Assembly (NCBI GenBank): GCA_002773395.1
Contig: PFBI01000001.1
Span: forward strand, 1 to 49,944
Direction of reading: 5' to 3'
From: Candidatus Kaiserbacteria bacterium CG10_big_fil_rev_8_21_14_0_10_47_16
GTDB lineage: Bacteria > Patescibacteriota > Minisyncoccia > Phycocordibacterales > UBA918
DNA length: 49,944 bases
Shown: positions 1 through 49,944 of the stretch, piece by piece
Layout: the number at the start of each line of letters is the position of its first letter
Position numbering within the stretch: position 1 is the stretch's first letter
The notes under the pieces: generated by a model
Database searches by the model: none
What the model saw: only the letters and a program-made list of their open reading frames with translations
What the model was told of the DNA's origin: nothing
Translations under genes and position numbers: made by a program

Positions 1-1080
<1,080 letters not shown>

Positions 1081-1280
1081 TGGACAACGCATAGGTCTTC
1101 GGACCGCGTGCTAATTGGTCGATATTTTGTGCCTCAATTGAGCACAAAATACAAAGCTATAATGATGACGCTCAGAATTCATTTGACACAGGGAAAGACC
1201 GGAAGAGGATAAGACAAAAGAGAGTTTGTCTTTAGCATGATGCAGATACGTAAGTGATAGGTAATTTTCATATATACAAA

Positions 1281-1316
1281 AAACCGACAGCAAAACTGTC
1301 GGTTTTTTGTATATAG
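1281..1316. terminator. Bidirectional intrinsic terminator downstream of 16S
   Basis: AAAAAACCGACAG-CAAAA-CTGTCGGTTTTTT hairpin with flanking A/T tracts. Confidence 0.8.
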
Positions 1317-1349
1317 CTCTGTTAATTACACATGTTGAATGTCGGGTCC

Positions 1350-1700
1350 CTAGCTGCCTGGAATTGCTGATGATGGTGCACTATTTCTATTTGAAGGAGC
1401 AGTATAGAAGTAGTCAGGGGAGAGGCCTTGTGCGCGATTAAATCCAAAACTCTGAACAAAAAGATTTACAATTCCCCACAGGCTCACAATAATAACGAAT
1501 GCAAGAATGCCGTAGAGTGCGTTGCGCTTTGCTTTTGCGTGTCCGGTATCAGATTGATTTTGAATAATAAAGTACCGAGCAATATTGAATATAAAGACAA
1601 GGAACGCAATCGCAATGAGGAGCGGGATAACCCGATCATTGAGAAAGAGGAGGAGGCCGATTAAAAATTCTTGGATACTCATTGCTATAGTGTAACGCAT
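1350..1700 (-). CDS. Small two-TM protein, VirB2/TrbC-like T4SS pilin candidate
   Basis: 116-aa ORF (start probably at the internal ATG, MSIQEF..., end ~1682) with two hydrophobic helices and polar linker QNQSDTGHAKAKRNALYGI, resembling CPR T4SS-pilin-like proteins. Confidence 0.6.
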   Translation of the reverse strand: MRYTIAMSIQEFLIGLLLFLNDRVIPLLIAIAFLVFIFNIARYFIIQNQSDTGHAKAKRNALYGILAFVIIVSLWGIVNLFVQSFGFNRAQGLSPDYFYTAPSNRNSAPSSAIPGS

Positions 1701-1730
1701 AGACCCCCAGAAAAAGGGGTATTCTCTACA

Positions 1731-1758
1731 TTGACAAAAAGACTATATATGCTATAAT
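1731..1758 (+). promoter_or_regulatory. Consensus sigma70-type promoter
   Basis: TTGACA (1731-1736), 16-nt spacer, TATAAT (1753-1758). Confidence 0.8.
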
Positions 1759-1808
1759 AATATATGGAAGTGGCACCCTAGGAAGGTGTCACATCAGGGA
1801 GGTATCCC

Positions 1809-1997
1809 ATGAATTTTAATACTAAAAATGGTGACCTGCGTATCCGTTGGGTGTTACTCATCGGACTGATTGCTCTCTGGGCCCTGTGCACCGTGGTTCA
1901 CCCGATCTTCGTGATCGGGGCAGCTGCGGAGGGATCTTCGGATCTTGGAGAATACCTGCCGGTCTTTGACTGGTGGATGCAGTTTCTCCCGAAATAA
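1809..1997 (+). CDS. Small membrane protein of unknown function (62 aa)
   Basis: ORF MNFNTKNGDLRIRWVLLIGLIALWALCTVVHPIF... preceded by GGGAGG; own promoter and terminator. Confidence 0.65.
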   Translation: MNFNTKNGDLRIRWVLLIGLIALWALCTVVHPIFVIGAAAEGSSDLGEYLPVFDWWMQFLPK

Positions 1998-2011
1998 CGA
2001 ATCGAAAAGAA

Positions 2012-2056
2012 TAGAGGGGCGCTCGCAATACTACAGCGGCGCCCTTTTCTTTTGTG
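2012..2056 (+). terminator. Intrinsic terminator of the 1809-1997 ORF
   Basis: GGGGCGC...GCGCCC stem followed by TTTTCTTTT. Confidence 0.65.
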
Positions 2057-2112
2057 TTGAAGAAAGGCCTTCTTTCTGGTAGTATCTTCACACTTCTTCA
2101 TAAGAGGTATTT

Positions 2113-2185
2113 GCGGGCGTAGCTCAGTTGGTAGAGCATTCGACTGATACTCGAAAGGTCCTAGGTTCGACCCCTAGTGCCCGCA
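2113..2185 (+). tRNA. tRNA-Ile (anticodon GAT)
   Basis: Cloverleaf: acceptor GCGGGCG/TGCCCGC, D-arm GCTC..GAGC, anticodon arm TTCGA-CTGATAC-TCGAA, T-arm CTAGG-TTCGACC-CCTAG; CCA not encoded. Confidence 0.93.
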
Positions 2186-2210
2186 CAAATACGAGATTGT
2201 CCACAGTGTC

Positions 2211-2307
2211 TCGAAAGGTCCTAGGTTCGCACCACAAGAGTATATCCATTTCTATACTCACTTCGTTCGTTAGAAATTAGGTCACCCCTAGTGCCCGCAC
2301 AAATACG
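2211..2307 (+). repeat. Duplicated tRNA-Ile 3' half, interrupted by ~54 bp
   Basis: TCGAAAGGTCCTAGGTTCG (2211-2229) and ACCCCTAGTGCCCGCACAAATACG (2284-2307) copy 2151-2193; intervening 2230-2283 contains the inverted repeat GAGTATA/TATACTC. Confidence 0.85.
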
Positions 2308-2311
2308 GTAC

Positions 2312-2467
2312 TCATCTATAGGTTGCAGCGGAGACGGTTTGATATTCGGCGGCACTGATTTCGGTGTAGAGATTGTGTACGAGTGAGATGGTAAAAAGAC
2401 TAAAGCCGATAATGAGCAACCACGCAACGGTGGAAAATAATCGGTACTCCTCAAGTCGTTTACTCAT
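2312..2467 (-). CDS. 51-aa single-TM protein of unknown function (below ORF-track cutoff)
   Basis: Manual translation: MSKRLEEYRLFSTVAWLLIIGFSLFTISLVHNLYTEISAAEYQTVSAATYR*. Confidence 0.5.
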   Translation of the reverse strand: MSKRLEEYRLFSTVAWLLIIGFSLFTISLVHNLYTEISAAEYQTVSAATYR

Positions 2468-2520
2468 AGGCATATAGTGTAGCACTGAGGAAATCTGGCG
2501 TATACTAGGTTCACTCTCAT

Positions 2521-3027
2521 ATGAACATACAGGAGAAAGTTGAAGAAACGTTTTTGAGCACCGACGTCCTGTCGGACATTTTTCATATTAGTCTTGTCGT
2601 AAAAATGGGATACGGAGTTCTCCGCATTCTTCTGGGTATCGCATTTCTTAAGTTGCACGGATGGGAAATCTCGACGCTCGTATACCATTTGCTTTCGTAT
2701 GAAGTTGCGGAGGATCCGGGAGACCTGCTCGTTGGGATAGTGAATGTGGTACTCATCCACATGCCGGTGACCGTGTCTTATTTCCTCGCATTTTATTTTA
2801 TCTTCTGGGGACTTTTTGATACGGTTCTCTCGTACTTTCTTTTTCTCAAGAAAAAGTGGGCGTACCCAACAGCATTTGCACTTATTGGTACCTTTGGACT
2901 TTATGAAATTATCCGATTCCTTCACAACCATTCCATCATTCTATTTTGCGTGATTCTTGTAGATATTTTGATTCTAATACTGATGGTTCGAGAATATCGC
3001 CGGCTTTTTGTACTGAAGATTGCGTGA
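2521..3027 (+). CDS. DUF2127-like integral membrane protein
   Basis: 168 aa, four hydrophobic segments; overall pattern resembles DUF2127 proteins. Confidence 0.65.
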   Translation: MNIQEKVEETFLSTDVLSDIFHISLVVKMGYGVLRILLGIAFLKLHGWEISTLVYHLLSYEVAEDPGDLLVGIVNVVLIHMPVTVSYFLAFYFIFWGLFDTVLSYFLFLKKKWAYPTAFALIGTFGLYEIIRFLHNHSIILFCVILVDILILILMVREYRRLFVLKIA

Positions 3028-3083
3028 TTTTCTAAGGTAGGCGCTTTTGCCTGAATTAGTATATAGTTGAATGACATATTGAT

Positions 3084-4424
3084 ATGGATAGGTACAAAGC
3101 ATACTTTGAAGGGAAGAAAGTAACGGTCATGGGCTTAGGGCTTCTGGGGCGCGGCATCGGAGACGCGGCCGCTTTGGCTGAGTGTGGCGCTGAGGTGATT
3201 GTGACTGACATGAAGAGTGAAGCGGAGCTCGCAACATCAGTTGCAGCGCTGAAGGATTTTTCTAATATTACGTTCGTACTCGGAGAACATAGGTTGGAGG
3301 ATTTTGAAAAGCGAGATCTTGTTCTGGTTGCTGCAGGGGTGCCGATGGATTCAGAGTATGTAGCGCACGCCCGCAAAGCGGGCGTGCGACTTGCGCAGAG
3401 CGCAGCGCTTTTTGTAGAACTTTCAAAGATTCCTGTCATCGGTGTGACGGGGACACGGGGAAAATCGACTGTCACGCATATGATTCACCATGTGCTTGAG
3501 GTGACGACGGGAGAGAAGGTGTTGCTCGGCGGGAACGTGCGCGGTGTTTCAAACCTTCAACTCTTAAAAGAAGTACACGAGGATTCGCTTGCGGTGATGG
3601 AGCTTGATTCGTGGCAGCTGCAAGGATTTGGATGGGACGAAGTGAGTCCGCAAATTGCGGTGTTCACCAACCTGATGCCAGACCACCTCAATTACTACAA
3701 TGGGGACATGCGCGCGTATTTTAGAGATAAGGCAAATATTTTCCTCTACCAAGAGCCGAGCGGAACGCTCATCATCATCCCAGAACTTTTGCCGCAGATA
3801 GAAGCGTATGCAAAAGAGAAGGGAATAGAACTTCAGCAAGAAATAATCCTCGCTGATAGCTCAGTGCTCCCAGAGGACTGCCTGCTCGCACTCCCAGGGG
3901 AACACAATCGACTGAATGCTGCACTTGCGCACCGTGCGCTCATTGCGACTGGTCTCACTGATGAAGAAATCTTTGAAGGGCTTGCTTCGTTCCCCGGCCT
4001 TCCGGGGCGTCTACAGTATCTCGGCTCAGTTGAGGGTGTTAAAATATATAACGACAACAATGCAACGACGCCTGCAGCAACGATTGCAGCACTCCGTGCA
4101 CTTGGCGAAGAAGAAAAGAAAAACGTTGTCCTCATTATGGGAGGGAGTGATAAAGGTATTGAGATGGACGAGCTTGGTACAGAGATTGCCCTCCGCGTAA
4201 AACACACCATTCTCTTGCCCGGTACGGGAACGGACCGCATACGCGCCTCACTTCCTGAGGCAGTGAGCGTTACTTCCATGGCAGAGGCTGTCGAGAAGGC
4301 GAGAGAACGTGCAGAGACAGGTGACACGATTGTACTTTCACCAGCCTTTGCATCGTTTGGACTCTTCAAAAATGAATATGAACGAGGGGACGCATTTGTC
4401 GACATAATTAACACATTACTATGA
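3084..4424 (+). CDS. murD: UDP-N-acetylmuramoylalanine--D-glutamate ligase
   Basis: KKVTVMGLGLLGRGIG N-terminus, VIGVTGTRGKSTVTHMI P-loop, NDNNATTPAATIAAL, MGGSDKG. Confidence 0.93.
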   Translation: MDRYKAYFEGKKVTVMGLGLLGRGIGDAAALAECGAEVIVTDMKSEAELATSVAALKDFSNITFVLGEHRLEDFEKRDLVLVAAGVPMDSEYVAHARKAGVRLAQSAALFVELSKIPVIGVTGTRGKSTVTHMIHHVLEVTTGEKVLLGGNVRGVSNLQLLKEVHEDSLAVMELDSWQLQGFGWDEVSPQIAVFTNLMPDHLNYYNGDMRAYFRDKANIFLYQEPSGTLIIIPELLPQIEAYAKEKGIELQQEIILADSSVLPEDCLLALPGEHNRLNAALAHRALIATGLTDEEIFEGLASFPGLPGRLQYLGSVEGVKIYNDNNATTPAATIAALRALGEEEKKNVVLIMGGSDKGIEMDELGTEIALRVKHTILLPGTGTDRIRASLPEAVSVTSMAEAVEKARERAETGDTIVLSPAFASFGLFKNEYERGDAFVDIINTLL

Positions 4425-5176
4425 TTGGAATTTTTGATTCAGGAATGGGAGGACTCACCGTTATGCGGGCAATCCGTGATGTGTTGCCAGACTCGGATAT
4501 TATCTACTTTGGCGATATAAAACATGCTCCGTATGGTTCACGTTCACGTTCGGAACTCTCAGTCCTAACGGCACAAGCAGTGAAGCGACTTCAAATGAAC
4601 GGCGCGACAAAAATTGTGAGTGCCTGCAACAGTCTCTCAGCCTCACTTGCCGTATCAGTGTTCGATGTCTTCTCTCTTGAACCAGGACACATTATAGAAA
4701 TGGTTGGCCCGACAGTGTCATATCTTAAAGATGTTGATGCGCACGTTATGCTCGTGGCAACTCCTGCGACGATTGACTCGGAACTTTACCAACAGGCATT
4801 TCAAATGCTCGGAAAGGATGTGCAGTACACCGGTATCTCAGATCTTGCGGGCGCTATTGAATTTGGAGCATCTCGTCAAAAGATAAAAGAAATTATCGAG
4901 TACAGTTTTGAAGGAAAGGAGCGAAATTTTGATTTGCTCGTACTTGCGTGCACACACTACCCACTCGTTACCGATATTTTCCAAGAAGTGTTTGGGAAGG
5001 AGATACGTATTTTTGATCCCGCATTTGCCGTGGCAGAGCGTGCGAAGAAACTCTTTTGGCCACAGGAGGTGGGGAATGGAACAACAAAGTTTCTTATTAG
5101 TGAGGACTCAGAGTTTTTCCGAGAGCGAGTCGCTGAAATGTTCCCTGAGTCACCATTCACTATTGAGGTGGTCTGA
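4421..5176 (+). CDS. murI: Glutamate racemase
   Basis: MIGIFDSGMGGLTVMRAI, DIIYFGDIKHAPYGSRS, ACNSLSA, LACTHYPL motifs. Confidence 0.95.
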   Translation: MIGIFDSGMGGLTVMRAIRDVLPDSDIIYFGDIKHAPYGSRSRSELSVLTAQAVKRLQMNGATKIVSACNSLSASLAVSVFDVFSLEPGHIIEMVGPTVSYLKDVDAHVMLVATPATIDSELYQQAFQMLGKDVQYTGISDLAGAIEFGASRQKIKEIIEYSFEGKERNFDLLVLACTHYPLVTDIFQEVFGKEIRIFDPAFAVAERAKKLFWPQEVGNGTTKFLISEDSEFFRERVAEMFPESPFTIEVV

Positions 5177-5185
5177 TAGGTATGA

Positions 5186-5268
5186 ACCCCGTTAGAGGGA
5201 TAAGAAGATATGAATTCTAAAATAATTATTGATAAGAGAGATGCGAATAAAGAACCCTCTAACGGGGT
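5186..5268. repeat. 14-bp perfect inverted repeat spanning the murC start
   Basis: ACCCCGTTAGAGGG (5186-5199) and CCCTCTAACGGGGT (5255-5268), 55-bp interior containing the ATG at 5210. Confidence 0.9.
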
Positions 5269-6559
5269 GAAATTAAACGATTTTACAAAAGTACACTTTA
5301 TCGGCGTAGGAGGCATTGGGATGTCTGCACTGGCGCGACTGGCGCTCCATGAAGGAAAGAGCGTGAGCGGGAGTGACCGTGCAATTTCAGATATCACAAA
5401 GGCACTCGAAGCCGAGGGCGCGGTAGTGATTGGCGAGCAAGAAGCAAAGAATATTTCTGACGATATTGATCTTGTGGTATATACCGAAGCGATGTCGAAG
5501 GATCATCCAGAGATGGTCGCCGCTCGCGAGAAAGAAATTCCGATGATGAATTATTTTTCTGCCCTCGCTATGGTGGTGAATGAGTATCACCTCATTGCAG
5601 TTGCGGGGTCACATGGAAAGACTACGACGACGGCGATGCTTACCGATATATTTGAAGAAGCAGAGAAAGACCCAACTGCAATTATTGGTTCGTTGCGGAG
5701 TAAAACAAAGAGTAATTTCCGTGCTGGTAAAAGTCAGTATGCAATTGTGGAAGCGTGTGAATATAAACGAGACTTTCTCCACCTTGCGCCGACGGTGCTC
5801 GTGATTACTAACATTGAAGCGGAGCATCTCGACTACTACAAAGACCTCGCTGATGTGCAAAGTGCCTTCCGTGAGTTTGCCGAGAAAGTACCTGAGAATG
5901 GTGCGGTGATTGCAAATATCCTCGATCCGAATGTTGCACCGATTGTGGAAGGGCTCTCATGTACCGTGATTGACTACACGAAGTTCATGGACCCACTTCT
6001 TGATTTGAAACAACCAGGACTCCATAGTCATATGAATGCTGCTGCGGCAATCGCGGTAGCGGTAAATGAAGGGATTGATCCACTTGAGGCAAAAGCTGCG
6101 CTCGAAGAATTTGCTGGTACGTGGCGACGATTTGAATATAAGGGAGAGGTGAATGGCGCAAAAGTGTACGACGACTACGGGCACCATCCATCGGAGATTC
6201 GTGCAACACTACAAGGTACGCGTGAGCTCTATCCTGAGCGAAAGATAACATTGGTATATCAGCCGCACCTCGACTCACGTACGGAGAAACTCTTTGATGA
6301 CTTTGTTCATGAACTCGCAAAAGCGGATACGCTCATTTTGACACCAGCTTATGTTGCTCGTGATGTTGGTGGCTCGCATGACTCTACCAAGAAATTGTAT
6401 GAAGAAATTGCAAAAACGCATGCGCATGCAGAGTACATTGAAGACCTGTCTGCCATTGCAGCGCGAGTGAAAGAACTTGTAACTGCAGACGATGTGGTTC
6501 TAGTGATGGGAGCGGGAGACGTTACGAAAGTCACGGAACTCTTGACACCTAGCATTTAA
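5210..6559 (+). CDS. murC: UDP-N-acetylmuramate--L-alanine ligase
   Basis: FTKVHFIGVGGIGMSALARL, AVAGSHGKTTTTAML, YDDYGHHPSEIRAT. Alternative in-frame GTG start at 5267. Confidence 0.94.
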   Translation: MNSKIIIDKRDANKEPSNGVKLNDFTKVHFIGVGGIGMSALARLALHEGKSVSGSDRAISDITKALEAEGAVVIGEQEAKNISDDIDLVVYTEAMSKDHPEMVAAREKEIPMMNYFSALAMVVNEYHLIAVAGSHGKTTTTAMLTDIFEEAEKDPTAIIGSLRSKTKSNFRAGKSQYAIVEACEYKRDFLHLAPTVLVITNIEAEHLDYYKDLADVQSAFREFAEKVPENGAVIANILDPNVAPIVEGLSCTVIDYTKFMDPLLDLKQPGLHSHMNAAAAIAVAVNEGIDPLEAKAALEEFAGTWRRFEYKGEVNGAKVYDDYGHHPSEIRATLQGTRELYPERKITLVYQPHLDSRTEKLFDDFVHELAKADTLILTPAYVARDVGGSHDSTKKLYEEIAKTHAHAEYIEDLSAIAARVKELVTADDVVLVMGAGDVTKVTELLTPSI

Positions 6560-6570
6560 CAACGTATGGT
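6542..6570 (+). promoter_or_regulatory. Promoter inside the murC 3' end for the following ORF
   Basis: TTGACA (6542-6547), 17-nt spacer, TATGGT (6565-6570). Confidence 0.6.
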
Positions 6571-6619
6571 CTTTGGAGAATAACCACAGCAATCAGGCTG
6601 TTTGCCGAAGGAGGCGACG

Positions 6620-7174
6620 TTGCGATACATTCTCGTACTCGGTAACGACTATAATCTGCAGTTCAAGACAATTGGACGTGGCACCAAAATGCGCTGCTAT
6701 GAGGCTCTACAGCGGGGTGAGGATATTATCCGCAATGATGAGCAGCACATGCTGACCTACATCATAAGTGCGGGTATTGGCGGGGGGATGCCCGAAGGGG
6801 AAACCTTTGCTGCCCAGATGAAGGACCACATGTTCCCGGACCGCCCGAATTTCACGTTATTTGAGGTCAACTACGATGACGCTGTACCATGGGGCCTGTA
6901 TCGGGAAATAGAATGGGCGGTCAAGGCGGTTCGCGAAATGGCGGACAGGAATCCTCTCATTGAGGTTCCGATCAACACTCGGTCGTGGCCGAGGGTCAAG
7001 TTCATCGCACGGCAATTTCCCGATGTCGAGTTTCGGCATGTGCCATCGTTCGAACCACCGGCGTCACGTCTCCATGAGACGTTGGGTTGGATCAAGCTCC
7101 TTATGATTCGCATCCCGATCTTCGGGCCTGCCGCTGAAAGTTTCAGGCGGCGGTACTACTGGGGTGGGTACTGA
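6620..7174 (+). CDS. YdcF/DUF218-like protein (tentative); TTG start with strong SD
   Basis: ORF 6602-7174; AAGGAGG (6608-6614) lies 5 nt before TTG at 6620 (MRYILVLGNDYNLQF...). ISAGIGGGMPEGETFAAQM resembles the DUF218 motif. Confidence 0.6.
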   Translation: MRYILVLGNDYNLQFKTIGRGTKMRCYEALQRGEDIIRNDEQHMLTYIISAGIGGGMPEGETFAAQMKDHMFPDRPNFTLFEVNYDDAVPWGLYREIEWAVKAVREMADRNPLIEVPINTRSWPRVKFIARQFPDVEFRHVPSFEPPASRLHETLGWIKLLMIRIPIFGPAAESFRRRYYWGGY

Positions 7175-7183
7175 TGTATTGGT

Positions 7184-7218
7184 GCTGGGTGGCTTCGGCT
7201 GCCCAGCGCTTTTCTTTT
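7184..7218 (+). terminator. Intrinsic terminator with UUCG tetraloop
   Basis: GCTGGGTGGC-TTCG-GCTGCCCAGC followed by GCTTTTCTTTTT. Confidence 0.85.
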
Positions 7219-7245
7219 TATGGGTTGAGTGGTACGTTTGTGCGT

Positions 7246-7917
7246 ATGAACGGAACACTTTCAATTGTCGCAACTCCAATAGGAAATCTGGAAGATATCA
7301 CACTGCGAGCAATTCGTGTACTTGGTGAAGCAGAATATATTTTATGTGAAGATACTCGCGTGACAGGGAAACTCCTTGGACACTATGCCGTTTCGACAAA
7401 GACGAAACGATACGATGCACACACAAGTGAACATGCGCATGAACAGATTCTAAAAGATCTCGCAGATGGGAAGTGTATTGCACTTATTTCTGATGCGGGT
7501 ACACCAGGGATTTCAGATCCTGGAGTACTGTTGATTCAGCGCGCGCGTGAAGCGGGCGTAGTCATTGAAGCAATCCCCGGACCGTCGTCAGTCACTGCTG
7601 CATTTTCGATTGCAGGTATCGTCGGGAATCAGTTCGCCTTTTTAGGTTTTATTCCACAAAAGAAAGGAAGAAAAACCTTTTTTGAGGAACTTGCTGACTA
7701 CGAGATACCCGTTATCTTTTTTGAATCGGTACATCGTATTATGAAGACACTAGAATCTCTTGCTGAATATACGGATGATCGGACGATTGTTGTCTGTCGT
7801 GAGCTGACGAAAATGCACGAAGAAGTAGTGCGCGGGAGTGCCGCCGAAGCATTGCAGTACTTTACTGAGAATGCGGATCATCAGAGAGGTGAATTTGTCG
7901 TCATAGTTGGTCCGTAG
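7246..7917 (+). CDS. rsmI: 16S rRNA (cytidine(1402)-2'-O)-methyltransferase
   Basis: MNGTLSIVATPIGNLEDITLRAIRVL, CEDTRVTGKLL, ALISDAGTPGISDPG, AIPGPSSVTAA. The 7174 start is unlikely because a terminator lies in the extension. Confidence 0.95.
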   Translation: MNGTLSIVATPIGNLEDITLRAIRVLGEAEYILCEDTRVTGKLLGHYAVSTKTKRYDAHTSEHAHEQILKDLADGKCIALISDAGTPGISDPGVLLIQRAREAGVVIEAIPGPSSVTAAFSIAGIVGNQFAFLGFIPQKKGRKTFFEELADYEIPVIFFESVHRIMKTLESLAEYTDDRTIVVCRELTKMHEEVVRGSAAEALQYFTENADHQRGEFVVIVGP

Positions 7918-8016
7918 GCGAGTCGTTTTTTGGGATGGTATACTATGTATCAATAGGAGCGAAGGCGTCCAGCAATTTCTTCTGTCGCCTTATTTCATTC
8001 ATTCATTATTTCATTT

Positions 8017-8277
8017 ATGTCACGAGAATCACTTATTTTTGTTTTTGGGTTTATTGTTTTTTTCAGTCCGTTTATTGGTATTCCACGAGATTGGAAAGAT
8101 ATAGGACTTATGGTTATTGGCGGATTGGTTATGCTGTTCGGATTTTTACTCCGGCGTGCAGCGTTCTTGCGCTCAATAGAAAACGAGTCGGGAGAGCGAA
8201 ACGATGAGATGTTTTCAGAACCGTCATTTTCTCCAACAGCGCACGGGCAAGAAGCAACAATGGTCACCGATAAATAA
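8017..8277 (+). CDS. Small membrane protein, unknown function
   Basis: 86 aa with two hydrophobic helices and polar tail. Confidence 0.5.
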   Translation: MSRESLIFVFGFIVFFSPFIGIPRDWKDIGLMVIGGLVMLFGFLLRRAAFLRSIENESGERNDEMFSEPSFSPTAHGQEATMVTDK

Positions 8278-8359
8278 TCGTACTGAAGTTGGTGTCGCCA
8301 TCATATCCCGCACTCGCTATTTTGAATGACGATGGATGCGCTATAATACGCGTATTAGT

Positions 8360-10207
8360 ATGGCATTTGATCCAGATAAAATTACCGTTTTTGCAAAAAC
8401 TGATGCGCGCGGGCAGCATGTTCCGTTTGGTATTAAAGCAAAAGACCGTCAACGCCACGTGTACGTAATCGGAAAAACGGGAATGGGGAAGTCGACCATG
8501 CTTGAAAACATGGCGGTGCAGGATATTCAAAATGGAGAAGGTCTCGCCTTTATCGATCCGCACGGCGCTACTGCAGAAAAACTTTTAGATTTTATTCCTG
8601 AGCATCGCGTCCAAGACGTTCTCTACTTCGCGCCATTTGATACTGATTACCCTGTTGCATTTAACGTGATGGAAGATGTGGGTGCAGATAAGCGTCATTT
8701 GGTGGCATCGGGATTGATGTCAGTTTTCAAAAAGATATTCGTTGACCAGTGGTCAGCGCGTATGGAGTACATCCTCCAGAATACTATTTTGGCGCTCCTT
8801 GAGTATCCAGACTCCACACTCCTTGGAGTAAATAGAATGTTGTCGGATAAGGAGTATCGAAAATTAGTGATCGATAACATTTCAGATCCTTCAGTAAAAT
8901 CCTTTTGGGTCGATGAATTTTTAAAGTACAACGAACGGTACATGCAGGAGGCCGGCGACGCGATTAAGAATAAGATCGGACAGTTCACGGCAAATCCAGT
9001 GATCCGAAACATCATTGGACAACCGAAATCAAGTTTTGATATTCGCGAGATGATGGACCAAAAGAAGATTATCATCATGAACCTTTCCAAAGGTCTGATT
9101 GGTGAGACGAATGCGAATCTTCTCGGGTCGATGCTTACGACACGTATTTATCTTGCGGCAATGAGTCGTGCGAACCTTCCTGCGCACGAAATGAATGAAG
9201 CACCAAACTTTTATTTTTATGTAGATGAGTTCCAGTCGTTTGCAAACGCGACGTTTGCAAACATTCTTTCTGAGGCACGTAAGTACAAACTTAATCTCAC
9301 GATTGCGCACCAGTACATTGAACAGATGGAAGAGGAGGTGCGTGATGCGGTGTTTGGAAACGTCGGGACTACGATAGCGTTCCGTGTCGGTCCGTTTGAC
9401 GCGGAGGTGCTTGAGACTATCTTCTCGCCAAAGTTTTTGGCAACGGATATTGTGAACCTTGGATTTGCACAGATTTATTTAACGCTCATGATTGACGGTA
9501 TTGGGTCTCAGCCGTTCTCAGCAGTGACACTGCCGCCGATTGAACCTGCAATGCTTTCGTGTAAGGAAATGGTTATGGCATCAAGTCGAAGACAGTTTGC
9601 GCATCCACGTGCGGGGGTGGAGACGCTTATTGAGGTATTCCATCAACCGGTTATTCCAGTGAAGCAGTCTGCATCCAAAGTTGATACCCGCGCTACACCA
9701 GCGGCCGCAAAACCAACCTATACACCACGGCGAGAAGAGCGGAAATCTGATGTGCCGAGTACTGAACAAGTGAAAACACCACGGCGAGAGGAGTCAGGAG
9801 AACGAAGATCAAAACCACCGCAGCAGAAAGATCTTGGTTCACTTCGTGATACGCTTCGCACCATTGTCTCTTCATCCAACGAATCGAAAGAGAATAGGTC
9901 TGGAGGAAAGAAGCTGTACGGAAACGGAACCAAAAATGCACCATCTTCAGAAAAAGCGGAAGATGCTCGCGCAGATTTGAAAGCAACACTTGCACAGGTT
10001 CTTGCAGGGAGTGCTGCCGCTCCATCTGCACCGAAAGAATCCTCTCACGCTCCGGTGATAGAAAAAGTAGTAGAAAAGGAAAAGGTGATAGAAAAACCCT
10101 CGACCCATTCAGTCTCAGAAGATGTTGGATATACCAACACCATTTCACCGAAAGAATTAGAACGAATGATGCGGACAAAGACAGAAGATCGCCCTCCACT
10201 GAAGTAA
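8360..10207 (+). CDS. TraG/VirD4/HerA-like type IV secretion DNA-translocating ATPase with disordered C-terminal tail
   Basis: VYVIGKTGMGKSTMLENMAVQDI (Walker A), GLAFIDPHGATAEKLLDFIP, NFYFYVDEFQSFAN (Walker B); charged low-complexity tail from ~aa 430. Confidence 0.85.
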   Translation: MAFDPDKITVFAKTDARGQHVPFGIKAKDRQRHVYVIGKTGMGKSTMLENMAVQDIQNGEGLAFIDPHGATAEKLLDFIPEHRVQDVLYFAPFDTDYPVAFNVMEDVGADKRHLVASGLMSVFKKIFVDQWSARMEYILQNTILALLEYPDSTLLGVNRMLSDKEYRKLVIDNISDPSVKSFWVDEFLKYNERYMQEAGDAIKNKIGQFTANPVIRNIIGQPKSSFDIREMMDQKKIIIMNLSKGLIGETNANLLGSMLTTRIYLAAMSRANLPAHEMNEAPNFYFYVDEFQSFANATFANILSEARKYKLNLTIAHQYIEQMEEEVRDAVFGNVGTTIAFRVGPFDAEVLETIFSPKFLATDIVNLGFAQIYLTLMIDGIGSQPFSAVTLPPIEPAMLSCKEMVMASSRRQFAHPRAGVETLIEVFHQPVIPVKQSASKVDTRATPAAAKPTYTPRREERKSDVPSTEQVKTPRREESGERRSKPPQQKDLGSLRDTLRTIVSSSNESKENRSGGKKLYGNGTKNAPSSEKAEDARADLKATLAQVLAGSAAAPSAPKESSHAPVIEKVVEKEKVIEKPSTHSVSEDVGYTNTISPKELERMMRTKTEDRPPLK

Positions 10208-10209
10208 CC

Positions 10210-11352
10210 ATGCATACATCGTTTCTACACACCGCACTTCGCAGACAAATGATAGGGAGTTTGTTGGTCGCTGGTGTTGTAGGGTTCTTCTTATGCACCA
10301 CTGTCTCTGCAGCTGCGCTCGTGAATATTAATACCGCAGCAAGTAGCGAGCTTGAAACACTTGTAGGTATCGGTCCGTCGAAAGCAGCAGCTATTATTGA
10401 CTACCGGAACACGTACGGTGTATTTGGTACGATTGAAGACATTCAGAACGTCAGCGGTATTGGTGCAACTACGTTTGCAAATATTAAAGATTCTATAACG
10501 GTAGGAAGTAGCGCACCGAGCACACAGACGCAATCGAACCCGACTCCAACCACTGTTTCTACCACTGCATCATCTTCACGTGATGAGGTGGTAGAAGCAC
10601 CGAAAGGAATTGCTATTAGTGCGCCGAGCATTGCGTACGTACACTCACCAGTAACCTTTGACCTCACGGTATCGGGTGGAGATGGCGCTCTGGTGCGGTA
10701 CACATGGAATTTCGGCGACGGAACGACAGAGAGTACAAACCGGCCGACGCACACCTTTGAATATGCAGGGAAGTACGTTGTTGTGGTAGAAAGTTCATAT
10801 CAAAAAGAAACACTCCGTGCGCGGAAAGAGATCATGGTACTCTCACCAACACTCACGCTCGAGGCGCGACCGGACGGAGCTGTTGTCATTACGAATATAG
10901 GGAAACAGGAAATTGATCTCGGAGGCTATACTCTTGCGGGAAATATCGGTTCGTTCACGTTTGCACCGTATACGATTATTCTCGCGGGCAGTACGCTTGT
11001 ACGAAATACCTTTGATATTGCGACACACGGTTCTCAAGGGAGCGTGTTCCTCCACGATCCAATGCAGAGTGTTGTGGCGATGTCGTCGCCGAGCGCAGTA
11101 GCGCCACCTGTGCGCACAGGCGTCGTACTGGGAGTGCGAACAGATTCGCCAGCACCACAGATTGCTGCGACGTCTACCTCACGAGAAGATCCGGCACCTG
11201 CCTTGGCAGCAGTGAGTACCACAGAGCTTGCCGCCGTTTCGTCGGCGAAGGGGCGTCCATTGCCGTATTTTGGGCTTGTGGCGGTCCTCGGGCTCGGAGT
11301 ACTTGGATTGTATGCAAAACGAGCTGGGATAACACCTGGAGAGGAAATCTGA
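10210..11352 (+). CDS. ComEA-type helix-hairpin-helix + PKD + lamin-tail-like surface protein with C-terminal TM
   Basis: LVNINTAASSELETLVGIGPSKAAAIIDYRNTYGVFGTIEDIQNVSGIG (HhH), RYTWNFGDGTTESTNRPTHTFEYAGKY (PKD), ITNIGKQEIDLGGYTL (LTD-like), C-terminal hydrophobic helix. Confidence 0.8.
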   Translation: MHTSFLHTALRRQMIGSLLVAGVVGFFLCTTVSAAALVNINTAASSELETLVGIGPSKAAAIIDYRNTYGVFGTIEDIQNVSGIGATTFANIKDSITVGSSAPSTQTQSNPTPTTVSTTASSSRDEVVEAPKGIAISAPSIAYVHSPVTFDLTVSGGDGALVRYTWNFGDGTTESTNRPTHTFEYAGKYVVVVESSYQKETLRARKEIMVLSPTLTLEARPDGAVVITNIGKQEIDLGGYTLAGNIGSFTFAPYTIILAGSTLVRNTFDIATHGSQGSVFLHDPMQSVVAMSSPSAVAPPVRTGVVLGVRTDSPAPQIAATSTSREDPAPALAAVSTTELAAVSSAKGRPLPYFGLVAVLGLGVLGLYAKRAGITPGEEI

Positions 11353-11356
11353 TACT

Positions 11357-12235
11357 ATGGGCATCATGCATGAGGGAGAAAAAAAGACTATTTTGGTGAC
11401 CGGCGGTGCAGGCTTTATTGGCTCACATCTCTGTGAGCGACTCGTACAAGATGGTCATACGGTTATTTCTCTCGACAACTATTTCACCGGCAGTACGGAC
11501 AATCACGTAGCAGGTGTCGACTATCGCGAAGGTCATACGAAAGATATTGAAAAGCACATTTCAGAAACACCGGATCTCGTATATCACCTCGGAGAATATC
11601 CTCGTGTTGAACAGAGTTTTGATGACATCGATGTTGTACTCGAAAGTAATGTTGTTGGTACAAAAGCAGTACTTGAGTTTTGTCGTACGCGAACCTGTAA
11701 ACTTGTGTATGCGGGTTCGTCAACAAAATTTGCTGACGCGGGTATCGGGCGAGATCAGAGTCCCTATGCGTGGACAAAAGCATCAAATACAGAAATAGTA
11801 CGTAACTATGGTGAATGGTTTAACCTTTCGTACGCGATCACCTATTTTTATAATGTATATGGCCCTCGTGAGCGGGGAGATACGAAATCAGGTACCGTCA
11901 TTGGTATCTTCGCTGAACGTACTGAAAGTAATGTACCGCTCCAGGTGCGTCTTCCTGGTACGCAAAAACGAAATTTTACACATGTGTACGATATTGTGGA
12001 AGGAATTGTTGCGGTTGGTGAGCGAGGAGAAGGTGATGAGTACGGGATTGGTCACCCAGACTCGTATTCTATTTTGGAAGTAGCAGAGATGTTTGGTGGA
12101 AAGATTGAAATGATCCCTGAGCGTGCCGGGAATCGGCAGTCCTCGTCTATTGATGTCCGTCGCACCGAACTTGAACTCGGCTGGAAACCGAAGTACTCAC
12201 TTCCTGAGTATATTGAAACACTCAAAAATGGCTAA
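11357..12235 (+). CDS. NAD-dependent epimerase/dehydratase (UDP-glucose 4-epimerase-like)
   Basis: ILVTGGAGFIGSHLCERLVQDGHTVISLDNYFTG, extended SDR fold. Confidence 0.85.
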   Translation: MGIMHEGEKKTILVTGGAGFIGSHLCERLVQDGHTVISLDNYFTGSTDNHVAGVDYREGHTKDIEKHISETPDLVYHLGEYPRVEQSFDDIDVVLESNVVGTKAVLEFCRTRTCKLVYAGSSTKFADAGIGRDQSPYAWTKASNTEIVRNYGEWFNLSYAITYFYNVYGPRERGDTKSGTVIGIFAERTESNVPLQVRLPGTQKRNFTHVYDIVEGIVAVGERGEGDEYGIGHPDSYSILEVAEMFGGKIEMIPERAGNRQSSSIDVRRTELELGWKPKYSLPEYIETLKNG

Positions 12236-13406
12236 AAAAATTCTTATCTTTTCACTTGCATATTCTCCACGACTCGTCTCGGGGGCGGAGGAGGCGATTA
12301 TTGAAATCACCGATCGTATTAACCCTGAGGAGATTGAGTTCCATCTCATTACACTCCTCTTTGATAGACATATACCGCGGAAAGAAAGAATAGGGAACGT
12401 GACGGTGTATCGGGTTGGGTTTGGCGGAGAGTATCTCTCTAAAATTCTTTTTGTACCGCTCGCTGCACTCAAGGCGCGTTTGTTGCATTCACAACTTCAC
12501 ATTGATGGTATGTGGGCGCTCATGACCTATATGACATTCCCGCTTGTACTTGCAAAGTGGCTCGGCGTTCGTGTTCCGTACACTATTACATTCCAAGATG
12601 GGGATACGTATGAAAAAGTATTTGAGAGATGGTTCATTCGCCCGTTTGTGTGGATTATTGATTGGGGAATCCGACATGCGGCGGTCATACACGTTATCTC
12701 GACATATCTTGCGACGTGGCCAGTCAAGCGCGGATACACCGGTCCTATTGAGCGTATTTATAACGGCGCACATCAGAAGGATTTAAGCGGTGATGTTGAT
12801 CACGAGGCAGTGAAAGCATTACACGCAAAATATGGAAAAAAGGAAGACGATGTGTGGCTTATTAATACTGCACGCCTTGTTCACCAAAAAGCGTTTGATG
12901 ATACGATCCATGCGCTTACCAAATTACCAGAGCGAGTAAAGCTCATGATCGTGGGCGGAGGAGAAGATGAAGCGATGTTGCACGCATTGGTAGAAGACCT
13001 CCATTTGGAAGACCGCGTGTATTTCACCGGTCACCTCGATCGTCACGACGTACCGCTGTATCGACAGGCGGCAGATATCTTTGTTATGCCAAGTCGTTCG
13101 GAAGGACTTGGAAATGCTGGCCTTTCTGCCATGGCTTCAGGGCTACCGTTTGTCGGAACACAGGAAGGAGGTCTTGCTGAGTATGTGTTTGGTGCAGATG
13201 ATACGGGGGAGATAGGTCAAACGGCATGGGTAGTAGAAAAGGATTCGCCAAACCAAATTGCGGGTGCAGTGAACGATATTCTTGGGAATCCAAAGCATGT
13301 ACAGGAAGTAACGGAGCGAGCTCGAGAGATGATTCTTGGGACGTACGATTGGGATATGATTGCAAAAAAGATGCGAGACAAAGTCTTCAAGCGTATTCTA
13401 GAATAA
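12228..13406 (+). CDS. Glycosyltransferase family 4
   Basis: MAKKILIFSLAYSPRLVSGAEEAI..., LINTARLVHQKAFDDTIHAL, FVMPSRSEGLGNAGLSAMASGLPFV. Confidence 0.87.
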   Translation: MAKKILIFSLAYSPRLVSGAEEAIIEITDRINPEEIEFHLITLLFDRHIPRKERIGNVTVYRVGFGGEYLSKILFVPLAALKARLLHSQLHIDGMWALMTYMTFPLVLAKWLGVRVPYTITFQDGDTYEKVFERWFIRPFVWIIDWGIRHAAVIHVISTYLATWPVKRGYTGPIERIYNGAHQKDLSGDVDHEAVKALHAKYGKKEDDVWLINTARLVHQKAFDDTIHALTKLPERVKLMIVGGGEDEAMLHALVEDLHLEDRVYFTGHLDRHDVPLYRQAADIFVMPSRSEGLGNAGLSAMASGLPFVGTQEGGLAEYVFGADDTGEIGQTAWVVEKDSPNQIAGAVNDILGNPKHVQEVTERAREMILGTYDWDMIAKKMRDKVFKRILE

Positions 13407-13414
13407 ATACAAGT

Positions 13415-14500
13415 ATGTACGTATTAGCATTTAGTTTAGGTGGGGAAATACTGAAGAGGGGGAGTCGAGAATATCGACGTATGCAATCGTATGCCGCAAA
13501 ACTCGATGAGTACCATGTTGTCGTACTCACAACCGCCAAGGAGAAAGCCCATTTTGTTGATGGAAACTTCCACGTACATGCGCTATCTGCGCGAACGAAG
13601 ATCGGATTACTACTGCAAGGTTTTGCTGCAGCGCGCAGTATTTTGAAGCGGAAAAATAAAGGATGGGTCGTTACGTCGCAGGACCCACTTTTTGTGGGAC
13701 TCTTTGGACTTACTGTGGCACATATGAACACGGTGCCGCATGTGGTACAGGTTCATGGCGATGTGTTTGGTCCGTATGGATACTCGCGCATACTGCAGCG
13801 ATTGGGTATGTATGTCGTAGAGCGAAGTGTAAGGGTGCGCGTGGTCTCGGAGAGAATTAAAAAATCTTTTCTTGCACGCGGAGTATCGGAGGCAAAAATA
13901 AGTGTTCTTCCTATACGTGCCGAGCTCGAGTCTTTTTTGAATGTACATGGGAATCAATCGCAAGATCCTCTGCGTATTGTGACGGTGAGTCGGTTGGCTC
14001 CTGAGAAAAATATTGAAATGCTCATTCGGAGTTTTGCAAATCTTGGAACAGAAGGTGTTCGTTCGGTACTTGAAATTGTTGGATCGGGGCCAGAAGAACA
14101 GAAATTGAAAGCCCTCGTGCACACACTCGGCATTACTGATCGTGTGACGTTCACGCCATGGACGAGTGATATTCCTACGGTTATGTCTCGGGCAAACATA
14201 TGTGCGCTCGCTTCAAAGCACGAGGGCTACGCCCTCGTGCTCCTCGAAGCACTTGCCGCGGGAGTACCTGTGGTAACAACAGATGTTGGATGCGTTGGTG
14301 AGACGGTGAAAAATGGAGAGCACGGACTCGTTGTTTCTGTCGGCGATGAGGTCGCCTTTACTGACGCCCTTCGTACACTTATTCAGAATAGTGCACAGCG
14401 AGCAGGGTATGGTGAGAATGGAAGAATACTCGCGCAAACACTCGCTGGAACATCTACGGAAGCGTATGCCGAAGCGTGGGTAGCAACGCTCTCCGTATAG
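13415..14500 (+). CDS. Glycosyltransferase family 4
   Basis: IVTVSRLAPEKNIEMLIRSF, ICALASKHEGYALVLLEALAAGVPVVTTDVG. Confidence 0.87.
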   Translation: MYVLAFSLGGEILKRGSREYRRMQSYAAKLDEYHVVVLTTAKEKAHFVDGNFHVHALSARTKIGLLLQGFAAARSILKRKNKGWVVTSQDPLFVGLFGLTVAHMNTVPHVVQVHGDVFGPYGYSRILQRLGMYVVERSVRVRVVSERIKKSFLARGVSEAKISVLPIRAELESFLNVHGNQSQDPLRIVTVSRLAPEKNIEMLIRSFANLGTEGVRSVLEIVGSGPEEQKLKALVHTLGITDRVTFTPWTSDIPTVMSRANICALASKHEGYALVLLEALAAGVPVVTTDVGCVGETVKNGEHGLVVSVGDEVAFTDALRTLIQNSAQRAGYGENGRILAQTLAGTSTEAYAEAWVATLSV

Positions 14501-14521
14501 CGTGACGGTATATAATGGGGT

Positions 14522-15955
14522 ATGGCAAAAGAACCCCCTGCTCGTATTAATACAGAACGACTTGATCCCGCAATGCGTGAGGCGGAGGCACTTGGAGTGG
14601 CAACGAGTGAATTTGAAAGTTCTGAAGATATTACCATCGTCGATCCGAAGACAAGTGCATTTCAAGCAATGCACGAACAGGATCGTATTTTTAAAGAGGA
14701 ACTTGAGCGTAATCGAGTTGATGTTGCCGCGGAGCGCGCAGCTGCGCCCATCGTACGTCAACCGGTACTGGTACGGAATCGTGCTCGCATTTTATATATT
14801 ATTCGAGATAGTACGATTCTGACCGAATCGTCAAACATTCGTAAAAAAACAGCGCAGCTCGCAACACTCTTTGCTGAGGTGCACGTACTCCTTCTTACGG
14901 TTGGTCGTGATGTACCTAAAATTTCATCGTCAGCGCGCAGGCTTTCTGAGAATGTGTGGTTATACTCTGCGCACGCACGATTTCGATTTGGCATTCTCTC
15001 AGCAGCGCAGAAGGTAGCAAAAACGGAACTTACCTTTGGTACGGGATTTCGCCCCGATATCGTGGTTGCCGATGACCCATTTGAATCAGGTCTGGTAGGG
15101 CAGGATCTTGCAAAGACATACGAGTGTCCCTTTCAGGTGCATATACACGATGATTTTTTTGACCCAGCGTTTGTTCGCGCCGAGTCACTCAATAAATGGC
15201 GACGTCGGAGTGCGTACAAGGTGTTGCGAAGCAATCCATGTGTCCGCACTGAATCTTCATATATCAAATCCCGTCTTCTTGAAGAGTTCTCTGTTCTGAA
15301 AGATTCTGTCGGCTTACTCCCCGTGTTTTATAATGTGCTCGGGTGGGGAGATGAGGTGGCAACTATTGATGTTCAAAAGAAATATCCGCAATTTAAATTT
15401 ATTATTTGTCACATTGCGTACGAACACGAAGAACAACAGAGTGTGACAGTGATCGATGGGCTCTTCTACTTGCTGCGGCAGTATCCGACGATTGGATTAG
15501 TGATCGTGGGGAGTATTGGAGTCGTGAGCCGTCTTCAAGAACGTGCAGCAGCCTACCACCTCAATCAACAAATAATGTTTGAAACGGAGTATACCCAGGT
15601 ACTTTCATACATTAAAACGTCGCACGTTGTCATTTATACTTCCGACGAGCCTGCGCACAATGAGGTGGTACTGATGGCCGCGTCGGTCGGGGTACCGCTT
15701 ATTTCGAGCAATACGGGTCTTGCGGCGGAACTCTTTATTGACGAAGAGTCAGTACTGCTGTGTCCCAGCGATAGCCCGCCGTGCTTCGGGGAAAAGATAA
15801 ATCGACTGCTCAACGACAACCCATTACGACGGAAATTGGCCCTTAATGCGCGCGAAATTGTCGACAAGGATATCGAACAAGACTATGATACGTACCTTAA
15901 AGAATACCGAGCAAGCATCGAGGGTTGTTTGGTGGTTCGAACGGAGCCGACCTAA
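14522..15955 (+). CDS. Glycosyltransferase family 4-like
   Basis: ARILYIIRDSTILTESSNIRKKTAQLATLF..., VVIYTSDEPAHNEVVLMAASVGVPLISSNTG. Confidence 0.7.
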   Translation: MAKEPPARINTERLDPAMREAEALGVATSEFESSEDITIVDPKTSAFQAMHEQDRIFKEELERNRVDVAAERAAAPIVRQPVLVRNRARILYIIRDSTILTESSNIRKKTAQLATLFAEVHVLLLTVGRDVPKISSSARRLSENVWLYSAHARFRFGILSAAQKVAKTELTFGTGFRPDIVVADDPFESGLVGQDLAKTYECPFQVHIHDDFFDPAFVRAESLNKWRRRSAYKVLRSNPCVRTESSYIKSRLLEEFSVLKDSVGLLPVFYNVLGWGDEVATIDVQKKYPQFKFIICHIAYEHEEQQSVTVIDGLFYLLRQYPTIGLVIVGSIGVVSRLQERAAAYHLNQQIMFETEYTQVLSYIKTSHVVIYTSDEPAHNEVVLMAASVGVPLISSNTGLAAELFIDEESVLLCPSDSPPCFGEKINRLLNDNPLRRKLALNAREIVDKDIEQDYDTYLKEYRASIEGCLVVRTEPT

Positions 15956-15960
15956 GCGAT

Positions 15961-16935
15961 ATGAAATTACTCATTGTTACGCAAGTTGTTGATCAAAATG
16001 ATCCGGTACTCGGGTTTTTTCATCGTTGGATTGAAGAGTTTGCAAAGCACTACGAGCAGGTGCACGTTATTTGCCTTCGTGAGGGAACGCATGCGCTTCC
16101 AGAAAATGTAACGGTGCATTCACTCGGAAAAGAGGCGGGGAAGGGCAAACTCACCTACATCTTTCGGTTCTATTCATATATTTGGAAACTGAGGAAGGAA
16201 TACGACGCAGTCTTCGTCCACATGAATCAAATATACGTGTTGCTCGGCTGGCCTCTCTGGAAAGTCTTCGGAAAGAAAGTGGGACTTTGGTATACACACA
16301 AGTCAGTCACGATACGTCTTCGACTCGCAACGTTACTTTCGAATATTGTATTTACCGCATCAAAGGAAAGCTTTCGTATAAAGACAGGTAAGCTTCATGT
16401 TATGGGACACGGTATTGATACCGAACTGTTTTCAATCAATGAACATAAGGTGCGCGGAGAGCACCTCTTGTCTGTTGGGAGATTGAATCGTACGAAGAGG
16501 CATGATCTCGCAATTTGTGCAGCTGCTGAAGCAAAGCGAGAGCTTCGTATCATTGGTGATGGGTCCGAGAGAGAGAATTTAGAATCTTTGGCGGATCGGT
16601 GCGGGGCACACGTGAGTTTTCTTGGAGCAAAAAATCAAGAAGAGCTTCAGAGTGAATATCAGAGCACGTATGCACTTATTCATGCAAGCGAGACAGGATC
16701 GCTCGATAAGGTTATTCTTGAAGCGCTTGCGTGTGGGTGTCCGGTTGTTTCGACGAGCGCTCTTGAGGATCTTCCCATTGTGCGAGTACATGCAGATACA
16801 GCTTCAATTGTAAGCGCGCTAGAGAGCCTATCGGTTCAGGGTGGTGTAGAATCTTCAGCATTCGTTCGCTCCAACCATTCAATTGAACAGCTCATTTCGC
16901 GTATCCGAAAGTTATATGAAAAAAATACTCCTTAG
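15961..16935 (+). CDS. Glycosyltransferase family 4
   Basis: MKLLIVTQVVDQNDPVLGFFHRWIEEFAKHY, LLSVGRLNRTKRHDLAICAA, LIHASETGSLDKVILEALACGCPVVST. Confidence 0.87.
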   Translation: MKLLIVTQVVDQNDPVLGFFHRWIEEFAKHYEQVHVICLREGTHALPENVTVHSLGKEAGKGKLTYIFRFYSYIWKLRKEYDAVFVHMNQIYVLLGWPLWKVFGKKVGLWYTHKSVTIRLRLATLLSNIVFTASKESFRIKTGKLHVMGHGIDTELFSINEHKVRGEHLLSVGRLNRTKRHDLAICAAAEAKRELRIIGDGSERENLESLADRCGAHVSFLGAKNQEELQSEYQSTYALIHASETGSLDKVILEALACGCPVVSTSALEDLPIVRVHADTASIVSALESLSVQGGVESSAFVRSNHSIEQLISRIRKLYEKNTP

Positions 16936-17677
16936 CCTGCTGTACGGCCTACGCAACTTTGTTGATATATTTTTAAACTTCAATGAAGTTACGGTACTCT
17001 GTTATCATTCCATTTCTCAAAATAATAAAGACACTACAATCCCACCGGAACTGTTTGAAACACATCTCACTGCATTAAAAGAAGCAGGATTTTCTCTCAT
17101 CTCGCTCGATGACGTAGTTCTCGGGCATACCGGCAAGAAGTTGATACCACGGAAAGCAGTCGCACTCACCTTCGATGATGGGTATCGTGATTTTGAGACA
17201 GACGCATTACCAATTCTTGAGAAATACGAGGCACCTGCAACAGTGTTTGTTGTTGGTGATGAAGGGGCGAGTCGTGGTGCGCTCGAAAACACCATTCCGC
17301 TATTAGCACCAGATGCAATCAAACGTCTCAAAGTACATCCGCTTGTTACCATTGGCTATCATTCTAAAACTCACGTAAATCTCAGAGAATGTTCTGGTGA
17401 GGTATTGCAGTCAGAAGTCGCTCCACTTTTTTCCGCAGAGTTTTTTGCATATCCTGGTGGGAATTATTCATCTGAAGCAGTGCGCGCGGTACGGGAGGCG
17501 GGGTATCGGGCCGCCTTTTCAATTAAACGTGATATGGTGGGCACGTGGAGCGATACGTTCCTCCTACCACGCATAGTCATTGAGAGAAAAGATACTCCTC
17601 AACAGGTTGTACGTTCGGTAACGGTTGCACAGCACTGGTATGCGTTTCTGCGTAAAATGACGAAAAAATATGGATAA
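16916..17677 (+). CDS. Polysaccharide deacetylase (NodB homology, CE4)
   Basis: VTVLCYHSIS, VALTFDDGYRDFETDALPIL, IGYHSKTHVNL, FAYPGGNYSSEAVRAV. Confidence 0.88.
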   Translation: MKKILLSLLYGLRNFVDIFLNFNEVTVLCYHSISQNNKDTTIPPELFETHLTALKEAGFSLISLDDVVLGHTGKKLIPRKAVALTFDDGYRDFETDALPILEKYEAPATVFVVGDEGASRGALENTIPLLAPDAIKRLKVHPLVTIGYHSKTHVNLRECSGEVLQSEVAPLFSAEFFAYPGGNYSSEAVRAVREAGYRAAFSIKRDMVGTWSDTFLLPRIVIERKDTPQQVVRSVTVAQHWYAFLRKMTKKYG

Positions 17678-18479
17678 AATCCCCTGCTCGGTTGGTATAC
17701 TCACATTTAATTCTGAAGTAACGCTCAGGCGTGCACTTGAGAGTGTTAAAAATGTTGACGACATTATCATCTGTGACGGCGGTTCAACTGACGGTACCCT
17801 GGCAATAGCAAAAGAATACGGTGCACATGTTATTGCACAGAATGATGCATGTAAGAATCCAGACGGTTCACTGAGAGACTTTGCGTGTGCGAAAAATCAA
17901 CTCATTGATGAAGCAAAGCATCCATATTTATTGATTCTTGATTCCGACGAAGCAACATCTACGGAGTTGCTCCGTGAGCTTGCTCGTATCGCAAAGGATG
18001 GGACTGAGGATGGCTACCGTATACCGATACGTATGTGGTGGCAGGGACAAATGATTGAACATGCCGCAAATTATCCGGGGTATCAGTATCGGATTGTACG
18101 AACTGATCGTGACGTTCGCATGATAAAGCCGGTCCATGAACGTCCACTATTTCAAAAACCATTAGACAAAGAAAAAACCACTCTCAGTACCCCGTGGTAT
18201 GTATATTTAGAGGATGACTTCGTGCATAACTACATGTCTAGAAATAGAAAATATATAAAACGAGAATTAGAAAAAATCGGGGAGATTTCATTTTCTAATT
18301 TCCTATTTCAGGTGATACCAAGTAACGTCCGTCCGATGCTAGGAATCTTTCTAAGGACAGTATGGTATCGGCTCCGGTACAGAAATGGCGTTCATATGCC
18401 ACTCTCAGTTGAGTGGGGTAGAGTACGCTATCACCTTGCTCTTATCAGGGGCTTACGTAAACAAATATGCCGCCGCTAA
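17670..18479 (+). CDS. Glycosyltransferase family 2
   Basis: CSVGILTFNSEVTLRRALESVKNVDDIIICDGGSTDGT, LILDSDEATS. Confidence 0.88.
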   Translation: MDKIPCSVGILTFNSEVTLRRALESVKNVDDIIICDGGSTDGTLAIAKEYGAHVIAQNDACKNPDGSLRDFACAKNQLIDEAKHPYLLILDSDEATSTELLRELARIAKDGTEDGYRIPIRMWWQGQMIEHAANYPGYQYRIVRTDRDVRMIKPVHERPLFQKPLDKEKTTLSTPWYVYLEDDFVHNYMSRNRKYIKRELEKIGEISFSNFLFQVIPSNVRPMLGIFLRTVWYRLRYRNGVHMPLSVEWGRVRYHLALIRGLRKQICRR

Positions 18480-19909
18480 CGTTTAAACAAATGCTGCAAG
18501 AAGCCGTTGAATACCTAGAATCTAATCTACGGTGTAGCAAACATCATGTCGAACACACAGGGAGCAATTCGTACTTGCTGGATTTTTACGACTATCTTGG
18601 AGAGATTAACAAAGGGAAAAATTTCATCCAGTATCTCCTTACGTTGATTGTTGATTCGCCAGAAAAACAAAAAGTATTTTATCCTGGTCACCTCAATCCA
18701 ATGAACATGTCACAAAATGTTATTGATACGGGAACGGCGGTTGATGCGATCGCGCGTTTCGTGAGGCGTAACCGAGAGGTTTTTTCAGAGACGGAGTATC
18801 AAGATATAAAAAGAGCACTTGAGCCCGTTGCGGACACGTATCTGGTGAAAGCAGCGAACGATAAGAAGGTAACGAACCAGCGTCTATGGGGGCTTACGGG
18901 GCTAGCGAGTTATAGCAAAACGTTTAAAGAAGATTCTCTCTACCAAAGTATTGCAGAACACAGTATCAAGCAAGCATTTACAGATTCAACCGTCGATGGG
19001 TTTTTTAGATATTACCCAAACCCTGAAAATAAGTCTGTACCGTATGACAATATAACCACCTTTTACCAATCACGGCATATAGCATTTATACAGTATTCGC
19101 TTAATGTCCTTGGAATGAGTACTCAGGAATATGAACATAATCTGGAAAAAAGTATTTCTGCGCTTTTGGCAATGTATACGTACATCGGTGTAAAAGACTT
19201 GCGTATGGAAACGAAACGATGGTATTGGCTCTCAGAATATGAGGTGGCATCCCACGCGTTTGATGCGTACGCACTCGCTCATTCAAATAACGCTCATGCG
19301 CAGCAAGCCCTCAGTAATGTTCTGTATCAAATCAAGGACCATTTTTTTAACGGTTTTTTACATTCGCACAAAGGTCGTAATTTTAACTTCCAGTGCCCTA
19401 TATTTTGGACCGCGCACTTGGCATGGTTAACTCGCATCCCTAACATTGAGGCTTTATTTGATACTACAAACGAGCTTAAGCCATTCGTATATAGGTTTGT
19501 CGGTAAGGATATTTTTTCCGACACGAATCAAAAACGTCGAATACTCATCAATAAGGGTTGGGCAGAAAGAAACCCCACTACCGGCATTTTTAATAATGGA
19601 CTATCGAGCACCTCTTTGTGGAAGTTGCAGGTTCCTAAAATTCCTCGCACCTACTTGTTTAGTGTCCGAGAGGTTGTGAATCACAGCTGGTCTGCACTGC
19701 GTGGGGGGCATATGTTAGAAGCGGTGGTGCGGCTCTGGCAATTCTTCATTGAGAGTATAGTCATGCTGTTACCACGTTACTGTATTTGTTATGGAAAGGT
19801 GGTAGATTTTAAAGTAGAGGAGGAAGAGGTGAAAGTATCTGTCGTACCAGGGAGTAAGTACGGTACCTTGTTAGACAGTACGCAGACAGTAATAAATATC
19901 TCACTGTGA
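18467..19909 (+). CDS. Hypothetical protein, possible alpha/alpha-toroid carbohydrate-active enzyme
   Basis: 480 aa, helix-rich; overlaps the GT2 gene by a few codons; position in the sugar cluster. Confidence 0.55.
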   Translation: MPPLTFKQMLQEAVEYLESNLRCSKHHVEHTGSNSYLLDFYDYLGEINKGKNFIQYLLTLIVDSPEKQKVFYPGHLNPMNMSQNVIDTGTAVDAIARFVRRNREVFSETEYQDIKRALEPVADTYLVKAANDKKVTNQRLWGLTGLASYSKTFKEDSLYQSIAEHSIKQAFTDSTVDGFFRYYPNPENKSVPYDNITTFYQSRHIAFIQYSLNVLGMSTQEYEHNLEKSISALLAMYTYIGVKDLRMETKRWYWLSEYEVASHAFDAYALAHSNNAHAQQALSNVLYQIKDHFFNGFLHSHKGRNFNFQCPIFWTAHLAWLTRIPNIEALFDTTNELKPFVYRFVGKDIFSDTNQKRRILINKGWAERNPTTGIFNNGLSSTSLWKLQVPKIPRTYLFSVREVVNHSWSALRGGHMLEAVVRLWQFFIESIVMLLPRYCICYGKVVDFKVEEEEVKVSVVPGSKYGTLLDSTQTVINISL

Positions 19910-19968
19910 GAATCTGGCAGAGGGCCTATTTTGGGGAATACGGAAAGAACAATTAACGTTGTGTAAGT

Positions 19969-21078
19969 ATGATACCGGACAAAGAGAGTCAAGAAAACTT
20001 AAAAAAAGAGTACGGGACAGGGTTGAAAATAATCTACCTTGCGTTTGTTCGCATGCCCACTGAAAAGGCACACGGTGCTCAAGTTATGAAAACCTGCGAG
20101 GCCTTAGCAGATGTGGGTGCGACAGTAGAGCTCGTGGTCCCAAACCGTAGAACACCTATTGAGGAAGATTCATTTGTATACTACAGCGTAAAAAAGAATT
20201 TTTCGTTCACTAAGCTTTCAGTACCTGATTTAGTACAGTGGGGAAGTACTGGTTTTGCCTTCTCTGCTTTATGGTTTTCTGAAGTAGCCAAATGGAGAAA
20301 ATCTTTTTGGGACGCTGATATTATTTATTCACGCGATGCTTTTGTACTATTGCAGTATATTTTTCTGGGTCGGAAATTAGTTTTTGAAGCTCACACAAAG
20401 CCCACGGCCCTTTCAACATTTGTTGCGAAGCGTGCGTACCGATTGGTAGTGATTTCAGAAGGATTGCGCGACATATATATACAAAAGGGAGTCCTGCCTG
20501 AACATATAATCCTTGCGCATGACGCTGTTGACCCTGAGCCATTTGAAAAGCAGTATGATCAGAAAGAATCGCGGGAGTGGCTCGGTATTCCATCTGATAA
20601 AAAAGTGGCGCTCTATGTGGGGAAAATAGATGAAGCAAAAGGTGCAGGTACCTTTGCGGCTGCAAGTGAGTTTACTCCCGACAACACCCTATGTGTACTT
20701 ATTGGTCCCGAGAATGTACAAAAAAAAGCATGGAAAGAAAAGTACCTAAGTGCGCTCTTTCTGCCCGCTACTGCGTATAGAGATTTACCGCGTGTACTTG
20801 CTGCGGCAGACATATTGGTGTTACCGAACTCAGCGCAAGATACAGACATGTCCAGCTACACGTCTCCGCTTAAAGCCTTTGCGTATTTAGCAACCAATAA
20901 ACCCATTGTCTCTTCTGATGTGGCAGCGCTTACGAATATTCTCAAAGACAGGGCGATGTATTTTTCTGCAGATGATTCCGAGGACCTCGCACGAATTCTT
21001 ACTGCAACAGAAGGTACGCGTGACCCGTATTTGCACACCTGGCAAAAGCGTGCCAAAATCATCACTAATTGTATGTAG
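19969..21078 (+). CDS. Glycosyltransferase family 4-like
   Basis: KIIYLAFVRMPTEKAHGAQVMKTCEALADVGATVELVVPNR, VALYVGKIDEAKGAGTFAAAS, PLKAFAYLATNKPIVSSDV. Confidence 0.82.
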   Translation: MIPDKESQENLKKEYGTGLKIIYLAFVRMPTEKAHGAQVMKTCEALADVGATVELVVPNRRTPIEEDSFVYYSVKKNFSFTKLSVPDLVQWGSTGFAFSALWFSEVAKWRKSFWDADIIYSRDAFVLLQYIFLGRKLVFEAHTKPTALSTFVAKRAYRLVVISEGLRDIYIQKGVLPEHIILAHDAVDPEPFEKQYDQKESREWLGIPSDKKVALYVGKIDEAKGAGTFAAASEFTPDNTLCVLIGPENVQKKAWKEKYLSALFLPATAYRDLPRVLAAADILVLPNSAQDTDMSSYTSPLKAFAYLATNKPIVSSDVAALTNILKDRAMYFSADDSEDLARILTATEGTRDPYLHTWQKRAKIITNCM

Positions 21079-21090
21079 GCCGTACTATCT

Positions 21091-22020
21091 ATGAATCATC
21101 TAGCATCACCACATATATCTGTTGTTGTACCGGTATACGGTTCCTGTGAGGTATTGCCGGAATTGCACCAACGGGTTGTTACTGTTTTAGAGAAAATTAC
21201 ACCACACTTTGAATTGATACTGGTAAACGATGCGAGTCCTGATGCGGCGTGGAAGGTGATACAAAAATTAGCCCGTGAAGATTCACGAGTGCGGGGGTTT
21301 AATCTCTCACGTAACTTTGGACAATATCCGGCAATGACAGCAGGATTAAAAGCGAGTCGCGGTGAGTGGGTAGTCGTGATGGATTGCGATTTGCAGGATC
21401 AGCCGGAAGAAATAGAAAGAATGTACAAAAAAGCCCAAGAGGGCTTTTTTGTGGTCGTTGGTTCTCGACAGAAACGCCATGATAGTCTTATGCGCCGATT
21501 CGTGTCCCGTTGTTTTTACGCGACGCTTACTTATTTATCGGGAATGCATCAAGATAGAACGCTTGCGAACTTCGGCATCTATCATCGAAAGGTGATTGAG
21601 GCGGTTCTTTCTATTCAAGATCGCATGCGTTACTTTTCGGTTATGGTGCGTTGGGTAGGATTTAAGACCGCTACTGTTCCGGTTGAGCACGGGGCACGAC
21701 GAGGTGGTAATTCTGGGTACTCATTTTCTAAATTATTTAGCCTTGCTACCGATATCATTCTCGCATATTCAGAAAGACCATTGCGACTTATTATCAAGGT
21801 TGGCGTTGCGGTGTCTATACTCTCAGGTGTGTATTTGGCTTTCGCTGTCGGACACGACATGTTTATCGGTGTCGACGATACGCTGACAGTATTGCTCGGG
21901 TCGCTGTGGTTGATATTTGGGCTCCTCACGACTCTGATTGGCGTTATCGCGCTCTATTTGGGGAAAACATTTGAGGAAGTAAAACAGAGACCAATTTACA
22001 TTGTGCAGGAAGAAGTTTAG
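21091..22020 (+). CDS. Glycosyltransferase family 2 (dolichol-phosphate mannosyltransferase/GtrB-like)
   Basis: ISVVVPVYGSCEVLPELHQRV, ILVNDASPDAAW, VVMDCDLQDQPEEIERM, two C-terminal TM segments. Confidence 0.9.
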   Translation: MNHLASPHISVVVPVYGSCEVLPELHQRVVTVLEKITPHFELILVNDASPDAAWKVIQKLAREDSRVRGFNLSRNFGQYPAMTAGLKASRGEWVVVMDCDLQDQPEEIERMYKKAQEGFFVVVGSRQKRHDSLMRRFVSRCFYATLTYLSGMHQDRTLANFGIYHRKVIEAVLSIQDRMRYFSVMVRWVGFKTATVPVEHGARRGGNSGYSFSKLFSLATDIILAYSERPLRLIIKVGVAVSILSGVYLAFAVGHDMFIGVDDTLTVLLGSLWLIFGLLTTLIGVIALYLGKTFEEVKQRPIYIVQEEV

Positions 22021-22032
22021 TATAGGTGTGCT

Positions 22033-23133
22033 ATGGCAATAAAAAATACTGTAAAGAAGTCATTTTCTCGTAAAGGGACCATGCCAACGTTTCAAGGAAA
22101 AACATTGTTAGTTTGTGGTGGGGCAGGTTTCATTGGTTCAAATTTCATACGTCATATTCTCGGAACATACCCCAAAGTTACTATTGTGAATTTGGATAAA
22201 CTGACATATTCGGGCAATCTTGATAATTTACGTGAATGTACCCGTGATGAACGCTATACCTTCGTGCGAGGTGATGTTGCAGATCAAAAGAAAATAAAGT
22301 CGGTATTTAAGAAATATAAACCTGACTACGTTATTAATTTTGCAGCCGAGACGCATGTTGATAGAAGTATTCATGTCGGTTCACTTGAATTTATCAATAC
22401 CAACGTCGTTGGGGTGTTCAATATTCTTGAAGCGGTAAAAGAATTGGGGACAGTACAGAAGTATGTACAAGTCTCAACTGATGAGGTGTACGGTTCGCTC
22501 GAACTGGATACGAAAGAATTGTTTACTGAAGAGACCGCGTTTGCACCAAACGTCCCGTATGCAGCAACGAAAGCCAGTGGCGACATGCTGTGTCGTTCGT
22601 ACCACAGTACGTGGAAACTGCCGGTTGTAGTGACACACTGCTCTAATAATTACGGACCACAGCAGTATCCAGAAAAACTTATCCCGTTCTTTATTCTTCG
22701 GGTACTGGAAGGGAAAAAGGTCCCCCTCTATGGTGATGGATACAATGTGCGTGACTGGATTTATGTGCTGGATCACTGTGAGGCTCTCGAACTTTGCCTC
22801 CTTAATGGGAGGGAAGGTGCGGTATATAATATCGGCGCTGACAACGAGCTTAATAACAGAGATATTGCTGGACGTATCTTGAAATATTTCAATCAGGGAG
22901 AAGATATGATTGAGTTTGTCACAGATAGACCTGGGCACGATCGTCGCTATGCAATAGATGCTTCTTTGATCCAAAAAGAGTTGGGTTGGAAACCGAGACA
23001 TAGCTTTGAAAAAGCCTTTGCGGAAACAATAGAATGGTATTTAGCCAACGCGAAATGGATTGAGAAAGTCAGAAAAAAGACTGGTGTTTTTAACCCGCAT
23101 ATTGATCTTTGGCGTAAGCATGATATTAAATAG
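22033..23133 (+). CDS. rfbB: dTDP-glucose 4,6-dehydratase
   Basis: TLLVCGGAGFIGSNFIRHIL, NFAAETHVDRSI, VSTDEVYGSL, YAATKASGDMLCRSY. Start may be ATG 22081. Confidence 0.93.
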   Translation: MAIKNTVKKSFSRKGTMPTFQGKTLLVCGGAGFIGSNFIRHILGTYPKVTIVNLDKLTYSGNLDNLRECTRDERYTFVRGDVADQKKIKSVFKKYKPDYVINFAAETHVDRSIHVGSLEFINTNVVGVFNILEAVKELGTVQKYVQVSTDEVYGSLELDTKELFTEETAFAPNVPYAATKASGDMLCRSYHSTWKLPVVVTHCSNNYGPQQYPEKLIPFFILRVLEGKKVPLYGDGYNVRDWIYVLDHCEALELCLLNGREGAVYNIGADNELNNRDIAGRILKYFNQGEDMIEFVTDRPGHDRRYAIDASLIQKELGWKPRHSFEKAFAETIEWYLANAKWIEKVRKKTGVFNPHIDLWRKHDIK

Positions 23134-23137
23134 TATT

Positions 23138-23854
23138 ATGAAAGGAATTATTCTTGCCGGCGGAGTTGGAACCAGATTGCGACCACTCACGAGGATAACA
23201 AATAAGCATCTTCTTCCGGTCTACGATAGACCAATGATTATGTATCCATTGGATACCTTAAAGCGATCGGGAATAACTGAAATTATGATAGTCACCGGGC
23301 GTGAATATGCGGGGGATTTTATGAATTTTCTTGGGTCGGGCCGTGAGTACGGTGTTGAGCTTTCGTACGCTATTCAAGACATTGATAATGGAGGTATCGC
23401 GGATGCACTTAAAACAGCGGAAGATTTTTCTGCCGGACAATCAGTTGCTGTTATCCTGGGCGATAATATCTTCACCCAAGATTTTACACGGGATGTGAAA
23501 TCATTCTCCGGCGGCGCTAAGGTATTTTTTAAAAAGGTTGAAAATCCGAACCGATTTGGAGTTCCGGTATTTGACGCAAAGAATAAACATATCGTACGCA
23601 TAGAAGAGAAACCGAAAAAGCCAAAATCGTCTCTCGCTCAAACCGGTTTTTATTTGTATGACTCAGAAATCTTTTCTATTATTCAAGACTTAAAACCATC
23701 GGCGCGTGGCGAGCTTGAAATTACTGACGCCAATAATATCTACTTGAAGAAGGGAAAATTGTCGCATGGGTTAGTTAAGGGGTTATGGTCTGATGCAGGT
23801 ACTATCGAATCGTTACATAAAGTAAGTGTGGCACTAGCAAAACGTGCACTATGA
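23138..23854 (+). CDS. rfbA: Glucose-1-phosphate thymidylyltransferase (short form)
   Basis: MKGIILAGGVGTRLRPLTRITNKHLLPVYDRPMIMYPLDTL, VILGDNIF, VRIEEKPKKPKS. Confidence 0.92.
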   Translation: MKGIILAGGVGTRLRPLTRITNKHLLPVYDRPMIMYPLDTLKRSGITEIMIVTGREYAGDFMNFLGSGREYGVELSYAIQDIDNGGIADALKTAEDFSAGQSVAVILGDNIFTQDFTRDVKSFSGGAKVFFKKVENPNRFGVPVFDAKNKHIVRIEEKPKKPKSSLAQTGFYLYDSEIFSIIQDLKPSARGELEITDANNIYLKKGKLSHGLVKGLWSDAGTIESLHKVSVALAKRAL

Positions 23855-24687
23855 ATTTGATCGACTTCGAGAAGGTCCTCACTATTGGCGCAGGTGGACA
23901 GGTAGGGTCGTATGTTGATTTTGGGTTACGTCCGGATTCGAAAACACTCGATATTACAAACGAGTTACAGGTTGAGCAGTATATACAAGAGCATAAACCG
24001 CAAGTGATTATCCACCTTGCGGCTGCTGCCGACATGGCGCGCGCTGAACGTGAGCCGCAGTATGTCTATGACATTAATGTGCGGGGGACATATAATGTTG
24101 CCCGCGCCGCGCGCAAAGTCGGTGCGATCATGGTATACGCGTCTTCCTCCCGAGTATTTAAAGGTGATAAAAACGGACCGTATACTGAAACGGATACTCC
24201 TGAGCCGGAGACGCAGTACGGACAAACGAAGCACATTGGAGAGTTGATTGTGTCGCAGCTTGTTCCGCGATACATCATTGCGCGCACCGCGTGGGTGTTC
24301 GGCGGTGGGCCGGAGCGTGATAATAAGTTCTACGGCAGAGTCATCAAACAGCTACAGTCTGGGAAATCCGAAGTTGTAGCACTAAATGATGTCTATGGTT
24401 CACCAACGTATGGTAAGGATTATATTCAGACTATAAAAACGTTGCTGGAGGAAGGTCGGGTAGGTACCTATCATATTGCAAATGCTGGAGTTGCAACACG
24501 GTATGATATCGCCCAAGTGCTGGCGACAACGATGTTCCCAGATGCCACTGTACAGGCTGTGGACCGTACGTATTTTCCAGGCGCCACCTCTCTTCCTGCC
24601 AATGAATCTATCGTCTCAGCCAACTGCACTCTTCGGGATTGGAGGGAAGCGCTCGCGGAATATATTGAAGAAGAATGGATGGTATAA
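23851..24687 (+). CDS. RmlD-like dTDP-4-dehydro-6-deoxyhexose reductase
   Basis: VLTIGAGGQVGS, LDITNELQVEQYIQEHKPQVIIHLAAAADMARAE, YGQTKHIGE (YxxxK). Confidence 0.82.
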   Translation: MNLIDFEKVLTIGAGGQVGSYVDFGLRPDSKTLDITNELQVEQYIQEHKPQVIIHLAAAADMARAEREPQYVYDINVRGTYNVARAARKVGAIMVYASSSRVFKGDKNGPYTETDTPEPETQYGQTKHIGELIVSQLVPRYIIARTAWVFGGGPERDNKFYGRVIKQLQSGKSEVVALNDVYGSPTYGKDYIQTIKTLLEEGRVGTYHIANAGVATRYDIAQVLATTMFPDATVQAVDRTYFPGATSLPANESIVSANCTLRDWREALAEYIEEEWMV

Positions 24688-24714
24688 TCAGCAAACTAAG
24701 GTAACAATGTCTAC

Positions 24715-25947
24715 ATGAGTTATTTTCACAGAAATGAATGTCGCGTGTGCAAAAAAGGTGATCTCACACGAATCCTTTCACTGGGAGAGCATCCTCCTGT
24801 TGATAATTTTATTGAAGCAGGGAAGGAACAGGAAGAGATGCGATATCCGCTTGATGTGTATTTTTGTAATACATGCAGTTTGGTGCAGTTACTCGATATC
24901 GTGGAAGAGAACGAACTTTTTCATGGAGAGTATGCGTATTTTTCATCCTCGTCCAAACCATTAGTGGATCACTTTTCTAAGTATGCAGATGACCTTAAGA
25001 AGCGTCACACGTTAAAGAGCGACGATTTACTTGTAGACATTGGGTCTAATGACGGAGTGTTACTCCAATTTTTTACAGACACATGCCGCGTGCTCGGTAT
25101 TGAACCGTCCGCAAACGTTGCTGATATTGCCCGCGAAAAAGGCATTGAAACCTTGGATGGATTTTTCACCGAAAAGATGGCGAAAGATATTGTGGAAAAG
25201 CACGGTCAGGCAAAAATAATCACTGCCAATAATGTATTCGCACACATTGATGATCTCGACGAAATCGTGCGTGGTGTGAAAGTGCTCCTTAGCGACGACG
25301 GCGTGTTTGTCACCGAGTCACATTATCTCCTTGATCTCATTGAGCATATGGAATTTGATACTGTGTACCACGAGCATTTGTGTTACTACAGTGTGAAGCC
25401 GCTCTGCTACCTTTTCGAACGCTTTGACATGGAAGTATCAGCTGTTGAACGTGTCGCAACCCACGGAGGGTCGATACGAGTATTTGCACGTAAGAAGATG
25501 GGTAAACCAATCGAGAGCTCTGTAGCTGAGCTGCTGTCACTTGAAGAGCAGGCTGGGATACACTCACTTTCTCGATTTGTAGATTTCCAGAAAGACGCTG
25601 AAGCGCTGCGCGACAAGCTAGTCTCTGTCGTAAGGGGCTTTCGTAAGGAAGGGAAGAAGGTTACGGCCTATGGCGCTCCTGCAAAAGGAAACACGCTTCT
25701 TAACTTCTGTGGCTTCACAGGAGACGATATCGCATACGTTACCGATACAACCCCATATAAGATTGGGAGGTTAACGCCAGGAAGTCACATTCCCGTCGTT
25801 TCACCTGATATATTAAAAACAGAAACGCCCGATCACATTCTTCTTTTAGCGTGGAATTACCGTGATTTTATTCTTGATAAAGAGACTGAACTACGAAAAC
25901 GCGGCGCACAATTTATTATCCCTATTCCAAAGGTTGAAATTGTATGA
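24715..25947 (+). CDS. NDP-sugar C-methyltransferase (zinc-binding N-terminus, SAM-dependent)
   Basis: CRVCKKGDLTRILSLGEHPPVDNF...CNTCSLVQ, LLVDIGSNDGVLL, TVYHEHLCYYS, YGAPAKGNTLLNFC. Confidence 0.88.
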   Translation: MSYFHRNECRVCKKGDLTRILSLGEHPPVDNFIEAGKEQEEMRYPLDVYFCNTCSLVQLLDIVEENELFHGEYAYFSSSSKPLVDHFSKYADDLKKRHTLKSDDLLVDIGSNDGVLLQFFTDTCRVLGIEPSANVADIAREKGIETLDGFFTEKMAKDIVEKHGQAKIITANNVFAHIDDLDEIVRGVKVLLSDDGVFVTESHYLLDLIEHMEFDTVYHEHLCYYSVKPLCYLFERFDMEVSAVERVATHGGSIRVFARKKMGKPIESSVAELLSLEEQAGIHSLSRFVDFQKDAEALRDKLVSVVRGFRKEGKKVTAYGAPAKGNTLLNFCGFTGDDIAYVTDTTPYKIGRLTPGSHIPVVSPDILKTETPDHILLLAWNYRDFILDKETELRKRGAQFIIPIPKVEIV

Positions 25948-26582
25948 GTACAGAAATAAACATACAGCCTATTCTAGACTGGCTCAGAGAGCGTCAGGAG
26001 TCTTATCCGGTTACTGTCACAGAAGCGGGAGTGAAGGATTGTGTTGGGTGGCACGTAGATGCAGAGAGTGGCAATATTGTACACGATACAGGTAAGTTCT
26101 TTTCCATCGTGGGTGTTGTCGTTACTGGCGCCGCCGATCGGGAGGTTGCTTCATGGAGCCAGCCTATGCTAAAGCAAGAAGAGGTAGGCGTATCCGGTGT
26201 TATTAAGCAAACAAAAGACGGGGTAACGCGGTATCTTTTTTACGCTAAATTTGAACCAGGAAATGTGAATACTGTTCAAATATCCCCAGCCTTACAAGCA
26301 TCTGAAGGCAATCTTTCTCTCGCACACAAAGGCAAACGTCCACGTTTGATTGAATACTTTGATGGCACAAAAGGGAACGTGTTGGAATCAGTAACTGGTG
26401 TAGAGGATGGCGGACGATTCTATAGGAAGGTGAATCGGTCCATGATTGTTGAGGTGGACGAATCAGAAGAGGTCCCTATAACAGAGGATTATATTTGGCT
26501 TACGCTGCCACAGATTAAAGCATTACTCCGCGTTGATGTGACCATGAACTCACTTGCTCGTAATGTGTGCGCACTATTATGA
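25944..26582 (+). CDS. NDP-hexose 2,3-dehydratase family protein, single-repeat form
   Basis: 212 aa; WSQPMLKQEEVGVSGVIKQTKDGVTRYLFYAKFEPGNVNTVQISPALQAS...; only one family repeat. Confidence 0.75.
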   Translation: MSTEINIQPILDWLRERQESYPVTVTEAGVKDCVGWHVDAESGNIVHDTGKFFSIVGVVVTGAADREVASWSQPMLKQEEVGVSGVIKQTKDGVTRYLFYAKFEPGNVNTVQISPALQASEGNLSLAHKGKRPRLIEYFDGTKGNVLESVTGVEDGGRFYRKVNRSMIVEVDESEEVPITEDYIWLTLPQIKALLRVDVTMNSLARNVCALL

Positions 26583-27607
26583 ATAAAGATACTCAGAAAA
26601 AAATCAGAGTCGGTATTCTTGGTACGGCAAATATTGCAAAGCGGTATGCGGTTCCCGCATTTCAAGCACTTCCCACCGTTGAGCTGGTAGCAATTGCGAG
26701 CCGAAGTGAAACAAAGGCGAAAGAGTGGGCAGATGAGTATGGTTTGGAACCAGAAAGCTACGATACACTCATTGCGCGGAATGATATTGATATTATATAC
26801 AGCCCGCTTCCGGTTGGAAGCCAAGAGGAGTGGGTACTGAAAGCAGCTCAAGCCGGGAAACATATTATCTGTGAAAAATCTATTACCCACAGCTTTGTAT
26901 CAGCCAAGAAAATGGTGGAGGCTTGTCGAGCTGCAGGCGTTGCGCTCTACGAAAATTTCGTACCGGAATTTCATCCACAACATGAAAGGGTGCTCTCACT
27001 TATAGAAGAGGGACGAATTGGTACACCTCGTGTATGGAATGGGGCATACGGCTTCCCGCCATTCCCCGCTGATGATATTCGTAACAGTGCAGCGCTTATG
27101 GGAGGCGCTCTCAATGACTGTGCCTGCTACACGGTCTTTATGGCACGTAAGATTATGCGCGAAGAACCACTCGCTGTTACCTGCACACTGCACAATGATG
27201 GCAAAGAGGTGGACGTTCGAGGCTCTGCTCTCCTTGAGTTTCAGGAGAGTGAGGCGTTACTTTCCTTTGGTTTTGATAATCTCTACCAAAATCGATACTC
27301 AGTGTGGGGTTCAAAAGGGATGGTACAGACGAACCGTGCTTTTGCGGTCCCGCCGACAATGGAACTCAGTGTTGAGCTTACTACCAACGATGGTGCGCAA
27401 GATACTCATGAGTCATTTGAGATACCGGCTACGAACCAATTTGCGTTGAGTTTTGATTTTTTCACCGCTGCAGTTGCGGCGGGGGATATCACACGTTTTG
27501 AAGAAATGTATAAGCGTATTCTTCGTCAGGCAGCCGTTCTAGAAGCGATGCGTATATCTTCTCGTACTGGACAGCGTATAGAAATTACTGAAATTATGAC
27601 TGAGTGA
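26567..27607 (+). CDS. Gfo/Idh/MocA oxidoreductase (candidate NDP-hexose 3-ketoreductase)
   Basis: IRVGILGTANIAKRYAVPAFQALPTVELVAIASRSETKAKEWA, GKHIICEKSITHSFVSAKKMVEACRAAGVALYENF. Confidence 0.88.
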   Translation: MRTIMNKDTQKKIRVGILGTANIAKRYAVPAFQALPTVELVAIASRSETKAKEWADEYGLEPESYDTLIARNDIDIIYSPLPVGSQEEWVLKAAQAGKHIICEKSITHSFVSAKKMVEACRAAGVALYENFVPEFHPQHERVLSLIEEGRIGTPRVWNGAYGFPPFPADDIRNSAALMGGALNDCACYTVFMARKIMREEPLAVTCTLHNDGKEVDVRGSALLEFQESEALLSFGFDNLYQNRYSVWGSKGMVQTNRAFAVPPTMELSVELTTNDGAQDTHESFEIPATNQFALSFDFFTAAVAAGDITRFEEMYKRILRQAAVLEAMRISSRTGQRIEITEIMTE

Positions 27608-27620
27608 AGATAGACTATTT

Positions 27621-27920
27621 CTATTCATCACGCCCTTCAAACCACGCTCGTACTTTTTCAAGCTCGTCTTCCACATCAGTATCACGCTCCTCTGCAAATA
27701 TAAGAATGTCAGCAATGAGTGCAGCGATACGGTGGTCAGGATCTTGGTGGCCGTGGTAGTCGCTCACACGCTCACCACGAGCGCACGCAAGCGCTACTTT
27801 CGCATCATCAAGCTGTCGTTCGATTGACTCGATACGCTCTTTTTCACCCCATCCCGAGTCTGGGAATCGTCGGTCAGCTGCTGCTTTGAGTACTTTTTGC
27901 CACTCGGTGATAGTTTTCAT
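27621..27920 (-). CDS. MazG-like all-alpha NTP pyrophosphohydrolase-like protein
   Basis: 99 aa; DHRIAALIADILIFAEERDTDVEDELEKVRAWFEGR resembles MazG-like helices. Confidence 0.5.
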   Translation of the reverse strand: MKTITEWQKVLKAAADRRFPDSGWGEKERIESIERQLDDAKVALACARGERVSDYHGHQDPDHRIAALIADILIFAEERDTDVEDELEKVRAWFEGRDE

Positions 27921-27927
27921 AATTCGC

Positions 27928-29214
27928 TTAGTATTTTTCGCGTTTAAATTTCGCCAATATCAGTGATGCACCAACTACCGCGAGTGAGATAATTATCGGG
28001 TCTACGGGCAGGCGGTAACGTGGGTTTGTGCCGAATGCTGCTGTGGTGCTTATGAGAGCAAAGTATCCTACAAGTATAATAACAAAGATTGTAGAAGGTG
28101 AACGTTTGGTAAGAAGATAGGCACATGCGCCGATGAGTGCGGAGAGAGTGATACCTATCCACACAAGACGCATCATGATAAGAGCAGCGAGGTAGTTATC
28201 TGGGTTTTGTCCACTTCGTGAAAGAAGCGTGTAGAACCCATCGTTGGTAAAGAAGGTGAAGAGTGATTTACCCATAACAAAAGCAGTTGCCTCAGGGTGC
28301 TCTCTCATTATGGTGAGCGCTTTTTCTTTGTACGCACCCTCATTTGCGAATGTAATAGCGTCTCCACGATATTCTTCTGGTGTGAGGAAGGTATCTATAA
28401 CTTCCGAGAAGCTACGATCTTCAGCAATGCTTAAGACTGCGGGAGCAAAATTGGTATAGAGAACAAAAGATGCTTGAGTGCTGAGTGCGGGAGTGTCAAA
28501 TTGCTGCACATTTCTTAGAATCCATGGAGCAAGTATTGCCCCTACAATAATGAGAAGTATACCGATATGCGCGACACTTTGACGCCAATTCTTCTTGCCG
28601 TGTACCCACAAAATGAATGGAATAAGAAGAAGGGGAATATATTGCACACTGGCTTTGATCAGAATTGCAGCACCGAGAAATAGTGCGCTCAGTATCAATA
28701 TGGTGACAGTCGGACGTTTGAAGTAATGCAGGATCGTCAGCAGCCACGCGAAGAACACTATAAGAAATACGGTCTCGGTATAAAACTGAAAGGACAGCTG
28801 TGCCAAGGTTGGATCAAGGGCAAGGACGATGCCTATTATGATGCCGACGGTGCGCGAACGAGTGAGCACGCGTGCTATAGAGAGACCAAGAAGTGGAATG
28901 GCGGTAGCGGCAAGGAGTTGCACTATTGCCGCCCCCGTAACTCCAAATATTTCAATGAGACCAGCGAGGAGTACGCTGTACCCGGGAGTACGCATAGTAT
29001 TCGGTAGATAGGGCGCTTCAGTATTCCATGAGAAACCGTTGCCCGCGCGTATATTTTCTGCAAGTTCATAGAAGCCATCATCAACGCGTACGGTTGCGAG
29101 AACGTCACCATTTTGTGCGTTCACGAGCAGGAAGAAGACAAAGAGATGTGTAGCAAGCGCCAGAACAGCGATGCTTATTTCCCATCGATAGTTATAGAGG
29201 GCAGCACGGAGCAT
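27928..29214 (-). CDS. GT39-like (PMT/ArnT-type) membrane glycosyltransferase
   Basis: Multi-TM; VDDGFYELAENIRAGNGFSWNTEAPYLPNTMRTPGYSVLLAGLIEIFG. Confidence 0.75.
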   Translation of the reverse strand: MLRAALYNYRWEISIAVLALATHLFVFFLLVNAQNGDVLATVRVDDGFYELAENIRAGNGFSWNTEAPYLPNTMRTPGYSVLLAGLIEIFGVTGAAIVQLLAATAIPLLGLSIARVLTRSRTVGIIIGIVLALDPTLAQLSFQFYTETVFLIVFFAWLLTILHYFKRPTVTILILSALFLGAAILIKASVQYIPLLLIPFILWVHGKKNWRQSVAHIGILLIIVGAILAPWILRNVQQFDTPALSTQASFVLYTNFAPAVLSIAEDRSFSEVIDTFLTPEEYRGDAITFANEGAYKEKALTIMREHPEATAFVMGKSLFTFFTNDGFYTLLSRSGQNPDNYLAALIMMRLVWIGITLSALIGACAYLLTKRSPSTIFVIILVGYFALISTTAAFGTNPRYRLPVDPIIISLAVVGASLILAKFKREKY

Positions 29215-29222
29215 AGTTCATT

Positions 29223-29678
29223 TTATGATCGTTCTTTAAAGACAAAATGTCGATAGGCAAAGTAGCCCGTAATGGCAACGAGCGCAGTCGCCACTATTTG
29301 TGCGAGTATGTACCATACGCTAAAGGTGTCCACGAGAATGTACATAATGGCTGTATTGAGAAGGAGATTCATTACAACAACTATGATATAGCGACTAAAT
29401 TGAGTATGTACATCATGTGTTGGTTTATCTTGGAATGTCCAAAATTTTTGCAAGGTGAAAGAAACCACAATAGCGAGTAGGTATGCCAATACTGATGCTG
29501 GGAGATAGTGTAAATCTCCAAAATGTACCAATAAAAAAAGTATTCCAACGTTCGTGGTGGCTGCTATTCCGCCCGATATAAGATACCGTACAAGATGGAA
29601 GAGTCGTTCTCCAAGAACCGCTTCAACACGGAAGTGAAGGGCACCTAAAGTATCCGCCGAACGCTTTAAAAGTTGCAT
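29223..29678 (-). CDS. GtrA-like flippase family protein
   Basis: LVRYLISGGIAATTNVGILFLLVHF, ILAQIVATALVAITGYFAYRHFVF. Confidence 0.88.
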   Translation of the reverse strand: MQLLKRSADTLGALHFRVEAVLGERLFHLVRYLISGGIAATTNVGILFLLVHFGDLHYLPASVLAYLLAIVVSFTLQKFWTFQDKPTHDVHTQFSRYIIVVVMNLLLNTAIMYILVDTFSVWYILAQIVATALVAITGYFAYRHFVFKERS

Positions 29679-29698
29679 TACCGTTAGTATAACCTATT

Positions 29699-31372
29699 GT
29701 GTTATTTTGGTATCATATGCAAATGTTGCGTAGACTACGCATATCTGTGGGGAAAATCCGTGCTCTCTCTTGGGAAGAGTGGTTCTTGGTTGCATTTGGA
29801 GCAAGTTTTTTACTTGGCGTGGGATACGCACTCCCAATGGTCAATACGGTAACTGATGTATGGGCATTTGGCGGCGGTGTCTTGCGTTCCATGGAGGCGC
29901 ACACACTCCTACCTTTGGGTGACGTGGCGTATGGCACGGTTTCGTTCTATCAAAACTATCTTGCTATGGCCATAGTACTTGGGGTCAGTTACCTATCTAA
30001 CGGTTTTGATATAGAGGTAGTAAAAACAGCCTTCGTTCTCAATCCCCACTACAGTATCTTGGTGCCACGAATTGTTTCAGCGCTCACCGCGATGGTGTTA
30101 CTTTTTGTGACGTTCCGTTTTTTAAAAGTACAGGTACGCGATACGTGGTGGCGACTTGCGCTTCTGGCACTTCTTTTCGGGAATATCATAACTATATTTC
30201 TCACGCGGTCGGGGAAAATGTGGATGCTTTCAATGATGTTCGTCACGATTTCATTCATCTTTCTCTATCGTTCTCTTACTGAAGAGCGCCAAAGGGGCGT
30301 TCCGGGACGATACGCGCTCTATTCGATCATCGCGGCAGCGTTCGCTACTGCCAACTTCGCATTCGCTGCATTGTTTCTTGTGACGGTACCCGTTCTATTT
30401 TTTGTCTTTCCTAAAACACGCGCGGCATTCACGCGACTTTCGTTTATGACGATTGCCGGTCTGGGAGTGGTCGCCGTTTTTCTGTTATTGAACCTCAATA
30501 ACATCATTCTGCAAGTATCGGGGTTTCTTCCGTCTTTTCTCAATCCATCAATGTCGAATATGCCAATGCCGGTCGAAGGCACACTCTCGCTCCTTGAATC
30601 AATTCGTATAAAAGGCAGACATCTTATTGATGCATTTCCACTTTTGCTCATCGCGCTTATTCCCGCAATGCTCGCAGGAGTTCGTGACCGGACGCTCGCG
30701 CTATTGGCTACTCTGTATGACGTTCTCTATTTGGTACTCCTCGTGCTTGTCTTTCGTACTGATCAAGGCATTGCATTAAATGTTCGTCATGTCTTTCCAC
30801 TTGGTATATTCCTCATGTTCTTTCTTGCGGCATGTTATCCTCCACGGAAATTTATTTCCGCAGTGCTTTTTATCGTGAGTATGTGTGTGTATGTGTTCAC
30901 AGTCTATTTGATGATGGTACCGAGTACCTATAATGATGCATATGAGTTCATTATTGACCAATATGGAACACAGGATATACGTATTGATGAAAATATTTTT
31001 GAATTTACCCTTCCAATGAATCAGGACTCATACGCACTCTTTGCGACAAGTTCGTGTGGGTCTACGTGTCAGCATAGATTGGCAATGGAGGAGGATATTC
31101 CGTTTCGGCCACTTGTTGTTACAGAGGAGAGTGACCTCGTTAAGAATGGTAACCTTCCACTACCCGACATCCTGGTTCGTTCACAGATGCTCACGGACGA
31201 GAGGTGTCGGCTGATTGCGAGTTTCAGAAATGATGTTCCTGATGACGGAATTTTCGACATTGACATTAATCTTGGTAGAATGCTTATGCCATCGTTTTAT
31301 ACATTAGACCGTCTTGGTAAAAATCTGTATCTCTATGACGCAAGAGATTGCTTCACGGCAACCCAGCCTTAA
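29699..31372 (+). CDS. Multi-TM membrane protein, GT-C/GT39-like
   Basis: 557 aa with many hydrophobic segments and an extracytoplasmic C-terminal domain. Confidence 0.6.
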   Translation: MLFWYHMQMLRRLRISVGKIRALSWEEWFLVAFGASFLLGVGYALPMVNTVTDVWAFGGGVLRSMEAHTLLPLGDVAYGTVSFYQNYLAMAIVLGVSYLSNGFDIEVVKTAFVLNPHYSILVPRIVSALTAMVLLFVTFRFLKVQVRDTWWRLALLALLFGNIITIFLTRSGKMWMLSMMFVTISFIFLYRSLTEERQRGVPGRYALYSIIAAAFATANFAFAALFLVTVPVLFFVFPKTRAAFTRLSFMTIAGLGVVAVFLLLNLNNIILQVSGFLPSFLNPSMSNMPMPVEGTLSLLESIRIKGRHLIDAFPLLLIALIPAMLAGVRDRTLALLATLYDVLYLVLLVLVFRTDQGIALNVRHVFPLGIFLMFFLAACYPPRKFISAVLFIVSMCVYVFTVYLMMVPSTYNDAYEFIIDQYGTQDIRIDENIFEFTLPMNQDSYALFATSSCGSTCQHRLAMEEDIPFRPLVVTEESDLVKNGNLPLPDILVRSQMLTDERCRLIASFRNDVPDDGIFDIDINLGRMLMPSFYTLDRLGKNLYLYDARDCFTATQP

Positions 31373-31429
31373 TGAAAATAGCATTGGGGCAGTAGGAAAT
31401 TTTCTAACACACCTGATCAATATCTGTAT

Positions 31430-31618
31430 ATGAAATTTTACTTTTTTGTCAAAGGAGATAAAACGGTACCCAGCTCACGGTACCGTGCGTACTACATTGC
31501 TGAAACATTGCTGTCACGAGGTCATGAAGCTGTTGTGATCCCAGTGACTGATTATTCATTCGGTGCTTTTTTTCGATATTTCAAAATACTTGTGAGTATT
31601 ACGCGTAATTGGTGTTGA
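31430..31618 (+). pseudogene. Truncated glycosyltransferase N-terminus
   Basis: 62 aa MKFYFFVKGDKTVPSSRYRAYYIAETLLSRGHEAVVIPVTDYS resembles a GT-B N-terminal start; stops just before gmd. Confidence 0.55.
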
Positions 31619-31646
31619 TTGGCAAATCATGTATAATTTATTTCAA
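31609..31646 (+). promoter_or_regulatory. gmd promoter, leaderless-type spacing
   Basis: TTGGTG (31609-31614), 17 nt, TATAAT (31632-31637), then 8 nt to ATG 31646. Confidence 0.65.
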
Positions 31647-32644
31647 TGAAAAAAGCCCTAATTACAGGTATTACAGGGCAAGATGGATCGTATCTTGCGG
31701 AGCTTTTGTTAGAAAAGGGATATGAGGTGCATGGCCTCGTGCGGCGTTCAAGCAGCTTCTATATTGCAGCGGATGCTGGATTCTGTGAAAACACACATCT
31801 TAAAAATCATGAAAATCTCCATCTCCATTACGGAGATCTAGGTGATTCAAGTAGTATTGAACGAGTGGTAAAATTGGTTTGTCCAGATGAGGTTTACAAT
31901 CTTGCGGCAATGAGTGATGTTCGAGTGAGTTTTGATATTCCGGAATATACAGGAGACATAACTGGGCTTGGCACCGTACGTATTCTTGAAGCGATTCGTA
32001 ACAATAATCTTGTTGGTACACGAATGTACCAAGCGTCCACCTCTGAGCTGTATGGGAAGGTGGTTGAGATGCCTCAAAATGAAGACACCCCATTTTATCC
32101 TCGCAGTCCATATGCAGTAAGTAAACTCTATGCACATTGGATGTGCAAAAACTACAAGGAATCGTACGGAATGTTCATCAGTAGTGGGATACTTTTTAAT
32201 CATGAGTCACCACGACGAGGACCAAATTTTGTAACACGAAAAATTACACGCGGAGTTGCCAATATCGCTCACGGTCTCCAGGATAAGATATATCTTGGAA
32301 ACATCGAGGCAAAACGAGACTGGGGATACGCTCCAGAGTATGTCGAAGCTATGTGGAAAATGCTTCAGCAATCTGAGCCGGATGATTTTGTTCTCGCCAC
32401 AGGTGAGACACACACCGTTAAGGAATTCCTTGTAGAAGCCTTTTCATACATTGGGAAAAATTGGGAGGAACACGTAGAAATCAAAGAAAATCTTTACCGC
32501 CCTGCAGAGGTGGATGTACTGTGTGGAGATGCAACTAAAGCAAAAGAGAAGCTCAAATGGGAGCCGAAAACAACATTTAAAGATTTAGTCAAGATTCTTG
32601 TTGATGCGGATATGAAGGATGTTGAATTTTCTGTTAAGAAATAA
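31646..32644 (+). CDS. gmd: GDP-mannose 4,6-dehydratase
   Basis: [85 protein letters not shown]. Confidence 0.92.
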
Positions 32645-32647
32645 TTT

Positions 32648-33907
32648 ATGAAACTCGAACGAAAAGTATTTGGAAAGCATGTAGTACATTGTCATATGTG
32701 CAAAACTCCTTCACTCAGGGAGGTTATTCATTTGGGGATGCAACCACACTCGGATGATTTTCTCAGTGATCTTCGCCGAGAAGAGGTTGAATTTTTCTTT
32801 CCACTTCGACTGTGCACCTGTACTGAATGTGGGTTGTTACAAATTGATTATTTGGTAAATCCAAAAATTCTCTATCAACAAAATTATATTTACGAATCCT
32901 CGATAACTGAGCGAGGTGTAAATCATTACTACCAAATGGCTAAGGAGATCGCAGAACGCTTCAGTTTTGATCCAGGGAAACTTAGTGTTGATATTGGAAG
33001 TAATGTAGGAGTACTACTAACGGGGTTCAAGAAACAAGGTTTTACTGTACTCGGAGTAGATCCTGCGGAGACGGTAGCAGAGAAGGCTCGTCTTAACGGA
33101 GTGCCGACTCTTACAGAGTTTTTTAAGCGAACGATTGCAAAACAGATTGCTGCAGACCATGGCCTGGCTCACGTTATAACTGGTACAAATGTGTTTGCAC
33201 ATCTCCATGACATTGACAGTGCAGTGGAGGGTATGAAAGAGTTACTTGCTCAGGAAGGGGTTATTGTTATTGAAGCTCCTTATGCTTTGGATTTGATCAA
33301 GAATATCGAATATGACACAGTGTACCATCAGCACATTGGGTATCTCTCAGTAAGGCCTATGCAGAGATACTTCGAGAAGTTCGGGTTAGAGCTATTTGAT
33401 GTTAGTCACCATTCAATCCATGGTGGTACCCTTCGGTATTATGTGGGGCATGTTGGAAGTCATGTAGTTGAAAGTACTGTTAAAGATGCAATAACGAAGG
33501 AAATTGACTTTGGTTTATACAAACAAGACCGTCTGAAAGAATTTTCTCAGGCTGTAATGCAGCAAAAAAGAGACCTCATTACGCTTTTAAATGAACTCAA
33601 AGCGGATAACAAGCGCATTGTTGCAGTTTCAGCGCCTGCAAAAGGCAATACGCTCCTTAACTATTGTGGTATGGGTGTCCATTATCTCGAATATGCAACC
33701 GAGAAAAGTTCTCTCAAGCAAGGTCTCTTTACGCCAGGTATGCATATACCTATTTACGATGATTCTCGAGTTCTTGATGATATGCCGGATTATGTTTTAA
33801 TATTGGCTTGGAACTTCGCCGAAGAAATCATGTCAAATCTCGATGAATATAGAGCACGAGGAGGGAAGTTTATTATTCCAATCCCAACACCAAGAGTTAT
33901 TGAATAA
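32648..33907 (+). CDS. Second NDP-sugar C-methyltransferase paralog
   Basis: CHMCKTPSLREVIHLG...CTECGLLQ, DIGSNVGVLL, TVYHQHIGYLS, VSAPAKGNTLLNYC. Confidence 0.87.
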   Translation: MKLERKVFGKHVVHCHMCKTPSLREVIHLGMQPHSDDFLSDLRREEVEFFFPLRLCTCTECGLLQIDYLVNPKILYQQNYIYESSITERGVNHYYQMAKEIAERFSFDPGKLSVDIGSNVGVLLTGFKKQGFTVLGVDPAETVAEKARLNGVPTLTEFFKRTIAKQIAADHGLAHVITGTNVFAHLHDIDSAVEGMKELLAQEGVIVIEAPYALDLIKNIEYDTVYHQHIGYLSVRPMQRYFEKFGLELFDVSHHSIHGGTLRYYVGHVGSHVVESTVKDAITKEIDFGLYKQDRLKEFSQAVMQQKRDLITLLNELKADNKRIVAVSAPAKGNTLLNYCGMGVHYLEYATEKSSLKQGLFTPGMHIPIYDDSRVLDDMPDYVLILAWNFAEEIMSNLDEYRARGGKFIIPIPTPRVIE

Positions 33908-33924
33908 AATTAGTTAAAGACACT

Positions 33925-34317
33925 ATGGAAAGTAACTTAATAACAATCAAGAAGATTACACCGGTATTTAAGGATGAGCGTGGCGAGATATTCGATATCT
34001 TCGAAGCTCCTGTAGGACATACTGGATTGATAACTTTTACACAAGGTGCCGCGCGTGCAGGACATTATCATATCGAATCAATTCAGTATTCGTATGTACT
34101 TGAAGGTGAAATTGAGCTCATTGTCTCTCAGCAGGATGGTTCTGAAGAGGAGCGCTTTACTTTAAAGCCAAATATGTACGCAGAAATACCAGCAGGTGTT
34201 GTGCATACGTACATAGCAAAGACAGAAGCATTGATGCTTGATTCGACAACTCTTTCTCGAAATGGTGATGGTTACGAGAAAGACACGGTTCGTGTTCCGG
34301 TTGAGACTGTTAAATGA
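33925..34317 (+). CDS. Cupin-domain (RmlC/WxcM-like) protein
   Basis: 130 aa; GHYHIESIQYSYVLEGEIELIV...MYAEIPAGVVHTYIA. Confidence 0.8.
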   Translation: MESNLITIKKITPVFKDERGEIFDIFEAPVGHTGLITFTQGAARAGHYHIESIQYSYVLEGEIELIVSQQDGSEEERFTLKPNMYAEIPAGVVHTYIAKTEALMLDSTTLSRNGDGYEKDTVRVPVETVK

Positions 34318-35441
34318 AAAAAGTCACGTTTATAGTAGTAAGTACTGACCCAACTACAGGGTTAGGACGGATGGTTACCAATATTGCAAGAGAACTCAAT
34401 CAGAAAGGGGTTACCGTGAATTTTATTTCTGAGAGTGAATGCTCAGAGTTCCCCACAACAGTTACTAAGCTACGAGGGCACTCCGTATTCAGACCTATCA
34501 GCTTACTGAAAACTCTAAGGACTCTCCGTTCAATATCAAACACTTCTGATGCAGTAGTATGTTTTGATGTACGACCGGCAGGAATTATGGGAGCTTTTGG
34601 AGTTATTGGCACCCGTACTCCACTCTCTGTACATGCGCTAGGGACCTACTCACTATATTTCAAAGGAGGGTCTTTTAGTAGCAAATTAAAGAACATTCTT
34701 CTCTGGAGGGTGTATCGGCTGTGTACAAACATCTTTATTATCAATGAATATGTGCAAGATGCTATTGAACGCTCCGGATCTCATAAATATGTGTTTGACG
34801 GTTTACCCGTCACGTATGTGCCAGTGGGGGTAGACGTGAACGAGTTTACTAAAAGTACTGAGAAATACCGGGATCTTTCTGAGCCATACATTCTTACTGT
34901 AGGAGCTTTTAAGGAACGAAAAGGGCAATTAAAAACGCTACAAGCTTTTAAAAAAGTGTCAACAAAGTTCCCCAATCTTCAGTACGTACTTGTTGGTAGC
35001 GGTCAGCATGATTTGTATACAGCAGGGTGTAAGGAGTATATTGTAGAAAATGGATTATCAAATAAAGTGATTATCCTTGAACAGGTAAGCGATCGAGAGC
35101 TCATACAACTTTATTCACATGCAGAAATATTTATTATGGCACCTACAGAGACGGAGTACGCAATAGAGGGATTTGGGATGGTCTATATTGAAGCCGCGCT
35201 CTGTGGAACCCCCTCTATAGGTACATATGGTTCTGGAGCTGAGGCTGCCATCGTAGATAATGAGACGGGTATTTTGACAGAGAATACCCCCGATGCACTT
35301 GCAGGATCACTCGTAAAAATTTTAGGTGACAACCACCTCAGGGAACATTTTGCTCATACGGCACGAAAACGAGCAAAAACCTTCTCATGGGAACATGTCG
35401 CTAATCAATACTGTGATATACTTGAGCTCACAAAAATATGA
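34314..35441 (+). CDS. Glycosyltransferase family 4
   Basis: YILTVGAFKERKGQLKTLQAFKKV, IFIMAPTETEYAIEGFGMVYIEAALCGTPSIGTYGSG. Confidence 0.88.
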   Translation: MKKVTFIVVSTDPTTGLGRMVTNIARELNQKGVTVNFISESECSEFPTTVTKLRGHSVFRPISLLKTLRTLRSISNTSDAVVCFDVRPAGIMGAFGVIGTRTPLSVHALGTYSLYFKGGSFSSKLKNILLWRVYRLCTNIFIINEYVQDAIERSGSHKYVFDGLPVTYVPVGVDVNEFTKSTEKYRDLSEPYILTVGAFKERKGQLKTLQAFKKVSTKFPNLQYVLVGSGQHDLYTAGCKEYIVENGLSNKVIILEQVSDRELIQLYSHAEIFIMAPTETEYAIEGFGMVYIEAALCGTPSIGTYGSGAEAAIVDNETGILTENTPDALAGSLVKILGDNHLREHFAHTARKRAKTFSWEHVANQYCDILELTKI

Positions 35442-36103
35442 AAGCACTACTTAAAAAAATTCTCCCCACTTCGTTGTATATGGTACTGAAGTACCACTAC
35501 ACTACTCGTTGGAATGAACCAAGTAGATATAAGGCTTTGTATCAGCTCATACGACGAAATAAGTCTCGACGCATACTTGAAATAGGTACTTGGAACGGAG
35601 AGCGTGCATTAAGAATGCTTTATGCATCCAAGCGTGCTACAGGCATGCCAGCAGAATACTATGGGTTTGACCTTTTTGATGCAATGGATCAGGCTGAATA
35701 TGAGCGAGAAATTTCGAAGAAACCTCCTTCATATGAAGAAGTGAAAAGTAAACTTCTGACATCGGGCGCTCGTATCAAGCTCTATCAAGGGAATACGTTG
35801 CAAACGCTTCCTGAAAGTATTGATTCGATGCCGAAAATGGACTTCATCTTTATTGATGGGGGACATCACGTAGATACAGTTAAGAATGATTGGGAATACT
35901 CTCAAAAAGTGATGCACGAGAATACGGTAGTCATTTTCGATGATTACTGGCATAACCGGAAGGATCATGGTGCACGACCAATTGTTGATGCTATCGATAC
36001 AAAGAAATACGAAGTCGTCATACTTCCGGTCATTAATACCTATAATACTAATGATTTCGGAAGACTCGAAATTAGTTTTGCTAGAGTTTCATTTAAAAAG
36101 TAG
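35438..36103 (+). CDS. Class I SAM methyltransferase (Methyltransf_24-like)
   Basis: RILEIGTWNGERALRML, MDFIFIDGGHHVDTVKNDWEYSQKVMHENTVVIFDDYW. Confidence 0.8.
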   Translation: MKALLKKILPTSLYMVLKYHYTTRWNEPSRYKALYQLIRRNKSRRILEIGTWNGERALRMLYASKRATGMPAEYYGFDLFDAMDQAEYEREISKKPPSYEEVKSKLLTSGARIKLYQGNTLQTLPESIDSMPKMDFIFIDGGHHVDTVKNDWEYSQKVMHENTVVIFDDYWHNRKDHGARPIVDAIDTKKYEVVILPVINTYNTNDFGRLEISFARVSFKK

Positions 36104-36105
36104 CT

Positions 36106-37365
36106 TTAATCAGCCCGTGAGACACTGATGTAATAGAGTGTATAGGAAAGTAGTCCAGCAAAAAGTCGTGACGCTACGCGTGCAATAATGATTCCTAAAA
36201 GCCCCCAGAACATTACACCAATCACTACCGACAATATTTTAAAGAGAGAGAGTATAATATTCTGAATATACTGATACCGGATGCGTTTTTTCGCCACAAG
36301 ATACATATCTGCAGGAATGCTCGCGAGGGCAAGTAGAGAGATTACATATATTTGTGAATAAAAAATTGCATCTGTGTAATTTGGAAAAAAGAATGTATAA
36401 AAGTATGGCGCGAGAACGATATAGAGGATGATAAAACAAGTACTAGCAAAGAATATCCAAACCATTTTATTTTTCATTCCGGAAAGGATTTCGTTATTTG
36501 TACGATTTACAAATTTAGCTTGGACCATTGAATTAAAGGCTTTCAATGGGCCTTTTGTTTGATCAGGTATTGCAATTGCAAAGTTGTAAATTGCAAGTTC
36601 AACAGGGCCAACAAATTGGAAGAGTAGTATTTGATCAATGCTTCCTGCAACCATAGTGAGTATATTCATTACAGAAAGATGTTTTGCGTGATTCTCCATG
36701 TCTGGGTCAGTGCGTGTTATGTCCGGTGTGTAGACATGTTGTATTCGAAAATATAGAAGAAGGGTGGCAATGGTATTTGAACTGAAATAAATAGCCACGA
36801 GGATAAGTGGATTTTGAGTAAGCAATATCGCTATACTAAGACAGCCGATAGAGAAAAGGGTTTCAATAGTTCCAAAATAAATAGCGTCACGTGCAAAATC
36901 TTTTTTTGCAGTGAGAAAAGTACTCGCAAGGTTTGCGCTCATAAGTAATGGAGAAAGAGAACCTCCAATCAAAATTCCGAAAGCAAGCGTATTGTTTCCT
37001 TGACTGAAATAGTATATGAAGAACATGAATGCCCCGAGAAATGCAAAAATACTCCATCTTATATTGAGCCAGAAACCGCTCGATAGTGCCCCATCAAAAC
37101 TTCTCGCAACCGATTGAAATACAGCTGTGCCGATACCAGTAAGGGAAAAGGCAAATATAAAAGTTACTGTTGCAATAATATATTTATATTGCCCGTATAC
37201 CTCTTTTGGGAGAAGGTGTGCGACAAGTACGGCAAAGCCAAATACAGCAATCGAACTAATAACCTGAGAAGTCGAGGACCAAAAACTGCCTCGGGCGAGG
37301 TAGAGCATATCGGTTTTGGTATATTGCTCGGACCATTTAAGGATCCGATAGAGGTGATTTTTCAT
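36106..37365 (-). CDS. Wzx-like oligosaccharide flippase
   Basis: 419 aa, ~12 TM; SFWSSTSQVISSIAVFGFAVLVAHLLPKEVYGQYKYI. Confidence 0.85.
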   Translation of the reverse strand: MKNHLYRILKWSEQYTKTDMLYLARGSFWSSTSQVISSIAVFGFAVLVAHLLPKEVYGQYKYIIATVTFIFAFSLTGIGTAVFQSVARSFDGALSSGFWLNIRWSIFAFLGAFMFFIYYFSQGNNTLAFGILIGGSLSPLLMSANLASTFLTAKKDFARDAIYFGTIETLFSIGCLSIAILLTQNPLILVAIYFSSNTIATLLLYFRIQHVYTPDITRTDPDMENHAKHLSVMNILTMVAGSIDQILLFQFVGPVELAIYNFAIAIPDQTKGPLKAFNSMVQAKFVNRTNNEILSGMKNKMVWIFFASTCFIILYIVLAPYFYTFFFPNYTDAIFYSQIYVISLLALASIPADMYLVAKKRIRYQYIQNIILSLFKILSVVIGVMFWGLLGIIIARVASRLFAGLLSYTLYYISVSRAD

Positions 37366-37428
37366 GTGTTTTCTATAACCAAGGGAAGCCTGATTTGGTT
37401 TTATTATAATATGCTATAGTTTTCGGAT

Positions 37429-39609
37429 ATGAAAGATTTCTTGAAGTGGGTGGTATATGTAGGAATATTCGCCCTCCCGTTCATCGTACTTATTGTATCA
37501 GGGTCACTCTTCTTCCCATTCATTACGGGGAAGAATTTTGCATTCCGCATTATTGTTGAAATTATCTTTGCTGCATGGGTTCTCCTTGCAGTGTATGAGC
37601 CGCAGTATAGACCAAAGTTTTCTTGGATCGGGGCTGCCTTCCTCGGACTCATTGTAGTGATGTTTTTTGCAAATATGTTTGGTCAGTACGCGCCAAAAAG
37701 TTTCTGGAGTAACTTCGAACGTATGGATGGCTATGTGACACTCGTCCATCTCTTCATGTACTTCGTTGTTATCGGAAGTACGCTCATCACGAAAAAGCTT
37801 TGGGATAATCTATTCAATACGACACTCTTCGCCGCTACGCTCGTTTGTATCTACGCGTTTGCGCAGCTTGGGGGGAGTTTAACGATTAATCAAGGTGGTC
37901 TTCGTCTTGACGCAACTCTCGGCAACGCGGCCTACATGGCGGTGTATATGCTCTTCCATATCTTTATTGCTGCGCTCATGTTCACGAGGACAGAGTCAAG
38001 GGCCCTCAAAGGGCTTTACGCCATTCTTGCGGCGGTCTTCGTCTTTATCCTCGTCCAGACAGCGACGCGCGGTACGATACTGGGCCTCTTTGGCGGTGCT
38101 CTTTTAACCACACTGTATATTGCGATCTTTGGGAAAGCGATGCCACAGGTGCGCAAGATTGCAGCAGGGAGCCTCATTGCGGTTGTCCTCGCGGGCGCAC
38201 TCCTCGTTGCATTTCGTGATGCGCCGTTTATTCAAAATGACCCACGACTACAGCGCGTTGCAAATATTTCTCTTTCTGAGGCGTCGACACGATTCTCTAT
38301 TTGGTCCATGGCTTTCGAAGGGGTAAAAGAAAAACCAATTCTCGGATGGGGGCAAGAAAACTATAACTACGTCTTTAATAAGTACTACAAACCATCTCTC
38401 TACGATCAGGAACCGTGGTTTGACCGCGTTCACAACATCGTCTTGGATTGGCTTATTGCAGGCGGTATCGTCGGTGCGTTCTTTTACTTCAGTATTATCG
38501 GGAGTGCACTCTACTACATAGTCATTCGTCCACGGCGGACTCCGGATGAATCGTTTACGGTAGTGGAGCAAGGATTGTTACTCGGTCTGATTGCGGGGTA
38601 CGTGTTCCATAACATGTTTGTATTCGATAACATCATCAGCTATCTCTTCTTCGGTACAATCATCGCGTTTATCCATAGTCGAAGCGCTCGGGAAATGCCA
38701 AAGCTTATGACATTTCACGCAGATAATCATACGGTTGCGCATATCGGAGTCCCGGTTGTCGGCGTCGTCCTTTTGGCGGTGGTATGGAGTGTGAATGTTC
38801 CGGGAATACAGGCAGCATCAGATATGCTCAAGGGATTTCAAGCGACGACCCCAGAAGGGCAAATTGCAGCCTTTCAACGTGCCTTAGACAGAGGCTCATT
38901 TGGGAGTCAAGAAGTACGAGAACAGATGTCACTTCAAACACTCAAGCTTCTCAATGCTGAAGGAGTATCACAGGAGACAAAGCAAGCCATCTTCAGTCAG
39001 ACAGAGCTTGTACTTCTTGGAGGATTGGAAGAGAAACCAGATGATGCACGTCTCGAGGTCTTCGCGGCTGCGTTCTACCGATCAACAGGTAATACTGAAG
39101 CAGCGCTCCAACACCTTGCCGTCGCCCACGCGCTTTCTCCACAAAAACAAACCATTCTCTTTGAAGAGGGAATTGCGTACTTGCAAGCAAAAGAATACGA
39201 ACAAGCACGTGAAGCCTTTAAGGCAGCCTACGAGCTTGCACCAGACTTTATGACGGCACGTGTTTCGTATGCAGCAGCAGCGCTCTATACAGGCGATGAT
39301 GCGCTCTTTAAGGAGCTCATCGCAACAGAAGATCAGGTTGCTGCATTTGCACAAAGTGATTTAGGGGTACAGGCCGCGTATGCGACAGGTCACTACGCAA
39401 TGCTCCTCTCAATATTTGAAACACAGCTTGAATTGGATCCTTCGAATCCGCAGGCGCGCATTAATCTTGCACTGACGTACTATCAGCTCAATGAGACTGA
39501 GAAAGCTGTTGCCGTCTTACAAGAACTTGCGGCGCAAGATCCAGCATATAAGGATCAGGTGGACGCATTTATTGCCGCACTCCGCGCGGGAGCAGTGCCA
39601 AAGCAGTAG
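37429..39609 (+). CDS. O-antigen ligase family protein with C-terminal TPR domain
   Basis: Multi-TM; TRFSIWSMAFEGVKEKPILGWGQENYNYVFNKYY, DRVHNIVLDWLIAGGIVG; C-terminal TPR-like repeats. Confidence 0.88.
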   Translation: MKDFLKWVVYVGIFALPFIVLIVSGSLFFPFITGKNFAFRIIVEIIFAAWVLLAVYEPQYRPKFSWIGAAFLGLIVVMFFANMFGQYAPKSFWSNFERMDGYVTLVHLFMYFVVIGSTLITKKLWDNLFNTTLFAATLVCIYAFAQLGGSLTINQGGLRLDATLGNAAYMAVYMLFHIFIAALMFTRTESRALKGLYAILAAVFVFILVQTATRGTILGLFGGALLTTLYIAIFGKAMPQVRKIAAGSLIAVVLAGALLVAFRDAPFIQNDPRLQRVANISLSEASTRFSIWSMAFEGVKEKPILGWGQENYNYVFNKYYKPSLYDQEPWFDRVHNIVLDWLIAGGIVGAFFYFSIIGSALYYIVIRPRRTPDESFTVVEQGLLLGLIAGYVFHNMFVFDNIISYLFFGTIIAFIHSRSAREMPKLMTFHADNHTVAHIGVPVVGVVLLAVVWSVNVPGIQAASDMLKGFQATTPEGQIAAFQRALDRGSFGSQEVREQMSLQTLKLLNAEGVSQETKQAIFSQTELVLLGGLEEKPDDARLEVFAAAFYRSTGNTEAALQHLAVAHALSPQKQTILFEEGIAYLQAKEYEQAREAFKAAYELAPDFMTARVSYAAAALYTGDDALFKELIATEDQVAAFAQSDLGVQAAYATGHYAMLLSIFETQLELDPSNPQARINLALTYYQLNETEKAVAVLQELAAQDPAYKDQVDAFIAALRAGAVPKQ

Positions 39610-39899
39610 CACCGTTGGCAAAACTCTTGGTGGGTATATACTGTATAGGTGAGCGCACGAGAAATGTGTAGCTCGAAAAAAGAAAGTCTATGTAAAGGTC
39701 CCTGGGGTGGGGACTTTTGCATTTTAGATACTCGGAAGAGTGCCCTGACAAAGGGTAGTCGCAGAGGTATACTACATACATAGCTTGTCTTTCAGTACGG
39801 CTAGCGGCGGCACTCACAATTTAGACTTTCAATTTTTTGGAGCTCGCACCCGCTGGCCATACTGGTAGAGGAGTACATATATTTGATACAGTGGTACTT

Positions 39900-40913
39900 A
39901 TGGAGATTCAAAAGGACGTATCACTTGCGGCATATACAACATTTCACATCGGCGGACCGGCCGACTTTTTTGTGAGTGTTGCGTCTGGTGACGAACTACA
40001 AGAAGCGTATCAGTATGGAAGGGGACACGATCTGCCGGTCCGTATTCTTGGTGGCGGATCAAACGTGCTTATTCCTGATGAGGGTATTCGAGGACTTGTT
40101 ATTCATATTGGTATTCTCGGGACTCACTATAGTGAGGAGGGGGATGATGTGTTGGTAACTGCAGGAGCAGGAGTCGTGTGGGACGAACTAGTTGCAGATA
40201 CTGTTACGCGTGGTCTCTGGGGACTTGAGAATCTCTCTGCAATACCAGGGACTGTTGGTGCGACACCTGTCCAGAATGTCGGTGCCTACGGCGCTGAAGT
40301 TGCCGACTCGATTGTGTCGGTGCGCGCATACGATACGACGACGGATACGTTTATAGAACTAACAAACAACGAGTGTCAGTTTGGATACCGCGACTCACTT
40401 TTTAAAACGAACGATGGTAAACGATACATTGTTGTGTCATGTACATATCGCGTGTCTAAAAACGAACAACCAAAACTTTCGTATAAAGACCTCGCAGAAA
40501 CGTTTGGAGACCACGCGCCGACGGTAGAGGATGTGCGTGAAGCAGTCGTGCGTATTCGAGCAGGGAAGTTTCCCGATTGGAATATCTACGGCACCGCTGG
40601 TTCTTTTTTTAAGAATCCTATTATTTCAAGAGAGGTATTTACGAAACTACAGACGACGTATCCAGACATTCCATCCTTTGAAGCACCTGACGGTATGGTT
40701 AAAATACCCTTAGGCTACGTACTCGATGCAGTGCTCGCGTTTAAGGGCGTACGTGAGGGTTCTGTGGGAACCTATGAGAAACAAGCATTAGTAATCGTAA
40801 ATTACGGAGATGCATCGTTCGCCGATGTCGATGCATTTGCAAAAATAATTGAACAGAAAGTTTTTGAAGCGACCGGAATAATGATCGAACGGGAAGTACG
40901 CGTACTCAAATAA
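39900..40913 (+). CDS. murB: UDP-N-acetylenolpyruvoylglucosamine reductase
   Basis: MEIQKDVSLAAYTTFHIGGPADFFV, ILGGGSNVLIPDEG, NLSAIPGTVGATPVQNVGAYG, GTAGSFFKNP. Confidence 0.93.
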   Translation: MEIQKDVSLAAYTTFHIGGPADFFVSVASGDELQEAYQYGRGHDLPVRILGGGSNVLIPDEGIRGLVIHIGILGTHYSEEGDDVLVTAGAGVVWDELVADTVTRGLWGLENLSAIPGTVGATPVQNVGAYGAEVADSIVSVRAYDTTTDTFIELTNNECQFGYRDSLFKTNDGKRYIVVSCTYRVSKNEQPKLSYKDLAETFGDHAPTVEDVREAVVRIRAGKFPDWNIYGTAGSFFKNPIISREVFTKLQTTYPDIPSFEAPDGMVKIPLGYVLDAVLAFKGVREGSVGTYEKQALVIVNYGDASFADVDAFAKIIEQKVFEATGIMIEREVRVLK

Positions 40914-40934
40914 AAGTTTCGGAGAAAAAATAAA

Positions 40935-40970
40935 AACTTTTTTACAAAAATGTTTGTAAAAAAGTTTTTT
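40935..40970. terminator. Terminator after murB
   Basis: AAAACTTTTTTACAAA-AATG-TTTGTAAAAAAGTTTTTT hairpin. Confidence 0.75.
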
Positions 40971-41122
40971 ATGTTATCCACACAAAAAAATAAAAAATGA
41001 TTGTGCGAAAAATATTTTTTACAGATAATATACATAAGCACATGTTCTCGAGTAGTTACTCAGTGAAAACGAACGAGGGCAATGCGGTCGAATTGTTAGT
41101 TAGGTAAAACTTCACACATATC

Positions 41123-41320
41123 ATGCCAGCAAAAAAGAAAACTGTGCGTAAGGCTGCTAAGCGAAAAGTTGCAAAGAAGGCGACAAAGAAAGTTGCAAAG
41201 CGAAAGCCTGCAAAAAAAGCGGCTAAGAAGACTACACGACGAAAGACCGCAAAGCGCAAAGTTGCAAAGAAGGCGACAAAGAAGACAGCTAAAAAAGCTA
41301 CTCGACGCCGAAAGAAATAA
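41123..41320 (+). CDS. Histone H1-like lysine/alanine-rich DNA-binding protein
   Basis: 65 aa MPAKKKTVRKAAKRKVAKKATKKVAKRKPAKK... with internal repeat KRKVAKKATKK. Confidence 0.85.
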   Translation: MPAKKKTVRKAAKRKVAKKATKKVAKRKPAKKAAKKTTRRKTAKRKVAKKATKKTAKKATRRRKK

Positions 41321-41345
41321 TACGCATCCGCGTATGAAGTATCGA

Positions 41346-41385
41346 CTAGAAAAGGACCTCCTCGTGAGGTCCTTTTCTATTTTTA
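41346..41385 (+). terminator. Intrinsic terminator
   Basis: AGAAAAGGACCTC-CTCGT-GAGGTCCTTTTCTATTTTT. Confidence 0.8.
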
Positions 41386-41442
41386 CTCTCAAAAATACTT
41401 TTTTACCACGCAATGGATTTTGTGGTACTATAGGTGCTCATT

Positions 41443-43971
41443 ATGTCAATTTTAGACCGGTTTTTCGGCCCCACATACGAAAAAGAGATTAAACGCATTC
41501 GACCTATTGTCGGGAAGATCAATGATCTCGAAGATGATTTTGTTGGTAAAACAGACGCAGAGCTGGCGGCCTGCACAACAGCCCTGAAAGAACGTGTTAC
41601 GGGCGGTGAATCGCTCGACAGTATTCTTCCTGAGGCGTTTGCATTGGTACGTGAGTCCGCAAAGCGCACACTTGGCCTTCGTCACTACGATGTGCAACTT
41701 ATTGGTGGTGTTATTTTACATTCAGGCAAAATAACAGAAATGCGAACGGGAGAAGGGAAGACATTGGTAGGTACGCTCCCTGCGTACCTTAATGCACTCA
41801 CGGGTACTGGTGTACATGTGGTAACGGTAAATGATTACCTTGCGCGTCGTGACGCCGTCTGGATGGGTCAGGTGTATGCACTCCTTGGACTTTCTCTTGG
41901 CGTGATTAATCAAAACGCATCATATATATATGATGCGGATCATAAATCAGTTGACGCACTTCGTGACGAAGAAGGTTCATACAAAGTGCTCTACGAATTC
42001 CTTCGTCCGTGTTCACGTAAGGAGGCGTACGCTGCCGACATCATCTACGGTACAAACAATGAGTTTGGATTTGACTACCTTCGCGACAATATCGAGTTTG
42101 ATGCAGAAAACCTTCGACAAGGACACCACGCATACGCCATTATCGACGAGGTCGACTCAATTTTGATCGACGAGGCGCGTACACCACTCATTATCTCTGC
42201 TCCGGCAGAAGAGTCTGCAGATCTCTACACCACGTTTGCGCGCATTGCCGACCGTCTTAAAAAGGAAGAACATTTTGTTGTGGATGAAAAGATGAAAAGC
42301 GCGACGCTCACGGATGCAGGTATTGAGGAAGCAGAGAAGATGCTTGGTATTGAGAATATTTATACAGACAAAGGTATCAAGTACGTACACCACCTTGAGA
42401 CTGCCGTGCGCGCGAAAGCACTCTACAGTAAAGACAAAGAATACGTTATCCGAGATGGGGAGGTTGTTATTGTGGATGAGTTTACGGGACGTATGCAACC
42501 AGGGCGACGATGGTCAGACGGACTCCATCAAGCAGTTGAAGCGAAGGAAGGCGTTGTGATCCAAAAAGAGAGTCGGACGTACGCATCGATTACGTTCCAG
42601 AACTACTTCCGTATGTACGACAAACTTGCGGGCATGACAGGAACAGCGCTCACCTCTACCGAGGAGTTTTACTCTGTGTATGGTCTTGAGGTAATTCCTG
42701 TGCCAACGAATCAAGAAGTACAACGTATTGATGGGAACGATCAAATCTTTCAGACCGAACGCGGTAAGCACACTGCGGTGATTCGCAAGGTGAAGGAACT
42801 CAATGAAAAAGGTCAGCCCGTACTCATTGGTACCGCTGCTATTGATAAAAACGAGGAGCTCTCTGCAGCACTGACGAAGGCAGGGATTGTGCATGAAGTA
42901 TTGAATGCTAAGAATCATGAGCGTGAAGGAGAGATTATTGCAGGCGCTGGAAAGAAAGGTATGGTTACGCTCGCGACAAACATGGCTGGTCGCGGTGTCG
43001 ACATTAAGCTCGGTGGGATAGATGCCACGAAAGAGGAAGCTGATGAGGTACGTTCGCTCGGAGGACTCTTTGTTCTCGGTACAGAACGGCATGAAGCGCG
43101 TCGTATTGATAACCAGCTCCGCGGTCGTTCTGGCCGTCAGGGAGATCCGGGAGAGACGCAATTCTTCGTTTCGATGGAAGATAACCTCATGCGTGTCTTT
43201 GCGGCAGATACCGTAAAGAACATGATGGGACGTCTCGGCATTCCGGAAGACCAACCAATTGAAAACAACATCATCACACGGTCACTGGAGTCTGCACAGA
43301 AGAAGATTGAAGGCTTTAACTTTGACGCCCGCAAGCACGTTCTCTCATACGATGATGTGCTCAACAAACAGCGCCACGTTATGTACGAGAAGCGCGTCAA
43401 GCTGCTTACGGGTGACGCATCCGACGTAGACGCGCTCCTTATGGAGGTTATGGAGGCACGTGCGGATATACAAGCGATCATCGAACAAAAGAAGAAGGAA
43501 TTTGGAGAGCAGGAATGGACAGTTCTTGCACGTCGCCTCATGCTCCATGTGTACGATATCCTCTGGGTAGAACACCTTGAGATTATGCAATATACGCGTA
43601 CAAGCGTAAGTCTCCGCGCGTACGGTCAGCAAGATCCACTCATTGAGTATCGGAAGGAAGGAAACCGACTCTTTAAAGAAATGCAAAATGCAGCCCTCTC
43701 TCGTATTGCAGAACTCATTCCAAACGTACAGAAGGCAGCAGTTGAGAAAGAAGACGCTGAACTCCGCAAGGCACATGCAGCCGCACAGCGAGCGGGAGGT
43801 GCAGAGAACACAAGTGGTGACAGCAAGGCCGCTCACCAACAGGCAGTAAAGAAACATCAGTACGGAAGAAACGATATGGTCACCATTACAAATGGTACCG
43901 AGACGGAAGAAATGAAATATAAAAAAGCAGAAGGCCTGCTTGAGACCGGTGAATGGACGATTAAGAAATAG
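41443..43971 (+). CDS. secA: Preprotein translocase subunit SecA
   Basis: MRTGEGKTLVGTLPAYLNALTGTGVHVVTVNDYLARRDA, IIDEVDSILIDEARTPLIIS, NMAGRGVDIKLGG, QLRGRSGRQGDPG. Confidence 0.96.
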   Translation: MSILDRFFGPTYEKEIKRIRPIVGKINDLEDDFVGKTDAELAACTTALKERVTGGESLDSILPEAFALVRESAKRTLGLRHYDVQLIGGVILHSGKITEMRTGEGKTLVGTLPAYLNALTGTGVHVVTVNDYLARRDAVWMGQVYALLGLSLGVINQNASYIYDADHKSVDALRDEEGSYKVLYEFLRPCSRKEAYAADIIYGTNNEFGFDYLRDNIEFDAENLRQGHHAYAIIDEVDSILIDEARTPLIISAPAEESADLYTTFARIADRLKKEEHFVVDEKMKSATLTDAGIEEAEKMLGIENIYTDKGIKYVHHLETAVRAKALYSKDKEYVIRDGEVVIVDEFTGRMQPGRRWSDGLHQAVEAKEGVVIQKESRTYASITFQNYFRMYDKLAGMTGTALTSTEEFYSVYGLEVIPVPTNQEVQRIDGNDQIFQTERGKHTAVIRKVKELNEKGQPVLIGTAAIDKNEELSAALTKAGIVHEVLNAKNHEREGEIIAGAGKKGMVTLATNMAGRGVDIKLGGIDATKEEADEVRSLGGLFVLGTERHEARRIDNQLRGRSGRQGDPGETQFFVSMEDNLMRVFAADTVKNMMGRLGIPEDQPIENNIITRSLESAQKKIEGFNFDARKHVLSYDDVLNKQRHVMYEKRVKLLTGDASDVDALLMEVMEARADIQAIIEQKKKEFGEQEWTVLARRLMLHVYDILWVEHLEIMQYTRTSVSLRAYGQQDPLIEYRKEGNRLFKEMQNAALSRIAELIPNVQKAAVEKEDAELRKAHAAAQRAGGAENTSGDSKAAHQQAVKKHQYGRNDMVTITNGTETEEMKYKKAEGLLETGEWTIKK

Positions 43972-43973
43972 GA

Positions 43974-44029
43974 TCAACCACATACAAAAACCTCCCGAAA
44001 ACAATCGGGAGGTTTTTGTATGTGGTTGA
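43974..44029. terminator. 25-bp perfect palindromic bidirectional terminator
   Basis: TCAACCACATACAAAAACCTCCCGA-AAACAA-TCGGGAGGTTTTTGTATGTGGTTGA. Confidence 0.9.
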
Positions 44030-44054
44030 CGAGGGGGCGCCTCTCGCGTACTGT
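44026..44054 (+). promoter_or_regulatory. Promoter, leaderless-type spacing
   Basis: TTGACG (44026-44031), 17 nt, TACTGT (44049-44054), then 6 nt to ATG 44061. Confidence 0.7.
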
Positions 44055-44060
44055 AGCGAT

Positions 44061-44399
44061 ATGAGAATCATTATCCGAGTACTCGTTACTGCAGTGGCCC
44101 TCCTCCTCGTGGCACGCTTCGTTCCAGGTGTCTTTATTGACGACCTGTACACTGCCCTCATTGCTGCGGTACTCCTCGGACTCCTTAACCTTATCGTTCG
44201 TCCAATACTCATTATCCTTACATTGCCGATAACTATCCTTACCTTTGGACTTTTCACCTTCGTGATCAATGCGGCACTTTTCTTCTTTGTCGCGTCCTTT
44301 GTCGAAGGCTTCACGGTCGCAGGATTTATTCCAGCACTTATCGGCTCATTCCTCGTTGCGGTAGTAAGTACCATTGCGCATAGTTTTCTTAAAGAGTAG
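44061..44399 (+). CDS. Phage holin family 4-like small membrane protein
   Basis: MRIIIRVLVTAVALLLVARFVPGVFIDDLYTALIAAVLLGLLNLIVRPILIILTLPITILTFGLF. Confidence 0.82.
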   Translation: MRIIIRVLVTAVALLLVARFVPGVFIDDLYTALIAAVLLGLLNLIVRPILIILTLPITILTFGLFTFVINAALFFFVASFVEGFTVAGFIPALIGSFLVAVVSTIAHSFLKE

Positions 44400-44407
44400 T
44401 ACGCTAT

Positions 44408-45397
44408 ATGTTTGTTGACGAACTCACAATTGATGCGAAAGCAGGGAAAGGAGGTGACGGCGTTGTTCGTTGGCTCAGACTTCGACATATGCCGAAAGGA
44501 GGCCCAGCAGGAGGTAATGGAGGCAATGGAGGCAGTGTCTACATTCGGGCCGTTCGTGATCTTAATAAGCTTTCCAAGTATACCGGCGACAAGCTCTTTG
44601 CTGCCGAAAGTGGAGGCCCTGGAGGCGGTAGAAGTAAGTTCGGAAAGAACGGTGAAGACCTCTATATAGACCTCCCTATAGGCTCAAAAGTGACGGATGT
44701 AAGCCGTAAACGTGTATATACCCTTGAACATGAGGGGGAAACGCACCGTATCCTCATTGGGGGTAATGGAGGTCTCGGGAACGAGTATTTTAAGTCCTCA
44801 GTAAACCGTTCACCTGAGGAATCTACTAAAGGGAAGCGAGGGGAAGATGGCACATTTCATATAGAGTTATCTCTCGTGCTTGATGCGGGTTTCATAGGAT
44901 TTCCGAACGCCGGAAAGTCGACACTGCTTAATGCATTCACAAATGCAACGTCAGCAATCGGTGCATACCCGTTTACAACACTCGAGCCACATCTCGGTGA
45001 TCTCTACGGGTTCATTCTCGCAGACATCCCGGGTCTCATTGAAGGTGCTTCCGAAGGGAAAGGACTTGGACATAAATTTCTTCGACATGTACAGAAGACA
45101 AAGATGCTCCTCCATCTCATTTCGTTAGAGAATGAAGACATTCATGGAGCGTATCAAACGATTCGAAATGAGCTCGGTACATTCGATAGTGGCCTCACTG
45201 AAAAAGAAGAGTGGATCATCCTCACAAAAGCCGACCTCACCGATCAAGACGGCGTCGCGAAGGCCGTCAGTGCCCTCTCAGGTACCGGGAAGCGGGTATT
45301 TGTAACCGCAGCTCCTACCGAATACGGACTGAAGGAACTCCGAGATGCACTCGCGCAGGAACTCCGCACCCTTGCAGGGGACATACCAGAGGTATAA
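44408..45397 (+). CDS. obgE: GTPase Obg/CgtA
   Basis: MFVDELTIDAKAGKGGDGVVRWLRLRHMPKGGPAGGNGGNGG, GFPNAGKSTLLNAFT, ADIPGLIEGASEGKGLGHKFLRH. Confidence 0.95.
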   Translation: MFVDELTIDAKAGKGGDGVVRWLRLRHMPKGGPAGGNGGNGGSVYIRAVRDLNKLSKYTGDKLFAAESGGPGGGRSKFGKNGEDLYIDLPIGSKVTDVSRKRVYTLEHEGETHRILIGGNGGLGNEYFKSSVNRSPEESTKGKRGEDGTFHIELSLVLDAGFIGFPNAGKSTLLNAFTNATSAIGAYPFTTLEPHLGDLYGFILADIPGLIEGASEGKGLGHKFLRHVQKTKMLLHLISLENEDIHGAYQTIRNELGTFDSGLTEKEEWIILTKADLTDQDGVAKAVSALSGTGKRVFVTAAPTEYGLKELRDALAQELRTLAGDIPEV

Positions 45398-45523
45398 AAA
45401 CACACGATTCTTAATTTTGTCAATACAGTAAATATCCCTTAAAATAAGGGTATTTTTGTATATACTCTTTTATAAATTCATGATTTCTAATTATACTTTG
45501 ACAAAATTAAGAATCGTGTGTTT
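45398..45523. mobile_element. MITE-like element with perfect 26-bp terminal inverted repeats
   Basis: AAACACACGATTCTTAATTTTGTCAA (45398-45423) is the exact reverse complement of 45498-45523; interior has CCCTTA-AAA-TAAGGG hairpin. Confidence 0.7.
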
Positions 45524-45528
45524 CAAAG

Positions 45529-45556
45529 TTGCAGATGCGGCTTAAAAAGGTAGTAT
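45529..45556 (+). promoter_or_regulatory. gatB promoter, leaderless-type spacing
   Basis: TTGCAG (45529-45534), 16 nt, TAGTAT (45551-45556), then 6 nt to ATG 45563. Confidence 0.6.
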
Positions 45557-45562
45557 TAATGC

Positions 45563-46981
45563 ATGAAAACGTATCGCCCCACCATAGGAATTGAGGTCCA
45601 CGCAGAACTCAAAACAGAAACAAAGATGTTTTGTGGTTCTAAAAATGAACCTCATGCAGCAGAGGCAAACACACATGTTTGTCCAGTGTGTCTTGCGCAC
45701 CCCGGAACACTTCCGGTCATCAACAAAGAGGCAGTCGAGCATGTCATAAAAGTTGGAATTGCACTCGGAGGATCTATCGCATCGTTCACTGAGTTCGATA
45801 GAAAAAATTATTTCTACCCCGACATTCCAAAAGGGTATCAAATCAGTCAGTACAAATATCCGATCGTAAGTGGAGGAGAGTTAGCGGGAGTTGCCATCAC
45901 CCGTGTTCACCTTGAAGAGGATACTGCACGTTCACTTCATGATCAGGGTGATGGAAGTTTGGTAGATTATAATCGTGCCGGCGTTCCTCTTATGGAGCTC
46001 GTCACGGAACCGGTTATTCATGATGCAAAAACTGCAGGTGATTTTGCCCGCGAACTTCAGCTTCTCCTCAGGACCCTTGGAGTAAGTGATGCCAATATGG
46101 AGAAAGGGGAAATGAGAGTTGAAGCAAATATCTCGGTAAGTCCAGACGATACCTTTGGGACAAAAGTAGAGGTTAAGAACCTTAATTCTTTTAAGGCTGT
46201 AGAAGGGGCAATAAACTATGAAATAAGGCGTCAAATAGCCATTTTAGAGCAAAATAACAAGGAAATAAGCCATATTTCACAGGAAACTAGAGGATGGGAC
46301 GAAACTAAAGGAGAAACATTTAGCCAAAGATCGAAAGAATCCGCTGCAGAATATAGGTATTTTCCAGATCCTGACCTACCAAAGCTTGATATAGCAAGGT
46401 ATTTTGATACTTCTCTTCTAAAAGAGAAAATGCCGGCATTACCATCAGAAAAGCGCTTGGAATATACTAATCTCGGACTGGCGAGAGAGCAGGTTGATCT
46501 CATAATCTCGGATGATAGGATCGCTTCATACTTTGCTGAACTTGCTCGTATGAACGGAGGTGATTTAGAATTCCTAAAAAGAGCTGCAAATTATTTAACG
46601 TCAGATGTGCTCGCACTTCTCGGAGATTCAGATAAGAGTCTTGAGTTCGTACATATGGGCTCGTTTAGTGAACTGATTCATATGATTACTCGTGCAGAAA
46701 TTACATCTCGTGTAGCAAAAGACCTCTTACCAGAAGTTATATTTGATGGGGTTAATCCGGCAACGGTAGTTGCGGAGCGAGGTCTTGGACAAGAAAGCTC
46801 AACAGAAACATTACTGACTGCCATTCAAGAGGTTATTGCTGAACAAGAGGCAGTTGTTGCTGAGTACAAAGGCGGTAAAGAGAGTACCCTCCAGTTTTTA
46901 GTTGGGCAAGGAATGAAGAAGACAAAAGGATCTGCAAATCCGCAGCTCTTAGCAGATCTCTTCAGAAAAGAACTCTCGTAA
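45563..46981 (+). CDS. gatB: Asp-tRNA(Asn)/Glu-tRNA(Gln) amidotransferase subunit B
   Basis: TYRPTIGIEVHAELKTETKMFCGS, CLAHPGTLPVIN, RKNYFYPDIPKGYQISQY, DYNRAGVPLMELVTEP. Confidence 0.96.
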   Translation: MKTYRPTIGIEVHAELKTETKMFCGSKNEPHAAEANTHVCPVCLAHPGTLPVINKEAVEHVIKVGIALGGSIASFTEFDRKNYFYPDIPKGYQISQYKYPIVSGGELAGVAITRVHLEEDTARSLHDQGDGSLVDYNRAGVPLMELVTEPVIHDAKTAGDFARELQLLLRTLGVSDANMEKGEMRVEANISVSPDDTFGTKVEVKNLNSFKAVEGAINYEIRRQIAILEQNNKEISHISQETRGWDETKGETFSQRSKESAAEYRYFPDPDLPKLDIARYFDTSLLKEKMPALPSEKRLEYTNLGLAREQVDLIISDDRIASYFAELARMNGGDLEFLKRAANYLTSDVLALLGDSDKSLEFVHMGSFSELIHMITRAEITSRVAKDLLPEVIFDGVNPATVVAERGLGQESSTETLLTAIQEVIAEQEAVVAEYKGGKESTLQFLVGQGMKKTKGSANPQLLADLFRKELS

Positions 46982-47077
46982 GGAGTGGATAGCTCGGATT
47001 GTCTGGACGAGTTACTCACAGTAGGGTAGCACTTTTTGCCGAGATCCTCTTTTTATACATGGTAGTATGTAGATGTT

Positions 47078-47833
47078 ATGGAGGTCCTTGAAATAAATGG
47101 AAGAAAATACATGAAAGCGAGCCGCGCTGCTCGTGAGGCTGGCTATACGTCTGACTATGTGGGTCAACTTTGTCGTAGCGGAGCCATTGACGCAGAGCTC
47201 GTAGGACGTAGTTGGTATGTAAATGTAGATGAATTACGGGAACATCGAAAGGAAAAGAAGCGGTCTTCAAGAATACATGCACGGAAGCAAGTGAAGACGG
47301 CCATAGCTGAGGCGAAGCAGGTTACTACTCCGCGTACGAGTGAACTACAGGCCACTAAGGTCCGGTATGAAGGGGATTCTAGCGCACTGTTTCCTGAGGT
47401 CCGGTCCTTGAAGTTTTCTGAGGAAGAGACAGTTCTCAGGGCTATTCCTCGTGATGTTCTGGAGCCTACTCCTAAAGCCGTGACAACCATACCCATTCGA
47501 GAAGAGGTTTCTGAGAAGGCAGAGGAGATGCTTCACGAGGCGCCTGCTCCGATAATTACTCCACCTCGACAACATGAGGACGTCGTTAGAAGCGCCCCTC
47601 TGAGGGCTCCAGAAGCCCCACAATCGACGATTACCCAGACAAAGTCATCTTCCCCCGTCCTCAACACAATTGCCGCCGTAGCCGCACTTCTGCTCGCTCT
47701 CGTATTTTTGGCTGTCGCAGTATTTCTTACTTCGTCTACAACATATTTGAATGGAGTGCTTAGTTTTCAATACCAATTTGACCCAGCGCCGTACTATCTG
47801 GTTACGGACTATATCAAAGGCTTACAAATATAG
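47078..47833 (+). CDS. N-terminal excisionase-like HTH protein with C-terminal TM anchor
   Basis: KYMKASRAAREAGYTSDYVGQLCRSGAIDAELVGRSWYVNVDELREH; C-terminal TM LNTIAAVAALLLALVFLAVAVFLT. Confidence 0.7.
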   Translation: MEVLEINGRKYMKASRAAREAGYTSDYVGQLCRSGAIDAELVGRSWYVNVDELREHRKEKKRSSRIHARKQVKTAIAEAKQVTTPRTSELQATKVRYEGDSSALFPEVRSLKFSEEETVLRAIPRDVLEPTPKAVTTIPIREEVSEKAEEMLHEAPAPIITPPRQHEDVVRSAPLRAPEAPQSTITQTKSSSPVLNTIAAVAALLLALVFLAVAVFLTSSTTYLNGVLSFQYQFDPAPYYLVTDYIKGLQI

Positions 47834-47864
47834 CTTTCTCGGATAAACGAGAAAGCTATATTTT
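47830..47864 (+). terminator. Intrinsic terminator
   Basis: ATAGCTTTCTCG-GATAAA-CGAGAAAGCTAT followed by ATTTTAG. Confidence 0.7.
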
Positions 47865-47978
47865 AGTTTACCTACTGTAGAAGATCGAAGAAATCCTCTT
47901 AACAAGATACCTCAGGAATGACATCCTCTTTATATTTTCTGTAGACAAAACTAATTTTAAAAATCACTACCAAGTACT

Positions 47979-48013
47979 ACGCATCTTTTAGCATCTAAAA
48001 GATGCGTTTTTTA
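47979..48013 (+). terminator. Intrinsic terminator
   Basis: CGCATCTTTTAG-CAT-CTAAAAGATGCG followed by TTTTTTAT. Confidence 0.8.
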
Positions 48014-48277
48014 TATTTTGTAAGGGTATTTTCTAGTGATTTGTGTGTTATCTGCGTCACAGAGCTCTCGAGGTCTGTATCAGGGGTATTTGGACGTTTT
48101 AGAGCATGTCTGATGTTTGTCTGTACCTTGCACAGTTGAATATTTTTGGGAGTGATTATTTTTGTGAATGTTGCATGTTCAAAAACACTAAAATTTATTG
48201 CATGTTTTATACACAGCAAAACACTGGGTAATACACGAAATAACTAATAGAATTATAGTTATACGGATAACGTGTAC

Positions 48278-49048
48278 ATGTCTCAGTACCTTCTCACAAA
48301 CAAAGATTTCGTTCCAGCAAAAATCGCCGCTCGGCGAGTTGGATATACAACGGATTATGTCACTCGACTTGCTCGCGAGGGTAAGGTTGATGCGCGCAAA
48401 GATGGGCGGAAGTGGGTTGTCGATCTCATTGCAATTCTCACCTTCGCGCAGGATGCAGAAGAAGAGAAAAATCGCAGAAGTCAGACACTGCGAGCAGAAC
48501 GAAAAAGTGAACTTTTGGTGCAGAGTGTACCGAATGAATTCTTAGCACCATCACTTACTATTTCTTCTCCAAATGTTCGTGCGGGGAGATTTGTTGCATT
48601 CGTAGAAACTGCAATCATTTTGGTTTTCGGTTTTGCGGTCGGATCGTTTTTATACTACACACCAACGAACACACAGCTTGAATACACGGCCGCAAGTATC
48701 AATGAGAGCGGACTCGCATTCCTTGAGCACACCGCAATCTCATTCTACTCATTCATCAATCAAGGGTCAGGATCGTTTGCGTTTGGTGATATAGAATCAT
48801 CGCAAAACCAAACGGGAGGCGTGCAGAAGCATCGTGAATATAGTGTGGTCATGCAAGAGGGACAAGCCCTCTCGACGGATGTTATGCAGAACGCATTTTC
48901 TGATGAAGTGCGCGTCGATTTTGGCACCGAGATTTTTGATGGTGGGGTCGTCACTCCTCGGTTTGAAAGTGGGGATGGAGACGCATATCGTTTCAAGATT
49001 TTACTTGAAGAACTTAATAACCTTTCAAGTACGAAAGCAGGTGGATAA
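48278..49048 (+). CDS. Second HTH protein with TM anchor (paralog of 47078-47833)
   Basis: YLLTNKDFVPAKIAARRVGYTTDYVTRLAREGKVDARKDGRKWVVD; TM FVAFVETAIILVFGFAVGSFLYY. Confidence 0.7.
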   Translation: MSQYLLTNKDFVPAKIAARRVGYTTDYVTRLAREGKVDARKDGRKWVVDLIAILTFAQDAEEEKNRRSQTLRAERKSELLVQSVPNEFLAPSLTISSPNVRAGRFVAFVETAIILVFGFAVGSFLYYTPTNTQLEYTAASINESGLAFLEHTAISFYSFINQGSGSFAFGDIESSQNQTGGVQKHREYSVVMQEGQALSTDVMQNAFSDEVRVDFGTEIFDGGVVTPRFESGDGDAYRFKILLEELNNLSSTKAGG

Positions 49049-49054
49049 TCTTGT

Positions 49055-49944
49055 ATGCGATTTTCTCACACACAACAGAAGATGAAATCAGCATGCGCCT
49101 TTTTGATACTTGGTGCGTTCACAATCTTCATGTTTGGAAATGCACTTTCTGCACACGCTGCACCAAACTATGAAATTAACTACCAAGGAAAACTCACGAA
49201 TGCATCAAACGTTGCTGTTGCAAACGGTAGTTATGATATGGAGTTCAACCTCTACACTACCTCTACAGGCGGGCCAGCTATTTGGACAGAGACGCTTACG
49301 GGAGCAGATCAGGTAACGGTGACAAATGGCCTCTTCTCTGTAATGCTTGGCTCAACCACGCCGCTTACGTCGGTTGATTTTAATCAGACACTCTATCTCG
49401 GTGTCACTATTGAATCGGACTCTGAAATGTCACCACGCAAGGTGCTTGGCGCGGTACCGGCTGCATTTGAGGCAGATAAAGTTGATGGTCTCGACGCAGA
49501 TCAATTTGTACGGAGTGATGCGCCTGACACGATTGCTTCAACATCTGCGTCAACACTTCTTACGATTACGCAGTCAGGTACCGGCGACATCCTCAATCTC
49601 TTTGACGGCGCGTCAGAAGTATTTAGTGTTATCGACGGAGGCAATGTCGGTATCGGCACGACCTCTCCATACGCAAAGCTCTCAGTGGCAGGACAAATCG
49701 TTGGTGCATACTTCACCGGTACCACCACCGCAACCTCAACACTTGGTGGCGGCCTTGATATCGCAACGGGATGTTATGCCGTGAATGGAGTGTGTCTCTC
49801 ATCAGGTACCACATACACTGGCACATACCCTGTGCAAGTAGCAGGATCAGTCATCTCCCTCGCATTCGGCACCACCACCAGCAACACCTGGGCAGGTACA
49901 CAAACGTTCACCAACGCACCAATCCTCGGCTCACTCTCAGGTCT
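49055..49944 (+). CDS. Secreted repeat-containing surface protein, 3'-truncated by window end
   Basis: Manual translation is open to the window end: MRFSHTQQKMKSACAFLILGAFTIFMFGNALSAHAAPNYEINYQGKLTNASNVAVANGSYDMEFNLYT...NVGIGTTSPYAKLSVAG...; signal peptide and tail-fibre-like motifs. Not in the ORF track because there is no stop. Confidence 0.8.
   Translation, partial: MRFSHTQQKMKSACAFLILGAFTIFMFGNALSAHAAPNYEINYQGKLTNASNVAVANGSYDMEFNLYTTSTGGPAIWTETLTGADQVTVTNGLFSVMLGSTTPLTSVDFNQTLYLGVTIESDSEMSPRKVLGAVPAAFEADKVDGLDADQFVRSDAPDTIASTSASTLLTITQSGTGDILNLFDGASEVFSVIDGGNVGIGTTSPYAKLSVAGQIVGAYFTGTTTATSTLGGGLDIATGCYAVNGVCLSSGTTYTGTYPVQVAGSVISLAFGTTTSNTWAGTQTFTNAPILGSLSG

Follow-up and report, generated by a model that had tools for sequence, protein, structure and literature searches.

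TA-led leaderless genes have been described in Actinobacteria and Deinococcus-Thermus (Zheng et al. 2011, PMC3160421), and organisms with scarce Shine-Dalgarno (SD) motifs and no CCUCC in the 16S rRNA include Ca. Campbellbacteria, Wolfebacteria, Absconditabacteria and Flavobacteriia (PMC10783764). As far as the accessible text of these two sources goes, it is already known that TA-led genes occur in other phyla and that the anti-SD has been lost, together with scarce SD motifs, in a few Patescibacteria. In addition, the distal operon genes of Sulfolobus are reported to be SD-led, as cited in the accessible part of PMC3160421. We analysed the first 49,944 nt of contig PFBI01000001.1 of Candidatus Kaiserbacteria bacterium CG10_big_fil_rev_8_21_14_0_10_47_16; this whole stretch is called the window below. 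The sequence evidence makes it very probable that the standard layout of first genes in this lineage is a sigma-70-type promoter with its -10 box placed for a leaderless or near-leaderless mRNA, translation starting directly at the AUG and later operon genes being coupled.

The locus lies downstream of secA, whose end at 43971 is followed at 43974-44029 by a perfect hairpin with a T run. Its features are as follows.

43974..44029, + strand: secA terminator, a perfect inverted repeat of 25 bp (arms 43974-43998 and 44005-44029), the 3' arm containing TTTTT
44026..44031, + strand: -35 element TTGACG (5/6), the first four bases (TTGA) lying within the 3' arm of the secA terminator
44049..44054, + strand: -10 element TACTGT (TANNNT), 17 nt past the -35 element and 6 nt ahead of ATG 44061
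44061..44399, + strand: gene for a PF04020 (Phage_holin_4_2-like) membrane protein, Pfam E 3.5e-32, predicted to be leaderless

The arrangement TTGACG-17-TACTGT-6-ATG at 44061 had been proposed in an earlier sequence-only reading, and its coordinates and spacings proved exact to the base. As a promoter it is less secure, however: the -10 box agrees with TATAAT at only three of six positions and lacks TGn, and the TTGA of the -35 element is shared with the terminator arm, so that taken on its own the pair is a weak promoter call. A short inverted repeat, GAGGGGGCGCCTC, lies between the -35 and -10 elements at 44030-44045, and might be an operator or due to chance.

We compared the PF04020 gene in 30 genomes of the family, in which protein identity is 43-67% apart from the own copy. 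ATG 44061 stands at the aligned position in most orthologues; their alignments begin at the same Met, which gives good support to the start codon. The upstream DNA has otherwise diverged, yet 22 of the 30 orthologues have a TANNNT that ends 6-9 nt from the ATG (500 shuffles: mean 3.2, maximum 9), and 16 have it at exactly 6 nt (mean 0.8, maximum 4). In the 22 orthologues the match to the -35 element at a 17-nt spacer averages 2.91 of 6, compared with 1.49 at control spacers. These values argue strongly for selection on where the box stands with respect to the ATG. The gatB gene behaves similarly, with TANNNT at 6-9 nt in 17/30 orthologues against a shuffle mean of 3.7. It could still be supposed that the site at 44061, considered alone, is a chance TANNNT beside the terminator and that the gene is read through from secA, as the poor fit of TACTGT and the overlap of the -35 element with the terminator arm would allow. 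Both the conservation of the box with its -35 element at 17 nt and the terminator standing between secA and the site, which folds at -44 kcal/mol compared with -11 for shuffles (z -12), speak against this possibility, and we regard it as unlikely.

The sequence-only reading had also listed six further genes of the window with start-proximal -10 boxes, and all of these coordinates and spacings were confirmed.

8342..8347, + strand: -10 box TATAAT of a TraD/TraG/HerA-like ATPase gene, 12 nt before ATG 8360
31632..31637, + strand: -10 box TATAAT of gmd, 8 nt before ATG 31646
37415..37420, + strand: -10 box TATAGT of an O-antigen ligase-like gene (Wzy_C), 8 nt before ATG 37429
41426..41431, + strand: -10 box TACTAT of secA, 11 nt before ATG 41443
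45551..45556, + strand: -10 box TAGTAT of gatB, 6 nt before ATG 45563
47063..47068, + strand: -10 box TAGTAT of a gene for a 251-aa protein, 9 nt before ATG 47078

The label 'HTH' given to the last protein could not be confirmed, because no Pfam match was found for it.

The distribution of the -10-to-start distance, by which the proposal could be checked beyond single genes, was then taken from about 297 of the 681 kb of the genome. Genes were called with the first ATG of each ORF as the start, the start codons thus being our own calls on metagenome assemblies; a good -10 box was TANNNT with at least 4/6 matches, and dinucleotide shuffles served as background. At 51 of the 146 likely starts of transcription units a good box ends 6-9 nt upstream of the ATG, compared with 11.9 +/- 3.4 expected (z 11.4), whereas a control offset of 26-29 nt gave 10 with 12.7 expected. 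The hexamer offset peaks at 6 nt, and TANNNT lies about 10-12 nt before the start beyond chance. Operon-internal genes show a much weaker signal (7/65, with 3.1 expected), and E. coli K-12 none (0/73 in 147 kb, same pipeline). Meanwhile, the excess in the sampled sequence is specific to ATG, with 366 boxes at 6-9 nt and 310 at 21-24 nt, while GTG, TTG and CTG show none (ratios 0.97-0.99). Such a strong preference for AUG is expected of leaderless mRNAs and therefore supports the leaderless reading.

A good proximal box was found in only about one third of the likely first genes; in the remainder the start may be misassigned, the box weaker or a leader really present. From this fraction, and from the 16 of 55 divergently facing first genes that have a -10 box at 6-9 nt, it might be argued that the promoters are real but that transcripts usually start further upstream with ordinary leaders, the proximal boxes being secondary. 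We consider this improbable, because no -10 peak was seen at any other offset, the proximal box is kept in orthologues, and both SD motifs and the anti-SD are absent (see below). Moreover, several genes have a strong terminator whose end is 12-58 nt upstream of the ATG, the -10 box lying between the two, so that a normal leader would have no room or would be very short.

The elements around the boxes follow the grammar of promoters. Matches to the -35 element peak at the 17-nt spacer, where at least 4/6 is reached in 13% of cases against about 4%, and in 29% in lineages with CCTCC; TGn precedes the -10 box in 38%, compared with 11-18% elsewhere. When the -35 element was scored by the best of three spacers no enrichment appeared, and it was the separate spacer tests that gave the 17-nt peak. 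Together with the bias to first genes, these properties indicate that the element is a promoter. An alternative is that the boxes are not promoters and reflect an AT-rich, unstructured context for translation initiation, acting through bS1 or by easy landing of the ribosome. The ambiguity of AT bias in bacteria has been raised by Nakagawa et al. (PMC5397173), the upstream regions here are A/T-rich, and multi-S1 proteins of the bS1 type occur in all 21 genomes checked. Nevertheless, a positioned hexamer that peaks at 6 nt, carries a TGn extension and has its -35 element exactly 17 nt away speaks against this alternative, as does the much weaker signal in operon-internal genes, which also need to be translated; we consider it improbable.

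A T directly before the ATG is found in 62% of first genes and in 84% of close internal genes (44 genes) of the own genome, and its frequency is high across the phylum sample too. It was rejected as a mark of transcription initiation because operon-internal genes show it as strongly. Extended codon-anticodon pairing is known from E. coli, and is a possible reason for this T.

The window begins with the 3' part of the 16S rRNA gene (positions 1-1080), the sole 16S gene found in this 99.7%-complete assembly, and its end reads as follows.

1067..1084, + strand: 3' tail of the 16S rRNA, GGATTAATTCCAATTGGA instead of GGATCACCTCC..., lacking the anti-SD core (the match to Rfam RF00177 runs to model position 1533)

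Helix 45 has been preserved, but GGATTAATTCC takes the place of GGATCACCTCC. None of the 30 genomes showing the helix-45 pattern, which are mainly the own genome or its family, has CCTCC, nor is it present in any 16S tail that could be read from the order's other families. Within the same class the anti-SD is kept in some orders (G340, G389, G133), degenerate in others (G147, G332, G406) and lost in a third set (G101, G356, G176), giving a graded series of tails from CACCTCC through CACTTCT, CACTACA and CATTTCT to complete loss; most other tails listed for the phylum are GGATCACCTCCT. As all the genomes are metagenome assemblies, the loss might be suspected to be an artefact of assembly or annotation. 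The tail of the family, however, recurs exactly in 30 stretches of contigs from named GTDB species, including many Ca. Kaiserbacteria, and in genomes of the family that come from numerous studies; with helix 45 intact and related lineages showing graded loss, an artefact is extremely improbable. The remark in the sequence-only reading that leaderless initiation would dispense with the anti-SD is borne out by the tail in the window and by the readable 16S sequences of the family and order.

In the own clade SD motifs precede 3.8% of first genes and 1.1% of internal genes, which is no enrichment over the 0-2.3% at control positions. An altered SD that would pair with the new tail was also sought and rejected: complementary 5- and 6-mers are not clearly enriched, and only AT-rich ones such as ATTAA are slightly raised. 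No support was found for a link between anti-SD loss and the loss of bS21, which was detected in 13 of 21 genomes with no clear pattern. The placement and conservation of the boxes, the 17-nt -35 spacing and the absence of SD and anti-SD can be read directly from the genomes.

Some other observations concern the RNA genes of the window. A palindrome just past helix 45 (1071-1084; L107, L105, L079, L103) co-varies with the anti-SD state, having the form CTCC...GGAG where CCTCC is kept and being of the TTCAATTTGAA type or a longer hairpin where it is lost; conceivably this is a conserved hairpin serving 16S maturation. No 23S rRNA gene was found after the 16S gene within positions 1-2200, where a terminator-like repeat and protein genes lie instead, and the rRNA genes appear to be unlinked here. 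At 2113-2300, fragments of the 3' half of a tRNA (ctcgaaaggtcctaggttcg and cccctagtgcccgcacaaatac) recur immediately downstream, separated by additional sequence, an arrangement resembling an insertion scar at a tRNA.

To place the layout in the phylum, TATAMT-N6-ATG was counted against TATAMT-N21-ATG, which keeps the same codon phase, in 80 whole genomes. The N6 count exceeds the N21 count in 76 of them. The N6/N21 ratio is 3.5 in the own genome, 3.6 in the family and 3.4 in the order; it is 2.2 in the other class members lacking the anti-SD, 2.1 in those with a degenerate one and 2.0-2.3 in lineages keeping CCTCC. Because the enrichment extends to the last of these, the leaderless layout would be phylum-wide. 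One genome of the phylum, G129, differs from nearly all others in that the reversed control GTANNNNNNTMATAT outnumbers the pattern (84 to 29). The signal is somewhat stronger where the anti-SD is lost than where it is kept (Mann-Whitney p 0.004, not corrected for phylogeny). The simple proposition that the anti-SD was lost and mRNAs therefore became leaderless was rejected, since CCTCC lineages (G293, G247, G182) also show the peak; leaderless promoters in Patescibacteria that retain the anti-SD are not simply a response to its loss. The simplest history is probably that leaderless promoters spread first and that the anti-SD became dispensable later. The fuller scenario, that the order has abandoned the SD/anti-SD system in favour of leaderless first genes and coupled later genes, and that ancestral leaderless promoters made the anti-SD dispensable with graded intermediates surviving within one class, we put forward as moderately likely.

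Taken together, box position, conservation, promoter grammar, ATG specificity and terminators close to the ATG support the leaderless reading. Under this reading, transcription would start 7-8 nt after the -10 box, at the A of the start codon or 1-3 nt before it. The original proposal placed the start at or next to this A; as a refinement, the 6-9 nt spread in the own genome agrees better with leaders of about 0-3 nt than with strictly zero. At first genes the 5'-terminal AUG would be directly recognised by a ribosome loaded with initiator tRNA (70S-type initiation), which is the most likely route given that the 16S anti-SD core has been lost in the order. Later genes of operons are likewise devoid of SD motifs and often lie within 20 nt of the upstream stop codon; they would be translated by re-initiation or by coupling to that stop codon. 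The actual transcription start, the 70S-type initiation and the coupling are what we infer from the arrangement of the genomes. The same layout would operate, more weakly, across Patescibacteria.

Patescibacteria account for much of bacterial diversity, and hardly any of them can be cultured. Their start codons may therefore be misplaced by gene finders whose training was on bacteria that use SD motifs. A class in which the anti-SD is variously kept, decaying or lost, and in which a leaderless signal can be measured, allows a test of how the SD system is lost and of whether leaderless initiation comes first. In the literature covered, which took in few subscription journals and preprints, we found no report joining the leaderless layout with anti-SD loss or describing leaderless architecture in Patescibacteria; for this group the listing in PMC10783764 was all that came up on either subject.

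Compared with the known systems, the TA-led genes of PMC3160421 have, in the accessible text, TANNNT/TAtaaT with its first T about 12 nt upstream of the start, as here, and the TG extension noted there for low-GC groups has its counterpart in the TGn found here; that text, a survey of 953 bacterial genomes, names no Patescibacteria. Actinobacteria and Deinococcus-Thermus are generally held to keep the anti-SD, whereas it has been lost in this order. The organisms of PMC10783764 share a 16S tail without CCUCC and no SD enrichment with the present lineage; as far as its accessible parts go, that study gives no promoter or leaderless evidence for Patescibacteria, while the loss in readable 16S sequences is order-wide here and accompanied by start-proximal promoters. 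According to the accessible text of PMC3160421, distal operon genes in Sulfolobus are SD-led, unlike the internal genes here, which have no SD signal. The archaea Sulfolobus and Saccharolobus nevertheless combine leaderless first genes with a missing CCUCC core much as this lineage is predicted to do, although with archaeal promoters and an archaeal ribosome.
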